DNA from: Cupriavidus sp. WKF15
GTDB lineage: Bacteria > Pseudomonadota > Gammaproteobacteria > Burkholderiales > Burkholderiaceae
NCBI RefSeq assembly: GCF_029278605.1
Contig: NZ_CP119572.1
Span: 744,001 to 808,000, forward strand
Reading direction: 5' to 3'
DNA length: 64,000 nucleotides
A program made the position numbers and the translations under genes. Of the stretch, positions 1 through 64,000 are shown piece after piece; the stretch's first letter is position 1; each line of letters starts with the position of its first letter. The notes beneath the pieces were generated by a model. The model was not told the origin of the DNA and made no database searches. It was given only the letters and a program-made list of their open reading frames with translations.

Positions 1-306
1 GCGCGGTTCACCACCGGCACGGATTACGGCGCCGACCCGTCGCTGGGTCCGCCCGATTTCCACGCCTATGTCGAAGTCTATGTCGGCGACCGCTGGTACA
101 TCGTCGATCCGTCCAGAACCGGCATTCCGATGGGGTTCGTACGGATCGGCACCGGCCGCGACGCCGCCGATGTGTCGTTCGCGACGATCTTTGGCGACGT
201 CACGCCGATCTACGCGCCAATGGTTCATGCCATCGCCATCGACGAACCGGCGCAAGGCTTCGTGATGCCGTACCACACGGAGAAGGCCGTCTCGACTGGC
301 AATTGA
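1..306 (+). CDS. Transglutaminase-like protein, C-terminal part (5' end outside window)
   Basis: An open frame runs from base 1 and ends at TGA 304-306, giving 101 residues of a longer protein. The stretch DFHAYVEVYVGDRWYIVDPS is typical of the C-terminal half of bacterial transglutaminase-like (papain-fold) domains: the His in DFHA and the Asp in VDPS fit the His and Asp of the Cys-His-Asp triad. The Cys would lie upstream, outside the window. The tail after this motif (GFVRIGTGRDAADVSF, then about 45 residues) fits the stand-alone transglutaminase-like proteins often annotated as cysteine proteases. Substrate and cell location cannot be judged from this fragment. No terminator is evident downstream. 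Confidence 0.8.
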   Translation, partial: ARFTTGTDYGADPSLGPPDFHAYVEVYVGDRWYIVDPSRTGIPMGFVRIGTGRDAADVSFATIFGDVTPIYAPMVHAIAIDEPAQGFVMPYHTEKAVSTGN

Positions 307-552
307 TGAACCCGGTGCGCCGCACGGCTGGCGCGCAGCGCGGAGACTGGAAAATCCCTGGCCGGCTTGGCCCGCCAGCTACGCCAAAGCATCGGTCAAG
401 GGCCGCCACAACCGCGCGGCGTCCGGGTTGCATTCGGGGGATCCCTGCCCTATGGTCATATGGCGAATCCGGCGGAATGTGACTTACGGCGGACGTCGGC
501 TTGTCATGATGAGGCAAGGCGGACAGATAGGGGCACTAGCGGGGGGCTCTCC

Positions 553-1257
553 GTGGCAAATACACCCAAGACGAGCATCGGCGCAGGCACGCCAGCCGCG
601 CCGGAAGGCGCAGAGATGCGAGAGCCGGTGCTGGACGTGGTGGACCGTGTATCCGAGATGTGCTTCGGCCTGTTCATGGCGCTCACTTTTGTGGGCGCGG
701 TGGCGAGCGGCACGGGCGGGCCGAACGCCAGCCGCACCATGCTGCATGCCGCCCTGGGTTGCAACCTGGCCTGGGGGCTGGTCGACGCAGTCATGTTCCT
801 GGTGCGCACGCTGGCAGGCCGCGGCCAGAGGCTCGCCCTCGCGCTGGCCGTCAGGAATGCGAAGGACCGTTCGGTGGCAACCGCTCTCATACGTGATGCC
901 TTGCCACGGAAAATGAGGTCGCTGGTGACCGAGACGGAACTGGAAGCCGTGCGGGCGCGGCTCGCCGCCGACCCGACACTGCCGGCCCGTCCCCGCCTGA
1001 ACCTGGGCGACCTGCTGGCGTCCGTGCGGATCTTCTGCATTGTCGTCCTGACCACGTTTCCGGTAGCGCTGCCGTTCGTGCTGGTGGCAGACGTGCGCCA
1101 GGCACTGCTGATCTCGCGCGTGCTGACGCTCGCCATGCTCTTTATCGCCGGATGGGCGCTGGGCCGCTACGCAGGCATTGGCGGGTGGGCCACCGGCCTG
1201 GGCATGATGGCGGGAGGGGCCGCCCTGACTGCAGCTGTCATTGCGCTGGGTGGCTGA
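553..1257 (+). CDS. VIT1/CCC1-like integral membrane protein (putative metal transporter)
   Basis: Predicted 234-residue membrane protein with about five hydrophobic segments: two near residues 35-90 (around MCFGLFMALTFVGAVASG and the LGCNLAWGLVDAVMF region), and three in the last 90 residues. A charged cytoplasmic-looking loop rich in Arg and Glu separates the two groups. This layout resembles VIT1/CCC1 iron/manganese transporters, but the family assignment is by general resemblance only. The start is uncertain. GTG 553 follows GGGGGG by about 7 bases, ATG 616 follows GGAAGG, and the frame is open upstream to 367. The stop abuts the start of the next gene, so it is probably co-transcribed with the exported protein and the Ca2+/H+ antiporter downstream. 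This would suit a role in divalent-cation handling. Confidence 0.55.
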   Translation: MANTPKTSIGAGTPAAPEGAEMREPVLDVVDRVSEMCFGLFMALTFVGAVASGTGGPNASRTMLHAALGCNLAWGLVDAVMFLVRTLAGRGQRLALALAVRNAKDRSVATALIRDALPRKMRSLVTETELEAVRARLAADPTLPARPRLNLGDLLASVRIFCIVVLTTFPVALPFVLVADVRQALLISRVLTLAMLFIAGWALGRYAGIGGWATGLGMMAGGAALTAAVIALGG

Positions 1258-1258
1258 G

Positions 1259-1903
1259 GTGCGTGCCGCGACCTTGCTGCTGGCCCTCACGCTTGCGGCG
1301 GCCGGCGCAAGCGCAGAGGAGCCGCCCCAGCCTGCACCGGATGCTGCCCCAATGCCTGCCAGCATGCCTTGGACGTTTTCGGCAACCGGCTACTGGAATA
1401 TGCCGCGCGAGAGCGGTGACTATCTCAGCGGCATCTTCATTGCTGAAAAATCGCAACTCCACCTCGAGGCAAGAACCAACTACGAGGCGAAGCATTCGCA
1501 GTCGGCATTCATCGGCTGGTCATTCGCGGGGGGCGAAGCCATCCAGTTCAAGGCGACGCCTATCGTCGGATTCGTCTGGGGCTCGACACACGGTGTGATT
1601 GGCGGGCTCGAGGCCAGCGTGGCCATCAGCAAGTTCGACTACTACATCGAAGCCGAATACCTGGATCCGAACGGGGCAGAACCGGGATACCTCTATGCCT
1701 GGAGCGAACTGGGCTACCGCCCCGTCGAATGGCTGAGATTGGGCCTCGTCGCCCAGCGCACGCGGATTTACGGGGGCGACCGCGATCTCCAGCGGGGCGG
1801 CTTTTTCCAGGTCACGGTGCGCAAGGTCACCGCTGGTTTCTACTGGTTCAACCCTGGCTCGCACGAGCAGGTCGCGATCCTGTCGCTGGGTGTCAGCTTC
1901 TAG
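1259..1903 (+). CDS. Exported outer-membrane-like protein, unknown function
   Basis: About 214 residues with a clear Sec signal peptide (RAATLLLALTLAAAGASA, cleavage near ASA-EE). The mature part has alternating aromatic-rich strands and ends in GVSF, a terminal Phe as in many beta-barrel outer-membrane proteins. I infer a small porin-like or barrel protein and recognise no named family. The start is ambiguous: TTG 1241, GTG 1250 and GTG 1259 are in frame. GTG 1259 is preferred because GGGTGG lies 5 bases before it. It sits between the VIT-like gene (stop 1257) and the Ca2+/H+ antiporter (start 1919), and probably belongs to the same transcript. Confidence 0.6.
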   Translation: MRAATLLLALTLAAAGASAEEPPQPAPDAAPMPASMPWTFSATGYWNMPRESGDYLSGIFIAEKSQLHLEARTNYEAKHSQSAFIGWSFAGGEAIQFKATPIVGFVWGSTHGVIGGLEASVAISKFDYYIEAEYLDPNGAEPGYLYAWSELGYRPVEWLRLGLVAQRTRIYGGDRDLQRGGFFQVTVRKVTAGFYWFNPGSHEQVAILSLGVSF

Positions 1904-1918
1904 AGTAAGAGGCAAACC

Positions 1919-2989
1919 ATGTGGATGAACTGGCTTCTTGTCTTTGTCCCGATTGCAATCGCCCTGGAGTTCCTGGCTCCCGACCATCACCTCCTGATAT
2001 TTGCTGCCTCATCACTGGCCATCCTGCCCCTTGCCGGACGAATGAGCCACGCCACAGAGCAACTGGCGGAACGCATGGGCGAAGCTGTTGGCGGACTGCT
2101 CAATGCGACGTTCGGCAATGCGGCGGAACTGATCATCGCGCTGACTGCCTTGCGTGCCGGACTGTATCAGGTAGTAGAAGCGTCCATTGTCGGTTCCATC
2201 ATCGGGAACCTGCTGCTGGTGTTTGGCGCCGCGATGCTCGCCGGGGGCATCCGCTATCCCGAACAGGCCTTCAATCCGCGTGGCGCTCGTTCCCAGGCGA
2301 CCATGCTCATTCTGTCGGCCATCGCGCTGATTCTTCCGGCTGCCTTCGAAGCCGTCGAGGGCAAGTCGGCCGTGCTGGACCCTCTCAGCGTTTCGATCGC
2401 CATCGTCCTCCTTGTCGTCTACGCGCTGTACCTGGTGTTCTCGCTGGTTACGCACCCGGCGCTGTTCCGCAGCGCGCACGAAGCCGAAATGGCCATTCAG
2501 GAAGACACGGAGCACAAGGCACACGCATCCACGGGAGCGGCGCTTGCGATTCTGGCGGCAGCCACCGCGGCCGTTGCGTGGATGAGCGAGATCATGGTGG
2601 GTTCGCTCGCCCCCGTGATGCATGAATACGCGCTCAGCGATATTTTTGTCGGTGCCTTCGTGGTCGCGATCTTGGGCAATGCAGCCGAGCATGCATCGGC
2701 TATTACCGCGGCAATGAAGAATCGCATGGACCTGTCGTTTTCCATTGCGGTCGGCTCGAGCGTCCAGGTGGCGCTGTTCGTCGCGCCGGTGCTGGTGCTG
2801 GCAAGCCATTTCCTCGGTCCGGCGCCGATGGACCTCGCGTTCCGTCCGGCCCTTGTGCTGATTGTCATCCTGTCGGTGCTGGTCACGGCGCAGATGGCTA
2901 GCGATGGGCATGCGGATTGGTTTAAGGGTACGCAGTTGCTGGTTGTATATCTTGCGCTTGGGCTTACCTTCTTCTTTCTGCCGGGATAG
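1919..2989 (+). CDS. Ca2+/H+ antiporter, CaCA (CAX) family
   Basis: A 356-residue inner-membrane protein of about eleven hydrophobic segments, the usual length for bacterial CAX exchangers. The two inverted alpha-repeats that form the ion site are visible: [20 protein letters not shown] near residue 60 and [15 protein letters not shown] near residue 250. The glutamates in GNAAE are the expected ion-coordinating residues. It would export Ca2+ (or another divalent cation) in exchange for protons. ATG 1919 is preceded by AAGAGG, 15 bases after the stop of the exported protein, so an operon is likely. The long palindrome at 3015-3091 follows directly and may end the transcript. Confidence 0.9.
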
Positions 2990-3014
2990 GGATGGGGATG
3001 TTTGATGATGAGGG

Positions 3015-3091
3015 GGTTGTCGTGCTTGGCAGGCGCCGCTGTTTCGCCGGCGTAGCCGGCGAAACAGCGGCGCCTGCCAAGCACGACAACC
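3015..3091. repeat. Perfect 37-bp inverted repeat with 3-nt loop
   Basis: Bases 3015-3051 are the exact reverse complement of 3055-3091, with only GTA (3052-3054) between; a G-T pair would extend it by one. The arm contains CGTGCTTGGCAGGCG and GTTTCGCCGGC. It lies between the convergent antiporter and symporter genes, outside both. No T-run follows on either strand, so it is not a standard intrinsic terminator, although so stable a hairpin could stop or protect transcripts from either side. A diverged relative of one arm is at 17122-17168, which suggests an intergenic repeat family. Confidence 0.9.
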
Positions 3092-3144
3092 TTCCGGACC
3101 AGAGACCCCCCCAAAAACCCCCACCCACATTCCACCAAAAAACC

Positions 3145-3181
3145 AAAAAAAAAGCCCGGCTGCCTGATCGGCAGCCGGGCT
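3145..3181 (-). terminator. Intrinsic terminator of the symporter gene
   Basis: On the minus strand, a 12-bp GC-rich stem (3170-3181 pairing with 3153-3164, loop 3165-3169) is followed by an uninterrupted U-run (nine A on the + strand, 3145-3153). It starts about 30 bases past the symporter stop at 3212. Confidence 0.9.
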
Positions 3182-3211
3182 CCGGCGCGTGCCCTATCGA
3201 AACAGGGCGGC

Positions 3212-4522
3212 TTACTTGCCCGCCAGCACCTGGGCGGATGCCAGGGCAGGGGCGCTGTCCGCGACGGGTTCATCCTCGTCGGACGGCACGGGCGCGCCGA
3301 TGGCGCCTTCGCTTTTGGCGACGACAGCCGTGGCAATCGCATTGCCCAGCACATTGGTCACGGTGCGACCCATGTCCAGTACGTGGTCGATGCCGAGCAC
3401 CAGCAGGATGCCGGCTTCCGGCAGGCCGAACATCGGCAGCACGGCGGCCACCACCACCAGCGAGGCGCGCGGCACGCCGGCGATGCCCTTGCTGGTGACC
3501 AGCAGCACCAGCAGCATGGTGATCTGCTGGGTCAGCGACAGCTGGATGCCATACACCTGGGCCACGAACAGCGCCGCGAACGAGGTGTACATGATCGAGC
3601 CGTCCAGGTTGAACGAGTAGCCCAGCGGCAGCACGAAGTTGGTGATGCGCTCCTTGACGCCGAAATGCGTCAGCTGGTCGATGACCTTCGGGTAGGCCGA
3701 TTCGCTGCTGGCCGTGGCGAAGCCGATCATCAGCGGCGCGCGCATCAGCCTGAGCAGGCGGAACACGTCGCGGCCCAGGAAGTAGTAGCCGCCCGCGATC
3801 AGCGCTACCCACAGCAGCGCCAGCGCCAGGTACAGGCTGCCCAGCAGCTTGGCGTAGACCACCAGCACGCCCAGGCCCTGCGCGGTGATGACGGCCGAGA
3901 TGGCGCCGAACACGCCCACCGGCGCGAACGCCATCACGTAGTTGGTCACCTTCAGCATGACGTGGCCGAGGCCCTCGATGCCTTGCAGCACCGGCTTGCC
4001 CACGCCGTCCTTGACGGTGCCCAGCGCAAAGCCGAAGAACAGCGAGAACACCACGATCTGCAGGATCTCGTTGGTGGCCATGGCTTCGACGAAGCTCTTC
4101 GGGAACATGTGCGCGACAAAGTCACGCAGGTTCAGCGCGCCGGTCTTGAGGGTGGACGCGGCATCGGCCGCCGGCAGCGGCAGGTTCATGCCGTGGCCGG
4201 GAGTCAGCAGGTTGGCCATCAGCAGGCCGAGCAGCAGCGAGGTGATCGACGCGCCGATAAACCAGCCCATCGCCTTCATGCCGATGCGGCCGACGGCGCG
4301 GCCGTCGCCCATGCTGGCGATGCCGGCCACGAGCGTGGCAAATACCAGCGGTCCGATGATCATCTTGATCATCCGCAGGAACACGTCAGTGAGGATGGAC
4401 AGGTGGTCCGCGATGGATTTGGCGGTGGCGGCGTCCGGCGACAGATTGTGCGCGGCGGTGCCGACCAGCACGCCAAGCAGCATCGCAATGAAGATCAGGG
4501 TGGGCAGTCGGTTCAGTTTCAT
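3212..4522 (-). CDS. Dicarboxylate/amino-acid:cation symporter (DAACS family)
   Basis: A 436-residue inner-membrane carrier of the GltP/DctA family that takes up C4-dicarboxylates or acidic amino acids with H+ or Na+. Diagnostic parts are visible: the first hairpin region with the serine motif ATASSESAYPKVI (around residue 270), the substrate/cation motif GYSFNLDGSIMYTSFAALF (around 295), and SKGIAGVPRAS with VLGIDHVLDMGRTVTNVLGN in the last helices. NLDGS instead of the NMDGT of glutamate carriers makes the substrate uncertain. The start codon has no good Shine-Dalgarno; a separate tiny ORF with a perfect one lies 136 bases upstream. An intrinsic terminator follows. Confidence 0.9.
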   Translation of the reverse strand: MKLNRLPTLIFIAMLLGVLVGTAAHNLSPDAATAKSIADHLSILTDVFLRMIKMIIGPLVFATLVAGIASMGDGRAVGRIGMKAMGWFIGASITSLLLGLLMANLLTPGHGMNLPLPAADAASTLKTGALNLRDFVAHMFPKSFVEAMATNEILQIVVFSLFFGFALGTVKDGVGKPVLQGIEGLGHVMLKVTNYVMAFAPVGVFGAISAVITAQGLGVLVVYAKLLGSLYLALALLWVALIAGGYYFLGRDVFRLLRLMRAPLMIGFATASSESAYPKVIDQLTHFGVKERITNFVLPLGYSFNLDGSIMYTSFAALFVAQVYGIQLSLTQQITMLLVLLVTSKGIAGVPRASLVVVAAVLPMFGLPEAGILLVLGIDHVLDMGRTVTNVLGNAIATAVVAKSEGAIGAPVPSDEDEPVADSAPALASAQVLAGK

Positions 4523-4658
4523 CGTGGGTCAGGCCGTGCGTCCGGTGCCTCGCCCGCGGACGGGGAAGGAGCCGGACGGCTGTATTGCGGGATCGGCCGG
4601 GCCGGAACGCTGTGCCGCCGGCAAGGGCGGTGCGTCGCGCCGGCGCGGGCCGGGGACG

Positions 4659-4727
4659 TTAGCGGGGCAACAGGCGCCGCATTCGCGCCTGGGCGGCGCG
4701 GGCAGATTGATTGGCGGGTTCCGTCAT
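4659..4727 (-). CDS. Possible 22-residue leader peptide with strong RBS
   Basis: A short ORF (ATG at 4727, stop at 4659-4661) begins 5-6 bases after AAGGAGGA, the best Shine-Dalgarno in this neighbourhood. The peptide is Arg- and Ala-rich and begins MTEPANQSARAAQ. It ends 136 bases before the symporter ATG, which itself has no good ribosome site. A leader or upstream ORF that tunes symporter expression is an inference. It could also be a chance ORF, but the ribosome site is hard to explain otherwise. It has no detectable domain. Confidence 0.35.
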   Translation of the reverse strand: MTEPANQSARAAQARMRRLLPR

Positions 4728-4926
4728 ATGTCTCCTCCTTGGTTTTTGGCGTTGGCCGGCACGTCGCGGGGACGGCCTGGCCTGCCTGTTGGCCCTGTCG
4801 GCGGCGCCATACATTGCACGAGACGTGCCAGGGCCGCATGCCTCGCAGTGCACGCTAAGCCGCTGAAAACAAAGGAGAAAAAATGTGATGCCGGCGCCAG
4901 TGTTCGGCCGTCCGGATGTTGGGTGC

Positions 4927-4956
4927 GGCAATCGTTCGGATTTCCGAACGATTGCC
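4927..4956. promoter_or_regulatory. 14-bp-arm palindrome, possible operator
   Basis: GGCAATCGTTCGGA, then TT, then its exact reverse complement (4943-4956). It lies 40 bases past the stop of the GGDEF/EAL gene and about 200 bases upstream of the short leader ORF. No U-run follows on the minus strand. The compact core CGTTCGGA-TT-TCCGAACG looks more like a dimeric regulator site than a terminator, but a factor-assisted terminator for the gene ending at 4996 cannot be excluded. Confidence 0.5.
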
Positions 4957-4995
4957 GTGGCATGCCGCGCGAGCGGGAGCCCGCGCTATGGACGT

Positions 4996-7900
4996 TCAGT
5001 CACTTGCCGGTGCCAGGTTCTCGCACTCGGCAAGGTAGGCATCGAGCGGAACCGGCCGCCCGATGGCATAGCCCTGGGCGTAGTCCACGCCGATCGCGCG
5101 CAGCGCGTTCAGCGTGCGCTCGTCCTCCACCCATTCGGCCACGGTCCGCACGCCGAGCCGGTGGCCGATATCGTTGATCGAGCTGACGATCTCGCGGTCG
5201 ACCACGTTGTCGGCCAGGTTGCGGATAAAGCTGCCGTCGATCTTGAGGTAGTCCACCGGGAACTGCTTGAGATACGCGAATGACGACAGCCCGGAGCCGA
5301 AATCATCGAGCGCCACCGTGCAGCCGGCGCGCCGCATTTCCGTTACCACGCGGTTGGCGGCGGCCATGTTGTTGATCAGCGCGGTTTCCGTGATCTCGAG
5401 CCGGATACGGCTGGCGGGCAGGGCCGATCGCTCCAGCTCGGCATGCAGGAAGGGCAGCAGGAAGGGTTCGTCGAGCGAGTTGGCCGACAGGTTGACCGAC
5501 ACCGACAGGCCCGGCACGGCGCGCAGGCGCTCGCCGTACTCCCGCAGCACATGGCGGATGACCCAGCGGTCGACGTGCCCCATCAGGTCATAGCGCTCCG
5601 CGGCCGGAATGAAGGCGCCGGGCATGATCATCTCGCCGTGCTCGTCGACCATGCGCACCAGGATCTCGATATGGCGTTCCTCGCGGCCGTCGCCGGGCTG
5701 GTGCTGCAGCGCGCGGATCTCCTGCGCGAACAGCCGGAAGTGATTGCCTTCCAGCGCCGAGTGGATGCCCGCGGCCACCTCGAGTTCACGATGGTGGCGC
5801 CGCGCGTCGCTCTCGTCGCGGCGATACACCGACACGCGGCTGCGCCCGGCCGCCTTGGCGGCATAGCAGGCCACGTCGGCGCGGCTCATCAGTTCGCCGA
5901 CCGGCGGCACGTCCTGGTCGATGGCGGCAATGCCGATGCTGGCGCCCACGTCGTACACGCGGCCGTCCCACGGGAAGCGCCGGCTGCGGATGGCGTCGAT
6001 CACGCCCTGGCCGATGGCCTCGGCCTGGTCGACCGTGCAGTCCTTGAGCAGCAGCCCGAACTCGTCGCCGCCGAGCCGCGCCAGCAGGTCGTCGGGGCGC
6101 ACATGGTTGCGGATCAGGTAGCCCAGCTCGCGCAGCAGGATGTCGCCGGCGGCGTGCCCGGCGGTGTCGTTGACGATCTTGAAGCGGTCCAGGTCGATGA
6201 AGCACAGCGCGGCGTGGTGGCCCTGCGTGCGCGCGGCCTCGCAGGCCTCGCGCAGCCGCTTTTCGAACCAGGTGCGGTTGGGCAGCCCGGTGAGCGCGTC
6301 GTGCATGGCCGAATGGGCCAGCTCGCGCTGCATCGCACGGGCCGTGGTGATGTCCTGGAACACCAGCACCGCGCCCAGCACATCGCCGGCCGCGGTGAGT
6401 ACCGGGGCGGCGGAATCCTGCACGTCGTGGCGCTCGCCGGTCAGGCTCTGCAGCACCGCGCCCTCCTGCAGGTAAGCGGGCGTGAGCGTCTGCAGGCAGG
6501 CTTCGACCGGGCTGGGGATGGGCAGCCCGGTGAGTTCGTCGACGATGCGGAACACGCGTTCGAGCGGCAGGCCGCTCGCGCTGGCCATGGTCCAGCCCGT
6601 GAGTTGCTCGGCAATCGGGTTCATGAAGGTCACGCGCATGCCGGCGTCGGTGCAGATCACGGCGTCGCCGATGGACTGCAGCGTGATGTGCAGGCGTTCC
6701 TTCTCCTCGAACAGCGCCTCGGTCAGGCGGCGCTGCTCGGTGATGTCCCAGTTCGTGCCCACCAGCGCAAGCGCGGCGCCGTCGCCGTTGCGCGTGACAT
6801 TGGCCATCGCGCGCACGTGGCGTACCTGGCCATCGGGCCAGACGATGCGGTATTCCGTGTCGAACGCCTTCTCGCCGCGGATGGCCTTGCGCATCTCGCC
6901 GTTCACGCGGGCCACGTCGTCGCGGTGGAGCATGGCGATCCACTGCGCGATCACCGGCGCGCCGTGCGCGGCATCGGTGCCGTGCAGCGCGTGCATGCGG
7001 GCATCCCAGGTAATGCCGGAACTGGTGAAATCCCATTCCCAGATGCCCACGCCACCGGCTTCCACCGCGAGCTGGGTGCGGCGCGACAGCTGCTCGAGCT
7101 GCTCCTGGGCGAGCTTGCGCGTGTGGATATCCTCGATCTGCGCGATGAAGTGCAGTGGGCTGCGGCTGTGCTGGTCGCGCACCAGGGACACCGCCAGCAA
7201 GGCCCAGCGGTACTCGCCGGCCTGGTGCAGGAAGCGCTTTTCCATGCGGTAGGACTCGATCTCGCCGTCCAGCAGCCGTTGCATCTGGCGCAGGTCGGCA
7301 TCGAGGTCATCGGGGTGGGTGATGTCCTGGAAGCGCTGCTGGTACAGCTGTGCGGGGCTGTAGCCGAGCAGGTCCGTCAGCGCGCGGTTCACGGTCTGCC
7401 AGCGGCCGTCCAGCCCGGTCAGCGCCATGCCGATGGCCGAATGTTCCATGGCCAGGCGAAAGCGCTGGTCGCTGCTGTGCAGGCTGGCGCGGCCATGGCG
7501 GTTCTGGTCCGCCAGGTAGGCGATGCAGACCGGGAACACCATGATCAGGGCGGCCGACAGCGGCACCGACTGCTGCACCCCTGCCGCCACGGCGGCCAGT
7601 TCCATGGTCAGCGTGGCCAGCAGCGTCAGCAGCGCCGTGCCGAACGGGTTGGCGAACATGGCCGCCAGCACCAGTGGCAGCGACATGGCGACGAACGGAT
7701 CATGGCCTTGCCACAGCGCGAGCGCGCCGATGGCCAGGCACAGGGCGAGCAGGCCGGCCTGCGGCAACAGCATGCGGCGCGCAAAGGTTGCGCGTGCGCG
7801 TGTGGCGTTGATGGTCAGCGCCAGCGGCAGCAGCACCACCATGCCAAGTGCGCCCGCCTGCCACCAGGCCCACCAGAGGCTTGCAAAGCGTGTGCCGGCC

Positions 7901-8367
7901 ACCCAGGTCAGCGCCGCCGCGCCGGCCGTGGCGCCCAGCGCCGGCCCCAGCATGCAGGCCACGCCGAGCGTGAACGCGAAATTGCCGAGCGGGCCCAGGC
8001 GCTCCGCGCTGGCATGGGCGGAGACAAAGCGCAGCAGCCGTGCCGTCCATGCGACCTCGAACAGGTTCGCGGCGGCCAGCAGTACGGCCGCGTCCGGGCC
8101 GTCCAGGAACAGGCAGTTGGCGGCCAGGTTGGCGCAGAACATGCTGGCAAGCAGCCACGGCGCCTCGGCGCGCGGCCGATGCAGCAGCAGGCACAGGCAA
8201 AAGGCGTTGGGCAACCACAGCGTGGCCACGCTGCCGGGCAGGCGCGCCAGCCAGATGCCGAACGCGGCCAGGGCGAAATAGCCCATGCCGCAGATCAGCA
8301 TGGGCAGCCAGCGGCGCAGCGGTGCGCCAACGGAGGGAGCGGCCGTATCGACCGTATCGGGCGTCAT
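4996..8367 (-). CDS. Membrane-anchored GGDEF-EAL protein with MASE1 and PAS sensors
   Basis: About 1123 residues. Order: MASE1 membrane sensor with about eight helices (roughly 15-300), three PAS domains (roughly 315-440, 450-580, 595-715), GGDEF (about 725-880) and EAL (about 890-1115). The cyclase active site is canonical (LARLGGDEF) with an inhibitory I-site RPDD five residues before it. The phosphodiesterase domain keeps ALDDFGSG, VDYLKIDG and the ETE motif, but the signature EAL reads EIL (codons at 5659-5667), a conservative change often tolerated. It is expected to make and/or break cyclic di-GMP in response to signals sensed by MASE1/PAS. ATG 8367 is chosen because MASE1 starts soon after; the frame is open to 8499. 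It is monocistronic, with no partner gene beside it. Confidence 0.93.
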   Translation of the reverse strand: MTPDTVDTAAPSVGAPLRRWLPMLICGMGYFALAAFGIWLARLPGSVATLWLPNAFCLCLLLHRPRAEAPWLLASMFCANLAANCLFLDGPDAAVLLAAANLFEVAWTARLLRFVSAHASAERLGPLGNFAFTLGVACMLGPALGATAGAAALTWVAGTRFASLWWAWWQAGALGMVVLLPLALTINATRARATFARRMLLPQAGLLALCLAIGALALWQGHDPFVAMSLPLVLAAMFANPFGTALLTLLATLTMELAAVAAGVQQSVPLSAALIMVFPVCIAYLADQNRHGRASLHSSDQRFRLAMEHSAIGMALTGLDGRWQTVNRALTDLLGYSPAQLYQQRFQDITHPDDLDADLRQMQRLLDGEIESYRMEKRFLHQAGEYRWALLAVSLVRDQHSRSPLHFIAQIEDIHTRKLAQEQLEQLSRRTQLAVEAGGVGIWEWDFTSSGITWDARMHALHGTDAAHGAPVIAQWIAMLHRDDVARVNGEMRKAIRGEKAFDTEYRIVWPDGQVRHVRAMANVTRNGDGAALALVGTNWDITEQRRLTEALFEEKERLHITLQSIGDAVICTDAGMRVTFMNPIAEQLTGWTMASASGLPLERVFRIVDELTGLPIPSPVEACLQTLTPAYLQEGAVLQSLTGERHDVQDSAAPVLTAAGDVLGAVLVFQDITTARAMQRELAHSAMHDALTGLPNRTWFEKRLREACEAARTQGHHAALCFIDLDRFKIVNDTAGHAAGDILLRELGYLIRNHVRPDDLLARLGGDEFGLLLKDCTVDQAEAIGQGVIDAIRSRRFPWDGRVYDVGASIGIAAIDQDVPPVGELMSRADVACYAAKAAGRSRVSVYRRDESDARRHHRELEVAAGIHSALEGNHFRLFAQEIRALQHQPGDGREERHIEILVRMVDEHGEMIMPGAFIPAAERYDLMGHVDRWVIRHVLREYGERLRAVPGLSVSVNLSANSLDEPFLLPFLHAELERSALPASRIRLEITETALINNMAAANRVVTEMRRAGCTVALDDFGSGLSSFAYLKQFPVDYLKIDGSFIRNLADNVVDREIVSSINDIGHRLGVRTVAEWVEDERTLNALRAIGVDYAQGYAIGRPVPLDAYLAECENLAPASD

Positions 8368-8685
8368 GGACGGTTCTGGCAGGCAGGAACGTGGGTTCAA
8401 CGTTGCCAGGGCGTAGCGGGCCCCAGCGTAGCGCCACTGTATCGGTTCGGAATCGGAGGCAGGTCGGAGATAGCAGGCAGGTACCGTGCCTGTTGCCACT
8501 GGTGCTGTCGCGCTTTTTTTGGTATGGCGCCGCCACCGGCGGAGGACGTCATGGCGATGGCCCCGGTCATGGTCGCGCGGCCCCGGCCAAGTGTGCCTTT
8601 CCCCACAGACACCGCGATGCCTGCCGCTTCAAGCTGAACTGTCCGCGCCGCATGGGCGGTGCGATGTCCGCACGGAGGAAGCAGC
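8368..8685. other. Divergent intergenic region, nothing specific seen
   Basis: A 318-bp gap between the starts of the divergent GGDEF/EAL and cytochrome genes. It must hold promoters for both, but I see no clear hexamers, palindrome or repeat. Part of it may be coding if the GGDEF/EAL protein uses an upstream start. Confidence 0.4.
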
Positions 8686-9570
8686 ATGGCTCGTTATCTG
8701 CGTGTGGCGGCGTGGTCGCTGGCCGGCTTGGTCGTGGCCGCGGCCGGGGTCGTCTATGGCGCCATGCTGATCGGCGACCAGAAGGCCGGGCGCACCATTG
8801 ACGTCAAGGTGGCGCCGGTGGCCTATCGCGACGATGCCGCCAGCGTAGCGCTTGGCAAGTACCTGTTCGAATCGCGCGGCTGCATGGAGTGCCACGGCGC
8901 CGCGGCCGGCGGGCGCCAGGTGTTCGACGACCCGGGCGGGCTGCAGGTGCGCGCGCCCGACCTGACGCGCGGCAACGCTGAGATCGCCCATTACCAGCCG
9001 ATCGACTGGGTCCGCAGCATCCGCCATGGCATCGCGCCATCGGGCCGGCCGCTGCTGGTCATGCCCAGCGAAGACTACAACCGGCTCAGCGACGATGACC
9101 TGGCCGCGCTGGTGGCGTACCTGCGCAGCCTGCCCCCGGGCCTTGGCGCGCCCGCCGACATCCGCATGCCGTGGTTCGTGCGCGCGATGTATGGCGCGGG
9201 CTTGATCCGCGACGCGGCTTCCAAGATCGACCACAAGCTGCCGCCGTCGCCGGCGATCGTGCCCTCGGTGACGGCGCAGTACGGCGGCTACGTGGCCAAT
9301 GCCTGCCAGGGCTGCCACCGCGCCGACCTGCGCGGCGGCAAGATCCCCGGTGCCCCGCCTGACTGGCCACCCGCGGCGGACCTGCGGCCCGTTGCGGGGG
9401 GCGCGATGGCGCGCTACGACCGTGCCGCCGCCTTCATCGCCATGATGCGCAGCGGCAAGCGGCCCGACGGGTCGGCCATCAGCACCGTGATGCCGTTCGA
9501 TTCCTTCGGCCGCATGAACGACACCGACCTGACCGCGCTTTACCTGTACCTGGCCAGCCGGCGGAGCTGA
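8686..9570 (+). CDS. Dihaem cytochrome c, membrane-anchored
   Basis: A 294-residue protein with an uncleaved-looking N-terminal hydrophobic anchor (residues 8-30). It has two c-type haem sites, CMECH at 66-70 and CQGCH at 207-211, each in a cytochrome-c fold with later Met candidates (LLVMPSEDY and TVMPFDSF). It should be a periplasm-facing electron carrier. Such dihaem subunits often serve alcohol/aldehyde dehydrogenases or molybdenum hydroxylases of the IorAB type, and an IorAB pair lies 1.3 kb downstream past one opposing gene, so a link is possible but unproven. ATG 8686 is chosen over the upstream in-frame codon at 8659 because GGAGGAAGCAGC precedes it. Confidence 0.88.
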   Translation: MARYLRVAAWSLAGLVVAAAGVVYGAMLIGDQKAGRTIDVKVAPVAYRDDAASVALGKYLFESRGCMECHGAAAGGRQVFDDPGGLQVRAPDLTRGNAEIAHYQPIDWVRSIRHGIAPSGRPLLVMPSEDYNRLSDDDLAALVAYLRSLPPGLGAPADIRMPWFVRAMYGAGLIRDAASKIDHKLPPSPAIVPSVTAQYGGYVANACQGCHRADLRGGKIPGAPPDWPPAADLRPVAGGAMARYDRAAAFIAMMRSGKRPDGSAISTVMPFDSFGRMNDTDLTALYLYLASRRS

Positions 9571-9574
9571 GCCG

Positions 9575-10681
9575 TCAACCTTGCCGGCGGGCCAGGCGCC
9601 GGCCGGCGGCGATGCCCGGCAGCTCCACCCAGCGGTGCAGCAGCATCGCCAGCAGCAGCGCCAGCACGGCGTCGATGGCGAATCGCGCGAGCTGCAGCGC
9701 GTACTGGTCCGGGGCCAGTTCGGGCATCAGCCGCTTGACGCCCTCGATCACGGTAGGGTGGACCAGGTATAGGGCGTACGATAGCTCGCCCAGCCATACC
9801 AGCGTGCGCGGCACGCGCAGCAGGCCGCAGTGCTCGGCGGCGACCGCGCCCGCCAGCAGCGCGGCGGCGGGCAGCCCGCGCCCCGCCAGGCTGAACTCGG
9901 GCCCGACCAGCGGCAGCGAGGCCAGGAACCAGGCGGTGCCCGCGACCAGCATCGCCCACGCCGCGCCGCGCGTCAGCAGGTGGCGCCAGCGCGCATAGGC
10001 CCATGCCAGCAGGCAGCCGAGCAGGAACTCCAGCACCAGCGGATTGCTCGCCATCGCCACCCACGGCCACGCGAACGGATAGCCCTGCGCGGGATCCATG
10101 ACGGGCGCGCCGAAGCGCCACCACGGCAGCGCCAGCGTGAACCCGGCGAACAGCGCCAGCACCACCCACAGCGCGCGCCGGCCCGCCAGCCATAGCCCGA
10201 GCGCGAAGGCGCCGTAGAAGGCCATCTCGTAGTTGAGCGACCAGCCCACGTACAGCGCGGGATAGCCGTAGTAGGGCGCATGGTCCGTACTGGTGGGCAC
10301 GAAGGCCAGCGACAACGCGAACACCGCCGGCGTGACCGGGTTCAGCAGCAGCGCGTGGATGACCGACATGGTCCAGTACGGCGGCGCCAGCCGGCAGCAG
10401 CGGCGGATCACGAAGCTGGCCGGCGTTTCGGGCCGCGGCCGTGCCAGCACCGCGACCCACGCGATGATGAAGCCGCTGATGACGAAGAACACATCGACGC
10501 CGACATGGCCGCGCTTGATGAGGTTGGCGGTGATCCACGCGAGCACGGGCGTCTGTCCGGTGCCCAGCGTCAGGCCGGAGTGGTACAGCACGACATACGC
10601 CGCGGCCAGTCCGCGCAGGGCCTGGATGCTGTCGAGTGTCGCGACGGCGCGTTCGCGGGATTCTGGAATAGTCGGAGTCAC
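9575..10681 (-). CDS. Acyltransferase family 3 membrane protein (OafA-like)
   Basis: A 368-residue multi-span protein that begins with the family signature SIQALRGLAAAYVVLYHS, whose Arg and His are conserved. It also has GHVGVDVFFVISGFIIAW and the RR(C)RLAPPYW stretch. Members transfer acyl groups to sugars of O-antigen, exopolysaccharide or other envelope molecules at the inner membrane; the acceptor here is unknown. Its stop is only 4 bases from that of the convergent cytochrome gene. No glycan genes flank it, so context gives no substrate clue. Confidence 0.9.
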   Translation of the reverse strand: MTPTIPESRERAVATLDSIQALRGLAAAYVVLYHSGLTLGTGQTPVLAWITANLIKRGHVGVDVFFVISGFIIAWVAVLARPRPETPASFVIRRCCRLAPPYWTMSVIHALLLNPVTPAVFALSLAFVPTSTDHAPYYGYPALYVGWSLNYEMAFYGAFALGLWLAGRRALWVVLALFAGFTLALPWWRFGAPVMDPAQGYPFAWPWVAMASNPLVLEFLLGCLLAWAYARWRHLLTRGAAWAMLVAGTAWFLASLPLVGPEFSLAGRGLPAAALLAGAVAAEHCGLLRVPRTLVWLGELSYALYLVHPTVIEGVKRLMPELAPDQYALQLARFAIDAVLALLLAMLLHRWVELPGIAAGRRLARRQG

Positions 10682-10752
10682 TGTTGCTGTGGCGGCGGGC
10701 GGACGCCCCTGATTTCCTGACTGACCTCACCCGGCTGCACAAAGTTCGTGCA

Positions 10753-10768
10753 TGACGCGCGCGCGTCA
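10753..10768. promoter_or_regulatory. Perfect 16-bp palindrome, possible operator
   Basis: TGACGCGCGCGCGTCA is self-complementary. It lies in the 209-bp divergent gap between the acyltransferase and the molybdenum hydroxylase genes, 122 bases before the latter's ATG. A dimeric regulator site is inferred. Alternating CG in GC-rich DNA can also arise by chance. Confidence 0.35.
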
Positions 10769-10890
10769 CGCCCCTGCCGGCAAGGTGACCGGAATTGCAC
10801 TATGCTCATTTGTCCGCGGCGGCCGGTCAATGGCCGTGGGCGCGGCGTGTGAACAAGACTACGGGCAACGTACCCAAGGAGTGTCCCCCC

Positions 10891-11349
10891 ATGACAACTC
10901 TCAATATCAACGGCAAGGCGCAGGAAGTCGACGTGGATCCGTCCACGCCGCTGCTGTGGGCCTTGCGCGACAACCTTGACCTGACCGGGACCAAGTTCGG
11001 CTGCGGCATGGCCGCGTGTGGCGCCTGCACGGTCCATATCAACGGCCAGGCCACGCGCAGCTGCGTGACGCCGGTCTCGGCAGCGGCCGGGGCGCGCATC
11101 ACCACCATCGAGGGCGTGAATGCCGACAAGGTCGGCCGCGCCGTACTCGACGCCTGGATCAAGCATGACGTGGCCCAGTGCGGCTACTGCCAGAACGGGC
11201 AGGTGATGAGCGCGGTGGGACTGCTGCGCAACAAGCCCCGGCCCACCGATGCCGACATCGACCAGGCCATGGCCGGCAACCTGTGCCGCTGCGGCACCTA
11301 CCAGCGCATCCGGGCCGCGATCAAGGACGCGGCCCGCGCGCTGGCCTGA
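10891..11349 (+). CDS. (2Fe-2S)-binding small subunit of an IorA-type molybdenum hydroxylase
   Basis: A 152-residue protein with two [2Fe-2S] clusters: a plant-ferredoxin-type site ([23 protein letters not shown]) and the C-terminal alpha-helical site (QCGYCQNGQ and [11 protein letters not shown]). This is the small subunit of xanthine-oxidase-family enzymes lacking a FAD subunit, as in isoquinoline 1-oxidoreductase and related aldehyde or N-heterocycle hydroxylases. It passes electrons from the Mo cofactor to an acceptor such as cytochrome c. ATG 10891 follows AAGGAGTGTCCCCCC. The large subunit starts 14 bases after its stop, so the two are one operon. Confidence 0.93.
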
Positions 11350-11363
11350 GCGGAGGCCCTGAC

Positions 11364-13628
11364 ATGCGTATTCGTGGACTCGAGGCCCTGGCCGGCGCAA
11401 GCACGGCGCAGGGCGGCAATGCCGACGGCAGCGGCGCTGCCGGCGTGGCAACGCTGGATCGCCGCAGCTTCCTCAAGCTGAGCGGCCTGGCCGGCGGCGG
11501 CCTGGCACTGGGCATGGTGCCCGTGGCGCAGGCCCAGGAGGGCGGCGCACCGAAGGCGCCCCCATCGGCGCCGCAGGCGTTCCTGGTGATCGCGCCGGAC
11601 AACACGGTGACGATCGCGGTGAACCGGCTGGAATTCGGCCAGGGCGTGCACACCGCGCTGCCCATGGCGCTGGCCGAAGAGCTGGACGTCGACTGGCGCA
11701 ACGTGCGCGCCGCGCTGGCCCCCGCCGGCGATCCGTACAAGGACCCCGGCTTCGGCATGCAGATGACTGGCGGCTCGACTGCCATCAACCATTCGTTCCA
11801 GCAGTACCGCGAACTGGGCGCCCGTGCCCGCGCCATGCTGGTCGCCGCGGCGGCGCGGCAATGGCAGGTCGATCCCGCCAGCTGCAAGGTCGAGCAGGGC
11901 GTGGTGAGCTCGGGCAGCCGGCGTGCCACCTTCGGCGAACTGGCGCCCGCGGCCATGGAGATGCCGGTGCCGCAGCAGGTGCACCTGAAGGACCCGTCGC
12001 AGTTCCGGCTGGTGGGCAAGCCGACGCCGCGGCTCGATGCGCGCGGCAAGCTCGAAGGCAAGCCCGCGTTCGGCATCGATACGCGCGTGAAGGACATGAT
12101 GGTGGCCGTGGTGGCGCGTCCGCCGCGTTTCGGCGGCAAGGTCAAGTCGTTCAACGCCGACAAGGCGCGCGCGATCAAGGGCGTGAGCGACGTGATGCTG
12201 GTGCCGGTGGACCGTGGCGGCACCGGCGTGGCCGTGGTGGCCAACGGCTACTGGCCGGCCAGGCAGGCGCGCGAGGCGCTGCAGATCGAATGGGAAGACA
12301 CCGGCTCGAAGGTGTCGTCGCAGGCGCTGTTCGATGAGTACGCGAAGCTGGCCGCCCAGCCCGGCATCGTGGCGCGCGCCGGGGAGGGCGATATTGCCGC
12401 GGCCGTGAACGGCGCGCCGCGCAAGATCGAAGCCGAGTACCGCTTCCCCTATCTCGCCCATGCGCCGATGGAGCCGCTGAACTGCACGCTGCAGCCCGAG
12501 GTGGCCGGCAAAAAGGTGCAGGCGGTCAAGGTGTGGGTCGGTTCCCAGTTCCAGACCGTGGATCAGGCGGCCGTGGCCCGCGTGCTCGAACTGCGCCCGG
12601 ACCAGGTCACCCTCAACACCATGATGGCGGGCGGCGGCTTCGGCCGCCGCGCGGTGCCCACCTCCGACTACCTGGTGGAAGCGGCCAACGTGCTGCGCGC
12701 CTGGGTCGCCAACGGCCACACCGAACCCCTCAAGGTGGTCTGGAGCCGCGAGGACGACATCCGCGGCGGCTACTACCGTCCGCTGCATGTGCACCGCGCG
12801 CGCATCGGCCTGGACGCGCACGGCAAGGTGGTGGGCTGGCAGCACGCCATCGTCGGCCAGTCGATCCTGAAGGGCACGCCGTTCGAGCCGTTCATGGTCA
12901 AGAATGGCGTCGACGCGACCATGACCGAAGGCCTGCTCGAGAACGACTACAACCTGCCGATGCAGCTTTCGGTACACCACCCGCAGGTGGACGTGCCGGT
13001 GCTGTGGTGGCGCTCGGTCGGCAACACGCACACCGCCTACGTCAAGGAAACGCTCGTGGACGAAATGGCCGCGGCGGCCAGGCAGGATCCGGTGGCCTAC
13101 CGCCTGGCGCGGCTGGACGAGAGCAAGCACGCGCGCCATCGGGCCGCATTGCAGCTGGCGGTGGAAAAGTCCGGCTACGGCAAGCGCAAGCTGCCCAAGG
13201 GGCACGCGTGGGGCGTGGCGGTGCACGAGTCGTTCAACTCGGTGGTGGCCCATGTGGCCGAGGTCTCGCTGGTCAAGGGCGAGCCGCGCGTGCACCGCGT
13301 CACCGCCGGCGTGCACGCCAACCGCGTGGTCAACCCGTTGTCGGCCGAGGCGCAGATCCAGGGCGCCTGCATCTTCGGGCTGGCGATGACGCGGCCCGGG
13401 TTTGCCATCGAGATCGAGAACGGCGCGGTGAAGAACAGCAACTTCCCCGACTACCCGCCGCCGCGGATCACCGACGCGCCCGTGGTCGACGTGTTCTTCG
13501 TGCCCTCGCAGGACCCGCCCACCGGCCTGGGCGAACCAGGCGTGCCGCCGATTGCCCCGGCGGTCGCCAATGCGCTGTTCGTGCTGACGGGCAAGCGGCA
13601 GCGCCAGTTGCCGTTCGTGCTGGCCTGA
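11364..13628 (+). CDS. Molybdopterin-binding large subunit of an IorB-type hydroxylase
   Basis: A 754-residue protein. A Tat-like signal with the twin arginine (LDRRSFLKLSGLAGGG, around residues 32-50) predicts folded export to the periplasm with its small subunit. The xanthine-oxidase-family molybdenum domain is evident: MMAGGGFGRRAVP near 420 for cofactor binding, and GLGEPGVPPIAPAVANA near the C-terminus, whose Glu is the expected catalytic base. It would hydroxylate an aldehyde or N-heteroaromatic substrate with water; the substrate is not evident. No XdhC/CoxI-type maturation gene is adjacent. The nearby dihaem cytochrome (8686-9570) could be its electron acceptor. Confidence 0.93.
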   Translation: MRIRGLEALAGASTAQGGNADGSGAAGVATLDRRSFLKLSGLAGGGLALGMVPVAQAQEGGAPKAPPSAPQAFLVIAPDNTVTIAVNRLEFGQGVHTALPMALAEELDVDWRNVRAALAPAGDPYKDPGFGMQMTGGSTAINHSFQQYRELGARARAMLVAAAARQWQVDPASCKVEQGVVSSGSRRATFGELAPAAMEMPVPQQVHLKDPSQFRLVGKPTPRLDARGKLEGKPAFGIDTRVKDMMVAVVARPPRFGGKVKSFNADKARAIKGVSDVMLVPVDRGGTGVAVVANGYWPARQAREALQIEWEDTGSKVSSQALFDEYAKLAAQPGIVARAGEGDIAAAVNGAPRKIEAEYRFPYLAHAPMEPLNCTLQPEVAGKKVQAVKVWVGSQFQTVDQAAVARVLELRPDQVTLNTMMAGGGFGRRAVPTSDYLVEAANVLRAWVANGHTEPLKVVWSREDDIRGGYYRPLHVHRARIGLDAHGKVVGWQHAIVGQSILKGTPFEPFMVKNGVDATMTEGLLENDYNLPMQLSVHHPQVDVPVLWWRSVGNTHTAYVKETLVDEMAAAARQDPVAYRLARLDESKHARHRAALQLAVEKSGYGKRKLPKGHAWGVAVHESFNSVVAHVAEVSLVKGEPRVHRVTAGVHANRVVNPLSAEAQIQGACIFGLAMTRPGFAIEIENGAVKNSNFPDYPPPRITDAPVVDVFFVPSQDPPTGLGEPGVPPIAPAVANALFVLTGKRQRQLPFVLA

Positions 13629-13637
13629 CCGGCCGGT

Positions 13638-13666
13638 GCGCCGGAGGTGCATGCCGCCTCCGGCGC
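13638..13666 (+). terminator. Hairpin after the hydroxylase operon (possible weak terminator)
   Basis: GCGCCGGAGG (13638-13647) pairs exactly with CCTCCGGCGC (13657-13666) around a 9-base loop, starting 9 bases after the large-subunit stop. Only TATC follows, so it is not a classical intrinsic terminator. It ends 12 bases before the next ATG and could reduce readthrough or stabilise the upstream message. Confidence 0.4.
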
Positions 13667-13678
13667 TATCATGGCGGC

Positions 13679-14434
13679 ATGACGACGACCGCCACTCTCC
13701 ACTATATCTACGATCCCCTGTGCGGCTGGTGCTATGCCGCCGCGCCGCTGGTGCAGGCCGCCCAGGCCGTGCCCGGCCTGGCGCTGGCGCTGCATGCCGG
13801 CGGCATGATGGTCGGGGCGCAACGCCAGCCGGTGACGCCGGCACTGCGCAACTATGTGATGCCGCATGACCGGCGCATCCACGCGCTCACGGGCCAGCCG
13901 TTTGGCGACGCCTATTTCAACGGCCTGCTGTGCGATCCGCATGCCGTGTTCGATTCCGAGCCGCCGATTACCGCGATCCTTGCCACGGCCGCGCTATCGG
14001 CCGAGTTATGGGACGAGTTATGGGACGAGTTATCGGCCGATGCGCCGCAGGACCTGGCACTGGCCATGCTCAAGCGCATCCAGCACGCGCACTACGTCGA
14101 AGGGCGGCAGATCGCCCGGCCCGAGGTGCTGGCCGCGCTGGCCGCCGAACTTGGCATGGCGCCCGAAGCCTTTGGCGCGGCCTACAGCGCCGCGGCCGGG
14201 GCGCCGGCCGCCCGCCATATCGAACAAAGCCGGCGCCTGCTGGGCGCGCTGGGTGGACGAGGTTTCCCGACCTTTGCGCTCGAAACGGACGGTGGCTACC
14301 GCGTCCTCGATTTCGGTCCCTATCTTGGCAAGGCCGCCGAATGGCAGGCGTCGATCGCGCAGCAGTTGCCGGCCAACACCAACGATGCCGGTCGCGCATC
14401 ACCCGTCTGCGGGCCTGACGGCTGCGTGTTGTAA
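13679..14434 (+). CDS. DsbA-family thioredoxin-fold protein (FrnE-like)
   Basis: A 251-residue cytoplasmic protein without a signal peptide. It opens with YDPLCGWCYAAAPL, the C-x-x-C dithiol of DsbA-family oxidoreductases of the FrnE/2-hydroxychromene-isomerase type, followed by the expected all-helical insert. RGFPTFALE supplies the cis-Pro loop. The extreme C-terminus (SPVCGPDGCVL) has two more cysteines. Function is probably thiol-disulfide exchange or a glutathione-linked conversion. The frame is open far upstream, but that part overlaps the hydroxylase gene, so ATG 13679 is the real start. Codons 109-119 are a short in-frame DNA repeat (see 14003-14033). Confidence 0.82.
   Translation: MTTTATLHYIYDPLCGWCYAAAPLVQAAQAVPGLALALHAGGMMVGAQRQPVTPALRNYVMPHDRRIHALTGQPFGDAYFNGLLCDPHAVFDSEPPITAILATAALSAELWDELWDELSADAPQDLALAMLKRIQHAHYVEGRQIARPEVLAALAAELGMAPEAFGAAYSAAAGAPAARHIEQSRRLLGALGGRGFPTFALETDGGYRVLDFGPYLGKAAEWQASIAQQLPANTNDAGRASPVCGPDGCVL
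14003..14033 (+). repeat. 12-bp in-frame tandem repeat in the DsbA-family gene
   Basis: GAGTTATGGGAC occurs twice in tandem (14003-14014, 14015-14026) and begins a third time (14027-14033). It encodes E-L-W-D-E-L-W-D-E-L in the helical part of the protein. Unit length is a multiple of three, so copy-number slippage would keep the frame. Confidence 0.85.
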
Positions 14435-14532
14435 TCCACGCAGCCGGGGCGCGGCCCTATTGCCTTTGCCGCCAGGCCCGCGTAGAACGTGAAAAAAAGC
14501 GAGGGCGGCGGCGCCCGCCGGACAATCGAGGT

Positions 14533-14826
14533 GTGGACATGGAGACCCAGGAAAGCGCGCTGACCATGGCGCTGATGACCGAACCCGCACGCGTGAAGAT
14601 CTGCCGCGCGCTGCTGCAGGCAGGCGAAGAGGGGCTGCCCGCGGCCGACCTGGCGCAACTGGCCGGCCTGCCGATCAAGCGTGCCGGCCACCTGTTCGAG
14701 GAAATGCTGCAGGCCAACGTGGTCACCCTGGCCATCCGCGAGCGCCGTGTCTGCTACGTGCTCAAGGCGCGGCTGGCGGTGACCGAAGCGCTCGGCTATA
14801 TCGACGCCAGCGGGCTGGCCGACTGA
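14533..14826 (+). CDS. Small winged-helix (ArsR-like) regulator
   Basis: About 97 residues (95 from ATG 14539). The whole chain fits a winged helix: ALTMALMTEPARVKICRALL, then GLPAADLAQLAGLPIKRAGHLFEEML as the HTH and a short wing (VVTLAIRERRVCYVL). The metal-site cysteines of SmtB/ArsR sensors are absent. It has one Cys in helix 2 and one in the wing. Target and signal are unknown. It sits alone between the DsbA-family gene and the convergent transglycosylase gene. Both GTG 14533 and ATG 14539 are possible starts. Confidence 0.65.
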   Translation: MDMETQESALTMALMTEPARVKICRALLQAGEEGLPAADLAQLAGLPIKRAGHLFEEMLQANVVTLAIRERRVCYVLKARLAVTEALGYIDASGLAD

Positions 14827-14846
14827 GCCCGCGGCACGGGACATAC

Positions 14847-16376
14847 CTATCTGCTGACTTCCTTCAGCGCGCGTTCCCGCGCGGCCTGCATGTCCTGCAC
14901 CAGCCGGTAGGCGGCATAGTACTTGTAGATGTTCCGCACATAGGTCGTGGTCTCGATGCCGATCTTCTCGGCCACCACGATTTCCACATTGTTGAACCAC
15001 TTGTCCGGGTCCAGGCCGCGCGCCGCGGCCTCCTTGCGCATCTTCGCGATATTGCCGGGGCCGGCGTTGTAGCTGGCAAAGGCAAAGAGCGGGCGGTTCG
15101 CTTCGGAGAAGTGCGCATCGGCGAAATACTGCGTCATCAGCTTGTCCAGGTACTTGGTGCCCGCGTGGATGTTCGACTCGGTCTGCTTGATATCGCCCAC
15201 GTTGAGCTCCTTGCCGGTGGCGGGCATGACCTGCATGACGCCGATCGCGCCCACATGGCTGCGGGCCTTCTGGTTCAGCTGCGATTCCTGGAAGCCCTGC
15301 GCGGCCAGCATCAGCGGGTCGAAGCTGTAGTCCTTGCCGTACTTTTCGAAGAAGGCGATGGTCTGCTCGAAGCGCTTGTATTCCGCATCGTTGGTGTTGT
15401 TGCGGATCTGCTTGACGCTCTTCATCAGTTGCTTGAGCCGGTATTCCGCGACACTGTGCTTCTTCAGGTGGTTGACGTAGAAATCATCGATCGCCGCACG
15501 CAACTGCGGGCTGTTCTTGCGGAAGGCCCAGCCGACATAGCCCGCGGCGCGGACCACGAGGTCCTCGCGCACCTTGATCTTGGGCAGGATCTGCGCCCAC
15601 ATCGCGGCTTTCCAGTCGTCCACCACGATGATCGGCAACAGCCCGGCATTGACCATCTCCATGGCATCTTCGTCTTCGAGCGCGTCGGGCAGCAGCACAA
15701 GTTTCACGGGTGCCTTGCCGGTCTGGCGCAGGCTGTCGTTCAGGGCCGTCAGGCTTTCGTAGTAGCTGCTCGTGCGCCGCACGTGCACGGTCTTGCCGGA
15801 CAGGTCGACCAGGCTGGACAGCGCCGGTGCCTTGGGCCCGGTGACGATCAGTTCGCGCACCGGCTTGCGGTCGCGTGGCGCGGCGAAGTCGACCAGCTTG
15901 AGCCGGGATTCGGTCTCGGTCAGGTTGCCGGCGGCAATGTCGCCCAGGCCAGCGGCCAGGTCGGGCAGCAGGCGGTCGCGCGTGGTCGGGATGATGATGA
16001 CCGTCAGCGGGCGCTTGCCGAGGCGGCTGGCGTAGGTCTTGTTCAGGTAGCGCTCGAAGTCCCGCACCAGCCCGGCCGTCAGGCCGCACTCGCGGCCCTT
16101 GTCACTGAAGTACAGCGTGCGGCTGTAGGGCACCAGCACGCGGATGACGTGGCGATCGACCATTGCGTCGAAATCGCCCTTCCAGGGTTTGTTGGCCAGG
16201 TTGAGCCCGCGTACGGCGGCGGCATCGGTTTTTGCGGCTGGCGCGGCCGCTGTCGGCGCGGACGCCGGCGCCGACTTTTGCTGCGCGGCGGCAAGCGGGC
16301 CGAAGCAGCATGCTGCCCCCACCAGGCCTTGCAGCAAGAGGCCTGCCAGCTTGGGGGGCAAGCGGAAAGCGGGCAT
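14847..16376 (-). CDS. MltF-like membrane-bound lytic transglycosylase
   Basis: A 509-residue exported protein. It has a signal sequence (residues 1-31), an Ala/Pro-rich linker, a periplasmic solute-binding-type domain (about 65-300), and a C-terminal soluble-lytic-transglycosylase domain with the catalytic Glu in LAAQGFQESQLNQKARS, followed by GAIGVMQVMPATGKELNV and SYNAGPGNIAKMR. This SBP-SLT order is that of MltF. It would cleave peptidoglycan non-hydrolytically to 1,6-anhydro products, with the first domain sensing muropeptides. No lipobox is evident; the cysteines at 23-24 (GAACCFG) lack the usual context, so outer-membrane lipid anchoring is unclear. Confidence 0.88.
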   Translation of the reverse strand: MPAFRLPPKLAGLLLQGLVGAACCFGPLAAAQQKSAPASAPTAAAPAAKTDAAAVRGLNLANKPWKGDFDAMVDRHVIRVLVPYSRTLYFSDKGRECGLTAGLVRDFERYLNKTYASRLGKRPLTVIIIPTTRDRLLPDLAAGLGDIAAGNLTETESRLKLVDFAAPRDRKPVRELIVTGPKAPALSSLVDLSGKTVHVRRTSSYYESLTALNDSLRQTGKAPVKLVLLPDALEDEDAMEMVNAGLLPIIVVDDWKAAMWAQILPKIKVREDLVVRAAGYVGWAFRKNSPQLRAAIDDFYVNHLKKHSVAEYRLKQLMKSVKQIRNNTNDAEYKRFEQTIAFFEKYGKDYSFDPLMLAAQGFQESQLNQKARSHVGAIGVMQVMPATGKELNVGDIKQTESNIHAGTKYLDKLMTQYFADAHFSEANRPLFAFASYNAGPGNIAKMRKEAAARGLDPDKWFNNVEIVVAEKIGIETTTYVRNIYKYYAAYRLVQDMQAARERALKEVSR

Positions 16377-16530
16377 GTCGGGCAGCGCGGCCGCTGCGCG
16401 AGTGCCTGCGGCGCGTGCTACTGGAGTCTAGTGCGGATACGGCCCGGTGCAAGCCGGTCGTGAGCCGGCTGGCGACGGGGGCGCCGGCAGCGGCTTGCCA
16501 GTCCACTGCCGGCGAAGATGCTGCGGTTCG

Positions 16531-16950
16531 CTACTGCTTTGGCGCCGCGAGTTCCTGGCGCGCGGCGTTGTCCGCGGCCTGGTCCTCGGCCTTGCGCTCC
16601 TGCTTGGCTGCGTGGACGTCCTGCTTGTACTCGCCCTTTGCAGTCTTCTTGGTGGCCTTGTATTCATCGGCCGCCTTCTTGCGGGCCTCGCGGCGTTCCA
16701 CCAGCGGATCCTTCGGTGGTTCGATTTGCGTCATGCCTGGCGGCACGCCTTGCGCCCCCGCCGGTGTGGCCGGTGTGGCTGGAGTGGCTGGAGTGGCTGG
16801 AGTGGCTGGTGTGGCCGGGGTGGACTGGGTGGACTGGGTGGACGGAGTGGCGGGAGTCTGGGCAAAGGCAGCGGCACAACTCAGACCGGTCAGGACCGCG
16901 GCGAGTGCGCCGGCCACATGGGTCGGACGGACGGGCTTTTTCAGATCCAT
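16531..16950 (-). CDS. Exported protein with Thr-Pro-Ala repeats and a charged C-terminus
   Basis: About 139 residues, no named family recognised. It has a signal peptide (HVAGALAAVLTGLSCAAAFA), then a low-complexity linker of TPA and TQS triplets (about residues 36-65), then a lysine-, alanine- and glutamate-rich helical tail (RREARKKAADEYKATKKTAK). Such tails are common in small periplasmic proteins with stress or cell-wall-associated roles, but no function is claimed. ATG 16950 is chosen because GAGGTT precedes it; another in-frame ATG is 12 bases upstream. Confidence 0.6.
   Translation of the reverse strand: MDLKKPVRPTHVAGALAAVLTGLSCAAAFAQTPATPSTQSTQSTPATPATPATPATPATPATPAGAQGVPPGMTQIEPPKDPLVERREARKKAADEYKATKKTAKGEYKQDVHAAKQERKAEDQAADNAARQELAAPKQ
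16762..16850. repeat. 9-bp tandem repeat coding for Thr-Pro-Ala units
   Basis: On the + strand, GGTGTGGCC/GGAGTGGCT-type 9-mers are repeated about six times and are followed by two GGTGGACTG units. The repeat is wholly inside the exported-protein gene and in frame. Interruptions (GGTGTGGCC versus GGAGTGGCT) show it is partly diverged. Confidence 0.8.
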
Positions 16951-17121
16951 TTGGAACCTCATCGGGTTGTTGTCGAATGCGGCCCGCAGGCTGTTGCACG
17001 GGAGCAGGTAGCGGCACCTGTGATCCAGCGGTGCGTTGGCCGCAAGATTCACTCTAGCGAGGGGATGGGGTCGGGGATGTCGGGTTTGGGCCGAATGAGT
17101 GGGGGGAGGATGTCTGACAGC

Positions 17122-17168
17122 GGTGTCGTGCCTGGCGGGCGTGGTTGTTTCGCGGTTTGGCCGGCGGG
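17122..17168. repeat. Diverged relative of one arm of the 3015-3091 palindrome
   Basis: This stretch matches 3016-3062 at about seven bases in ten, including TGTCGTG, TGGC, GTTTCGC and GCCGGCG in the same order and spacing. The second arm of the palindrome is not preserved here. Both copies follow G-rich sequence. I infer two members of an intergenic repeat family. Confidence 0.4.
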
Positions 17169-17284
17169 TCACTTGGCCGGACGGCGAAAGTCAGCAAAAG
17201 GCGCATTTGGCGGCTGGGCGGTTTGCGAAAGCTGGTCGGCCGCTCATGGGTATGATGGCTCGGCCTTCGTGGTTTCCCTAGTTA

Positions 17285-17319
17285 CCCCGAAATGTCAATC
17301 TGATGCCCCGGATTGTCAA
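17285..17319 (+). promoter_or_regulatory. Paired AraC-type boxes (site A), 21-bp spacing
   Basis: CCCCGAAATGTCAA (17285-17298) and CCCCGGATTGTCAA (17306-17319) are direct repeats whose starts are 21 bp apart, two helical turns, as in AraC/XylS operators. The second box ends 91 bases before the ATG of the SDR gene at 17411. The same arrangement recurs at 20312, 26420, 27684 and 28891. Confidence 0.75.
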
Positions 17320-17410
17320 AATGCTCCGCCTTGCTCCTAGATACTTGGCGAGGTCGGCCGCAACGGCCCACGGTATCGACCTCTGACAAGATCGCAAGGA
17401 GAAGACCAGC

Positions 17411-18223
17411 ATGGAGCTTAAGGACAAGGTGGCAATCATTACGGGCGGCGGGCAGGGCGGCGGCGAAGGCATCGCGCGCGTGCTGGCGCGTGAAGGCGCC
17501 AGGATTGCCGTGGTGGACCTGAACCTTGACGCCGCCAGACGCGTCGCTTCCAGCATTGATCCGGACGGCAAGCGTGCGATCGCCATCCGCGCCGACATCA
17601 GCAAGAAGGCCGACACGGAGGCCATGGCCCGCCAGACGCTGGAGGCGTTTGCCGCGATCGACATCCTGGTCAATAACGCCGGCATCGGCGGCGCCTCCGC
17701 ATTGGTGTGCGACGTCACGGAAGAAAACTGGGACCGCGTGATGGGGGTGAACGCCAAGGGCATCCTGTTCTGCTGCCAGGCGGTCATCCCTGCCATGAAG
17801 GCGCAGGGCAAGGGCAAGATCGTCAATATCGACTCCATCGCCGGCATTCGCATGGCTTACTTCAGCAGTGTGGATTACACCGCGTCAAAGCATGCGGTCA
17901 CGGGACTGACGCAACACCTCGCATGGGAGCTGGCGGACCAGCGCATCAATGTCAATGCCGTGTGCCCCGGCGGCATCCTGACGCCTGCCATTGAAGCCTA
18001 TGCAAGTCCGGAAAAGCGCGATGCGCTGATCCGGCGGACGGTGCCGCTGGGCAGGTTCTGCAAGCCCGAGGAGATCGGCGAGGCGGTATCGTTCCTTGCC
18101 AGCGACCGTGCCGACATGATCACGGGCCAGATGCTGGCCGTGGATGGCGGCACCCTCACCGGATATGGCGAGGATCTCCGCGCGGTGCTGCGCCAGCGGC
18201 TCCAGGAAGAACGGGGCCATTGA
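17411..18223 (+). CDS. Short-chain dehydrogenase/reductase (classical SDR)
   Basis: A 270-residue Rossmann-fold oxidoreductase. The coenzyme motif is TGGGQGGGEG near residue 12; Asp 37 in AVVDLN suggests NAD(H) preference. NNAGIGG, the serine in NIDSIAG and the catalytic YTASK are all present. The alcohol or ketone substrate is unknown. ATG 17411 follows AAGGAGAAGACC. Upstream boxes of site A suggest AraC control together with other genes of the 17-29 kb cluster. It is a fully conserved SDR, unlike its neighbour at 18310. Confidence 0.9.
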   Translation: MELKDKVAIITGGGQGGGEGIARVLAREGARIAVVDLNLDAARRVASSIDPDGKRAIAIRADISKKADTEAMARQTLEAFAAIDILVNNAGIGGASALVCDVTEENWDRVMGVNAKGILFCCQAVIPAMKAQGKGKIVNIDSIAGIRMAYFSSVDYTASKHAVTGLTQHLAWELADQRINVNAVCPGGILTPAIEAYASPEKRDALIRRTVPLGRFCKPEEIGEAVSFLASDRADMITGQMLAVDGGTLTGYGEDLRAVLRQRLQEERGH

Positions 18224-18249
18224 GCTCGTCGCGACTGGCAGCCTTGAAG

Positions 18250-18275
18250 GCTGGCCCGCGCTGAAGCGGGCCGGC
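18250..18275. terminator. Hairpin between convergent SDR genes
   Basis: GGCCCGC (18253-18259) pairs with GCGGGCC (18266-18272), and the stem can be extended by flanking pairs. It lies 30-50 bases beyond both stops in the 86-bp gap between convergent genes and could serve both. No T-run, so this is a weak call. Confidence 0.35.
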
Positions 18276-18309
18276 AAGGCGAGGCTGCCGCCGCCGGTTC
18301 AGGGTAGGT

Positions 18310-19068
18310 TCAATAGTGGATGCTGCCGGGGATTCCGCCGCCGACCGCGATGGCTTCGCCATTGATGGCCACACTCAGCGGTGAAGCGAGGAAGGTCACC
18401 ACGCAGGCGACCTCGCTGGCATCGACCATGCGGCCGAGGCTGCTTCTGGTCGCCGCCCACGCCTCGGTTGCCGCATCGGTCTTCTCGGTGCGCGTGGGTC
18501 CGGGATGGACCGCCGTGACATTGATGCCCTTCGGGCCAAGTTCATCCGCGAGGTTCTTGGTGATCGCCGCCACGCCGACGTTGCGAAGCGTGGCGATGGG
18601 CCGGCCCGTATGGTAGATCGCCAGGCCGCCGATATTGATGATTCGTCCCCAGCCATTTGCGGCCAGATGCGGCGCCAGCGCCCGCGCGGTGCGAAGATAG
18701 CCGATGACCTTGATGTCGATATCTTCGAGTGCTTGCGCATCGACGATCTGGTCCAGCTGCGTGGCCGGCGAGATGCCGCCTGGCAGCGCCGCGGCATTGA
18801 CCAGGATATCGATGCCACCCAGGGCTTCGATCGCTTGCTCCACCATGGCGTCGACGGACGCCTTGTCGGCGGTATCGACCGTCAGCGGCACAATACGGCG
18901 GCCGCTCAGCGCCGCGAGCTCCGCGGCTGTCGCCTCCAGCGCCTCTTGCCCGCGCGCGGCGAGCACGACATCAACGCCTTCCTGCGCGAGCTGCAGGGCA
19001 ATCGTCTTGCCAATGCCGCGGCTGCCACCTGTCACGATGGCGCGCTTGCCTTCTAGCCTCAGGTCCAT
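18310..19068 (-). CDS. SDR-fold protein lacking the Ser-Tyr-Lys active site
   Basis: A 252-residue protein with a clear SDR nucleotide site (VTGGSRGIGK near residue 12) and overall SDR order. However, the Asn-Ala-Gly motif reads NAAALPGG and the active-site Ser position reads NIGGLAI. The Y-x-x-x-K segment is replaced: where Y-S-A-S-K would align, the sequence is A-T-L-R-N (residues 159-163). Either it uses other residues or it is not a standard dehydrogenase. A comparable subgroup of SDRs with R-N at this place exists to my knowledge. ATG 19068 follows GGAGAGATC. It lies downstream of an araC gene on the same strand (209-bp gap) and may be read through from it. Confidence 0.85.
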   Translation of the reverse strand: MDLRLEGKRAIVTGGSRGIGKTIALQLAQEGVDVVLAARGQEALEATAAELAALSGRRIVPLTVDTADKASVDAMVEQAIEALGGIDILVNAAALPGGISPATQLDQIVDAQALEDIDIKVIGYLRTARALAPHLAANGWGRIINIGGLAIYHTGRPIATLRNVGVAAITKNLADELGPKGINVTAVHPGPTRTEKTDAATEAWAATRSSLGRMVDASEVACVVTFLASPLSVAINGEAIAVGGGIPGSIHY

Positions 19069-19277
19069 GATCTCTCCGATTTCCTGCAATGTTCCAGCAA
19101 TGGGTTCCGGGCGATCATGCCCTGAGCACGTCGCCCCGTGATAGCGCATGCGTCCTGGTGGAGCGGTGATGCCCGCGCGCCGGGAAGCAACGTTACGGTA
19201 CCAGTAGGGCGCCAGCGCCGCTGGTCTTGCGCGCTTCGCGCGCACGATGGGTCTCCGCGGCATCGGCCAGCGCAGCG

Positions 19278-20294
19278 CTAGCGGGTACTTTCCCGTGCCG
19301 GTGATTGACGGCGCCACACCGTCACGCTGCAGCCAAAGCGCATGGAGAACCACCTGGAGAATGCACTAAGCGAGGAAAAGCCCAGCAGGATCGCAACGTC
19401 CGACAGCGGTCGCGCGCTGTTTTTAAGGTATCTCGTGACGAGGTCGACCCTGACGGCATCGACGACGGAAAGGTAGTTCTGTCCATAGGCAGCCAGGTGG
19501 CGATGCATCGTCTTGCGGTCGATGCCAAGCTGCCGGGCTACCTGTTCGGCCCCGCACTGGCCGGTTGGCAGCAGCGCGAATACCAGCTTGCGCACCTTGT
19601 CCGGCATGGTGGAGCCGGACTGCGCCAGCTTGGTATCCAGGAACTCGCGCGCATGACGTCCCAGTGCCGGATCCGGCGCTGCGTTGGCCACGTCGAGGTC
19701 GGAGGCGGCCAGCAGGATGCCATCGAAATCCTGGCGGAAGCGCACCGGTACACCGAACACGCGCCGATGCGTGGCAAGGCTGGCTGGCGCGGCATGGCTG
19801 AAGCAGACGCTGCGCGGCTTCCATGCCGGGCCCGCGAGCAGCTTGAACAACCGGAACCAGAGGCAGATCACGAACTCCGTCGATTGCCGCATGGAACCAT
19901 CCACGGACACGAGGAGTTCAAGCCTGACAAGCGCGGCGTCCCCGATCGTCTCGATGCGCATATCGAGACCTTCGTTGAGCAAATGCAGATAGCGCGCCAT
20001 CGCGTCCAGTGCGTCGCGCAGGGTGGCGCACTCGCGCATCGCCGTCCACAGTGGGCCCCGCGTTGTCAGTTGACGGGCTTCCGCCACGCGCAGCCCAAGG
20101 TCTTCCAGGCCGGCACGCCGTGCCGAATCCTCCAGCAGGCGCATGACCGACTTCGCCGGCACCCGCATTTCCGGGTCCACCAGCGCCGTCGGGCTGATAC
20201 CCGCCTGACGCAGCTGGCGATAGGGATCCAGGCCGAGCTGGCGGGCCACGTCGACAAACTCCGTCAGGTTCACATGTTGCAGCAGTGTCGACAT
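19278..20294 (-). CDS. AraC-family regulator with arabinose-binding-type N-domain
   Basis: A 338-residue regulator. Residues about 20-205 fit the N-terminal ligand domain seen in AraC regulators of the OruR/ArgR-like group (GPLWTAMRECATLRDALDAMARY). Residues about 235-330 form the double HTH (QVARQLGIDRKTMHRHL, then DVAILLGFSSLSAFSRWF). The paired boxes of site B lie 17 bases before its ATG, so self-regulation is plausible. The SDR gene at 20495 is divergent from the same gap. It is the best candidate for the regulator of the five box pairs, although the second AraC at 21317 is a paralogue and also possible. Confidence 0.92.
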   Translation of the reverse strand: MSTLLQHVNLTEFVDVARQLGLDPYRQLRQAGISPTALVDPEMRVPAKSVMRLLEDSARRAGLEDLGLRVAEARQLTTRGPLWTAMRECATLRDALDAMARYLHLLNEGLDMRIETIGDAALVRLELLVSVDGSMRQSTEFVICLWFRLFKLLAGPAWKPRSVCFSHAAPASLATHRRVFGVPVRFRQDFDGILLAASDLDVANAAPDPALGRHAREFLDTKLAQSGSTMPDKVRKLVFALLPTGQCGAEQVARQLGIDRKTMHRHLAAYGQNYLSVVDAVRVDLVTRYLKNSARPLSDVAILLGFSSLSAFSRWFSMRFGCSVTVWRRQSPARESTR

Positions 20295-20311
20295 AGGACT
20301 TCCCCAAGGTG

Positions 20312-20346
20312 CCCCAAAATGTAAAGTGGCTGCCCCCGAATGTCAA
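20312..20346 (+). promoter_or_regulatory. Paired AraC-type boxes (site B), 21-bp spacing
   Basis: CCCCAAAATGTAAA (20312-20325) and CCCCCGAATGTCAA (20333-20346), direct repeats 21 bp apart. The pair points toward the SDR gene at 20495 (148 bases before its ATG) and abuts the araC start (17 bases on the other side), so it could control both. Confidence 0.7.
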
Positions 20347-20494
20347 CGCGTCGCGCGCCAGTTCCTCAATACTGTGCATCGACCCTTCTGCATCGACCTC
20401 TACTACAACCTTTCGGAGTCGCAATGCGAGTCGAGCCACTTACGTGCGACACACACACACCATTGCAACGCAAAGCGAGACTGAGAAACTGACA

Positions 20495-21223
20495 ATGAGC
20501 CAGATCGACCCCAATATGCTCAGGGACAAGGTTGCCGTGATCACAGGCGCGGGCCGCGGCATCGGACGCACCATTGCACTGGCCTATGCCAGCGCCGGTG
20601 CTGCGGTGGTATGCAGCGCCCGCAGCGAGGCCGACATCGCGCAGACCGCCGCGCTGATCCGCGAAGCGGGTGGCCGGGCCATCGCGCAGACCGTTGACGT
20701 GGCGGACTACGAGACCGTCGCGGCCCTGTTCCAGCGCGCCAGCGATACCTTTGGCGGTGTCGATATCGTCGTGGCCAATGCCGGTGTCGCGCTCGAGCAG
20801 CGCCGGATCGCTGACAGCGATCCCGTGCTCTGGCGCAAGACCATCGATGTCAACCTGACGGGTGCCTACCACACCGCCCATGCCGCCATTCCCCACCTGC
20901 GCCGCCGTGGCGCCGGCAAGATCATCATGATCGGTTCCGGCCAGCGCAACCGGCCCAATGCGGGCCTGTCGGCCTACTCGTGCTCCAAGAGCGGCCTGTG
21001 GATGCTTACCCAGTCGCTGGCGATGGAACTCCAGGAGGACAACATCAGCGTCAATGAGCTGATACCGGGGCCGGTCAGGACGGACATGACGCGTGACGTC
21101 GCCATACCGCCCGGCGAATGGTTCAAGGATCCCGCCGATGTCGTCCCGCTTGCCCTGTTCCTGGCCGGCATGCCCGATTTCGGTCCCAGCGCGCAGAGCT
21201 ACAGCCTGATGCGCCGCGCCTGA
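20495..21223 (+). CDS. Short-chain dehydrogenase/reductase (classical SDR)
   Basis: A 242-residue SDR with all classical elements: TGAGRGIGRT at residue 14, ANAG, the active Ser in MIGSGQRN and YSCSK. Arg 38 in CSARSEAD hints at NADP(H). The substrate is unknown. The real start is ATG 20495 since the domain begins immediately; the open frame reaches back to 20309 through the divergent promoter. The second araC gene follows 93 bases after its stop on the same strand, so the two may share a transcript. Confidence 0.9.
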   Translation: MSQIDPNMLRDKVAVITGAGRGIGRTIALAYASAGAAVVCSARSEADIAQTAALIREAGGRAIAQTVDVADYETVAALFQRASDTFGGVDIVVANAGVALEQRRIADSDPVLWRKTIDVNLTGAYHTAHAAIPHLRRRGAGKIIMIGSGQRNRPNAGLSAYSCSKSGLWMLTQSLAMELQEDNISVNELIPGPVRTDMTRDVAIPPGEWFKDPADVVPLALFLAGMPDFGPSAQSYSLMRRA

Positions 21224-21316
21224 CACCATGCAGACGACCGGCGGGCGCGGACACCGCTCCCGCGACAACCGAAGGCTGCAAATGGCCTTGCAGCCGCTGC
21301 CCGTGCAAGGAGGCCC

Positions 21317-22375
21317 ATGAGTCGTTTAGTCCGCATCGCCACGCTGTCGCGCTATACCGAGGTGGCGCGCTCGGTCGGCCTGGATCCGCTGCGGATCCTG
21401 GCGGAAGTGGGGCTGCCGCCAAGCTGCCTGGACGACGGCGACAACCTGGTTTCCGCCAGCGCAGTCTGCCGCCTTCTCGAAATGTCCGCGGCAGCCTCCG
21501 ATGCCGAAGACTTTGGCCTGCGCATGGGGGAGGGCCGTCAATTGTCGGTATTGGGGCCGCTCGGCATGGCAGTGCGAGATTCGCGGACGCTGCGCGATGC
21601 GCTGGGTGCGATGGTGCGCTACATCACGCTGCACAGCGAGGCTCTGTTCCTCGGCGTGGAAGAACGGGAGGGCGCTCTGGTCATCCGCGTGTCGCTGATG
21701 GTCGAGCATTCCGGCTCGACACGCCAGGCCGACGAAATGGTAGTGGTGTCGCTTTACCGGATGCTTCAGGAGCTGATCGGTCCACGGTGGCGCGCGCGGC
21801 GTATCTGCCTTTCGCATGGCGCCCCGAGAAATCCGGCAGCGCACGCGCGCGTGTTCGGCCGGACCGTGGATTTCGGTTGCGACTTCAACGGCATTGTCTG
21901 CGAGCTGCAGGACATGGAGGCAGTGCCGTGCTCCGCGCGCCCGGAGCTGGCGCAGTACGCGCATGCCTATCTGGAATCACTGAGCGCGCGTGCGACCCTG
22001 TCCATGACCGAAAAAGTCCGGCGCATGGTGCTGTCCTTGCTCTCGTCGGGAAACTGCGGCGTGGAGCGCGTCGCCAGCCAGCTTGGCGTCGACCGGCGCA
22101 CGGTCCACCGCAAGCTGCTGCAGGAAGGCTCGACTTTCAGCAGCATTCTCGATGAGGTCCGTGCCTCGCAGGCGGTGCAGTATCTCCGGCATTCGGACCG
22201 CCCGGTCAGCTACGTGGCCGTGTTGCTCGGGTTTTCGATGCAGAGTGCGTTCTCGCGCTGGTTCCGCGGCCATTTTGGCTGCAGCCCCAGTGCATGGCGC
22301 AGCGATGGCATGCAGCCGGCCGGGCCGCTGCCGCGGCAACAGCTGCTGGCGGCGAGCCCCGAGCAGCGGGCGTAA
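21317..22375 (+). CDS. AraC-family regulator, second paralogue
   Basis: A 352-residue protein of the same architecture as the regulator at 19278: an N-terminal ligand domain (GPLGMAVRDSRTLRDALGAMVRY) and a C-terminal double HTH (RVASQLGVDRRTVHRKLLQ and YVAVLLGFSMQSAFSRWF). ATG 21317 follows GGAGGCCC. No 21-bp-spaced box pair was found in the 93 bases before it. The first helices of the two HTH regions are similar but not identical, so the two proteins may read related sites. It converges on the EthD gene with an 11-bp gap. Confidence 0.92.
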   Translation: MSRLVRIATLSRYTEVARSVGLDPLRILAEVGLPPSCLDDGDNLVSASAVCRLLEMSAAASDAEDFGLRMGEGRQLSVLGPLGMAVRDSRTLRDALGAMVRYITLHSEALFLGVEEREGALVIRVSLMVEHSGSTRQADEMVVVSLYRMLQELIGPRWRARRICLSHGAPRNPAAHARVFGRTVDFGCDFNGIVCELQDMEAVPCSARPELAQYAHAYLESLSARATLSMTEKVRRMVLSLLSSGNCGVERVASQLGVDRRTVHRKLLQEGSTFSSILDEVRASQAVQYLRHSDRPVSYVAVLLGFSMQSAFSRWFRGHFGCSPSAWRSDGMQPAGPLPRQQLLAASPEQRA

Positions 22376-22386
22376 CGCGGCGTTGC

Positions 22387-23091
22387 TCAGGCCGCCTGCG
22401 GCCAGACGATGCGGTGCTCTGCTTCGATCGACAGCGTCACGGCAGCGTCGGTATCGATAAAGTTCGCTTCGTCCGGCTTGACTGACTCCCGGAAGAGCGG
22501 CGAGCGCACCGCTGCCTGCAGCGCGGCATCATCCTCGAACCAGATCTGCGCCGCGCCGTCGAAGCGCGGCTCGCCTTGCTCACAGGCATCGGCACAGGCG
22601 GCCGGCAGCGTGGCACTCTGGACATAGCGGCGCAGACCCGGCACCGACGCGGCCAATGGCCCATGCGTGCCGCGCCAGTAGCGCAGCATGTCCGCGCGGC
22701 CGAGATTCGCCTTGCGCTTGAAGAAGGTCATTCGCTTTGGCAACGATTCGTCCCTGGCGATCGATGCGCCGGCGTGTACGACGTGATCCGTTGTGTGCAG
22801 ACGCACGCAGGGCCCGGGGGCGGCCAGTTTGCCAGCGCCCGCCAGCGCCGACCCGACATACTCCGCGCTGTGCAGGAGCGCATCGAGAGCCGCACTATCT
22901 TCGACCCAGATCTCGTCCACGGTATCGTAGTGCGCAGCCTGACCGGGGACCAGGCGGACAGTGTTCTGGACGTAGCGCCGCACACCGGGAAAGCTCGCCG
23001 CCAGCGGCGCATGCGCTTCTCGCCAGTAGCGCAGGAAATCGTGGCGGTCCACATCGGGGCGCCGCGTGCAGAGGAAGATGAGATGGATCAT
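22387..23091 (-). CDS. Protein with two EthD/dimeric alpha-beta barrel domains
   Basis: A 234-residue protein made of two tandem EthD-type domains. Each has the signature of a Tyr-Trp followed by His-Ala/Gly-Pro-Leu and Pro-Gly (DFLRYWREAHAPLAASFPG near residue 20, and DMLRYWRGTHGPLAASVPG near 135), which is often seen in single-domain dimers. The fusion therefore builds the dimer into one chain. Related proteins accompany ring-cleaving, ether-degrading or polyketide-type pathways, sometimes as cyclases or isomerases; the reaction here is unknown. Its ATG overlaps the stop of the upstream SDR gene by 4 bases (translational coupling). It is the last gene of the operon that starts at 26357. Confidence 0.8.
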   Translation of the reverse strand: MIHLIFLCTRRPDVDRHDFLRYWREAHAPLAASFPGVRRYVQNTVRLVPGQAAHYDTVDEIWVEDSAALDALLHSAEYVGSALAGAGKLAAPGPCVRLHTTDHVVHAGASIARDESLPKRMTFFKRKANLGRADMLRYWRGTHGPLAASVPGLRRYVQSATLPAACADACEQGEPRFDGAAQIWFEDDAALQAAVRSPLFRESVKPDEANFIDTDAAVTLSIEAEHRIVWPQAA

Positions 23092-23948
23092 GTCGCGGGC
23101 GTGCCGGTGGTGACGGCGGGCGCGCGCTCCAGCGCGCCGAGAATCCGCGCGAATCGCGCTTCCAGGCGCGGCCGCATGCGTGTCGGCGTGAAGATGTAGA
23201 ACTCGCCCGCCCGAATCGCCTCCAGTGTCTGGCTTGCCACCAGTTCCGGCGCCGTGCCAGCGGCAACACTGGCCCTGAACGATTCGCTGGCATGGCTCGA
23301 GCGTTCGGCGATGGGGGTCTTCACCGGGCCAGGACAAAGCACCGAAACACCAATGCCGGTGCCGCGCAGTTCCTGCTCGAGCGCCTCGGAGAGGGCTACC
23401 ACGCTGTATTTCGTGGCCGCGTAGGCGCCCATCGGGAAGTCGCTGTTCACCCAGAAGCCAGCGCCCGACGCCGTGTTGACGAAATGCGCCGGCTCGCCGT
23501 GCCGGCGCAGCAGCGGCAGGAAATGACGGATACCGTGAATCACGCCAAACACGTTGATGCCGAACGCGCGGATCCAGTCCTGCTCCGATAGCGAAGCCAG
23601 TTCGCCGCTCATATCGATGCCGGCGTTGTTGAAGACCAGGTGGATGCGCCCCAGTTTCGCCGCGAACTCCGCCGCCGCATCGCGCACGTCCGCATCGGAG
23701 GAAACATCCAGTACGCGCGTGCAGATGCGCCTGCCGGTCGATGCGAGCTGCTCGCGTGCAGTGTCAAGCCCGTGCGCGTCGATGTCGGCCAGTGCAAGGT
23801 CGGCACCGCGAGCCGCCAGTGCCTCGGCCAGTGCCAGGCCGATGCCCGACGCGGCGCCTGTGATGATTGCCGTCTTGCCCTGAAAGTCCTGAAGGCGGGG
23901 GCGGGCGTTCGGCCGGGACTCGTTGCCGCCGATGTCTGTATGAATCAT
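23088..23948 (-). CDS. Short-chain dehydrogenase/reductase (classical SDR)
   Basis: A 286-residue SDR with TGAASGIGLA near residue 31, Asp 55 (ALADID, NAD-type), NNAGID, the Ser in NTASGAG and catalytic YAATK. It has a longer C-terminus than the other SDRs of the cluster, ending FYIFTPTRMRPRLEARFARI, as seen in the group that acts on bulky hydrophobic ketones or alcohols. It lies between the medium-chain reductase (36-bp gap) and the EthD gene (4-bp overlap), so these three are almost certainly co-transcribed. Substrate unknown. Confidence 0.9.
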   Translation of the reverse strand: MIHTDIGGNESRPNARPRLQDFQGKTAIITGAASGIGLALAEALAARGADLALADIDAHGLDTAREQLASTGRRICTRVLDVSSDADVRDAAAEFAAKLGRIHLVFNNAGIDMSGELASLSEQDWIRAFGINVFGVIHGIRHFLPLLRRHGEPAHFVNTASGAGFWVNSDFPMGAYAATKYSVVALSEALEQELRGTGIGVSVLCPGPVKTPIAERSSHASESFRASVAAGTAPELVASQTLEAIRAGEFYIFTPTRMRPRLEARFARILGALERAPAVTTGTPAT

Positions 23949-23984
23949 GGATATTGGTGGTTAAGGGCTGCGCGGCCGCGGCAT

Positions 23985-25004
23985 TCAGCCGATTACGGAT
24001 TCCGGAGCGAGGCGGACAAGCTGCTTGCCGGTGTTCTTGCCGGTAAACAGGCGGTTCAGGGCGGCGGGCGCCTGCTCGATGCCGTCAACGATGTCGACGC
24101 GGTACTTGAGCCGGCCGTCCCTGACCCAGTTCGCCAGGGCTTCCACGGCTTCGTGGAACCGCGAACGGTAGTCGGCAATAAGGAAGCCTTCGATGCGGGC
24201 GCGTTTCATGATGACGTTGCGGAACAGCTTCGGGCTCCACCAGTCACCGCTTGCGTTGTAAGTCGAGATCATCCCGCACAGGGCGATGCGGGCACCCGGA
24301 TTGATCAGAGCCAGCACGGCATCCATGGTCTCGCCGCCCACGTTCTCGAAATCGACGTCGATGCCGTCCGGGCAGGCGTCGCGAAGATCGGCAAGCAGGT
24401 TGCCGCCCTTGTAGTCGACACAGGCATCGAGGCCGAACTCATCCCTGACGAGCTGGCATTTGGCCTGGCCACCCGCGACGCCAACCACCCGGCAGCCGAG
24501 TATCTTGCCGATCTGGCCGGCGATCGAGCCGACGCCACCTGCGGCGGCCGACACCACGATGGTCTCGCCAGCCCTGGGTCTGGCAATGTCGAGCATGCCG
24601 AAATAGGCGGTCATGCCGGAGCTGCCCAGCACGCTCGCATACGCATGCAGGGGCAGGCCATACTCCACCGGGACGCGCCGGGCAGTCCTCGTTACCGAGT
24701 ACTCTTCCCACGCCATGCCGCCTTCGACGATGTCGCCAGGCCTGAAGTCCGGGTGGTGGGACTCGATGACCACGCCCATGGTGACGCCGCGCATCACCTC
24801 GCCCAGCGCCACCGGGGCCATGTACTGGTCGATCTCGCTCATCCAGACGCGGTTGGTCGGCGCCACCATGAGATAGAGGTTGCGCACCAGGATCTCGCCG
24901 TCGCGCGGGCGCGGCAGCGGCGCTTCAACGAGCTGCAGGTCGTTGTCGCCGATATCGCCGACGGGGCGCTGCCTGAGGATCCAGCGCCGGTTCATTGTCT
25001 TCAT
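23985..25004 (-). CDS. NADP-dependent medium-chain reductase (PTGR/CurA-like)
   Basis: A 339-residue zinc-free medium-chain reductase. The substrate domain is residues 1-130. The NADPH-binding Rossmann domain has AAAGGVGSIAGQIGKILGCRVVG, and DVDFENVGGETMDAVL is diagnostic of the leukotriene B4 dehydrogenase / CurA family. Members reduce the C=C bond of alpha,beta-unsaturated ketones or enals. ATG 25004 follows TTGGAGGAGCAAGC. The upstream hydrolase-fold gene ends 75 bases before. Reduction of an enone would fit a degradation route in which the SDRs oxidise an alcohol first; this is inference. Confidence 0.9.
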   Translation of the reverse strand: MKTMNRRWILRQRPVGDIGDNDLQLVEAPLPRPRDGEILVRNLYLMVAPTNRVWMSEIDQYMAPVALGEVMRGVTMGVVIESHHPDFRPGDIVEGGMAWEEYSVTRTARRVPVEYGLPLHAYASVLGSSGMTAYFGMLDIARPRAGETIVVSAAAGGVGSIAGQIGKILGCRVVGVAGGQAKCQLVRDEFGLDACVDYKGGNLLADLRDACPDGIDVDFENVGGETMDAVLALINPGARIALCGMISTYNASGDWWSPKLFRNVIMKRARIEGFLIADYRSRFHEAVEALANWVRDGRLKYRVDIVDGIEQAPAALNRLFTGKNTGKQLVRLAPESVIG

Positions 25005-25079
25005 GCTTGCTCCTCCAAAATTTATGCCTGGTACCGCGTGCGCGGGCCGCACTGCCGGTCGCCGTAACGCGCTCGCTGC

Positions 25080-26357
25080 TCAGTCTTCCAGCGCGCCATA
25101 TACGATGTTGCGCAACAGGGCCCGGTACCCGACGCGCGTCGCCGGGTCGTTCTCCTGAAGCATCAGAATGGCTACCAGCTGCTCTTGCGGATCCGCCCAG
25201 AAATACGTCCCGAGCGCGCCGCCCCAGTAAAAATCGCCGACCGAACCCGGCACCGGGCTCAGGCCCCGCACAGTGCGCACGCCCACTGTCAAGCCATGGC
25301 CCTGGCCGAGATCGGGCAATGGCGCGTTGATGCCGAGCCCTGTGGTCGAGCTGCCATAGCGTGTGGCCGGGGGCAGATGGTTGCCAAGCATCAATTCGAC
25401 GGTCTTCCTGGAGAGCAGGCGCACGCCATCGAGCACACCGCCGCTGAGCAGCATCTGACAGAAGCGCGCGTAGTCGCCGGCCGTGGACAGCAGGCCGGCG
25501 CCGCCGGAATGCCAGCGAGGCGGGTCGTGCTCGTCGTAGTCGAACAGGGCGGTCGATTTGCCGGATGCGCCGGATGGCAGTGCCAGGCCAGCGCCGTCCT
25601 GGCGCTTCAGCCCGAAGGCCGTTGCATGCATGCGCAGCGGCTGTGTCACGCGCTCCGCGACGAAGCGAGCCAGGTCCATGCCCGAGACTATCTCGATGAC
25701 GCGGCCGAGCACGTCGGTGGACATGCCATACTCGAACACCTCGCCCGGCTGGCATTGCAGCGGGATGGCCGCCAGCTTTGCGACCATCTCGGCATTGGTC
25801 TGCCCGGGGTCCATCGTGGCGCTTTCGCGATACTGGCGCTGCACCAGCGAATCGCCGAACTGCCCGTATGTCAGGCCGGACGTGTGCCGGAACAGGTCGT
25901 GGACGGTCATGGCGCGGCGCACCGGTTCGAGCACAAGGCGGCGCCCGCCGGGTTTCCCGTCGGCCGTCTCGACGCCGACCTGAAGGTGCGCGAATTCCGG
26001 GATGTAGCGTTCGACCGGATCGTTCAGGGCCAGTCTTCCTTCTTCCATCAGTATCAGCGCTGCCACGCCAATGACGGGCCGGGTCATCGCAGCAAGGCGA
26101 AAGACGGAGTGGCGCTGCATCGGACGGCGCGGGGTATCCGCATGCTCGAAGCCGAACGCCTCGAACCAGGCGATCCGGCCCTTGCGCGCAACCAGCACGA
26201 CGGCGCCCGGGATCTTGCGACGGTCGATATCTGCATTGAACACCGATGAGATCGACCGCAGCCGCCGCGCGGACAGCCCGACCTCTTCAGGGGTATCAGC
26301 CTGGTCCAGGGCACAGGTCTTGAATGGCAATACTGGCTCCTTCATGTTTCGCGGCAT
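25080..26357 (-). CDS. Beta-lactamase/EstB-fold protein with altered S-x-x-K motif
   Basis: A 425-residue serine-beta-lactamase-fold protein of the EstB type, without a signal peptide. Fold landmarks are present: PGAVVLVARKGRIAWFEAFG, then HSVFRLAAMTRPVIG, the DLFRHTSGLTYG loop, the Tyr segment EYGMSTDVLGRVIE, and the G-G-x stretch near the end. In the motif that should read S-x-x-K the codons at 26079-26090 give A-M-T-R. The nucleophile Ser and general-base Lys are both missing, so esterase or amidase activity of the usual kind is not expected. ATG 26357 is preferred (AAGG 6 bases upstream); ATG 26345 is the alternative. It heads the operon of the reductase, SDR and EthD genes. Boxes of site E lie upstream. 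Confidence 0.85.
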   Translation of the reverse strand: MPRNMKEPVLPFKTCALDQADTPEEVGLSARRLRSISSVFNADIDRRKIPGAVVLVARKGRIAWFEAFGFEHADTPRRPMQRHSVFRLAAMTRPVIGVAALILMEEGRLALNDPVERYIPEFAHLQVGVETADGKPGGRRLVLEPVRRAMTVHDLFRHTSGLTYGQFGDSLVQRQYRESATMDPGQTNAEMVAKLAAIPLQCQPGEVFEYGMSTDVLGRVIEIVSGMDLARFVAERVTQPLRMHATAFGLKRQDGAGLALPSGASGKSTALFDYDEHDPPRWHSGGAGLLSTAGDYARFCQMLLSGGVLDGVRLLSRKTVELMLGNHLPPATRYGSSTTGLGINAPLPDLGQGHGLTVGVRTVRGLSPVPGSVGDFYWGGALGTYFWADPQEQLVAILMLQENDPATRVGYRALLRNIVYGALED

Positions 26358-26419
26358 CAGCGCCTTGCGCCTGCCGTAAGGCATATGTACCGAGTCTAGG
26401 GAAGCAGGCGGCCGGGCGG

Positions 26420-26454
26420 ATGATGGTGCGGGTCTTCGCCGTGACCGCCGGGGA
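26420..26454 (-). promoter_or_regulatory. Paired AraC-type boxes (site E), weaker
   Basis: On the minus strand, TCCCCGGCGGTCAC (26454-26441) and ACCCGCACCATCAT (26433-26420), starts 21 bp apart. The first is nearly identical to the first box of site D; the second matches the best box at about 8 of 14 positions. The pair ends 62 bases before the hydrolase-fold ATG. Confidence 0.45.
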
Positions 26455-26614
26455 CATTGCGTATCCGGGGCACGCACTGTCGACGGGTACCGGCGAAGAG
26501 GGGAGCAACCGGCGAAGGTCGAATGATTGCGGCAGATCGCCGCGATGGCCGTCGGTGGCCGAGTGCGAACTCCGGCAGGAAGGCAACAGCCAGCGCTGCC
26601 GGAGCCGCGGACCG

Positions 26615-27592
26615 TCAGGGCTGGATGTTGTAGGTCTTCACGATGGCGGCATTGCGGTCGTACTCGGTGCGCAAGGCCTGGCCAAGCTGAGCCGGGGTTT
26701 GCGCCGGCACGGTCTCGAAGCCGAGCCCGAGAATCCGCTCCTGCACCTTGGGCGTCGAGGCTGCCTTGTAGACGGCAGCCTGGATTTTCTGGACCACGTC
26801 TGCAGGCACCTTGGACGATACGAACACGCCCGCCCAGTTGTTGAAGTCAATGTCCGGATAGCCCAGCTCGGCAAAGGTCGGGACTTGCGGCAGCAGCGGC
26901 GAACGCTGTTTCGCGGCCAGCGCATAGGCCTGCAGCTTGCCGGCCTTGATCATCGGCAGCGAGGTCACCATGCCGTCGTACATCACCGCGATCTGTCCGC
27001 CCATGACCTGTGTCAGCGCCGGCGGAGAGCCGGCAAAAGGCACGTGCTGCAGATCCATGCCAGCTTTCTGGTTCATGATCAGGCCAGCATAGTGGGCGAC
27101 CGTGCCCGCACTGTATGAAGCAAAACTGAGCTGGCCCGAATGGGCTTTCACATAGCTGATCAGGCTCGGCAGGTCCTTGGGCGGCAGGGCCGTCGACCCG
27201 ACCAGCAGGAGGGTCGACCTGGCCACCGCGGCCACCGGCTTCACATCCTTCATCGGATCGTAGGAGACCTTCATCACATGCGGGATTTCCGTGAGCACAT
27301 TGGTGGTCGACACCAGGATGGTCTGCCCGTCGGCCGGCGCCCCCAGCAACGTGTTCATCGCAATGCCGCCGCCGGCGCCTGGCTTGTTGTCGACCACCAC
27401 GGACTGGCCCAGTTCGGCCGTGAGCGCTTCGGACAGCACGCGTGCCAGCACATCCATGGTGCCGCCGGCAGGCGCTGGGACCAGTACCCGGACCGGCTTG
27501 TTGGTCCATGCCATGGCGACGGGCATGGACAGGGCCAGGACAGCGCAGGCAGCGGCGCGGCGCACGCAGTTCAGGGTAGGGCGGATTGGCAT
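26615..27592 (-). CDS. Bug/TctC-family periplasmic solute-binding protein
   Basis: A 325-residue tripartite-tricarboxylate-type binding protein. It has a signal peptide (AAACAVLALSMPVAMA), then the family pattern KPVRVLVPAPAGGTMDVLARVLSEAL, VVDNKPGAGGGIAMN, and the C-terminal LPQVPTFAELGYPDIDF. It would bind a carboxylated small molecule in the periplasm. No TctA/TctB permease genes are near, which is common for the many orphan Bug proteins of Burkholderiaceae. ATG 27592 follows GGGGAGACATCT. Strong AraC-type boxes (site C) end 91 bases upstream, the same distance as at the SDR gene 17411, so its ligand may be the substrate or inducer of the cluster. Confidence 0.9.
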   Translation of the reverse strand: MPIRPTLNCVRRAAACAVLALSMPVAMAWTNKPVRVLVPAPAGGTMDVLARVLSEALTAELGQSVVVDNKPGAGGGIAMNTLLGAPADGQTILVSTTNVLTEIPHVMKVSYDPMKDVKPVAAVARSTLLLVGSTALPPKDLPSLISYVKAHSGQLSFASYSAGTVAHYAGLIMNQKAGMDLQHVPFAGSPPALTQVMGGQIAVMYDGMVTSLPMIKAGKLQAYALAAKQRSPLLPQVPTFAELGYPDIDFNNWAGVFVSSKVPADVVQKIQAAVYKAASTPKVQERILGLGFETVPAQTPAQLGQALRTEYDRNAAIVKTYNIQP

Positions 27593-27683
27593 AGATGTCT
27601 CCCCGTTATGGGTGTGGTCTCGAAATGGGTGCCATGGACGACGGCAGTCGTGCCAGAAGTATGGGCGGGCGATGCAAAGCGTC

Positions 27684-27718
27684 TTAACATTCAGGGGCAA
27701 ATATTTGACATTTCGGGA
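27684..27718 (-). promoter_or_regulatory. Paired AraC-type boxes (site C), 21-bp spacing
   Basis: On the minus strand, TCCCGAAATGTCAA (27718-27705) and CCCCTGAATGTTAA (27697-27684), starts 21 bp apart. The first box differs from the first box of site A at one position. The pair is oriented toward the Bug gene, 91 bases before its ATG. Confidence 0.75.
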
Positions 27719-27831
27719 CAGTTAGGGAAAGCCCAATGCGGGGATGCCCTCGGGGGCAGTGCGGGAAAACGGGGAAATGCGTCGGGAAATGCGCAGATCG
27801 CGGCGCGACGGCACCGCGGCGGCAAACGGGA

Positions 27832-28809
27832 TCAGATGTCGCGGATGGCTCCGCTGGCGATCCCGGTGCGGAAGAGTCTGAAGGTCTCGCCTACTGCTTC
27901 GCGCAGCGGCGTGCGGGGCAGGGGACCAATCAGGTTCTCCAGCGCGGTCGCGTCGTAGTCTTCGGGAAGCCCGAGCGATGGCCCGGCGAACGTGATCGTT
28001 CCGCGCGCTTCCGGTATGACCGACTCGATCGTCTCGACGACTTCGCCCATGTCTGCGACGCTGCCTTGCATATTGAAGACGTCAGCGCCGCGATAGCCGG
28101 AACGTGCGCACGCGATGAACATGCGCGCAAGGTCGTCGGCATAGTGAATCTGGCTGCGGCCGCTGTATGGAATATGGAAACGACGCGCGAGCGCTGCCGC
28201 CAGGACGGCCTGGGTGGGCGCCGCGGTCAGGCCATAGTCTCTTCCGGCGCCGAAGACTGTTGCCGGGCGAAGGCCGATGCTGGAGACGCCTCTGTCCTGG
28301 TAATACACGCGCGCCATGCCCTCTTCTGCCTGCTTGAACACACCATAGAGGGTCGTCGGATGCCCGCAGGTATGGTGCAGGATGGTTGCATCGCTCGCCG
28401 CGTCGCAGCTGTCGTACACCGCAATCGATGACGCGTACACGATGCCGGCGATCCGCTGGGCGCGCCGCGCCACTGCTTCGAACAGATTCACGCCGCCCAG
28501 CACGTTGACGCGGGCCCCAAGCGGAGGATCGGCCTTGAACCTTGGGTGAATCAGCGCTGCCAGGTGAATCACATGCGTGATGCGATACCTGTCCAGTGTT
28601 GCCTCGAGCAGGCCCAGGTCCGTGATGTCGCCGCGAACCATCTCGACGCGCGACAGATGTGCATCGTCCATCAACAGGCGCAGGCGCCGGACGTCGTTGT
28701 CCGCGTCGAAGGCAACGACCGGCACGCCTTCCTGTACGAGCCGGCGCACCGTCCATGCGCCGATACATCCCAGTGCCCCGGTTACCAGAAATCGCTCAGA
28801 GTTCGCCAT
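27832..28809 (-). CDS. NAD-dependent epimerase/dehydratase (extended SDR)
   Basis: A 325-residue extended SDR with the N-terminal coenzyme motif VTGALGCIGAW (TGxxGxxG) and Asp 35 for NAD. It has HLAALIHP, the active Ser in YASSIAVYDS and the catalytic Tyr/Lys in TTLYGVFK. Named relatives epimerise nucleotide sugars, but others are ketone reductases or 3-beta-hydroxysteroid-type enzymes. No sugar genes are adjacent, so a catabolic reductase role is more likely. It lies in the same direction as the Bug gene (239-bp gap with its own box pair) and has box pair D upstream. ATG 28809 is the only start before the coenzyme motif. Confidence 0.85.
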   Translation of the reverse strand: MANSERFLVTGALGCIGAWTVRRLVQEGVPVVAFDADNDVRRLRLLMDDAHLSRVEMVRGDITDLGLLEATLDRYRITHVIHLAALIHPRFKADPPLGARVNVLGGVNLFEAVARRAQRIAGIVYASSIAVYDSCDAASDATILHHTCGHPTTLYGVFKQAEEGMARVYYQDRGVSSIGLRPATVFGAGRDYGLTAAPTQAVLAAALARRFHIPYSGRSQIHYADDLARMFIACARSGYRGADVFNMQGSVADMGEVVETIESVIPEARGTITFAGPSLGLPEDYDATALENLIGPLPRTPLREAVGETFRLFRTGIASGAIRDI

Positions 28810-28890
28810 CGTTGCCAGTCACCGGTTGCGGGCACCGCCGCGTGCCCGGAATGAACTGTCAACATTCTAGGAAGGCCATCGCCATCGGGA

Positions 28891-28925
28891 TTGACGTGGC
28901 GGGGCGCCGGCGTGACAGCCGGGGA
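28891..28925 (-). promoter_or_regulatory. Paired AraC-type boxes (site D), 21-bp spacing
   Basis: On the minus strand, TCCCCGGCTGTCAC (28925-28912) and CCCCGCCACGTCAA (28904-28891), starts 21 bp apart. The pair ends 81 bases before the extended-SDR ATG. The core GTCA is kept in both boxes. Confidence 0.6.
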
Positions 28926-29065
28926 CATTGCGCGAGGAGTTCAGGCTGGCGCGGGAAGCCGTAAGGGGCCAGGGTTGAGCGAATCTCGCCACCTCGCCAC
29001 CTCGCCTCCGCGTCACCAAAGGCCCCCGACACCCACCAAGGGAAAACCCCCATCAAGTCGCTGTC

Positions 29066-29094
29066 TTGAAATGCCCATACCCCGTCCCTATAAT
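29066..29094 (+). promoter_or_regulatory. groES-groEL promoter (sigma-70 with overlapping sigma-32 features)
   Basis: TTGAAA (29066-29071) and TATAAT (29089-29094) are 17 bp apart, an almost ideal sigma-70 promoter. CTTGAAA at 29065 followed 14 bases later by CCCTATAA also resembles a heat-shock sigma-32 promoter. The -10 box runs directly into the CIRCE operator. Confidence 0.85.
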
Positions 29095-29120
29095 TAGCAC
29101 TCGCTGGGGGTGAGTGCTAA
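29094..29120 (+). promoter_or_regulatory. CIRCE operator (HrcA site)
   Basis: TTAGCACTC (29094-29102), nine bases, GAGTGCTAA (29112-29120): an exact CIRCE inverted repeat. HrcA binding here would block the promoter until heat shock. It lies 92 bases before the groES ATG. Confidence 0.97.
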
Positions 29121-29212
29121 CAGCTCCCTGCGGTACCCGAAATTCCGCGGCCGCCGACTCTGATCGCGGCTCGCTTGTGAATCAAAACTCACTTTTGTAT
29201 CTAGGAGTCCGT

Positions 29213-29503
29213 ATGAATCTGCGTCCTTTGCACGACCGTGTGATCGTGAAGCGTCTGGACAATGAAACCAAGACCGCGTCCGGTATCGTGATTCCCGACA
29301 ACGCCGCCGAGAAGCCGGATCAAGGCGAAGTGCTGGCCGTCGGCCCGGGCAAGAAGGATGACAAGGGCAACAATATCGCCCTCGACGTGAAGGTGGGTGA
29401 CCGTGTGCTGTTCGGCAAGTACGCCGGCCAGGGCGTGAAGGTCGAAGGCCAGGAACTGCTGGTCATGCGCGAAGAAGACATCATGGCTGTCGTGAACAAG
29501 TAA
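29213..29503 (+). CDS. groES: Co-chaperonin GroES (Cpn10)
   Basis: A 96-residue protein, the standard GroES length. It begins [16 protein letters not shown], has the mobile-loop region ([19 protein letters not shown]) and ends DIMAVVNK. It caps the GroEL ring and drives the folding cycle in the cytoplasm. ATG 29213 follows AGGAGTCCGT. groEL starts 46 bases after its stop; the pair is transcribed from the CIRCE-controlled promoter. Confidence 0.99.
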
Positions 29504-29537
29504 TCACTTGTCGACGACACCCACCGCAAAGAATTAG

Positions 29538-31193
<1,656 letters not shown>

Positions 31194-31237
31194 TTTGTGC
31201 CGACCGACTGCCCTGACGGGCAGGCTGTCTGAAGAGA

Positions 31238-31268
31238 CCCCCGCAAGCGCGAGCTTGCGGGGGTTTTT
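31238..31268 (+). terminator. groES-groEL terminator
   Basis: CCCCCGCAAGC (31238-31248), loop GCGA, exact complement (31253-31263) and then five T. A textbook intrinsic terminator. Confidence 0.95.
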
Positions 31269-31680
31269 GCTTTGCGGCCGGCCGATGACATCGGCGCTGT
31301 CGCCAGAGGTATGAATCAGGTCTGCAACATGCGGCAGGCGCGAACGCCCTCGACACGGGCACCTTGGTACGGCGCGGCCGCCCTGCAAGTGTCTCCGCTT
31401 CCACTATCGATGCAGTGGTGCCCGCCAAGCCCTTTGCGAGATGGATGTGCGACCCCGCTGCTTCGCGTTCCCGGGTGCACGTGTTTCATTTCTTCATCGC
31501 CTGCAGGCTGATCGCTTGCCGGCATGTTCCACCATTGGATCGATACCAATTGCGAGTCGCATCGCCAAGAATGCATGTACGTCGGTAGGGCTTGGGCAGG
31601 TTCCCCGGTTGTTTGCACGGATTGCGCTTTCCCACCATCCGCCCGACCGTGCCTATATGATTTTCCAAGGGCGAAGCCAT
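31269..31680. other. Intergenic region before the TadG-like gene
   Basis: A 412-bp region with no supported gene. It should hold the promoter of the TadG/TadE group. TATATGAT near 31652 is a possible -10, but no -35 at the right distance was seen. The TadG reading frame is open through part of it (back to 31441) without family features. Confidence 0.5.
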
Positions 31681-32919
31681 ATGTCCAGGTACGACAACAA
31701 GAAGGAAAGAGGGGTCATTCTTCCGATTGTGGGCCTGACTCTTGCCGTGCTGCTCGGCATGGCAGGCCTGATCATTGACCTTGGGGCCATGTTCGTCGCG
31801 AAGACCGAGCTGCAGTCAGCGGTCGACAGCTGCGCGCTCGCGGCGGCGCAGGAGCTGGATGGCGCCGCGGATGCCCTGACACGCGCGACCAGCGCCGGCC
31901 TGACCGCCGGGAATGCCAACAAGGTCAAATACCAGAAGGCCTCGGCATCGCTGGTCGACACGGATGTCACGTTCAGCGATTCGCTGACCGGAACCTTCAG
32001 TTCGACGTTCGCGCCCGTGGCCAATGCGCGCTACGCCAAGTGCAATCACCTGACCAGCGGGATCGTGGCCTACCTGATCAAGATGGTCGGCGGGCCAAGC
32101 AGCAATGCGGTGGCAGCCGTGGGCGTGGCTACCCGCACCCATGCGCAAAGCACCTGCCCGATTCCCGTCGGGCTGCTCCCCAAGACCGGTGGTACCGCAC
32201 CCGACTATGGCTTCACGGTCGGAGACTGGGTCACGGTACTCTATGACGGGACGACGACCGCCGGCCCGGGAGAGATGGGCTGGTACAACCTGGACGGCTC
32301 GACGAACGCCAACGAAACCAAGAACGAAATGTCGGTCGGCTACTGCAATTCGAAGGTCAACGATACGCTTCGGACGCCTGGCGCAAAGGTTGCTGTCGAT
32401 GACCAGTGGAACAGCCGCTTCGGCATCTACAAGAACAACGGCGACATGCAGGCGATGCGCCCTGACTTTACGGGCTATTCGTACACGAGCAAGAACTGGA
32501 CGAATGGCAGGAACGCATATAACGGCGCTTCGGGCGGCACCGATCCCACTGCCGCCAACTTCAAGGCCAAGCGGCTTTCGTTCGCAAGCTATGGGGATAC
32601 GAGCACCGATGTACAGGTGGGTGACAACATCACTGGCCTGAATATGAAAGGTGGTTACAAGAACCTGGCGGCGCCTGGCAGCACGGGCGACTACGCCAAG
32701 CTCGGGATGAGCCGGCGCCTCGTTATCGTACCGGTGGTTTCGACCGCGTCGAAAGTCGTCGATTTCGCCTGCATGCTCATGCTGCAGCCAATCAGTGGCC
32801 CTACGCTGACGGTGCAGTTCGAATATCTCGGCAACGCTGCAAGCTTCAGCAGTCCTTGCACGACCAACGGCCTGGCCGGCGGCAATTTCGGCCCCATGAT
32901 CCCGGCGCTCGTAGAGTAG
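31681..32919 (+). CDS. TadG-like Tad pilus-associated protein
   Basis: A 412-residue protein. After a charged start it has RGVILPIVGLTLAVLLGMAGLIIDLG, the class III prepilin-like hydrophobic segment of TadG-type proteins, followed by TELQSAVDSCALAAAQEL, the helical continuation diagnostic of the family. The large C-terminal part (about 330 residues, Gly/Ser/Thr-rich, few Cys) faces the periplasm or surface and has no recognised domain. TadG proteins are thought to anchor or assist Flp pilus assembly. ATG 31681 is chosen because the family motif starts 11 residues later. Two TadE-like genes follow at once. Confidence 0.85.
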   Translation: MSRYDNKKERGVILPIVGLTLAVLLGMAGLIIDLGAMFVAKTELQSAVDSCALAAAQELDGAADALTRATSAGLTAGNANKVKYQKASASLVDTDVTFSDSLTGTFSSTFAPVANARYAKCNHLTSGIVAYLIKMVGGPSSNAVAAVGVATRTHAQSTCPIPVGLLPKTGGTAPDYGFTVGDWVTVLYDGTTTAGPGEMGWYNLDGSTNANETKNEMSVGYCNSKVNDTLRTPGAKVAVDDQWNSRFGIYKNNGDMQAMRPDFTGYSYTSKNWTNGRNAYNGASGGTDPTAANFKAKRLSFASYGDTSTDVQVGDNITGLNMKGGYKNLAAPGSTGDYAKLGMSRRLVIVPVVSTASKVVDFACMLMLQPISGPTLTVQFEYLGNAASFSSPCTTNGLAGGNFGPMIPALVE

Positions 32920-32928
32920 GGGAAAGCG

Positions 32929-33420
32929 ATGAAAAAGCGACAGAAAGGCGTGGCGCTCGTCGAGTTCGGCATCACGATCTCGTTGCTGCTGGCGATCTGC
33001 TTTGCGCTCACCGAGTTCGGCCGGGCCATCTATACGTACAACACGCTGACGAAATCGGTGCGCGACGCGGCGCGCTACCTCAGTACGCAGGCGGCGGGCA
33101 GTGCGACGGCGCACGCCATGGCACAGCAGCTGGCCGTCTATGGCACTCCGGTGGTGGGCGCCAGCCAGCCGCCCCTAGTGCCCGGCCTGACGACCGGCAT
33201 GGTCAGCATCTGCGACGCGGCGGATGTGACCTGTACCTCGAACATGGGGCAGGGCAGCAATCCCGCCATCAATACGGTGACGGTCCGGATCTCGGGATAC
33301 ACGTTTACGCCGCTGGTGGACATTCTCGGCTTTACGCGGTTCTACACCGGTGGCAGCAACTCCCTGACGTCCATTTCCTTCAGCGACATCTCAGCCACGA
33401 TGAGGCAGGCATATGAATAG
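32929..33420 (+). CDS. TadE-like pseudopilin
   Basis: A 163-residue TadE-like protein. The prepilin-type site reads QKG^VALVEFGI with Glu at +5, followed by a hydrophobic helix and LTEFGRAIYTYNTLTKSVRDAARYL, the typical TadE continuation. It would be cleaved by the prepilin peptidase at 44462-44968 and serve as a minor component in Tad pilus assembly. It starts 9 bases after the TadG-like stop, with GGGGAAAGCG upstream, and overlaps the next gene by 8 bases, so the three are one operon. Confidence 0.9.
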   Translation: MKKRQKGVALVEFGITISLLLAICFALTEFGRAIYTYNTLTKSVRDAARYLSTQAAGSATAHAMAQQLAVYGTPVVGASQPPLVPGLTTGMVSICDAADVTCTSNMGQGSNPAINTVTVRISGYTFTPLVDILGFTRFYTGGSNSLTSISFSDISATMRQAYE

Positions 33421-33856
33421 ACGGCAGCGAGGTGCGACAGCGGTGGAGTTTGCGCTGGTGGCAGCGATCTTCTTTGCGGTGTTGCTTGGGATCATGGAGT
33501 TCGGGCGCGTACTCTACACCTGGAACTCCGTGGCGGAAGCGACGCGATGGGGAGCGAGGCAGGCTGTCGTGTGCGGACGAGGATCGGGATCGGTGCTCAG
33601 CCGCATGCAGCAGATTGTCCCCAGTCTCTCGGCCAGCAATGTCTCCGTTACCTGGTATGACGCAGGCGGTGTCAGTGCGAGCTGCGACAGCACGTCTTGC
33701 ACAGGGGTTTCGGTCACGGTGACCGGACTGTCCGCGTCTACGATCGCACCGGCGGCCTGGTTCGGAAGATCCGGATTGACCGTGCCGGGATTTGCGACCT
33801 ACCTTCCGCGCGAAATCATGGGACAGGATCCGGGGAGCGGCACAGTCTGCAGCTAG
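33413..33856 (+). CDS. TadE-like pseudopilin, second copy
   Basis: A 147-residue protein with prepilin-type site QRG^ATAVEFAL (Glu at +5), then a transmembrane helix and IMEFGRVLYTWNSVAEATRWGARQA. The C-terminal part has three cysteines (VSASCDSTSCTG and a terminal VCS), which may form a disulfide. It is paralogous to the preceding gene (TadE/TadF pair). It is the last gene before an intrinsic terminator; the main tad operon is on the opposite strand and converges from about 1.1 kb away. Confidence 0.9.
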   Translation: MNRRQRGATAVEFALVAAIFFAVLLGIMEFGRVLYTWNSVAEATRWGARQAVVCGRGSGSVLSRMQQIVPSLSASNVSVTWYDAGGVSASCDSTSCTGVSVTVTGLSASTIAPAAWFGRSGLTVPGFATYLPREIMGQDPGSGTVCS

Positions 33857-33879
33857 TGTCACGCGTCGTCAGAGGCAAT

Positions 33880-33907
33880 GCCCCGCATCGGTATGCGGGG
33901 CTTTTTT
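33880..33907 (+). terminator. Terminator of the TadG/TadE operon
   Basis: GCCCCGCAT (33880-33888), loop CGGT, complement (33893-33901) and six T. Confidence 0.93.
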
Positions 33908-33967
33908 GTTGGCGCAATGCGAACGGCGTGCAGGCTTGACCATTGGCCACGGATAGCGGAGTCAGGG

Positions 33968-34753
33968 TCAGATTTCGACGACGCAGCACCAGTCGAACCG
34001 TGAATTCTCGAGCTCGCCCGTACGCCGACTGACATACCCGCGCGGATTGCACACCACGCGCGAGTCGTCGATGCAATAGTCGAAGCTGGTGTGCGTATGG
34101 CCGTGGATCCACAGGTCGGCCTGTGCCACCAGGTCGGGCCGGCGTGACAGGAATCCGCCGGATACCAGGTCGTGCGAATAGCGCGGATCGAGGCTGCCGA
34201 GGTCAGGGCCATGGTGGGTCACGACGACGGTCTTGCCGTCGAACGGCCGGGCCAGTTGCTCGGCCAGCCATGCTGACGCGGCCTCATGGCGTGCCAGTGC
34301 ATCTTCCGGTCGAAAGTGCCGCAGATGTCCGTCATTGCCCTTGAGTTCGATCAGCCGGTGGTCGAGCATCGCCGCGGAACAGGCCTGCATCGACGCCTCG
34401 CGCCGATCGGTGCCGAACAGGTTGTAGTCGGTCCACCAGGTTGCCCCGAGAACGCGTACGCGCCCGTTGGCCGCGCTGAACTCTGCCACAGCGCCGTTGA
34501 GCAGATGCATGGCGGGATAGGCGGCTGCGGCGTCTGCCATCTGCGCGTCCACGGCGTCGAAATTGCCTTCGTAGTATTCGTGGTTGCCCGGAACGTAAAT
34601 GACAGGCTGTTCGAAGGTGTCCGCGGCCCAGTCGATGCCGTTGCGGCCATTGGCGACGTCGCCAGCGAGTATCACGATATCTGCCTCGCAGGCCGGTACC
34701 GATTGCGGCATGGCGTGCTCGATATGCAGGTCGCTCAGGATACGTAGTTTCAT
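33968..34753 (-). CDS. Calcineurin-like metallophosphoesterase
   Basis: A 261-residue cytoplasmic protein with the full metallophosphoesterase motif set: LSDLHIEH at the N-terminus, AGDVANG, PGNHEYYEG, VVTHHGPDLGSLDPR and HGHTHTSFDY. These ligate two metal ions. The family hydrolyses phosphomonoesters or diesters; the substrate is not evident. It lies between the two oppositely oriented tad gene groups without obvious link to the pilus. An apparently unrelated insertion between the two groups is likely. Confidence 0.92.
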   Translation of the reverse strand: MKLRILSDLHIEHAMPQSVPACEADIVILAGDVANGRNGIDWAADTFEQPVIYVPGNHEYYEGNFDAVDAQMADAAAAYPAMHLLNGAVAEFSAANGRVRVLGATWWTDYNLFGTDRREASMQACSAAMLDHRLIELKGNDGHLRHFRPEDALARHEAASAWLAEQLARPFDGKTVVVTHHGPDLGSLDPRYSHDLVSGGFLSRRPDLVAQADLWIHGHTHTSFDYCIDDSRVVCNPRGYVSRRTGELENSRFDWCCVVEI

Positions 34754-34892
34754 TGGGACTCCCGCGAATTCATTCGGACTGCGCGCCGTGGCAGGGCGGC
34801 GGTGCTTGAATTCTTAAGAAGGCCGGCGATCCGGTCAAGTCCCGTGTCGTGCCGTGTCGGCGCGGTGCCGCATAGCGGTTGCGCAGCAGGCG

Positions 34893-34917
34893 AAAAAGCC
34901 CGGCGCTAGGTCCGGGC
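34893..34917 (-). terminator. Terminator of the main tad operon
   Basis: On the minus strand, GCCCGG (34917-34912) pairs with CCGGGC (34903-34898) and is followed by five U (A-run 34893-34897). It lies 72 bases past the tadC stop. Confidence 0.75.
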
Positions 34918-34988
34918 AAAGACTGTCTTGCCGGCGTTGCACCGGGGAGACAGCCGGGGGAACCGTGTGCGGCTACCCGGAAACGCGC

Positions 34989-35960
34989 TCAGCCCTGTCC
35001 GGACATGGTCGGCAACAGGACCCGATAGATCTGGATGAATGCCGGTCCCAGCAGTACCAGGAGCAGCGAAGGGAAGATCGTGAAGATCAGCGGAAACAGC
35101 AGTTTCAGCGCAATCTTCGCCGCCATTTCTTCCGCGCGCATGCGGCGCTTGGTGCGCAGCATGTCCGACAGTACGCGTAACGAGTCGCCCAGGCTGGTAC
35201 CGAAACGATCGGCCTGGATCAGCATCGAGGCGAACTTGTCGACGTCTTCCACACCTGTGCGCAGCGAGAGGTTGGACAGGGCCTTCTCCTTGGAGAAGCC
35301 CGAGCGCAGCTCCAGCAGCATCAGCTGCAGTTCGTCCGCCAGGACAGGGCAGCGCAGCGCCAGTTCGTCGGCCACGCGCATCAGCGCCGCGTCCAGACCA
35401 AGACCGGCTTCGACGCATACCGTCAGCAGATCGATCACATCGGGAAACTCTTCGAAGATCGTGCGCTGGCGGTTGGCCACCTTGCGCGCCAGTACGAAGT
35501 TCGGCAGGTAATAGCCGATGGCGGCAAGCACCGTCAGCAAAGCGAGTATGGTGTGTTGCTGCTGGAGCTCGGCTTCGCCCGTCGCGGCGACCAGACCGGC
35601 CATCGGCAGCACGACAGCCAGCACCGTCTTGGCGGTGAAGTACAACGGAGCGGCGCCCGCGCTGCGCCACCCGGCGTTCATGAATCGCACCCGCAGTTGC
35701 GAACCTTCCCATCCTTCCTTTGGCAGCGACAGGCGCGAGACAGGCTGGGTCCATCGCACCAGCTTGCCGAGCCATGCCTGCAGCCATCCGGTGCCGCCCT
35801 CCGCCTGGCCGGCGTGGCCGGCAACCTGCTCGGCACGGCCGCGCATGCGGTTTGGCGAGAACGCATAGAGCACGCCGAACACCGTGCCGAATGCCGCCAC
35901 AAAGATCAACCCGAGCACGATAAGCTGCTGGGCCTGGACCCCTTGAAAGATGCCTTGCAT
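34989..35960 (-). CDS. tadC: Tad pilus inner-membrane platform protein TadC
   Basis: A 323-residue GspF/T2SSF-type platform protein. The cytoplasmic domain has EEFPDVIDLLTVCVEAGLGLDAAL and KALSNLSLRTGVEDVDKFASMLIQADRFGTSLGDSLRVLSD, flanked by N- and C-terminal membrane helices. It forms the inner-membrane base of the Flp pilus machine with TadB and couples to the TadA ATPase. It is the last gene of the operon, 87 bases after tadB. No TadD-type TPR gene follows, unlike in many tad loci. Confidence 0.95.
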   Translation of the reverse strand: MQGIFQGVQAQQLIVLGLIFVAAFGTVFGVLYAFSPNRMRGRAEQVAGHAGQAEGGTGWLQAWLGKLVRWTQPVSRLSLPKEGWEGSQLRVRFMNAGWRSAGAAPLYFTAKTVLAVVLPMAGLVAATGEAELQQQHTILALLTVLAAIGYYLPNFVLARKVANRQRTIFEEFPDVIDLLTVCVEAGLGLDAALMRVADELALRCPVLADELQLMLLELRSGFSKEKALSNLSLRTGVEDVDKFASMLIQADRFGTSLGDSLRVLSDMLRTKRRMRAEEMAAKIALKLLFPLIFTIFPSLLLVLLGPAFIQIYRVLLPTMSGQG

Positions 35961-36047
35961 GATGGACCCCCGTCAGGCTGACTGCCCAAGCCGTGTGTGT
36001 CGTAGCACTACGATGTATGTGTTCTGCTGCCTGCCGGCACGATGGCA

Positions 36048-37025
36048 TCACACCCGTATGCGAATGATCTTGCGCATCCACAGTACGCCCAATGTCATCA
36101 TTAGCAGTGCGCCCCCGATCAACTGCAAACCGATCGGGTCGTCCCACAGTACCTTCATGAAGCCCGGGTTGATGACCAGGATCATTCCGGCGGTCGCGAA
36201 CGGGAGCAGGCCGAGCACCCACGCAGACATGCGCCCCTCTGCCGAGAGCACGCGGATCTTGGCGAACAGCTTGAGGCGCTCGCGCACCATGTTGCCAATG
36301 GTGTCGAGGATCTCCGCCAGGTTGCCGCCGCTCTCGCGCTGGATCAGGACCGCGATGACGAAGTAGCGCAGATCGCCGACCGGCACGCGTATGGCGAGAT
36401 TGGTCATGGCTTCGTCGAGCGCCACGCCATAGTTGATTTCCTCGAAGGTGGTACGGAACTCGGGCCCGATCGGCGCCTTCATTTCCTGGCCAACCATGCC
36501 AAGCGCCCCGCTGAATGAATGTCCGGCGCGTAAGGCGCGGGCGATCATGTCGACGGCATCCGGCAACTGGGCCTCCAACTGCCTGATCCGCTTGGCGCGC
36601 TGGCGAGAGACATGAAGGATCGGCATCACCGCGGCGACGGCGGCGGCGATCAGCATGATCGGCATGGCTAGCGGCGATACCGGGATCAGTGCCACAGTGC
36701 ACAGTGCCACCGTCGCGCAATAGCCCAGCAACTGGGCCACCGACCACGAACTGCCCGACTGTTCCAGCCAGCGATCAAGCGCGCCGACGCGCGGCAAGGT
36801 CATCAGCCATCGCTGGATCTGCGGCGAATCGGCGAGCAGCCGTTTTTTCAGGATCGATAACTGCTCTGCGCCAACCTGGCCGCCGGCGGAGAGCGCGCGA
36901 AGCCGGGCCTCGATACGCTTGGCCGCGGCGCCGTGCGTACTGTTCCACCAGATGAAGATACCCTCGACACAGAGCACCACGGCCACGAACAGCAGGATGC
37001 CGAAGGCATAGAAGATCATGCTCAT
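36048..37025 (-). CDS. tadB: Tad pilus inner-membrane platform protein TadB
   Basis: A 325-residue GspF-type protein with an N-terminal membrane helix and a pair of helices around residues 95-135. The T2SSF domain has QLPDAVDMIARALRAGHSFSGALGMVGQEM and RVPVGDLRYFVIAVLIQRESGGNLAEILD, and two C-terminal helices follow. It is a paralogue and partner of TadC. It starts 45 bases after tadA in the same operon. Confidence 0.95.
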   Translation of the reverse strand: MSMIFYAFGILLFVAVVLCVEGIFIWWNSTHGAAAKRIEARLRALSAGGQVGAEQLSILKKRLLADSPQIQRWLMTLPRVGALDRWLEQSGSSWSVAQLLGYCATVALCTVALIPVSPLAMPIMLIAAAVAAVMPILHVSRQRAKRIRQLEAQLPDAVDMIARALRAGHSFSGALGMVGQEMKAPIGPEFRTTFEEINYGVALDEAMTNLAIRVPVGDLRYFVIAVLIQRESGGNLAEILDTIGNMVRERLKLFAKIRVLSAEGRMSAWVLGLLPFATAGMILVINPGFMKVLWDDPIGLQLIGGALLMMTLGVLWMRKIIRIRV

Positions 37026-37070
37026 GAGTTTCTCCGCGTAGCGTTTTCGCTGTGATATCCGGTCGCTGAC

Positions 37071-38450
37071 TCAGACTTCATGTCGCTTGGACGGATCGTA
37101 GGTTTCGTCGGGCAGCCCCACGCCGAATACGCGCAGACGTTCGGCGAACTTGGGGTACACTCCCGTGGCGCGGAAGTGACCGCGGACAGTGCCATCCTTG
37201 TCGACGCCGGTGCGCTGGAAGGTAAAGATTTCCTGCATGTTGATGATGTCGCCTTCCATGCCGGTGATTTCCGAGATGCTGATGATCTTGCGTCGCCCAT
37301 CGGTCAGGCGCGCGGCCTGGACGATCACCGTGATGGCCGAGGCGATCTGTTGCCGCATGGCCTTGGCCGGCATGGTCAGCCCGGCCATGCTGACCATGTT
37401 TTCCAGGCGCGTCAGGGCATCGCGCGGCGTGTTGGCATGGATGGTGGTCAGCGATCCTTCATGGCCGGTGTTCATGGCGTTGAGCATGTCGAGGGCCTCG
37501 CCGCCGCGCACCTCGCCCAGGATGATGCGGTCCGGGCGCATCCGCAGCGCGTTGCGCACCAGCGCGCGCTGCGTGATCTCGCCCTTGCCCTCGATGTTGG
37601 GCGGGCGCGTTTCGAGCCGCAGCACATGAGGCTGGCGCAGTTGCAGTTCGGCGGCGTCCTCGATGGTGATCACGCGCTCATCCTCGGGGATGAAGCCGGA
37701 CAGGATGTTCAGCAGCGTGGTCTTGCCGCTGCCGGTGCCGCCCGATACCAGCACATTGACCTTGGCCTTTGACAAGGCCTGCAGCATCTGCGCCATCGGC
37801 GGTGTCAGGCTGCGCAGTTCGACGAGGTCCGACACCTGAAGCGGATTGACGGAAAAGCGGCGAATCGAAAGCAGGGGCCCGTCGATGGCGGAAGGCGGAA
37901 TGATGGCGTTAACGCGCGAGCCGTCGGGCAGGCGCGCATCGACCATCGGGCTGGTTTCGTCGATGCGGCGGCCCACGCGCGAAACGATCTTTTCGATCAC
38001 CTTCATCAGGTGCGCGTCGTCGTAGAACACCACGTCCGTCAGTTCCAGCTTGCCGCGCCGTTCCACGTAGGTCTGGCGTCCGGTATTGACGAGGATGTCG
38101 GAGACCGTTGGGTCTTTCAGCAGTGGCTCGAGCGGACCGAAGCCGAACATCTCGTCATAGATCTCGATCGTCAGCTGGCGCCGCTCGTTGTCGTTGAGCA
38201 GCACCCGTTGTTCGTCGATGATCAGGTTGACCAGCGTGGCGATCTCCTGCTTCACCTGTTCTTGCGGAAAGCGCGCCAGGCGCTCCAGTTCCACGCGGTC
38301 CAGCACGGTTTCGTGCACATCGCGCTTGAGGGCATGGTAGCCCGCTGACGCGGTGGTGCGGGCGGGTGCTGCCGTGGTGAACTGGATCGCGGCATGGCCA
38401 TTGGTCGTGAATGCAGGCGCGGCGCCGGCAAGCTGTTCACGGATCGACAT
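37071..38450 (-). CDS. tadA: Tad pilus secretion ATPase TadA/CpaF
   Basis: A 459-residue hexameric secretion ATPase of the GspE/VirB11 group. Walker A is [16 protein letters not shown] near residue 240, the Asp box is [11 protein letters not shown], and Walker B is [26 protein letters not shown] with the His box just after. It powers Flp pilin export and assembly. ATG 38450 is preferred because AAGGAG lies 8 bases before it; the frame continues 15 bases upstream to a GTG. Confidence 0.97.
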
Positions 38451-38502
38451 GATGGGCTCCTTCACTTTGAATAGGGTTCAGCGCAGGCCAGCCAGGCCAT
38501 CA

Positions 38503-39696
38503 TCAGGTGCTCTTGGTGCGCAACATCAGGCGACGCAGTGGCGATACGGCATCCGCCTTGCTGTGGCGGCCGTTCTCGGGCGGCGCGGCCAGTTGCGCGG
38601 CCATGGCCTGCAGTGCCCGCGTGATGGGGCTGCGCCGGCTCAGCTTGCCCACCGGCTCGCCGTGGCTCACGGATTCATCCACTGCGGACGGGTCGTCCGG
38701 CAGGACCACTGCCACCTTCATACCGAAGATCTCTTCCATGGTCGCGCGCGGCACGTCGCTCTTGCGGCCCATGCGATTGAGCACGAGCTGGATCTTACTG
38801 GCCGGGTAGTGCAGGGCGCGCAGGATGTCGAGCATGCGGCGGCCCGGGCGACCGCACGCCACGGCCGGCTCCGTCACGACATAGATGCGCTCGCTCTGGT
38901 CCAGTACGCTGATCGACAGCGGGTCGATGTTCTGGCCCATGTCGACCAGGATGAAGTCATAGTTAGGCTGCGCCACAGACAGGATCCACTCGAGCTTTTC
39001 CTTCTGGATATGCGTCGCCTGGACCGGATCGGCCGCGCCGGCCAGCAGGTCGAATCCGTTATCCACGTGGACCAGGCTGGCATCCAGAAGCGCGGCGTCC
39101 ATGCGGTCGGCCTGGCCGCAGATGTCGGGCAGCGTGGACGGCGGTGTCTTGTCGCTGACAATGTGGACGAGATCGCCGAAGTGCCGGTTCAGGTCCACGA
39201 CCAGCACGCGCTTGCCGTATTGCCGCGCGATCGTGTCGCCGAGATTCGCGGTGACGAAACTCGTGCCCACACCGCCTTTGCACGAGATCACCGAGATCAC
39301 CTGGGCGGCCTCATGGGCGCGTGGAACAAAGGTCGCCTCGACACGCTTGATGGCATCGGCAAGCTGCGCCTTGTCCAGTGGCCACGACAGGACATCGCGA
39401 ATGCCGGCGCGCATTGCCTTGATCAGGACGTCGGGGCCCGGCGCCTGCGTGACCAGGATGCAGGGCAGGTCGGCGTGTTGCTGGCGCAGTGCCTCGATGG
39501 ACAGCATCTGCGCAGGGCCCAGGTCAGGCAGCTCCACGATCAGCAGGTCGGCCATGCGCAGGCGCCCGGCATGTAGCGGGAAGCGGGCCAGGCCTTCCTG
39601 AAGCGACATGGCCCGGAAGTTGCCGACTGCGGCGCAGAGCCGGTTGATTTCGGCGAGCCGTTCGGTGTCTTCGGATGCGATCAGGATCTTCAGCAT
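38503..39696 (-). CDS. tadZ: Tad pilus localisation protein TadZ/CpaE
   Basis: A 397-residue protein with an N-terminal receiver-like domain (MLKILIASEDTERLAEI) lacking the standard phosphorylation pattern, then a ParA/MinD-type ATPase. Its deviant Walker A reads ISCKGGVGTSFVTANLG near residue 140, and DFILVDMGQNIDPLS acts as the switch segment. TadZ marks the cell position where the pilus is built. It lies between the lipoprotein gene and tadA. Confidence 0.93.
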   Translation of the reverse strand: MLKILIASEDTERLAEINRLCAAVGNFRAMSLQEGLARFPLHAGRLRMADLLIVELPDLGPAQMLSIEALRQQHADLPCILVTQAPGPDVLIKAMRAGIRDVLSWPLDKAQLADAIKRVEATFVPRAHEAAQVISVISCKGGVGTSFVTANLGDTIARQYGKRVLVVDLNRHFGDLVHIVSDKTPPSTLPDICGQADRMDAALLDASLVHVDNGFDLLAGAADPVQATHIQKEKLEWILSVAQPNYDFILVDMGQNIDPLSISVLDQSERIYVVTEPAVACGRPGRRMLDILRALHYPASKIQLVLNRMGRKSDVPRATMEEIFGMKVAVVLPDDPSAVDESVSHGEPVGKLSRRSPITRALQAMAAQLAAPPENGRHSKADAVSPLRRLMLRTKST

Positions 39697-39757
39697 GGTG
39701 TCCTCGCGAATCTCGGTTCTGGTTAGCCTGGAGCGGGTGTTGCGATAGCCGCGGTGT

Positions 39758-40099
39758 TCAGCGGCTGCTGCCGCCCATGCCTACACCACCGTAGCCGCTC
39801 GAGCCGAAGTCGATCGAAAAACCGCCGGGCGCACCGCCCGTCGGCTGCATCCGGACCAGCGAGCGGTCGAAGTTGCGCATCGCGGCTACCGCGGTCTTGC
39901 CATCGGTACCGGTGACCGTCGGCAGGCCGGCCGGCGCATCGGGGTTGATGATCTGCATCTGGTTGACCGTGGCGAGCGCCACGCCGCGCTGGCCGTCCCA
40001 CACCGGGGTGGTGGTCATGCAGCCGGACAGTCCCAGGCAGGACAAGGTGCCCAGCACCAGGGCGGCCGCGCCGCGCGAAAGCTTCGAGATCTTGTTCAT
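39758..40099 (-). CDS. Small lipoprotein of the tad locus
   Basis: A 113-residue lipoprotein: signal peptide with lipobox LGLSGC (Cys 27) and a mature part of 86 residues ending in a Gly/Ser-rich tail (YGGVGMGGSSR). The middle (NQMQIINPDAPAGLPTVTGTDGKTAVAAMRNF) is reminiscent of CpaD/RcpB-type pilus lipoproteins, but the match is too weak for a firm name. Its position between the secretin and TadZ genes fits an accessory role for the secretin at the outer membrane. Confidence 0.7.
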   Translation of the reverse strand: MNKISKLSRGAAALVLGTLSCLGLSGCMTTTPVWDGQRGVALATVNQMQIINPDAPAGLPTVTGTDGKTAVAAMRNFDRSLVRMQPTGGAPGGFSIDFGSSGYGGVGMGGSSR

Positions 40100-40131
40100 G
40101 GTCGTTCTCCGGTTTGCTGTGGCGCGGCGGC

Positions 40132-42024
40132 TTAGTTGCTGCCCGATGCGGTGCCGGCGGTCCGCGCCTGTGCCAGGCGCGCGGCGGTGGCTTCGATGCG
40201 AGCGATACGCGCTGCGGAGTCTTCCGGCGGCGGCAACGCCGCCACGCTGCGAATGCGTGCCTCGGGTGCCTTGGGTGCGGCGGCCGCCGGCTGCGGCGCC
40301 GCAGGAGCCTTCGGGACCGGCGCCGCGGGCGTTGCAGCGGCCGGGACCGCGGCCCTGGACGGCTCCTCCAGCGGGCGGCCTTCCGGCATGGCCGAGACCG
40401 ACGTGGCCGGGGCGGCTTCGCTGCGCGGGGCCGACGGTGCCGGCGCGGGCGCTGCGGCCGGTGCCTGCTGCGACGGGGCCGGTGCCGGCGCGGGCGGCGT
40501 ATTGCGGTGGCCCTCCATATTGCCCATGAAGTACAGCGAGAACGGATCGGGCGTGGTGAAGCTGTCGGTGGGCAGCGGATAGTTGTTGTTCTGCATCGGC
40601 TTGACCAGGCGCGGCGTGATGATGAACACGAGTTCGGTCAGGTCCTGCTGGTACTGCGTGCTACGGAACAGCGTGCCCAGCACGGGCACTTCGCCGGCGC
40701 CGGGGAGTGCCTTCAGCGAACCGCGCGCGCTGTCCTGCAGCAGGCCGCCGATCGCGAAGCTTTCGCCATCACGCATCTGCACGGTGGTGGAAGCGCGGCG
40801 CGTGGTGATGAGCGGAAGCACCGTCTGTCCCGACAGGCTGCTGCCGCTGACGGTCGCGCCGGTCGGCGACAGTTCCGAGACTTCCGGCGCCACTTTCAGG
40901 TGGATGCGGCCGTTGGCGAGTACCGTGGGGGTGAACTTCAGGCCCACACCAAACTCCTCTTCCTGCAGCGTGACCGTGCCCGCACCGTTCAGCACATTGG
41001 CCTGCGCCACCGGGATGTAGATCTTGCCGCCGGCCAGGAAGCTCGCTTCCTGGCCGCTGATGGTGACGAGGTTCGGCTCGGCCAGGATCTTGACCAGGCT
41101 GTCGTTCTTCTGCGCGTCAATGGCGAACTGGAATGGCTTGTTGTTGGCCTTGCTGCCAAAGATCGCCGCCGAGGCGCCGGTCAGCAACGAGGTCACCAGG
41201 CCGCCGGTCCAGGAGCCGAAACCGCCCTGCAGGTTCACTGACGAGCCGAGCTGGTTCAACAAGGTCTTGGAGACCTCCGCCACCTTCACTTCCAGCATGA
41301 CCTGTTGTGGCGTGTCGACCGACAGCATGTTGAGCACGCCGCCTTTCTTGCCGCCGTCACCGCCCCCACTGCCAGCCTGCGCCGCATTGGCATAGGCCTG
41401 CGCAATGTCCATCGCCTGCAGGGCCGACTGGGCATTGGTGACACTGCCGGTCAGGACAAGATTGTCCGCGGCGGTCATCACGCGAATGCCGGGTTCTCCC
41501 GGCAGGAGCTGGCCGAGCGATGTCTGCAGTCCGCCGGCGTCCGCGTTGACCACGACGTTGATGATGCTGCAGCTGCCGCTGCGGCCCTGCACGATCATGT
41601 TGGTGGTTCCCACCGCACGGCCGAGTACATAGAGCGTCTGTGCCGACACCATCGTGGCCTGCACCACGTTCGGGTTGCCCAGCGTGCGGTTCTTGACCGG
41701 CTCCTGCAACGTGATCAGCTGCGACTTGCCGACCGGGACAATCACGCTCGACTCCTGGCGGACCGGGCCGGTGCAATTAGGACCGCGGGCATCGGCGGCG
41801 GGCACCGGCGCGGCCGACGCGACGGGCGCGGTGCCGGCGGGCGTCATGCTGATGGTCATCTGCATCGGTGCCTGGGGCGCCTTGGCGGCCGCTGGCGCGG
41901 TGGCCTTGGTGAGGTTGCCGGCTTCGACGGCGACCTGCGCGGCAGCGGCCAACGGTGTGCAGAGGATGGCAGCCAGCACCAGGACGCGGGTGCCGCTGGC
42001 GGCTTCGGATCGTTTTTGGTTCAT
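40132..42024 (-). CDS. rcpA: Tad pilus outer-membrane secretin RcpA/CpaC
   Basis: A 630-residue secretin: signal peptide (LVLAAILCTPLAAAAQ), a pilus-specific N-domain (QESSVIVPVGKSQLITLQEPVKN), and a BON-like part (GEPGIRVMTAADNLVLTGSV). The secretin core ends EVPVLGTLFRSTQYQQDLTELVFIITPRLVKP. After the core comes a Pro/Ala-rich extension of about 130 residues with repeated PAPAPS/AAPAP blocks, which is unusually long and may reach into the periplasm or surface. It forms the outer-membrane channel for the Flp pilus. It starts 65 bases after rcpC. Confidence 0.95.
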   Translation of the reverse strand: MNQKRSEAASGTRVLVLAAILCTPLAAAAQVAVEAGNLTKATAPAAAKAPQAPMQMTISMTPAGTAPVASAAPVPAADARGPNCTGPVRQESSVIVPVGKSQLITLQEPVKNRTLGNPNVVQATMVSAQTLYVLGRAVGTTNMIVQGRSGSCSIINVVVNADAGGLQTSLGQLLPGEPGIRVMTAADNLVLTGSVTNAQSALQAMDIAQAYANAAQAGSGGGDGGKKGGVLNMLSVDTPQQVMLEVKVAEVSKTLLNQLGSSVNLQGGFGSWTGGLVTSLLTGASAAIFGSKANNKPFQFAIDAQKNDSLVKILAEPNLVTISGQEASFLAGGKIYIPVAQANVLNGAGTVTLQEEEFGVGLKFTPTVLANGRIHLKVAPEVSELSPTGATVSGSSLSGQTVLPLITTRRASTTVQMRDGESFAIGGLLQDSARGSLKALPGAGEVPVLGTLFRSTQYQQDLTELVFIITPRLVKPMQNNNYPLPTDSFTTPDPFSLYFMGNMEGHRNTPPAPAPAPSQQAPAAAPAPAPSAPRSEAAPATSVSAMPEGRPLEEPSRAAVPAAATPAAPVPKAPAAPQPAAAAPKAPEARIRSVAALPPPEDSAARIARIEATAARLAQARTAGTASGSN

Positions 42025-42089
42025 TTTGAATCTCCCCCCGGAGAAGCTGTGTTGCAGCTCAAAATTCGTCTATGCCGTGCGCTACGAGA

Positions 42090-42932
42090 TCAGAAGCACT
42101 CGACGCCGCCCTGGATGCCTGCCAGCACGCCGACGCAGTTGCCTGCGTGTGGCTGTGCCGCCACCGTGCGGGTCCTGACCACCGTGCGCGTCTGCGTCTG
42201 CGTCACCACCTTGACCTGGGGCGCTTCCGGCGCCTTGCCGAGCAGGGTGCCCTTGGTGGCGCCACCGGTGTTGATGTCGGCCACGTCCATCTGGTTGCGC
42301 AGGACTAGCGACAGGGTGCCCACGCTGCGCGCCACGTCCAGTTTCTCGGCCTGTTCCGGCGTGACTTCCAGCGTCACCGCATTGACGACCTTGGGTTGGG
42401 TGTCGTCACGGCTGACTTGCTGTGCCACAGCCAGCACGAGGATCTTCTCGAGCACGATCTTCGAGATGCTGCCGTTCTGCGTGCTCTTGGCTTCCTCGTT
42501 GGTATTGACGATCACGTCGACGAAGTTGCCCGGCAGCGCGAAGCCGGCCACGCCCACCACATCGTTGACGCGTACCGTGATGGCCCGCTTGCCGTCGTTG
42601 ATGACGGCGGACAGTCCGCCCTTGGTGCCGACCGGCGCCAGCTTGGCATCGAGCACCGGCTCGCCACGCTGCAGGCTGGTGCGGACCACGCGGCCCTCCA
42701 GCAGCTTCAGGTCTTCGAACGCACCGGGCGGCACGCTGGCCGAGGGCCAGTTGACCAGACGCAGCTGGCTGCCGTTCAGCGGCTGTCCGAGGTTCAGGTC
42801 GTTGGCGGCAACCACCACTTGCTTGACCGAACTGGACGATTGCTCCATCAGCCATCGCGACGCCGATACCACGGCCGCCACACCGGCGAGCAGGGCAATC
42901 AGCAGCATCAGGATTGCGCGAGTGTTTTTCAT
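42090..42932 (-). CDS. rcpC: Tad pilus assembly protein RcpC/CpaB
   Basis: A 280-residue protein anchored by one N-terminal helix (ILMLLIALLAGVAAVVSA). A SAF-type domain follows (VVVAANDLNLGQPLNGSQLRLVNWP and RGEPVLDAKLA), then the RcpC domain with GFALPGNFVDVIVNTNEE. It probably helps gate or stabilise the secretin in the periplasm. The C-terminal 25 residues carry two cysteines (GNCVGVLAGIQGGVECF). It lies 40 bases after the AAA ATPase gene. Confidence 0.94.
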   Translation of the reverse strand: MKNTRAILMLLIALLAGVAAVVSASRWLMEQSSSSVKQVVVAANDLNLGQPLNGSQLRLVNWPSASVPPGAFEDLKLLEGRVVRTSLQRGEPVLDAKLAPVGTKGGLSAVINDGKRAITVRVNDVVGVAGFALPGNFVDVIVNTNEEAKSTQNGSISKIVLEKILVLAVAQQVSRDDTQPKVVNAVTLEVTPEQAEKLDVARSVGTLSLVLRNQMDVADINTGGATKGTLLGKAPEAPQVKVVTQTQTRTVVRTRTVAAQPHAGNCVGVLAGIQGGVECF

Positions 42933-42972
42933 GATGACTCTCCCCTGGAAGTTCCGTGTGTGCTATTTCCGT

Positions 42973-44391
42973 TCAACTCGCCGCGCGCTGGTCCATGGAC
43001 CAACGATGGTGACTGCTGGCGGGCGGCATGCCTTCTGCAGAGGTCCGCAGCCCGTAGTAGGCTTGCCACGCGGCCACCAGTCCCTCTTCAGTGACTTGCG
43101 GCGCATGGCCGTGATAGCGCACGCCCGACGCGACCAGGCGCAGCAGGTCGCGCGGCAGGCAGGCCAGCAGCGGCGTGTCGCTCTCGTAATGCAGGCTGTC
43201 GACCAGGAAGTTGAAGACGGTGTCGGCGCTGCTCAGCCCGAAATCGGCGGCGGTGCGCTGGTACACCTCGCGGTAGTCATCGACCGACAGCGGTCCCACG
43301 TACAGTTTGCTGCCGAGCCTGCGCAGGAATGCGTCGTCGCCGAGCGCCGACGGCTCGAGGTTCGTGGAGAAGATCGGCCACACGTCGAAGGGCACCGAGA
43401 AGCGCACTCCGGTCTGCAGCGTGAACATGTCGACGGAGCGGTCCAGCGGCACGATCCAGCGGTTGAGGAGGTCATCGACACCAACCAGCTGCCGGCCCAG
43501 GTCATCGACGATGTAGATGCCGTTGTTGGCTTTCATGTGCGGTGGCGCCTGATAGAAGCCGGCGATGCGGTCGTAGCGCAGATCCAGCGTGGCCAGCGTG
43601 AGCTCGCCGCCGGACAGCACCACCGGACGGTGGCACAAGACCCAGCGACGGTCCAGCGACCGGCGTGCCAGCGAGGCTTCGCTGTCGCTGAAAGGCACAT
43701 GCACCAGGGGGTCGAAGACCTGGATGATTTCGCCTGCCACGGTGATCGCATGCGGCACCGGCACTGCGCCCGGCAGCAGCATGCCAAGGCGCTGGGCGAG
43801 ATAGGTCTTGCCGCTGCCGGGGGGGCCGTAGATCATCAGCGCGCGGCAAGTGTTGAGCGCCATGCCGATCGCGTCCAGCAGATGGACCGGGATCACCAGG
43901 TCATGGAAGGCCGCGGTGACATCGGCCTTGTTGACGGAGCCGTGACTGACGGAGTGGTGCTTGACGGCTTCGATGTAGGCATCGAGCGTGACCGGGGCCG
44001 GGCCGTTGTAGCTGCAGCGCGCGGACGCCTCGGCGGCGCGCGTGTACCCGGCATCGGTGAGGCGGAAGCGGACATCGAGGTCGCTGGCGCCACGATGCGC
44101 GATCTCGAGCAAGCGTTCGCGTACCGCGACCGTGGCGACTTCGTTGACCACTGTTGCCGGAAGCTTGAGCGTGTCGGTCAGCGTGGACAGCGTCGCGGTG
44201 CGGTGCAGGTATGCGGCCTTCATCAACAGCCCGAGCAGCTGCGCGACTTCCAGCCCGGTATCGGCGATGGTACGCGGAAGCACATGCCAGGGCGGAAGCG
44301 ATGCCGCGCCATGGTCGGCATTGGCGCTCCGGATAGCCGTGACGGGCTCGAGAAGCCTTGGTGTGTGGCCCGTGTCGTGATGCTCGTTCAT
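42973..44391 (-). CDS. AAA+ ATPase of the tad locus
   Basis: A 472-residue protein. The N-terminal about 150 residues include a winged-helix-like part (LSTLTDTLKLPATVVNEVATVAVRERLLEI). The ATPase core has Walker A MIYGPPGSGKTYLAQ near 185, a Walker B-like segment NNGIYIVDDLGRQLVG, and a sensor-like FSTNLEPSALGDDAFLRRLG with the arginine finger. This is not TadA; it resembles MoxR-type or dynein-like remodelling ATPases. Its place between the prepilin peptidase and rcpC suggests a specific role in pilus assembly or control. I know of similar genes in tad loci of Burkholderiaceae but of no assigned function. Confidence 0.8.
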   Translation of the reverse strand: MNEHHDTGHTPRLLEPVTAIRSANADHGAASLPPWHVLPRTIADTGLEVAQLLGLLMKAAYLHRTATLSTLTDTLKLPATVVNEVATVAVRERLLEIAHRGASDLDVRFRLTDAGYTRAAEASARCSYNGPAPVTLDAYIEAVKHHSVSHGSVNKADVTAAFHDLVIPVHLLDAIGMALNTCRALMIYGPPGSGKTYLAQRLGMLLPGAVPVPHAITVAGEIIQVFDPLVHVPFSDSEASLARRSLDRRWVLCHRPVVLSGGELTLATLDLRYDRIAGFYQAPPHMKANNGIYIVDDLGRQLVGVDDLLNRWIVPLDRSVDMFTLQTGVRFSVPFDVWPIFSTNLEPSALGDDAFLRRLGSKLYVGPLSVDDYREVYQRTAADFGLSSADTVFNFLVDSLHYESDTPLLACLPRDLLRLVASGVRYHGHAPQVTEEGLVAAWQAYYGLRTSAEGMPPASSHHRWSMDQRAAS

Positions 44392-44461
44392 TGCCGCCCC
44401 CCTGAAAGCTCGATGTCGTTATCGCTAACGCGCATGTATGGCGTGAAAGCCTCTATAGGTG

Positions 44462-44968
44462 TCAGGTACTCATGAAAAGCGTGATGACTGTGCCAGCGGC
44501 GATGGCGACGCCATAGGGCAGGGAGCCGACGGAATGTGCAGGGCTTCCTGTGCTGCCAATGCCGACCACGTTGTGAAACAGCTGCGCGCCTTTCCCGTTC
44601 CGTACGGCGACCGATATGCCCCAGAGGCCGCCCAGTACGAACGTCAGCAGTGCAATGCGCAAGGCCATGCCGGAACCCAGCCAGGCGCCGACGGCTGTCA
44701 TCAGCTTGACGTCGCCGGCGGCCATGCCGCGCAGCATGTAGAACGGCAGGAGGAGGACGAAGCCTGTCAGCCAGCCCATCGTCCACGCAAGGATTCCAGT
44801 GCCAAGGCCATGGACATAGATGTTGGCCGCGCACGCAAGCAACCATGCACCGAACGTCAGCCAGTTCGGAATGCGGCGCCGCTGGATATCCGACGCAGCC
44901 GCCATCAGCACGATCGCAATCACGCTCGGGCCAACAAACGGCGCTTGGGGTGCGAGTTCAAGGGGCAT
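44462..44968 (-). CDS. tadV: Flp prepilin peptidase TadV/CpaA
   Basis: A 168-residue type IV leader peptidase of the short TadV type. The two catalytic aspartates are in MAAASDIQRRRIPNW and RGMAAGDVKLMTAVG, and four to five membrane helices are predicted. It lacks the N-methylase domain of PilD. It should process the two Flp pilins just upstream and the TadE-like proteins at 32929 and 33413. It lies 28 bases after the second pilin gene. Confidence 0.95.
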   Translation of the reverse strand: MPLELAPQAPFVGPSVIAIVLMAAASDIQRRRIPNWLTFGAWLLACAANIYVHGLGTGILAWTMGWLTGFVLLLPFYMLRGMAAGDVKLMTAVGAWLGSGMALRIALLTFVLGGLWGISVAVRNGKGAQLFHNVVGIGSTGSPAHSVGSLPYGVAIAAGTVITLFMST

Positions 44969-44996
44969 GATTCTTTGTCCGCATTGGTTTGATCGA

Positions 44997-45170
44997 TCAC
45001 GGCATGGATGAGGCGACCCTGTCGAACAGGTCGCGGACCGTTTGTCCGACTGACGTGACCGCGGCGAGGATCACCAGTGCAATGAGCATGGCGATCAGGG
45101 CGTATTCGATTGCCGTCACTGCGTCTTCGCCCCGAATGAATGCATGCACGCCTGCAAACTTACTGATCAT
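44997..45170 (-). CDS. flp: Flp-type pilin, second copy (Ala at -1)
   Basis: A 57-residue class IVb (Flp) prepilin: a short charged leader, then EDA^VTAIEYALIAMLIALVIL with the conserved Glu at +5 and Tyr at +6, then a short tail (DRVASSMP). The residue before the expected cleavage point is Ala instead of the usual Gly. Whether TadV still cleaves it is open. ATG 45170 follows GGAGAACCGTC. It is 164 bases downstream of the first pilin gene and 28 before tadV. Confidence 0.9.
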   Translation of the reverse strand: MISKFAGVHAFIRGEDAVTAIEYALIAMLIALVILAAVTSVGQTVRDLFDRVASSMP

Positions 45171-45334
45171 GACGGTTCTCCGGTGGCGCCGACGCGTTTG
45201 CTTCGCGACGGTCCACAAGGGTCTCTGCATTGCCTGGCAGTGTCGCCGCAGGCCCTGTCTACAATCCAACCCTGGTATCAGGTGCGCGACCGGAGCTCAT
45301 GGCTCTGGGCGCCGATCGCGCACGCTGCAAGCGC

Positions 45335-45514
45335 TTAGGCCGTGACCAGGGCGCTCTGGATCTTGTCGAAGACCGTGCTCAGGTTTTGACCGACAAGCTT
45401 CGCGCCGGCAATGATCAGAAGGGCGATCAGTGCGGCGATAAGGCCGTACTCGATGGCGGTGACGCCATCTTCTTCAACGAAGAAACGCTTGGTGTTGTCG
45501 ATGAGTTTTTGCAT
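45335..45514 (-). CDS. flp: Flp-type major pilin
   Basis: A 59-residue Flp prepilin (ATG 45514, TAA 45335-45337). The leader is followed by EEDG^VTAIEYGLIAALIALLII with Gly at -1, Glu at +5 and Tyr at +6, the canonical Flp site, and a tail of about 20 residues. It is first in the main tad operon and has a good ribosome site (GAAGGAG), as expected for the abundant subunit of the adhesive, bundle-forming pilus. Confidence 0.95.
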   Translation of the reverse strand: MQKLIDNTKRFFVEEDGVTAIEYGLIAALIALLIIAGAKLVGQNLSTVFDKIQSALVTA

Positions 45515-46517
45515 GACAATCTCCTTCGGTTAAGGGCACTTCTGTTACGGGATGGACAAGCTGAGGAGACGGCGGACAAATGGCGGGCCGCAGGTGGCGC
45601 AATCGTGAAACGGCCACTGGCCGCCCCGAATCCGCTGTGGCATTTGCTCAGCGGAGCCTGGTGCGTCAGGCGAACAGTGGTCTATGACGCGTTGCGCACG
45701 GTTCCTGGCATTGCAGATGTGGAAGCATGCTGCAGATGCAAAGGCGATCTTTGCCCACGATGCGATAGCTTCGCGGGATCGAATGCGCCGGGCATTGGTT
45801 TGATGTGCTTCCAGCATTTGCGAATACCTCAGTTCCCCGTTTCTGATCGGCCTTCTCTTCCCGTTACCGGGTAGCGCGCCTTTTTCTAAGCATCCCGGCT
45901 GGACGGTGCAGTTCCACGCTGGGTACGGACTCCATCGCAAAAGCTGGGCCACCCTTGCTGAAAGGCTTGATCCATAAGGGATTTCAGCCGCCTCGGGATC
46001 CGGGGGGCGTGTGGCTGGCGGCCACGGCCATGCCAGCGTTTCTGAGGAGAATCGTGCTTCTTTCCGCGATCGCGGCGGCGGTGTAAATCACCATGATGGG
46101 ATCTCGGTCGGACGGCCGCCAAAAGTATGAGTCGCCACACTCCTTTTGGATGGCCTTATCCGCGTCCCGTCGCGCTGCGCAGGGCCAAGGGCGTAGAGCC
46201 TGGCAGCCAGTGCGCGCGCTACCAGCGTTTCAGTCTGGAAACGACCGGCTTCGCGAACCGGACTCGATCTCCGGCAGTCTCGTGCGGTTCGACAAGAAAG
46301 CGCGTGGGGGCTGGCGTGCGGACAGGCGTTCAGGATTGAAACGTACGTAAATCGGGGGCCTGAAGGCGTCTGTCCGGCGGTCCTTCACTGCTTGTCTATT
46401 TGCCACGTGCTGACAAGAATATAACGGCGTGTTGCGTGCCTCTCTGCTTTGCGAGGCGTACGCCGTTAGTCAGCCATTACGCATTGGCACAAGAGAGAAC
46501 CAGGGGAAGGGGAGGCG
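45515..46517. other. 1-kb intergenic region between the tad operon and the glycosylation genes
   Basis: No supported gene. It must hold the promoters of the pilin operon (minus) and of the GT87-like gene (plus). Short open frames around 46093-46350 have no family features and weak starts. I looked for sigma-54 elements (GG-N10-GC) near both starts because a sigma-54 activator is nearby, and found no convincing one. Base composition is less GC-skewed than in the flanking genes, which fits non-coding DNA. Confidence 0.5.
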
Positions 46518-47765
46518 ATGAGCAACATGGACCATGGCTCGACGGCAATACTGGAAGCGCCGGCGTCCAGGCATTGGCTGAATCTGGAGCGCGTGCGCTT
46601 TTACAGCCTTTCCATGTTGTTGGTCTATCTGGTGTTTATGGTCTTGTGGGCTTGGGAAAGCAAGGGCTTCACATCGGACAGAGTCGTACGTCCTGGCGGC
46701 GACTATTCCGTCTTCTGGAGCGCGTCGTACCTGGTGCTGAAGCACAGTGCGGCGCAGGTATATGACTATGCTTCGCTGAAGCCCGTGATCATGGCCTTCG
46801 GAGCGGTCAAGGGCGATGGAAATTTCTATCTGCCCTGGCTTTACCCACCGACCTACTTATTGCTGGTCTTGCCGCTGTCGCTGTTGCCGTTCGCCGTGAG
46901 CTACGTGCTCTTTATTTTCGGTACGGCAGCGATCTATGTCACCGCGTTATTCCGGATCCTTGATCTTGAAGACGTGCCGCGCCACCTGTTGTGGCTGCCG
47001 GTGATCGCGTTTCCCGGTGTGCTGGAAGCAGCGATGATCGGCCAGAATGCCTTGCTGACCGCCGGAATCGCGGCATGGTCGCTCATCCAGCTAAGACGTC
47101 GTCCGGTGGTGGCCGGCATGTTGATCGGCGTGTTAAGCGTAAAGCCTCAGCTGGCAATCGTGTTTCCCATTGCGATGATTGCTGCCGGGGAATGGAAACC
47201 CTTTTTCGTGGCAGCGGCGACAGCGTTGACGATGGCTGCGCTGAGCATCGTGCTATTTGGCTGGCAACCATTTTCGGTATTCCTTGCGGATGGCCGTTCT
47301 GTCGCGGCGCATGTGCTGGAGCAGGGAGAACGTGGGTGGTTTTCCAGCCCAACCGTATTTGCCATGATGCGCACTTTCGGCGCTTCGGTGCCAGCAGCCT
47401 ACGTTGCGCAGCTGATTTCGGCCGCCTTCGGGATAGTCGTGCTGGTCAAGGTCTGGCGAGGTCAGACGCCGATGGCGCTGCGCGTCGCGGTGGTTGCGGC
47501 GGCCACTGTTCTCATCACGCCTTACCTTTGGTTTTATGAGCTGACCTGGCTCGGCATCGCGATCGCCGGCATGACCGTCGATTGCGTGCGGCGCGGATGG
47601 ATGACAGGGGAGCGGGAGCTGCTGGCGGCAGCATGGCTTCTGCCATTCTTCCTGGGGCTGAACCGACTGGCTGAAGTGCCTCAGTTCGGCCCGGTCGTGA
47701 CGTTGCTGCTCATGGCCGCCATTCTCCGCAGGGCCAGACAAGGCATTCCAGAACCAGGACGATAA
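46518..47765 (+). CDS. GT87-like (DUF2029) polyprenol-linked mannosyltransferase
   Basis: A 415-residue protein with about ten hydrophobic segments. GGDYSVFWSASYLVL with an early Asp, then the loop NFYLPWLYPPTYLLLVLPLSLLPF, and GVLSVKPQLAIVFPIAM match the GT87/DUF2029 family. These are GT-C enzymes that use a polyprenyl-phosphate sugar donor at the outer face of the inner membrane. The GtrB-like transferase downstream could supply this donor. ATG 46518 follows GGGGAGGCG. The acceptor is unknown. Confidence 0.85.
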   Translation: MSNMDHGSTAILEAPASRHWLNLERVRFYSLSMLLVYLVFMVLWAWESKGFTSDRVVRPGGDYSVFWSASYLVLKHSAAQVYDYASLKPVIMAFGAVKGDGNFYLPWLYPPTYLLLVLPLSLLPFAVSYVLFIFGTAAIYVTALFRILDLEDVPRHLLWLPVIAFPGVLEAAMIGQNALLTAGIAAWSLIQLRRRPVVAGMLIGVLSVKPQLAIVFPIAMIAAGEWKPFFVAAATALTMAALSIVLFGWQPFSVFLADGRSVAAHVLEQGERGWFSSPTVFAMMRTFGASVPAAYVAQLISAAFGIVVLVKVWRGQTPMALRVAVVAAATVLITPYLWFYELTWLGIAIAGMTVDCVRRGWMTGERELLAAAWLLPFFLGLNRLAEVPQFGPVVTLLLMAAILRRARQGIPEPGR

Positions 47766-47847
47766 GTCCTGGCAAAAAAATATAGCGCACAAGAGCGCAT
47801 TCGCTTGCGGTAGTTGCCGAGCGCAGCGCCGCGCAGGGGAGAGAATC

Positions 47848-48870
47848 ATGTCGGGTGCTTACGATTTCGGAATGCTTTCCCTCGTTGTGCCTTGCTACAA
47901 CGAGTCCGCGAGCATCGCAAAATTCTTCGATTGCGTGGTGCCGATCCTGGAATCCATCGACCGGATGCGCTTCGAGATCGTGGTGGTGAACGACGGCAGC
48001 TCGGACGACACGCTCGAGCAGCTGCTTGCCTATGGTCGCCGCGACGAGCGCGTGCGCGTAGTGGACCTGACGCGCAATTTTGGCAAGGAAGCCGCATTGA
48101 CCGCCGGACTCGACGAAGCCCTCGGCGACGCCGTGATCCCCATGGACGTGGACCTGCAGGATCCACCCTCGCTGATCCCCGAGCTTGTCGCGCGCTGGCG
48201 CGAGGGCGCGGAAGTCGTGCTGGCGCAACGGAGCAGCCGCCAGTGCGATTCCTGGCTCAAGCGCGTGACGGCGGCCAGCTATTACCGCATCCACAACCAG
48301 TTGTCCGATCTGAAGCTGCCTGTGAACGTGGGCGACTTTCGCCTGATGGACCGCGTGGTGGTCAACGCGCTCAAGCAGTTGCCGGAGCGTCATCGCTTCA
48401 TGAAAGGCCTGTTCGCCTGGGTCGGCTACAAGACGGCCATCGTCCGTTACGAGCGCGAGTCGCGCAGCGCAGGCCATTCGAAGTTCTCGGGCTGGCGCCT
48501 GTGGAACCTTGCTCTCGAGGGCATCACCAGCTTCAGCACGCTTCCGCTGCGCAGCTGGACCTATATCGGGCTGCTGATCGCCTTCAGCGCATTTATTTAC
48601 GGCACCTTCATCGTGGCGCGGACGCTGATCTTCGGGGTAGATGTTCCCGGCTATGCATCGCTGCTTTCCGTCGTGCTGTTCCTGGGCGGTATCCAGCTGA
48701 TCGGACTTGGCGTGGTCGGCGAGTATATCGGCCGGATCTATGACGAAGCGAAGGGGCGGCCCATCTACCTGGTGCGACGCCGCTACCAGGAGCTTGGCCA
48801 GGACCGGCTGCTGGCCTCGGGACGGCGGGTCATCCGGCTGGAACGCGGGCACGCCGGCAAAGGCCGCTGA
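47848..48870 (+). CDS. GtrB-like family 2 glycosyltransferase (polyprenyl-phosphate sugar synthase)
   Basis: A 340-residue protein. The GT2 catalytic domain has LVVPCYNESASIAKFF, VVVNDGSSDDTLEQL, and the DXD-like MDVDLQDPPSLIPEL. Two C-terminal membrane helices (around SLLSVVLFLGGIQLIGLGVVGEYIGRIYDE) give the DPMS/GtrB/ArnC-type layout. It makes an undecaprenyl-phosphate sugar on the cytoplasmic face. Starts 82 bases after the GT87-like gene, with GGGGAGAGAATC before the ATG. Together with GtrA (48903) and the GT87-like enzyme it forms a lipid-carrier glycosylation set. Confidence 0.92.
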   Translation: MSGAYDFGMLSLVVPCYNESASIAKFFDCVVPILESIDRMRFEIVVVNDGSSDDTLEQLLAYGRRDERVRVVDLTRNFGKEAALTAGLDEALGDAVIPMDVDLQDPPSLIPELVARWREGAEVVLAQRSSRQCDSWLKRVTAASYYRIHNQLSDLKLPVNVGDFRLMDRVVVNALKQLPERHRFMKGLFAWVGYKTAIVRYERESRSAGHSKFSGWRLWNLALEGITSFSTLPLRSWTYIGLLIAFSAFIYGTFIVARTLIFGVDVPGYASLLSVVLFLGGIQLIGLGVVGEYIGRIYDEAKGRPIYLVRRRYQELGQDRLLASGRRVIRLERGHAGKGR

Positions 48871-48902
48871 TGTCGGGCTCCGACCTCCATGCAGGGGCCG
48901 AA

Positions 48903-49292
48903 CTATTTCCGATAGGTCCAGCTCCGATGCGCAAGATAGGTGAAGGCTGGCACCGTCACCACGACGCAGGCGATTCCTGTCCAGTAGCTGGCTCCCAGCA
49001 CCTGCGCGGTCCAGGAAATGCCCATGGTCAGGCCCAGCCCGAGCAGCGATACGCCGGCAAAGCGGCCCAGCGTCCGGTGGTGCAGCCGGGATGAGAAGCT
49101 CCACAGGGTGTTGAGAAGATAGGAGCAGCCGGTCGCGCACACAAACGCCACGCTGTTCGCCGTGACCGGTGCAATCCCCATGGCACTGACCAGCGTTGCC
49201 GTGACGGCGACATGGACGCCGGTCGAGCCGGCCCCTGCTGCCAGGAAGCGTGCGACCTGACGGACCTCGTCCGTCCCGTCAACGGCGCTCAC
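48903..49292 (-). CDS. GtrA-family flippase-like membrane protein
   Basis: A 129-residue protein with four membrane helices, starting near QVARFLAAGAGSTGVHVAVTATL and ending YLAHRSWTYRK, the GtrA pattern. It is thought to flip the polyprenyl-linked sugar made by GtrB-type enzymes. The start is GTG 49292, which overlaps the TGA of the methyltransferase gene (GTGA), so translational coupling is likely. It converges on the GtrB-like gene with a 32-bp gap, an unusual opposite orientation for partners. Confidence 0.88.
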   Translation of the reverse strand: MSAVDGTDEVRQVARFLAAGAGSTGVHVAVTATLVSAMGIAPVTANSVAFVCATGCSYLLNTLWSFSSRLHHRTLGRFAGVSLLGLGLTMGISWTAQVLGASYWTGIACVVVTVPAFTYLAHRSWTYRK

Positions 49293-50023
49293 GATGCGCG
49301 TACGATGGCCATCAGCGAAATACCGAACGGCAGCGAGGCGCGCGCCAGCCAATGGCGTTCCGTGCTGAACAGTGCGTGCAGCGCGTTGTTGATCGACTGG
49401 GGCGGAATGCCGGCACCGCTTGCTTTCTCGCTGCCGCGTAGCTGGTCGCTGAGTCGGGCGGTGACTGCCAACGGAGACAGAAGGGTATTGAAGTAGGTGA
49501 TGCGCTCCAGGTGCAGGCCGCAACAGCTGACCAGTGCTTGCAGCGATCCCTTGCTGTAGCGCCGCTGGTGATGCAGGAAGACATCGTGGCGGCTCCACAG
49601 CCATTGGTATGCGGGCACGGTGATCAGTACCGCGCCGCCCGGCTTGAGCATCTTCGCCGCGCAGTCCAGTGCCCCGTCATCGTCGGCAATGTGTTCCAGG
49701 CAATCCAGCAGGCAAACCAGGTCAAAGCTGCCTTCCGGAAACGGCATATCGTCCGGGCACCGGCCGCTGCGGATGTCATAGATGCCGCCGGTCTTTTCGC
49801 GTGCCAGCTGCAATGCAGTGCCATCCATCTCCACGGCGCTCACTGTGCCGAATTGCGAAAGCATGGCAAGGTTGCCGCCGGTACCCGCCCCGATTTCCAG
49901 GATGGACGCGTCGTCGGGAAGTGCCAGGCCGGCGAGGACGGTCGCGAGAATGTCGCGCCGCCCGCGGAACCACCAGTGGCCGGCTTCAGTGTCGGCCATT
50001 TCAAGGTAGGCATCAGGAGACAT
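49289..50023 (-). CDS. Class I SAM-dependent methyltransferase
   Basis: A 244-residue methyltransferase with motif I ILEIGAGTGGNLAML near residue 42, Asp/Glu motif II (VSAVEMDG) and FDLVCLLDCLEHIADDDGAL. It begins with DTEAGHWWFRGRRDIL, the WWFRGRR pattern common in methyltransferases of polysaccharide loci. The substrate is probably a glycan or lipid intermediate. ATG 50023 follows GAGGAATCGTCC. It is coupled to gtrA and follows the sigma-54 activator gene by 26 bases, so the three may be one transcript. Confidence 0.9.
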   Translation of the reverse strand: MSPDAYLEMADTEAGHWWFRGRRDILATVLAGLALPDDASILEIGAGTGGNLAMLSQFGTVSAVEMDGTALQLAREKTGGIYDIRSGRCPDDMPFPEGSFDLVCLLDCLEHIADDDGALDCAAKMLKPGGAVLITVPAYQWLWSRHDVFLHHQRRYSKGSLQALVSCCGLHLERITYFNTLLSPLAVTARLSDQLRGSEKASGAGIPPQSINNALHALFSTERHWLARASLPFGISLMAIVRAS

Positions 50024-50049
50024 GGACGATTCCTCGGAGGTCGGTAAGG

Positions 50050-51423
50050 TCAGCCCTGCACGCATACCAGGCCGAGATCGCCCTTCTTCACCTGCAGCTT
50101 GTAGTCCCGCATCAGCCTGAACAGTGTCACGCGCGAAATCCCGAGTTCTGCCGCGACGTCGATCAGGCGCTCATGGTTGCGCTGAAGCGCCTCCACGATC
50201 GCGCCCTGTTCGGCGGCCTCGCGAATCGCCGCCAGCGTCAGCGGCCGTTGCTCTGCCGGCGTGGCCAGCTCGAGGTCTGCCGGCTGGATTACCCCGTCTT
50301 CACACATCGCCGCAGCATGCCGGATCCGGTTGATCAGCTCGCGCACATTGCCAGGCCAGCTGTGCTGCTGGATCGCGCGTAGCGCGGTCGGCGAGAAGCC
50401 GCGGATGTGGTTCGGCGACTGCTTGCGCACGCCGGCGAGCACATGCTCGGCGAGCAGCATGAGGTCGCTGCCGCGCTCGCGCAACGGTGGCTGGCGCACG
50501 CGCAGCACGCACAGGCGGTGGTACAGGTCGCCGCGGAACCGTTCGGCCGCGATGGCCGCTTCCAGGTCGACATGGGTGGCCGAGATGATGCGTACGTCCA
50601 CCTCGATAGATTCGGTGCCGCCCAGGCGTTCGATCCGGCCAGTTTCCAGGAAGCGCAGCAGGCTGGTCTGGCTTTCCAGCGGCATGTCGCCGATTTCGTC
50701 CAGGAACAGCGTGCCGCCCTGAGCCATTTCGATGCGGCCGAGCTTGCGTTTGGCCGCGCCCGTGAACGCACCACGTTCATAGCCGAACAGTTCCGACATC
50801 AGCAGCGTGGGCGGGATGGCGGCGCAGTTGACGGCGACAAAGGGCTTCTGCGCGCGTTCGCTGGCGCGGTGAATCGCCTGCGCGGCCAATTCCTTGCCCG
50901 TGCCCGATTCGCCCGAGATCAGCACGGGGGTGTCCCAGAGCGAAACCTTCTCGATGCCGCGAAACAGCGCCTGCATGGCCGTGCAGTTGCCGATCATGCC
51001 GTCCGGACGCATGCTGTTCGCCGCCCGCTGCGCAGCGGGCCGCATCTGCGCGATGCCTTGTGCGTGGCCGAGCGAGTGCATCAGCTGCGCCAGATCGAAC
51101 GGCGCGGTGTAGTAGTCGACGAAATAGAGGCCGAGCAGGCGGCGTGCCGCATCGCCGAGCGCGTCGCGGCTGGCGACGATGCCAATCCAGCTCATCAGCG
51201 GATGGGACAGCCAGGGCTCGAAGGACTCCAGCTCAATGTCGCTGAAGCCGCTGTGGACATCGAGCAGGGCGGCAGTGGGCTGTGGATTGTGCGAAAGCGC
51301 TTCGAGGTCATGCAGGCTCGACGCAAAGCTGATCTTCCAGCCGCGTTGCGAGAGAGCCCTGCACAATGTGGCGTCGTGATGCTGCGACAGGTAGAGCAGC
51401 GGACGATTGGCGTAAGTGCTCAT
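50050..51423 (-). CDS. Sigma-54-dependent activator, VpsR-like
   Basis: A 457-residue enhancer-binding protein. The N-terminal 130 residues fit a degenerate receiver domain of the VpsR type (LYFVDYYTAPFDLAQLMHSLGHAQG). The AAA+ core has Walker A GESGTGKE, the sigma-54 contact loop ERGAFTGA, and LDEIGDMPLESQ. The Fis-type HTH at the C-terminus is DVAAELGISRVTLFRLMRDY. Known VpsR-like regulators control exopolysaccharide or biofilm genes and can bind cyclic di-GMP. Its neighbours (GtrA, methyltransferase, GtrB, GT87-like) and the pilus genes fit that theme. ATG 51423 follows GGGGAAATCGC. Confidence 0.9.
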   Translation of the reverse strand: MSTYANRPLLYLSQHHDATLCRALSQRGWKISFASSLHDLEALSHNPQPTAALLDVHSGFSDIELESFEPWLSHPLMSWIGIVASRDALGDAARRLLGLYFVDYYTAPFDLAQLMHSLGHAQGIAQMRPAAQRAANSMRPDGMIGNCTAMQALFRGIEKVSLWDTPVLISGESGTGKELAAQAIHRASERAQKPFVAVNCAAIPPTLLMSELFGYERGAFTGAAKRKLGRIEMAQGGTLFLDEIGDMPLESQTSLLRFLETGRIERLGGTESIEVDVRIISATHVDLEAAIAAERFRGDLYHRLCVLRVRQPPLRERGSDLMLLAEHVLAGVRKQSPNHIRGFSPTALRAIQQHSWPGNVRELINRIRHAAAMCEDGVIQPADLELATPAEQRPLTLAAIREAAEQGAIVEALQRNHERLIDVAAELGISRVTLFRLMRDYKLQVKKGDLGLVCVQG

Positions 51424-52806
51424 GCGATTTCCCCGGATCTTTTTATTGACGAAACCGATGCCAGCGGTTGCCGGACCGGATTCGGTGGCCCTCAGGCCCG
51501 CTCCGGCCGCGCGTGCGTTGCGTCGGCCAGGCGTATTCCCCGAATTCTGTTCTTGCCGCGCCTGCTTGCAGGCCTGGCTATTACCCCTCGTGATGCCGGC
51601 GCACCGGCATCCCGCTGTGTTCGCGGTCCCCATCGCCGCCATGGTCATCCATGGCTGGCTTCGACTTTCCAGGTTGCACGGGCCGCCCGCGCTGGCGCGG
51701 CCCGTGGTTTCCTGAAAGACCTCACCTGTTCTTCCCGGCCCAGACCGCAACGGTATGCGTCGGTGCGAGCCATTCCCTGCGGCGCGGCCCTACGCCTACA
51801 GCACCAGCCCGATTCCCGCCCTGGGATGCGGAGTCGTTCTGAAACTGACCTCGATCGAACGTTTGCCAGTGCGTTGGCACTTCGGTTCAGACTTCCCCAA
51901 TTCCGGGCCTCATGTTCGCGTGGACATATTCGCGACGAACGTGCCAGATCCGGATATCTCATTGAAAGTAAAAGAGAAAACGAGGGTTGGATAAGAGTCG
52001 CGAGTATTTGGAAGCGCTAAAACGTTCCATTTCTGTTACCGCGGCTGCCGTTGGTCACAATCCGGGGTAACCGCATGACGGTGGAAACGACACTCATACT
52101 CATCACCCTGTGGCTGGAAAGGCATTTCCATCATGAATGTCCGCAGATGTGGGGAGGCGTCATTCAAAAGACCTGAGGCGCCGCGGCACCAGCATTGCGC
52201 GTCATGAGGGCCTCGAAGTGGTTTCACTCGCGTTACAAGAAAGACGTGATTACACGGTAGGACACCTCGCCTGTTGGCTTTACCCCTAAGACTATTGGAG
52301 CGCTGAGGCAGGTGTGAGCCGTGGCGCGGCGCGGGCCGGCGGTTCGATGACAGGCCTTTGCACGAGTCGTGGCATGAGTGGTCCATCCATATCTCATCTC
52401 TATGGATGGGGGAGCGGAAATTGCACGGTAGTTGGCATGACGGCGCGATCTGGTTGCATTCGTGAAACCCAGGCCAGAGGGAAGACTGTTTGACCCGGCA
52501 GTTCCGGGGGCGGCAATGGCTCGGGCCAGAGCGCCAAGCCTTTGATTCTGCCGGCACAAACAAAAATGATTCGTATTGCCAACATTGGGCGCCAAAACAA
52601 TTTCACGGGTGATACGTGTGCCGGCGTGGCGCGTCGTTGCCGAGTCCGTCGGCAACGCCACCTGGCGAAGTTTGCCTGCCAGGTGGGCATGGGCTTCCTG
52701 CTGGTTCTGCAGGTGCTTGCGGCGGGGTTGGTACCTGTGGCCGGCTACTGGCGGGCACTTTCCCGCGTGGTGGGGGGCGATGCCCCGGTTGTGATCTACG
52801 GATGGC
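51424..52806. other. 1.4-kb region without a convincing gene
   Basis: No frame here shows a recognised domain. Between about 51840 and 52600 the DNA is clearly less GC-rich and its reading frames lack the third-position GC bias of the neighbours. A plus-strand frame at 52542-52898 encodes a hydrophobic stretch (VGMGFLLVLQVLAAGLVPVAG) but runs into the convergent methyltransferase gene. I see no IS ends or tRNA. It may be regulatory, a decayed gene or acquired DNA. Confidence 0.45.
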
Positions 52807-53472
52807 TCAGTAGATACCCGGCAATACGCGAAAGCGCACCTTATCGCGATACCGCCGGTATTCGGGATCCTCGGATAACAGCCGTTCTTCGCGACTGATT
52901 CGCATGACCTGCAGCGAGTACAGCCCTGCATAAACCAGCAGGTTCTGCAGTCCGAAATTGGTGATCAGGAAGCCGATATCGGTGATCAGATAGCTCAGGT
53001 AGATCGGATGACGCATGAAGCGGTAGGCGCCGCTGGAGACGATTCCCCGATTTGCCGGCAAGATGCCGAACGAGAAACGCAGCGAGAGCTTGGCATAGAT
53101 CTGCCAGGCAATCCCTGCGACTTGCAGGCCTGCGCCAACTGCCTCGGGTGCGAGATGCGCGCCAGGCGCCAGTTGGATTGCGAGGAAATAATATGTGCCA
53201 CCCAGCGAGCAGAGCACAGTAACGGGATTCCAGTCCCGCTTCTTGGGGACCCGGGCAAACAGGCTCAGGCCGAGCGTCAGGCAACTTGCCAGCACGAGCA
53301 GCAAGAGGGTGATTCGCGACGGGTCTGCCAGCCATTGCCGGATCGCTCCATACGCGAAAGCTGCAAGCAGGACTGCGGTAGTAGCTCTTAGCGCCAACTC
53401 CAATAGCAGTTCCCGGAGGTCTGTTTTGGATGCGGCGCTTGCTTGCACCTTCTGCGCGAGGCTTTCTGACAT
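52807..53472 (-). CDS. Isoprenylcysteine carboxylmethyltransferase-like (ICMT/PEMT) membrane protein
   Basis: A 221-residue protein with about five membrane helices. The C-terminal SAM-binding pattern is RFMRHPIYLSYLITDIGF, then EERLLSEDPEYRRYRDKVRFRVLPG, typical of the ICMT/phospholipid methyltransferase family. Bacterial members methylate varied lipids or small molecules; the substrate is unknown. It stands alone, separated by long gaps on both sides. Confidence 0.88.
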   Translation of the reverse strand: MSESLAQKVQASAASKTDLRELLLELALRATTAVLLAAFAYGAIRQWLADPSRITLLLLVLASCLTLGLSLFARVPKKRDWNPVTVLCSLGGTYYFLAIQLAPGAHLAPEAVGAGLQVAGIAWQIYAKLSLRFSFGILPANRGIVSSGAYRFMRHPIYLSYLITDIGFLITNFGLQNLLVYAGLYSLQVMRISREERLLSEDPEYRRYRDKVRFRVLPGIY

Positions 53473-53702
53473 GGTTTCCCCCCGTTCCAGCGGAATTCAG
53501 TTATCCGCTTCTTATCGCTGGAATGTCTTTGTGCACTCAGCTTAGTCGGGGCAGGCTCGGCGCCATATCGGGCAAAGGTATGTTTCGCGCATGAATAGGC
53601 GCCGCGTTGCACAGATGACTCGCGCAGCGCTAACGTGCTGAAGCAGTCTTTCCGGCGTGGCGGGGCGAAATGGAAACCAGCGGATGCGGGGGAAGCTCCG
53701 CT

Positions 53703-54206
53703 CTAGAGAACCAGCGGCCGGTCATCCAGCTCATTTGGGTTGCGGCCACCATCGGATGGAAAATGCGCCGCCAGCAGATCATGAATCTGCCCTACGGCCT
53801 TCAGCACCGGCCTGACCGACAAATCCCTGGCAAGCCCTGCTGCCAGTTCGTCGCAAACCGCACGCCACGTCTTCGCTCCCACGCGCCCATCGATACCCCG
53901 GTCGGCCAGCAATTCCACCGCATGGTCGGCCAGGTTGATATAAAGCAGCACGCCGGTGTGCTCTTCGGTATTCCACACCTCCAGCGCGCCAAACAAGGCC
54001 CGTGCCCGCGCCCGCGCCGTGGTGCCGCTCCAGGCATGGCCGAGCGGCAGGCTGGGCTCGATGACCACGCGGATCTCGCCAAGGTGGCGCGCTTCGCCGG
54101 CATGGACGGCATCGTGCAGTTGCTGTTGCGCCTCGGCCGGGAAGTGGCGGCGGGCGGTGCCGGAGGTGGTGCCGAGGTGGCGCAGCGCGCGTCGCAGCGA
54201 TGGCAT
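53703..54206 (-). CDS. TPM-domain protein, short
   Basis: A 167-residue protein without a signal peptide. The TPM (YgcG-type) domain is recognisable: HDAVHAGEARHLGEIRVVIEPSLPL, RARALFGALEVWNTEEHTGVLLYINLADHAVELLADRGIDG, and the final helix. It is the third gene of the LemA-TPM-TPM set (12-bp gap to the next), an arrangement seen widely in proteobacteria. Function is unknown; roles in envelope maintenance have been proposed. ATG 54206 follows AAGGAGAGCGAACC. Confidence 0.85.
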   Translation of the reverse strand: MPSLRRALRHLGTTSGTARRHFPAEAQQQLHDAVHAGEARHLGEIRVVIEPSLPLGHAWSGTTARARARALFGALEVWNTEEHTGVLLYINLADHAVELLADRGIDGRVGAKTWRAVCDELAAGLARDLSVRPVLKAVGQIHDLLAAHFPSDGGRNPNELDDRPLVL

Positions 54207-54218
54207 GGTTCGCTCTCC

Positions 54219-55079
54219 TTACCAGTTGCCGGAGGCACCGCCGCCGTCAAAGCCACCGCCGCCTCCGCCGCTGAAGCCGCCCCCGCCGCCGCCGAAATCA
54301 TCGCCGCCGCCGAAGCCGCCGCGACGTCCCCAGTCGCTGCCCATGCCGTAGCCGCCCAGTCCGCCCAGCCCGCCGGCGATCACGTCGCGGCCGCGCGGCG
54401 TGGTGACGATCTGCGGGCCGCGCCGCCGCGTGGCCGCGGTCAGGAAGAAGAACACGATGATGGCCAGCGGGAACAGCACCGGCAGCCAGTCCGACCAGGA
54501 CGATGCCTCCTGCTTGCGCGGCTGCGGTCCGGCCAGGCCCTCCTTGTCGATGGTGGCCTGGATCGCGGAGATGCCGGCTGCCAGCCCGCCATAGAAGTCG
54601 TTCTGGCGGAAGTGCGGGGCCATGACGTCCTGCAGGATGCGCTTGGACATGGCGTCGGTGAGCGATCCCTGCACACCGCGGCCGACTTCCAGCCGCATCT
54701 TGCGCAGGCCGGGTGGATTGTCCTTTGCGATCATGACGATCACGCCGTCGTCGATGCCCTTGCGCCCGGCGCGCCAGGCATCGGCCACGCGGATGCTGTA
54801 GGCGTCGATGGTCTCGGGCTCGGTCGTCGGCAGCATCAGCACGAAGATCTGGCTGCCGCGCCGCTGCTCGTACTCGGCCAGCACGTTTTCCAGCGCGGTG
54901 CGCTGGCTGGCGGACAGGGTATTGGTCAGGTCGGTGACGCGCTGGGTCAGCGGCGGCACCGGTACGAACCCGTCATTGGCCGCCAGGGCGGGGAACGCCA
55001 GCATGCTGGCCAGGCAGAGAATGGCGGCCAGCCAGCGGCGCCAGGAGCGGAAGGCGGGCAAGTCCATCAGGGTGCCCAT
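54219..55079 (-). CDS. YgcG-family TPM-domain membrane protein
   Basis: A 286-residue protein. It has a signal peptide ending FPALAAND, a periplasmic TPM domain (VTDLTNTLSASQRTALENVLAEYEQRRGSQIFVLMLPT to FRQNDFYGGLAAGISAIQ), and one membrane helix (WLPVLFPLAIIVFFFL). The tail is very Gly-rich and ends GGGGGFDGGGASGNW, the family hallmark. It lies between the lemA and short-TPM genes, with 16- and 12-base gaps, and is surely co-transcribed. Confidence 0.92.
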   Translation of the reverse strand: MGTLMDLPAFRSWRRWLAAILCLASMLAFPALAANDGFVPVPPLTQRVTDLTNTLSASQRTALENVLAEYEQRRGSQIFVLMLPTTEPETIDAYSIRVADAWRAGRKGIDDGVIVMIAKDNPPGLRKMRLEVGRGVQGSLTDAMSKRILQDVMAPHFRQNDFYGGLAAGISAIQATIDKEGLAGPQPRKQEASSWSDWLPVLFPLAIIVFFFLTAATRRRGPQIVTTPRGRDVIAGGLGGLGGYGMGSDWGRRGGFGGGDDFGGGGGGFSGGGGGGFDGGGASGNW

Positions 55080-55095
55080 GATGCGTGCCTTGCTG

Positions 55096-55722
55096 TCAGA
55101 ACTTCACGGCAGGGGGCGTGGAGATGGCCTTCTCGTTTTCCACCGCAAAGGAAGGCTTGACCTCGTACTTGAACACCATGGCCGTGAGGTTGGTGGGGAA
55201 GCTGCGCGCGAGCACGTTGTAGTCGCGCACGGCGGCAATGTAACGCTGGCGCGCTACGGTGATGCGGTTCTCGGTGCCTTCGAGCTGCGATTGCAAGTCG
55301 CGGAACGAGGCATCGGCCTTGAGCTGCGGGTAGTTTTCCGACACCGCCAGCAGGCGCGACAGGGCGCTGGACAACTCACCCTGCGCCTCCTGGAAGCGCT
55401 TGAACGCTTCAGGATTGTTCAGGGTCTCGGGCGATACCTGGATGCTGGTGGCGGCGGCGCGTGCCTTGGTCACGGCCTCGAGCGTCTCGCGCTCGTGCGT
55501 GGCGTAGCCCTTGACCGTGTTGACCAGGTTGGGGATCAGGTCGGCGCGCCGCTGGTACTGGTTCACGACCTCGCCCCAGGCCGCCTTGACCGCCTCGTCC
55601 CTGGTCTGGAAGTCGTTGTAGCCGCAGGCCGACAGCAGGCTGGCCACGCAGGCCAGCAACAGCCAGCGGAACCAGCCGGCAGCCCGGTTCGAGGTCGAGG
55701 ACAGGGGCAATGAGGCGCGCAT
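55096..55722 (-). CDS. lemA: LemA-family lipoprotein
   Basis: A 208-residue LemA protein: signal with lipobox LLSAC, then the LemA core YNDFQTRDEAVKAAWGEVVNQYQRRADLIPNLVNTVKGYA, ENYPQLKADASFRDLQSQLEGTENRI and RDYNVLARSFPTNLTA. It is a membrane-attached helical-bundle protein of unknown function. ATG 55722 (GGGAG upstream) gives the correct signal peptide; the frame is open further upstream. It is the first gene of the LemA-TPM-TPM operon. Confidence 0.94.
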   Translation of the reverse strand: MRASLPLSSTSNRAAGWFRWLLLACVASLLSACGYNDFQTRDEAVKAAWGEVVNQYQRRADLIPNLVNTVKGYATHERETLEAVTKARAAATSIQVSPETLNNPEAFKRFQEAQGELSSALSRLLAVSENYPQLKADASFRDLQSQLEGTENRITVARQRYIAAVRDYNVLARSFPTNLTAMVFKYEVKPSFAVENEKAISTPPAVKF

Positions 55723-55802
55723 CGTGGGCTCCCGGATTGAGACGAATCTCAAGTGTAGCGCACGGCGCGTTGCCACCGGCGGCTACCCCGGGAGGGCTCC
55801 GT

Positions 55803-57092
55803 TCAGGCCGCGAAGGCCTTGCGCGCGGCATCCAGCGTGGCCTGCAGGATGGCGTCATCGTGGCAGGCGGAGACAAAGCCCGCCTCGAACGCCGAGGGCG
55901 CCAGGTACACGCCGTTGTCGAGCATCGCATGGAAGAAGCGGTTGAAGCGCGTGGTATCGCTTTTCGTGACTTCGGCAAAGCTGCCCGGCACGCCCTCGCG
56001 GAAGTAGATGCCGAACATGCCGCCGATCGCATCGGCGGCGAATGGCACGCCGGCGGCGCGGGCGGCTTCGGCGAGGCCGTCGGCCAGCTTGCGGGTTTGC
56101 GCGGCGAGCTTGTCGTAGAAACCCGGCGCCTGGATCAGCCTCAGCGTGGTCAGGCCGGCGGCCACCGCCAGCGGGTTGCCGGACAGCGTGCCGGCCTGGT
56201 ACACGCCGCCCAGCGGTGCCAGCTTTGCCATGATGTCGCGCCGGCCGCCAAAAGCCGCCGCCGGCATGCCGCCGCCAATGACCTTGCCCAGGCAGGTCAT
56301 GTCCGGGGTGATGCCGTAGTGCGCCTGGGCGCCGCCCAGCGCCACGCGGAAGCCGGTCATGACTTCGTCGAAGATCAGCACGGCGCCGTCGCGCGTGCAC
56401 AGTTCGCGCATGGCCTTCAGGAAGGCGTCGCTCGCGCGCACGAGGTTCATGTTGCCGGCGACCGGCTCCACGATGACGGCGGCGATCTCGCCCGCGTGCT
56501 TCGCGAAGGCCTGCTCCAGCTGCTCGACATTGTTGTACTCGAGCACCATGGTGTGGCGCGTCACGTCGGCGGGCACGCCTGCGGACGATGGCGCGTTCTG
56601 CGTGGTGTCGGCAAACGTCAGCAGGCCCGAGCCGGCCTTGACCAGCAGGCTGTCGGCGTGGCCGTGGTAGCAGCCTTCGAACTTGATGATCAGGTCTCGG
56701 CCGGTGAAGCCGCGCGCGAGGCGCAGCGCGCTCATGGTGGCCTCGGTGCCGGACGAGACCAGCCGCACCTGCTCGATGGACGGCACCAGCTTGCAGATTT
56801 CCTCGGCCATCGTGATCTCGGCCTCGGTCGGCGCGCCGAACGAGAAGCTGTGCGCGGCGGTCTCCTGCACCGCTCGCACCACGTCCGGGTGGGCGTGGCC
56901 CACGATCATCGGGCCCCAGGAACCGATGTAGTCGATATAGCGCTGGCCGTCGGCATCCCACATATAGGCGCCTTCGGCTCGCGTGATGAAGCGCGGCGTG
57001 CCGCCCACCGAGCGGAAGGCCCGCACGGGCGAATTGACGCCCCCGGGGATGGTTTGCTGGGCGCGGTCGAAGAGCTGCTGGTTAAGGGACAT
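55803..57092 (-). CDS. hemL: Glutamate-1-semialdehyde 2,1-aminomutase HemL
   Basis: A 429-residue PLP enzyme of the C5 tetrapyrrole pathway that turns glutamate-1-semialdehyde into 5-aminolevulinate. Visible landmarks are the N-terminal [17 protein letters not shown], the PLP region [18 protein letters not shown], and the Schiff-base lysine in [19 protein letters not shown]. The length and N-terminus are standard. The rubredoxin gene is divergent from the same 232-bp gap. Confidence 0.98.
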
Positions 57093-57324
57093 GGTCTGAC
57101 TGGGTCTAAAACTCGGGAAACGCGTTCAAGCGGACGCGATCTGGCGCCAAAAGGATGGGCAAGGCGGCGCATACGTGGAGCAGCGCGGCTTTTGTCCCGT
57201 ATTTGTACGCTAACGTGCGCGAACACGGCGGATTTGGCCCGATTCTGGCTGAGCGGCTGGCGCCGTCGGCGCCGATTCGGTACCATCTGCGCTGAATTTT
57301 AATGGAGAGCGACCAGCGCCTGTT

Positions 57325-57495
57325 ATGGAATACAAGACTTGGATGTGCCTGATCTGCGGCTGGATCTACGATGAAGCTGCCGGCGCGCCGGAAGACGGCA
57401 TTGCCCCGGGCACCAAATGGGAAGACGTGCCCATCAACTGGACGTGCCCGGAGTGCGGGGCCCGCAAGGAAGATTTCGAGATGGTGGCGATCTGA
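57325..57495 (+). CDS. rubA: Rubredoxin
   Basis: A 56-residue protein with two C-x-x-C knuckles, CLICG (residues 8-12) and CPECG (41-45), that bind one Fe in a Cys4 site. The usual WIYDEAAGAPEDGIAPGTKWEDVPINW lies between. It is a cytoplasmic one-electron carrier. Its position next to hemL and upstream of the pilG operon is familiar from Ralstonia/Cupriavidus and Pseudomonas relatives. ATG 57325 is the only start that keeps the domain whole. Confidence 0.96.
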   Translation: MEYKTWMCLICGWIYDEAAGAPEDGIAPGTKWEDVPINWTCPECGARKEDFEMVAI

Positions 57496-57834
57496 CGCCA
57501 CGGCTCGCTGGCGTCGCGTGCGCGGTGTCGCGTCGCGCCGACGCGACAATTCGCCGGGCCGTGCCGGGTGCTCCGGATTGACGGCCCTCCGGCGTCTTGT
57601 CACACTCTGTCGCAAAATGATTCTCCGTCCACCCCGCTCTCCGGGGGGTGGCAAAGGACGGAAAGGCAGGTGCGGGTTCCACGTGCCGCCACAGGCCGGT
57701 CATCTGACCGGCCTTTTGTAGGGAAGATTAAATCGGGGTTCCGTCGGGGCCGCTGGCCAGACCAGGCTGCTTCGCGCGGGTGTTCTCAAGAGATTGCCGG
57801 TGCTCCGCAGGGAGACGCTGGTCGCGGGAACAAT
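57496..57834. other. Intergenic region between rubredoxin and pilG
   Basis: A 339-bp gap. It contains the terminator at 57693-57717; the promoter for the pil-chp operon should follow it, but no convincing hexamers were seen. The pilG frame is open back to 57568 without family features. Confidence 0.6.
57693..57717 (+). terminator. Intrinsic terminator after rubredoxin
   Basis: AGGCCGGTCA (57693-57702), a two-base gap, and the exact complement (57705-57714), followed by TTT. It separates rubA from the pil-chp operon. Confidence 0.85.
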
Positions 57835-58317
57835 ATGCGGGTCGCTCAACCACTAGAAAACCATCGGGTCAATGCCGGCGCCAGCGCGCAGCCGGAACAG
57901 GGGCCGGCGTGCGCGCCGGCATCTTCGCGCAGAGTGCTGGTGATCGACGATTCCAGCACCATCCGCCGTACGGCGGAGATCTTCCTTTCGCAGGCAGGCT
58001 ATGAGGTCGTGCTTGCCGAGGACGGTTTCGAAGCGCTCGCCAAGGTCGGCGACATGCACCCCGACCTCATCTTCTGCGACATCCTGATGCCGCGTCTCGA
58101 CGGCTATCAGACCTGCTCGCTGATCAAGAAAAGTCCGCGTTTCCACGCCATTCCCGTGGTCATGCTGTCCTCGCGCGATGGCGTGTTCGACCGCTCGCGC
58201 GGGCGCCTGGTCGGCGCGCAGGATCACCTTGCCAAGCCGTTTACGCGCGATTCGCTGCTGCAGGCTGTCCAGACGTGCCTGCCCGGCCTGGCGGCCGGCA
58301 ACGCGCTTCCGGCATGA
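57835..58317 (+). CDS. pilG: Twitching-motility response regulator PilG
   Basis: A 160-residue single-domain receiver. The acidic pair and phospho-acceptor are VIDDSS (Asp 37-38 region) and CDILMPRLDGY; the Ser/Thr and Lys are in MLSSRDG and LAKPFT. The first 30 residues are a non-conserved extension. PilG is phosphorylated by ChpA and promotes type IV pilus extension. First gene of the operon; pilH starts 22 bases after its stop. Confidence 0.92.
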   Translation: MRVAQPLENHRVNAGASAQPEQGPACAPASSRRVLVIDDSSTIRRTAEIFLSQAGYEVVLAEDGFEALAKVGDMHPDLIFCDILMPRLDGYQTCSLIKKSPRFHAIPVVMLSSRDGVFDRSRGRLVGAQDHLAKPFTRDSLLQAVQTCLPGLAAGNALPA

Positions 58318-58339
58318 CCCGGATTCAAGGAACTGACTC

Positions 58340-58711
58340 ATGACAACCATCAACAAGATCCTCATCGTCGATGACTCGCCCACCGAAGCCCTGTTCATGT
58401 CCGACCTGCTCGGCAAGCAGGGCTTCAAGGTTTCGGTCGCGGGCAACAGCGACCAGGCCTTCGCGCGCCTCGAGGCCGAGGCCTTCGACCTGATCCTGAT
58501 GGACGTGGTGATGCCTGGCCAGAACGGCTACCAGGCCACGCGTGCCATCAAGCGCGACGACCGCTTCAAGGACATCCCCGTCATCATGTGCACCAGCAAG
58601 GGACTGGACACCGACCGCATCTGGGGCATGCGCCAGGGGGCGTCCGACTATATCGTCAAGCCGGTCGACAGCAAGGAATTGCTCACCAAGATTGCGGCGC
58701 TGTCCCACTGA
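58340..58711 (+). CDS. pilH: Twitching-motility response regulator PilH
   Basis: A 123-residue receiver domain with VDDSPTE, phospho-acceptor Asp in LMDVVMPGQNGYQATRAI, CTSKG and YIVKPVD. PilH opposes PilG by promoting pilus retraction and/or acting as a phosphate sink. Follows pilG by 22 bases. Confidence 0.94.
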   Translation: MTTINKILIVDDSPTEALFMSDLLGKQGFKVSVAGNSDQAFARLEAEAFDLILMDVVMPGQNGYQATRAIKRDDRFKDIPVIMCTSKGLDTDRIWGMRQGASDYIVKPVDSKELLTKIAALSH

Positions 58712-58747
58712 CGGCACCCGTTCTCGCCAGTAAGCTGGGGACGCCAC

Positions 58748-59296
58748 ATGAACGCGCCACGCCAAGACCTCCGCACCCGCCAGACCCGATTGCAGGACTA
58801 TCAGGCCATGCTGGCCAGGCGCCTTCGCGAAGCGCGCAGCGTGCCCGCAACGGACAGCTACCTGGCGCTTCAGGTTGGCCAGCGCGGCTGGCTGCTGCCG
58901 CTCGCGCAGACCGGCGAGGTGCTTGACATGCGCCATCCGAGCCGCGTGCCGCTGACGCAGCCATGGTATGCCGGCCTGGTCAATGCGCGCGGCAGCCTGC
59001 TTGGCGTAGTGGATTTCGGCCTGTTCTGCGGCGACGGCCCGACCCCGCTGCAGCCGGGCAGCAAGATCGTGGTGCTGTCGCGCCAGGTCGAGCGGGCCTG
59101 CGGCATCCTGGCCACGCGCGTGGTCGGCCTGCGCCACGCGGCGGATCTGCGCGCGCCCGCGCTGGATGTGGCGGTCGGCGCCGCCTGGGAAGGCCGGCGT
59201 CTCGATGATGGCGACGGCCGCGCCTGGCAGGTGCTGGATGTGCATGCGCTGCTCGATGCGCCGGCCTTTCTCCAGGCGGGGCGCGTGGCGGACTAG
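58748..59296 (+). CDS. pilI: CheW-like adaptor PilI
   Basis: A 182-residue CheW-domain protein (YLALQVGQRGWLLPLAQTGEVLDM, WYAGLVNARGSLLGVVDFGLFCG, RACGILATRVVGLRHAADL). It couples the receptor PilJ to the kinase ChpA. It lies between pilH and pilJ, in conserved order. Confidence 0.92.
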   Translation: MNAPRQDLRTRQTRLQDYQAMLARRLREARSVPATDSYLALQVGQRGWLLPLAQTGEVLDMRHPSRVPLTQPWYAGLVNARGSLLGVVDFGLFCGDGPTPLQPGSKIVVLSRQVERACGILATRVVGLRHAADLRAPALDVAVGAAWEGRRLDDGDGRAWQVLDVHALLDAPAFLQAGRVAD

Positions 59297-59410
59297 CCGG
59301 TGCGGATGTTCCGGCGCGGTGAATCGCGGCGCCCGCAGGCGACAGAACAAATAACGCGGTGGCCCGGGTCGAGGCCGCCCCAGACAACGATTCAACGGAC
59401 AGAGGGTGCT

Positions 59411-61594
59411 ATGGGGTTCAAGAAAATCAGCCTGGGACGCCGGACGCCGGCAGCCAGCGCGGCTGCTGGCCTGGTGGAGGACCGCGCCGGCGCGGGCATG
59501 CGTGGCAACGGGTTGGGCCGCACCCCTGTCGATGCCGTAGCGGCATGGCTGGAACGCATGCCGTTCTCTTCGCAGCAGCGCGCGCTCACCATCGGCGTGG
59601 TGGTGTCGCTGGTTGCGCTGCTTGGCTCGGTGTACATGGACAACCGCATCGCCAACAACGCCGCCGCGCAGATCGAGGTCTCCGGCGACATGCTGATGCA
59701 CTCGCAGCGCCTGGGCAAGGCCGCGCCGGTGGCGCTGCTGGGCAACGTGCAGGCGTTCACGCAGCTGCGCCAGTCCAAGGAGGCCCTGGCGGAAGACTTG
59801 CAGGCGCTGCTGGCAGGCAGCGACGCCAAGCAGGTGCGCGCGACCACGGGCGCGGCGCAGCCGCTGCTGGAAACCGCGATCAGCTCGTGGAAGCGCAGCG
59901 AGAAGAGCGCCGCCGACGTGCTCGCGCAGCAGCCGGTGCTGACCACGATCGGCCAGACGCTGCAGGTCTTCAACGCCTCGAACCCTGAACTGCTTGAAGC
60001 CGCGGAACAGGTCGCCGCGCTCAAGCTGCAGTCCGGTTCCAACTCGCGCGAGGTGGCCGCTTCGGCCCAGCTCGTGATGCTGACGCAGCGCCTGGGCAAG
60101 AACCTGAACGAGTTCCTGTCAGGCGAAGGCGTGAACCCCGAGACCGCGTTCCTGCTCGGCAAGGACACCAACACGTTCCGCGAGACGCTCGACGGCCTGC
60201 TCAATGGCAGTGAGGCGCTGCGGCTCAATGCCGCCAGCGATGCCGAGACGCGCTCCTACCTGCAGCAGCTTTCGCAACGCTTCGACGCGGTGCAGAAGAC
60301 CACCCAGACGATCCTGCAGAACCTGCCCGGCCTGATTGCCGCCAAGCGCGCGCAGCAGCAGATCTTCAACGACAACGAAGCCCTGCGCGGCGAATTGTCC
60401 GCGCTGCAGAAGGCTTACGCCGAGGCAGCGCGTTACCGCCCTGTGACGCTCGGGGCGACGGTGGTCTCGGCGCTGATGACGCTGCTGTGCCTGGCGGGCC
60501 TGGCCGCGCTGTACCTGCGCGACTCACGCCTGCGTGCGCTCGAAGCCGAGGCGCGCGAGCGTGAAGCCGAAACACGCCGGCTGGAGGAAAAGCGCAACAA
60601 CGACACCACGCAGAAGGCGATTCTGCAGCTGATGAACGAGCTGCAGGACATCGCCGACGGCGACCTCACGCGCCAGGCGACCGTGACCGAGGACATCACC
60701 GGCGCCATTGCCGACTCGGTGAACTACACGGTGGAAGAACTGCGCGAACTGGTGGGCCGCGTGCAGCAGACGGCAGGGGAGGTGACACTGGCCTCGGGCC
60801 AGGTGCAGGCGACCTCGAACCAGCTCGCGGCCACGACCGAAGAGCAGTCGCGCCAGATCCGCCAGACCGGCGAGTCGGTTGTGGACATGGCCGACCGCAT
60901 CACGCAGGTTTCGCGCGGCGCGGCCGAATCGGCCAACGTGGCGCGCGCCTCGCTGACCGCCGCGGAGCAGGGGCAGCAGGCCGTGCAGAACGCCATCGCG
61001 GGCATGAACGACATCCGCGAGCAGATCCAGGAGACATCCAAGCGTATCAAGCGCCTGGGCGAATCGTCGCAGGAGATCGGTGAAATCGTCGAGCTGATCT
61101 CGGACATTACCGAGCAGACCAACGTACTGGCACTGAATGCCGCCATCCAGGCGGCGTCCGCCGGCGAAGCCGGTCGCGGCTTCACGGTGGTGGCCGAAGA
61201 AGTGCAGCGCCTGGCCGAACGCTCCGGCGAGGCCACCAAGCAGATCGGCGCGCTGATCCGCACCATCCAGACCGATACCCAGGATGCCGTGCACGCCATG
61301 GAGCGCAGCACGCAGGGCGTGGTGGAAGGTGCGCGACTATCTGACAATGCAGGTACCGCGCTGCAGGAGATCGGCCGCGTGTCGCGCCAGCTTGCCGAGC
61401 TGATCGAGCAGATTTCCCGTTCCACCTCGCACGAGGCCGACCTGGCCGGCGGCGTCGCCCGTCACATCGAACGCATTCTGCAGGCCACCGAGCAGACCAC
61501 CGCCGGTACCCGCCAGACCGCGAGCTCGGTGCGCGAGCTGACGCAGCTGACCGAAGAACTGCGCAATTCCGTATCGCGATTCAAGATTGCCTGA
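59411..61594 (+). CDS. pilJ: Type IV pilus chemoreceptor PilJ
   Basis: A 727-residue methyl-accepting protein with a first membrane helix around residues 60-78 and a periplasmic part with two PilJ-type repeats ([20 protein letters not shown] and [19 protein letters not shown]). A second helix is near residues 345-365, then a HAMP-like segment and the signalling hairpin [41 protein letters not shown]. It senses surface contact or pilin status and controls ChpA. ATG 59411 is chosen because the frame upstream (to 59300) overlaps the intergenic gap without features. Confidence 0.95.
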
Positions 61595-61651
61595 CCAGGA
61601 TGACGCCCGCCGTGGCGTCCGGACTGCCCTGACCCGCGCGCAAAGGCCGCA

Positions 61652-64000
61652 ATGGAAGCCGTGATGTCTTTGAATTCTCCCTTTTCGCGTGATCCCGCCG
61701 AGCCGCAGCAACAGGTGCTGTTGCCGGAGGACCCGACCCAGTCTGCGGCGCTGCCGGATGTGGCGGAACCAGCCGTCCCCGCCTCGCGCGACCTGTCGGT
61801 GCTGGCATGGGTGGCACCGAGCCTGCGCGCCGCGCTGGATGACGCCGCGACCGAGCTGTCCCACTACGTCGAAGAAGTCCAGCAGGCGCCCGAGGCGCTC
61901 GGCGCGCGCGATACCACATCGCTGCGCCTGGCCGGGCAACAATTGCACCAGGCCGCCGGCGCGGTGCATATCGTGGGCCTGCGCGGGGTCGATCCGTACT
62001 GCCAGGCCTTGCGGCGCCTGATCGAAAGTCTTGACGGCGGCGGCGTGGCCGCCGATGCCGGCACGCTTGCGTTGTTCCGTGCCGGGGTGCTGGCGCTTGC
62101 CGAGTACGTCGACGACCTGATGGCGGGCGATGAACAGGACCCGCTGCGGCTGTTCCGCCCATATGCGGAGATCCTGGCGCTGCTCGGCGACGAGCGCGTG
62201 CATCCGGCCGACCTGTGGCTTGACGAGCTGCAGATGCTGCCCGGCATCCTGCTGCCCACGCGCAACGCATCGGTCGTCACGCGCGCGCGGCAGCGCTACG
62301 AAGCGGCACTGCTCAAGGCGCTGCGCCTGCCGGTGCAGTGCAACGAGTCCCAGCGGCTGCGCGAGGCGTACCTGCCGCTGCAGGAGGCGCTGGACGAGGT
62401 ACGGGCCAGCGAGCAGGAGGCACGCCGCGCCACCGACCACCCGGACCGCGGAATCTGGCATGTGCTGTCGCTGGCGTTCCGTGCCCTGGCCCACGGTTTG
62501 CTGCCGTCAGACCTGCTGGCGAAGCGCTTTGCCGGCCGGGCCCACCTGCTGCTGCGTCAATACCAGCAGGGGCAGGTGCGCGTGCCGCAGGCCCTGCTCA
62601 ACGACGCCATCTTCCTGCTGGTCTGCACCTTGGCGGAGCAGGCGGAGTCTCCTCTGCACGATGCCGACGAGAGTGCGGTGATGACGTTGCGCGCCGACAT
62701 CGCGCGTACCGTGCAGGCATTCCGCCTCGACCGCGCGCACGCCACGCCCGGTGCCGACTACCGCCTGCGCTACTACGGCTGGCTCGATCCTATCGATACC
62801 CGTAACCTGCAGCAGGCTGCCGCAGGGTTGGAGCGTGCCGCCGAAGGCGATCCCGCCGCCTGGGAAATCGCACTGGCGGCGTTGGCCGAGGCCGCGCAGC
62901 CGCTTGCGCAGCCGGCCTTGCAGCTATGCCTGTCGCAGGCCGCGCTCAGGCCCGCGGGCGAACCTGGGCGCGGCGAGGCGCTGGGCGCCACCGGCATTGC
63001 CGTGTTCCTGTCGCGCGCGCTGGCCTTGCCCTGGCGCGTGCACGGCATGAGCCCGAACCCCGCGGCAGCGGTCTTTGCCGCACGCTGCGAGGAGCTGGCG
63101 CAATGCCTGGCCGACCCGGCCGCCGCGGCGCCGGCATGGCTCGCGCGCATGGCCGACGAAGCCCGCGCCCAGGCGGCGCGCGTGCAGGCAATCGCGCAGT
63201 TGCGCGCCCAGCTTGACGGCGGTGAATCGTGGCTTGACACCTATGACCGCAATGCCGCCCGGCCCGATGCCGGGAACAGCCTGGCGGAGGCCGTGCAGGC
63301 CTTCGAGGCCTTGCGAAGCACGCTGGACGCGCTGCAGTACACCGACATCCTGCCGGCAGCGCTGGGCGATGAGGCGCAGCGGGCCGGCGAAGCCGTGCAG
63401 GAGGCCGTGCGCCAAGCCGGCATGCTGGGCACCGTCGCCGATGAAGCCTTGCGTGGCGAATCCCTGGCTGCCATTGCCGAGACGCTGGGCACCATGCATG
63501 CGTTCATCGATGCGCTGGAGCTGGGCCGCACCCCTCATGAAACGCAGGACGAGGATCCTGACGAGGGGCGGGCGCCGCGTCAGGCAGGCGCTGTCAGCAG
63601 CGATCCGCTGTCGGTGGCACGTGCCGCTGCCAGCGAAGCGCTCCGCACCGGTGCTACGGCCGACACGCCGACGATTCAGCGACTGCGTGCAGCGCTGCAG
63701 GCGCTGGCTGACCAGGCTGCCATCGACGACAATGCCGCGCTGCGACGCCAGGCCACGGAGGCGACCACGCAACTCAACGCGTGGCTTGCTGGCAGTGACA
63801 CCGGCGACCGGCTGGTGGCGGCACTGGCCGAGCCGATGCCGGTTGCCTCGCCGGCGACCGCACAGGCGCAGGCGCCGGACGACGGCGCAGCCCTGGACGC
63901 CGAGCTGTTCGGGATCTTCCTGCACGAGGCCGACGAAGTTCTCGGCGGCATCGCGGCCGATCTGGGTTCGGGTCTGAAAGCGCTTGGCGATGCCGATACG
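61652..64000 (+). CDS. chpA: Pil-Chp hybrid histidine kinase ChpA (PilL), 5' part
   Basis: An open frame of 783 codons that runs off the window. The N-terminal segment (about 55-200) is helical, with AGQQLHQAAGAVHIVGLRGVDPYCQALRRL resembling an HPt-like domain without the catalytic His. A further helical domain follows. The start of a second HPt-like domain is visible at the end (LFGIFLHEADEVLGGIAADL). The kinase core lies beyond the window. ChpA phosphorylates PilG and PilH. ATG 61652 or ATG 61664 may be the start. It is 57 bases after pilJ and is part of the pilG-pilH-pilI-pilJ-chpA operon. Confidence 0.88.
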   Translation, partial: MEAVMSLNSPFSRDPAEPQQQVLLPEDPTQSAALPDVAEPAVPASRDLSVLAWVAPSLRAALDDAATELSHYVEEVQQAPEALGARDTTSLRLAGQQLHQAAGAVHIVGLRGVDPYCQALRRLIESLDGGGVAADAGTLALFRAGVLALAEYVDDLMAGDEQDPLRLFRPYAEILALLGDERVHPADLWLDELQMLPGILLPTRNASVVTRARQRYEAALLKALRLPVQCNESQRLREAYLPLQEALDEVRASEQEARRATDHPDRGIWHVLSLAFRALAHGLLPSDLLAKRFAGRAHLLLRQYQQGQVRVPQALLNDAIFLLVCTLAEQAESPLHDADESAVMTLRADIARTVQAFRLDRAHATPGADYRLRYYGWLDPIDTRNLQQAAAGLERAAEGDPAAWEIALAALAEAAQPLAQPALQLCLSQAALRPAGEPGRGEALGATGIAVFLSRALALPWRVHGMSPNPAAAVFAARCEELAQCLADPAAAAPAWLARMADEARAQAARVQAIAQLRAQLDGGESWLDTYDRNAARPDAGNSLAEAVQAFEALRSTLDALQYTDILPAALGDEAQRAGEAVQEAVRQAGMLGTVADEALRGESLAAIAETLGTMHAFIDALELGRTPHETQDEDPDEGRAPRQAGAVSSDPLSVARAAASEALRTGATADTPTIQRLRAALQALADQAAIDDNAALRRQATEATTQLNAWLAGSDTGDRLVAALAEPMPVASPATAQAQAPDDGAALDAELFGIFLHEADEVLGGIAADLGSGLKALGDADT

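Follow-up and report, generated by a model that had tools for sequence, protein, structure and literature searches.

Five pairs of 14-bp boxes in the 64-kb window (the whole stretch of DNA analysed) are very probably operators of a class II activator of the AraC/XylS type, belonging to the group of regulators with the PF12625 (Arabinose_bd) domain, as judged from sequence. The system is best read as a regulon of an ordinary kind with an unusually legible recognition code. All five pairs, with box starts 21 bp apart, were present at the coordinates and on the strands given in an initial annotation of this DNA. On the plus strand, CCCCGAAATGTCAA-N7-CCCCGGATTGTCAA (17285..17319) ends 91 nt before the ATG (17411) of a short-chain dehydrogenase (SDR) gene (17411..18223, +), a predicted target, and CCCCAAAATGTAAA-N7-CCCCCGAATGTCAA (20312..20346) lies 17 bp from the ATG of the araC gene at 19278..20294 (−) and points at the SDR gene at 20495..21223 (+), also a predicted target. 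The minus-strand pairs are TCCCGAAATGTCAA-N7-CCCCTGAATGTTAA (27684..27718), 91 nt before the ATG (27592) of a predicted target encoding a Bug/TctC solute receptor (26615..27592, −); the moderate pair TCCCCGGCTGTCAC-N7-CCCCGCCACGTCAA (28891..28925), 81 nt before the gene for an extended SDR/NAD-dependent epimerase (27832..28809, −), another predicted target; and the weak pair TCCCCGGCGGTCAC-N7-ACCCGCACCATCAT (26420..26454), 74 nt before the ATG (26345) of a beta-lactamase-fold serine hydrolase gene (25080..26345, −). The annotated distance of 91 bases to the ATG for two of the pairs thus holds for 17285 and 27684. The site letters used in that annotation seem to be ordered by strength, its site C being 27684.

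The SDR gene at 20495 is probably the first of an operon with the second araC gene (21317..22375, +), and another SDR gene (18310..19068, −), downstream of the first araC, is possibly co-transcribed with it. The hydrolase, whose best NCBIfam match is the methyl acetate hydrolase AcmB (under the cut-off), would head an operon ending with an EthD-domain protein (22387..23091, −; two matched stretches); between them lie genes for an MDR oxidoreductase (ADH_N_2, ADH_zinc_N; 23985..25004, −) and an SDR (23088..23948, −). The likely inducer is a keto acid, a hydroxy acid, or a ketone.

Box pairs beside the araC genes of relatives

The two AraC-type regulators of the window are referred to here as AraC1 (AraC(19278)) and AraC2 (AraC(21317)). 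Both match HTH_18 (60.1 and 66.4 bits; cut-off 33.6), which places them in the AraC/XylS family, and PF12625 (158.4 and 145 bits; cut-off 27.6), which places them in the Arabinose_bd group. The genome has 16 PF12625 matches, one of which is in a short frame of 97 amino acids, and hence 15 full-length regulators.

A box pair scoring above the threshold was found upstream of araC in 64 of 79 named AraC1 relatives, and in 5/221 and 5/790 members of the control sets. When spacings of 17–26 bp were allowed, 63 of these 64 pairs had the 21-bp spacing of an AraC-type direct-repeat operator. All 64 point away from araC, and 41 end 17–18 bp before its ATG, which is the divergent layout of an autoregulated araC gene, with the operator at the araC start and facing away. 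Among the 15 relatives with no pair above the threshold, nine have a variant 21-bp repeat by eye and six do not. In the stretches whose araC1 is >70% identical (L103–L114 and L116, with L111 and L112 from one genome), the pair adjoins araC1 in 13 of 13. Because the pair lies near the regulator's own start codon in relatives from several genera, the annotation's choice of AraC(19278) as the regulator is well supported, at the least for 20312 and 17285.

The boxes are also kept, in part, before orthologous target genes in related species, where their absence had been named in advance as a possible refutation. Orthologs of the SDR gene at 17411 have a pair upstream, at about 300–330 nt in L103 and L109 and at about 95 nt in L116; the stretches of L106 and L108 do not reach this upstream region. 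By-eye comparison of 14 other aligned ortholog promoters shows the 26420 pair and its −10 in 11 and not in three, and the 28891 site is missing from three of six. Site 28891 rests partly, and 26420 wholly, on this conservation.

A matrix search detected no pair in L070, the locus of the next paralog (52% identity), or in L071, L072, and L074 (41–44%). The idea that one box serves every PF12625 protein was rejected, as only L055 and L066 among the 20 loci L055–L074 had a matrix pair, both weak. A second idea, that the close AraC1 paralog C3:380257 has no operator, was also rejected: the matrix is blank in L070, but a variant TCGT-type repeat lies 17 bp before the ATG and fits the changed helix of this protein.

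Recognition helices, operator letters, and the possible sharing of sites

The letters of the operators covary with a few residues of the recognition helices. Among the training rows, 86 regulators carry Arg260; of these, 76 show CCC in both half-sites, five in one, and five in none, and CCC is found in 0 of the 19 that lack Arg260. Similarly, position 10 is G in both half-sites in 84 of the 93 rows that have Arg314 and in none of the 12 that lack it; this pair of positions lies outside the 40 highest by mutual information. In the operators of the 19 Lys261 regulators themselves, both half-sites always begin with C; since Lys261 arose once on the tree, this link rests on a single event. Among 86 regulators of the Arg261 type, to which AraC2 belongs, 50 show TT at position 1 and ten show CC, part of the CC cases being register shifts.

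The held-out set was small, as 13 of 42 genes (47 before a 90% identity filter) passed the repeat finder, none of the 13 with Lys261. A rule fixed before this test, that Gln264 entails no C at box position 3, fitted 5/5 Gln264 regulators when taken literally, with C in both half-sites in 6/8 of the others (Fisher p = 0.021). It was nevertheless dropped, because two of the five (L283 and L287) had been read two bases out of register and give TCCC in the proper register; both carry Arg260. The rule linking Arg260 to CCC was framed post hoc, after the held-out test; the held-out rows, read by eye, show CCC in both half-sites in 9 of 10 Arg260 regulators (the miss is L281) and in 0 of 3 others. 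The repeats of the three without Arg260 are almost the same as one another, lie 58 bp from the ATG, and may not be operators. For Arg314, G stood at position 10 of both half-sites in 13/13, a literal reading to which the same caveat about register applies.

The recognition helices of AraC1, AraC2, and a further paralog, C1:1210176, are so alike that the sites cannot be assigned to one of them exclusively. From this likeness and the common family, AraC(21317) may share or take over 26420, 27684, and 28891, and both AraC(21317) and C1:1210176 may share sites with AraC(19278). It is conceivable, if on balance doubtful, that the three paralogs, each with its own inducer, act at a common set of sites and form one merged network. 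The genome has six further sites with like boxes, including one variant, which are consistent with this, five of them standing before genes for BKACE (three), MFS (one), and MDR (one) proteins; however, differences at position 1 and in the flanks may suffice to separate the paralogs.

Another reading is a two-tier cascade, in which the action of AraC(19278) would be confined to 17285 and 20312, and the AraC(21317) thus produced would then act at 27684, 26420, and 28891. The leading letters of the half-sites agree with it, being CCCC/CCCC at 17285 and 20312 and TCCC/CCCC at 27684 and 28891: the initial T of the latter two speaks against AraC1, a Lys261 type, as the actor there, and suits the Arg261 of AraC2. 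Moreover, in L116, araC2 and the extended SDR gene are divergently oriented. On the other hand, the Lys261 link is the single event mentioned above, AraC2 itself has no known operator, and the boxes that point toward the AraC2 homolog itself in L117 and L118 are of the types CCCC/TCCC and CCCC/CCCC, at odds with a strictly divided assignment. We consider the cascade unlikely, and in our preferred reading AraC(19278) would control 20312 and 17285 as their cognate regulator, with 27684, 26420, and 28891 bound by AraC(19278), AraC(21317), or both.

In a wider sense, the data tentatively suggest, at somewhat below even confidence, a PF12625 subclade whose members have inherited an operator in a constant position next to the regulator gene. 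The letters of this operator would be readable from a few helix residues (Arg260 for CCC, Lys261 for the leading C, and Arg314 for G at position 10), so that operators of uncharacterised regulators could be predicted from the protein sequence, and same-helix paralogs in one cell would share one operator, giving a merged network of beta-keto-acid and ketone catabolism. A fixed operator beside each regulator gene offers a direct route to the assignment of targets, with 15 full-length PF12625 regulators in this genome alone, and natural variation in regulator and operator supplies a ready test set for DNA choice by AraC-type proteins.

Promoter layout and the strength of the sites

All five sites have a −10-like hexamer 20–21 nt after the second box. 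The putative −10 elements are GATACT (17340..17345, +; 20 nt past 17285), AATACT (20368..20373, +; 21 nt past 20312), TAGACT (26393..26398, −; 21 nt past 26420), CATACT (27658..27663, −; 20 nt past 27684), and TAGAAT (28864..28869, −; 21 nt past 28891). The proximal half-site ends 20–21 nt before the −10 and therefore abuts or overlaps the −35 position; this location, at a constant distance from the −10, is the class II layout. The best matches to TTGACA at 16–18 nt from the −10 are 3/6 (17285), 1/6 (20312), 2/6 (26420), 4/6 (27684), and 2/6 (28891). The −35 is thus weak at four of the five sites, the usual mark of an activator-dependent promoter. Among the 64 relatives with a pair, ATACT occurs 21 or 22 nt past it in 44 and AGACT or AGAAT in seven more, with none of these in 13.

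In the proposed mechanism, the offset of 21 bp, equal to two helical turns, would place both half-sites on one face of the DNA, where two subunits would bind in head-to-tail orientation, with the first helix-turn-helix reading the 5′ YCCC and the second the 3′ GTCAA of each half-site, and the activator, placed as in class II promoters, would contact RNA polymerase. As the 20312 pair lies 17 bp before the ATG of araC(19278), bound protein should cover the transcription start or leader of that gene, and AraC(19278) would hold down its own level there while activating the divergent SDR–araC(21317) operon. It is improbable that the pairs are operators for repression only, with the −10 spacing accidental; the closeness of 20312 to the araC start is in keeping with that view, but the recurrence of ATACT at 21–22 nt in the relatives and the weak −35 elements, which would be a sign of activator dependence, argue for activation.

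Against a background of 100 dinucleotide shuffles of the 64-kb window, a scoring matrix trained solely on operators from other genomes (39 distinct sequences) ranked 20312 (44.1), 17285 (41.6), 27684 (35.8), and 28891 (16.7) as the four top places of the window, whereas 26420 scored 1.0. The shuffle maxima had a mean of 3.7 and a highest value of 19.0. Scores ≥12 occurred at 0.04 positions per shuffle, with one maximum above the score of 28891, and scores ≥0 at 2.06 positions per shuffle; two other places in the window score above 26420. Three sites, 17285, 20312, and 27684, are thus far beyond chance, while 28891 is suggestive and 26420, by its own letters, is at chance level.

Many 21-bp-spaced matches across the genome had been named as another possible refutation, and few were found. 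The pattern of the strong sites, with ≤3 mismatches, had four matches in the 7.38-Mb genome (17285, 20312, 27684, and one adjoining another AraC gene) and none for the reversed control. A looser pattern had 13 matches, compared with four in the control; as the control also gives four, the four 3-mismatch matches of this pattern (C2:1207707, C2:1617265, C2:2501202, and C3:618935) were put down to likely chance and set aside. The composite CCCN5GTCAA followed by ATACT 20–23 nt on was found five times in the 7.38 Mb and never in the control, and all five are box pairs; 27684, 26420, and 28891 deviate from its exact form. A class-wide search of 229 genomes gave a match in one, the genome of the window itself. 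That the boxes are C-rich motifs of a G+C-rich genome chosen by eye is scarcely credible, despite the chance-level score of 26420 and the one shuffle in 100 that tops 28891, given the genome-wide controls, the shuffles, and the conservation over several genera, and for 17285, 20312, and 27684, the controls and shuffles refute it: these paired boxes are real.

Relation to known regulators

Among the papers listed in text searches of the literature, none was found to describe an operator for the PF12625 group or the present regulon, and among the matches listed for a search with the box letters, none concerned, by title, an operator of this kind. The paired box is a good example of an already known type of control site. 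XylS acts through two direct repeats 21 bp apart, with class II activation, and it is not known to carry the PF12625 N-terminal domain that characterizes the present proteins. XylS/BenR-type activators resemble the system described here in having repeated half-sites before the activated promoter, but the box sequence differs, the BenR consensus repeats being TGCA-N6-GGNTA (PMC6449761).

In NCBIfam, both AraC proteins match QhpR (NF049968) best, at 199.1 and 197.4 bits; because these scores are under the curated cut-off of 250 bits, neither protein was filed as QhpR. A text search on QhpR gave none that was relevant by title among the matches listed. The closest solved structure by sequence is VirS of Mycobacterium tuberculosis (PDB 8rcx; E = 9.4e-38, residues 3–323), which has the same two-domain build but, in the alignment, different recognition-helix residues. 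The helix-turn-helix pair is also like that of MarA, RamA, and SoxS, in that residues 261, 264, and 265 occupy, in the alignment, the positions of Trp, Gln, and Arg in RamA's first recognition helix, within a stretch that RamA shares with MarA. According to PMC3315485, Trp42, Gln45, and Arg46 of MarA touch bases and MarA acts as a monomer, whereas the operators described here consist of two boxes at a fixed phase.

Box pairs in the window and across the genome

The five box pairs described in the initial annotation were confirmed by direct reading of the sequence, each consisting of two 14-base boxes 21 bp apart and oriented toward the downstream gene. The pairs at 17285 and 20312 on the forward strand face SDR genes (17411 and 20495), and those at 26420, 27684, and 28891 on the reverse strand face the genes for a beta-lactamase-fold hydrolase, Bug, and an extended SDR, respectively. 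The genome-wide scan proposed in that annotation yielded few matches in the 7.38-Mb genome (three contigs, C1–C3; the window is C1:744001–808000). Specifically, the strong-site pattern with ≤3 mismatches gave four matches, against none in the reversed control, namely 17285, 20312, 27684, and C1:1210124, the last directly ahead of another PF12625 araC gene, and a looser pattern gave 13 matches, against four in the control, and gained 28891. Because both patterns were derived from the window, an independent matrix was also built from 39 distinct operators, from other genomes only, with CCC in both half-sites. Its top four positions in the window were 20312, 17285, 27684, and 28891, in that order; 26420 ranked seventh, with a score at chance level. 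A half-site followed by ATACT at 20–23 nt occurred five times in the genome and never in the control, and all five had the second half-site; this composite search did not return 27684, 26420, and 28891, which deviate from the exact pattern. The box pairs are a real, conserved AraC-type operator, and it is credible that the genes behind them form a regulon.

Further pairs were found at C1:1210124, C1:1223261, C2:1016013, C2:2502172, and C3:196500, with a variant at C2:425403. Those at C1:1210124, C2:1016013, and C2:425403 precede BKACE (beta-keto acid cleavage) genes, whereas C1:1223261 precedes an MFS transporter gene and C2:2502172 an MDR dehydrogenase gene. The good pair at C3:196500 had no clear gene within ~500 bp downstream and is possibly a relic promoter. 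In Pseudomonas umsongensis, the interval that separates the box from its SDR gene (L130:1451–5848) holds MDR, TauD-type dioxygenase, BKACE, and MFS genes, and that of another relative (L104:11076–12008) holds a TauD-type dioxygenase gene. The corresponding window interval (20347–20494) contains none of these, and the operon has therefore shrunk or grown. Together, these genes point to the breakdown of keto acids, hydroxy acids, or similar substances.

Separately, a perfect inverted repeat, TTAGCACTC-N9-GAGTGCTAA, lies at 29094–29120 (+) before groESL, upstream of groES (start 29213); it matches the CIRCE/HrcA operator.

Conservation of the sites and the associated regulators

Twenty stretches around relatives of both araC genes were fetched and mapped. 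A 20312-like pair adjoined the gene for AraC(19278), the proposed cognate regulator, in all 13 stretches in which that gene was >70% identical (L103–L114 and L116; L111 and L112 are one genome). The 27684 pair ahead of the Bug gene was nearly invariant in L103–L108 and more divergent in L110–L112; a pair lay 1.0 and 1.3 kb upstream of this gene in L109 and L114, respectively, and no matrix pair preceded it in L113 and L117. A pair was found upstream of the 17285-type SDR gene in L103, L109, and L116; in L106 and L108, the region upstream of this gene fell beyond the fetched stretch. In alignments judged by eye, the 26420 footprint and its -10 element were present in 12 of 15 hydrolase promoters (window, L103–L112, and L114) and absent from L113, L116, and L117. 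The 28891 footprint was seen by eye in four of seven extended-SDR promoters (window, L104, L105, and L107) and did not appear in the aligned promoters of L116–L118; a separate weak pair is present in L116. The boxes do precede orthologous genes in relatives, with partial retention of the sites.

Both AraC proteins of the window combine PF12625 with HTH_18, and PF12625 matched 16 times in the genome, once in a short frame. A short open frame of ~92 aa at C1:655861–656013 is similar to the N-terminal end of AraC(21317), the second regulator in the window, and probably represents an additional PF12625 regulator copy that has been truncated. Across 79 loci from Cupriavidus, Paraburkholderia, Caballeronia, Pseudomonas, Ralstonia, Variovorax, Curvibacter, and others, a pair was found within 400 bp upstream of araC in 64, compared with 5 of 221 same-size stretches downstream of the gene and 5 of 790 shuffles; wherever a matrix was applied to relatives in this section, it included the window sites, whereas the other-genome matrix did not. 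The spacing was 21 in 63 of the 64 (17–26 permitted), all 64 were oriented away from araC, and 41 ended 17–18 bp before the ATG. Among the first 30 loci by similarity to AraC(19278), L045–L054 all had a pair near the araC start (10/10), and the 20 loci with 37–52% identity (L055–L074) had one only in L055 and L066, both weak. The closest paralog, L070 (C3:380257; Gln264 and His314), had no pair by matrix; a variant TCGT-type 21-bp repeat lies 17 bp before its ATG. Of the 28 loci recovered by similarity to AraC(21317), L089–L102 had an adjoining pair in every case (14/14). No pair lay immediately before the genes of close AraC(21317) orthologs, which is the expectation for operon-internal genes. 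Two Cupriavidus relatives of AraC(19278), L165 and L168, had no recognizable pair beside araC; both have Arg260 and His264, and their second helix is slightly altered.

Covariation between regulator and box

For 176 non-identical homologs, 160 bp upstream of each was searched with a 21-bp repeat finder that relied on repetition together with loose anchors (a C as the second base and terminal AA) but not on the box itself. It passed 105 homologs, versus 12 of 880 shuffles; covariation was counted in these 105, the 71 failures being dropped. Across 87 × 14 residue–base pairs, mutual information, which includes kinship (effective sequence number, only 22.9), was strongest for residue 264, which lies in the first recognition helix, paired with box position 3. 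Second-helix residues 308 and 309 covaried with positions 12 and 11, and residue 261 with position 1; high values also occurred outside the recognition helices, at residues 278, 292, 293, and 249. C at position 3 was found in neither half-site of any of the 19 Gln264 regulators and in both half-sites of 74 of the 86 others. In a tree built from the N-terminal domain only, Gln264 changed four times; within this set, Gln264 was invariably accompanied by the loss of Arg260. After register correction, CCC occurred in both half-sites in 76 of 86 regulators with Arg260 and in none of 19 without it. All 19 regulators with Lys261 had C as the first box letter, although Lys261 has a single origin.

The rule as first formulated, that Gln264 excludes C at position 3, was contradicted by a held-out set, from which it was refined to Arg260 with CCC. 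Exceptions to this code are four loci from Aromatoleum and betaproteobacterial MAGs (L188, L189, L192, and L199), which have Arg260 yet lack CCC in both half-sites (e.g., TCAC/TCTT); their pairs lie 45–77 bp from the ATG.

By way of RamA, residues 261, 264, and 265 align with residues of MarA that contact bases (PMC3315485). We therefore infer that the first helix-turn-helix would read the 5' part of the box and the second the 3' part.

Promoter layout and relation to known operators

This kind of operator is already known. For the particular regulon and its legible recognition code, no published description was found: neither searches on PF12625, VirS, QhpR, or AraC in Cupriavidus/Burkholderiales nor those on covariation and the box letters, each covering few subscription papers, gave an account of this operator. 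At all five window sites, a -10-like hexamer starts 20–21 nt past the second box (GATACT at 17285, AATACT at 20312, TAGACT at 26420, CATACT at 27684, and TAGAAT at 28891), and the -35 hexamer is weak at four of the five. From the distance to the -10-like hexamer, the proximal box extends to the -35 position, as does the proximal box of class II AraC activators.
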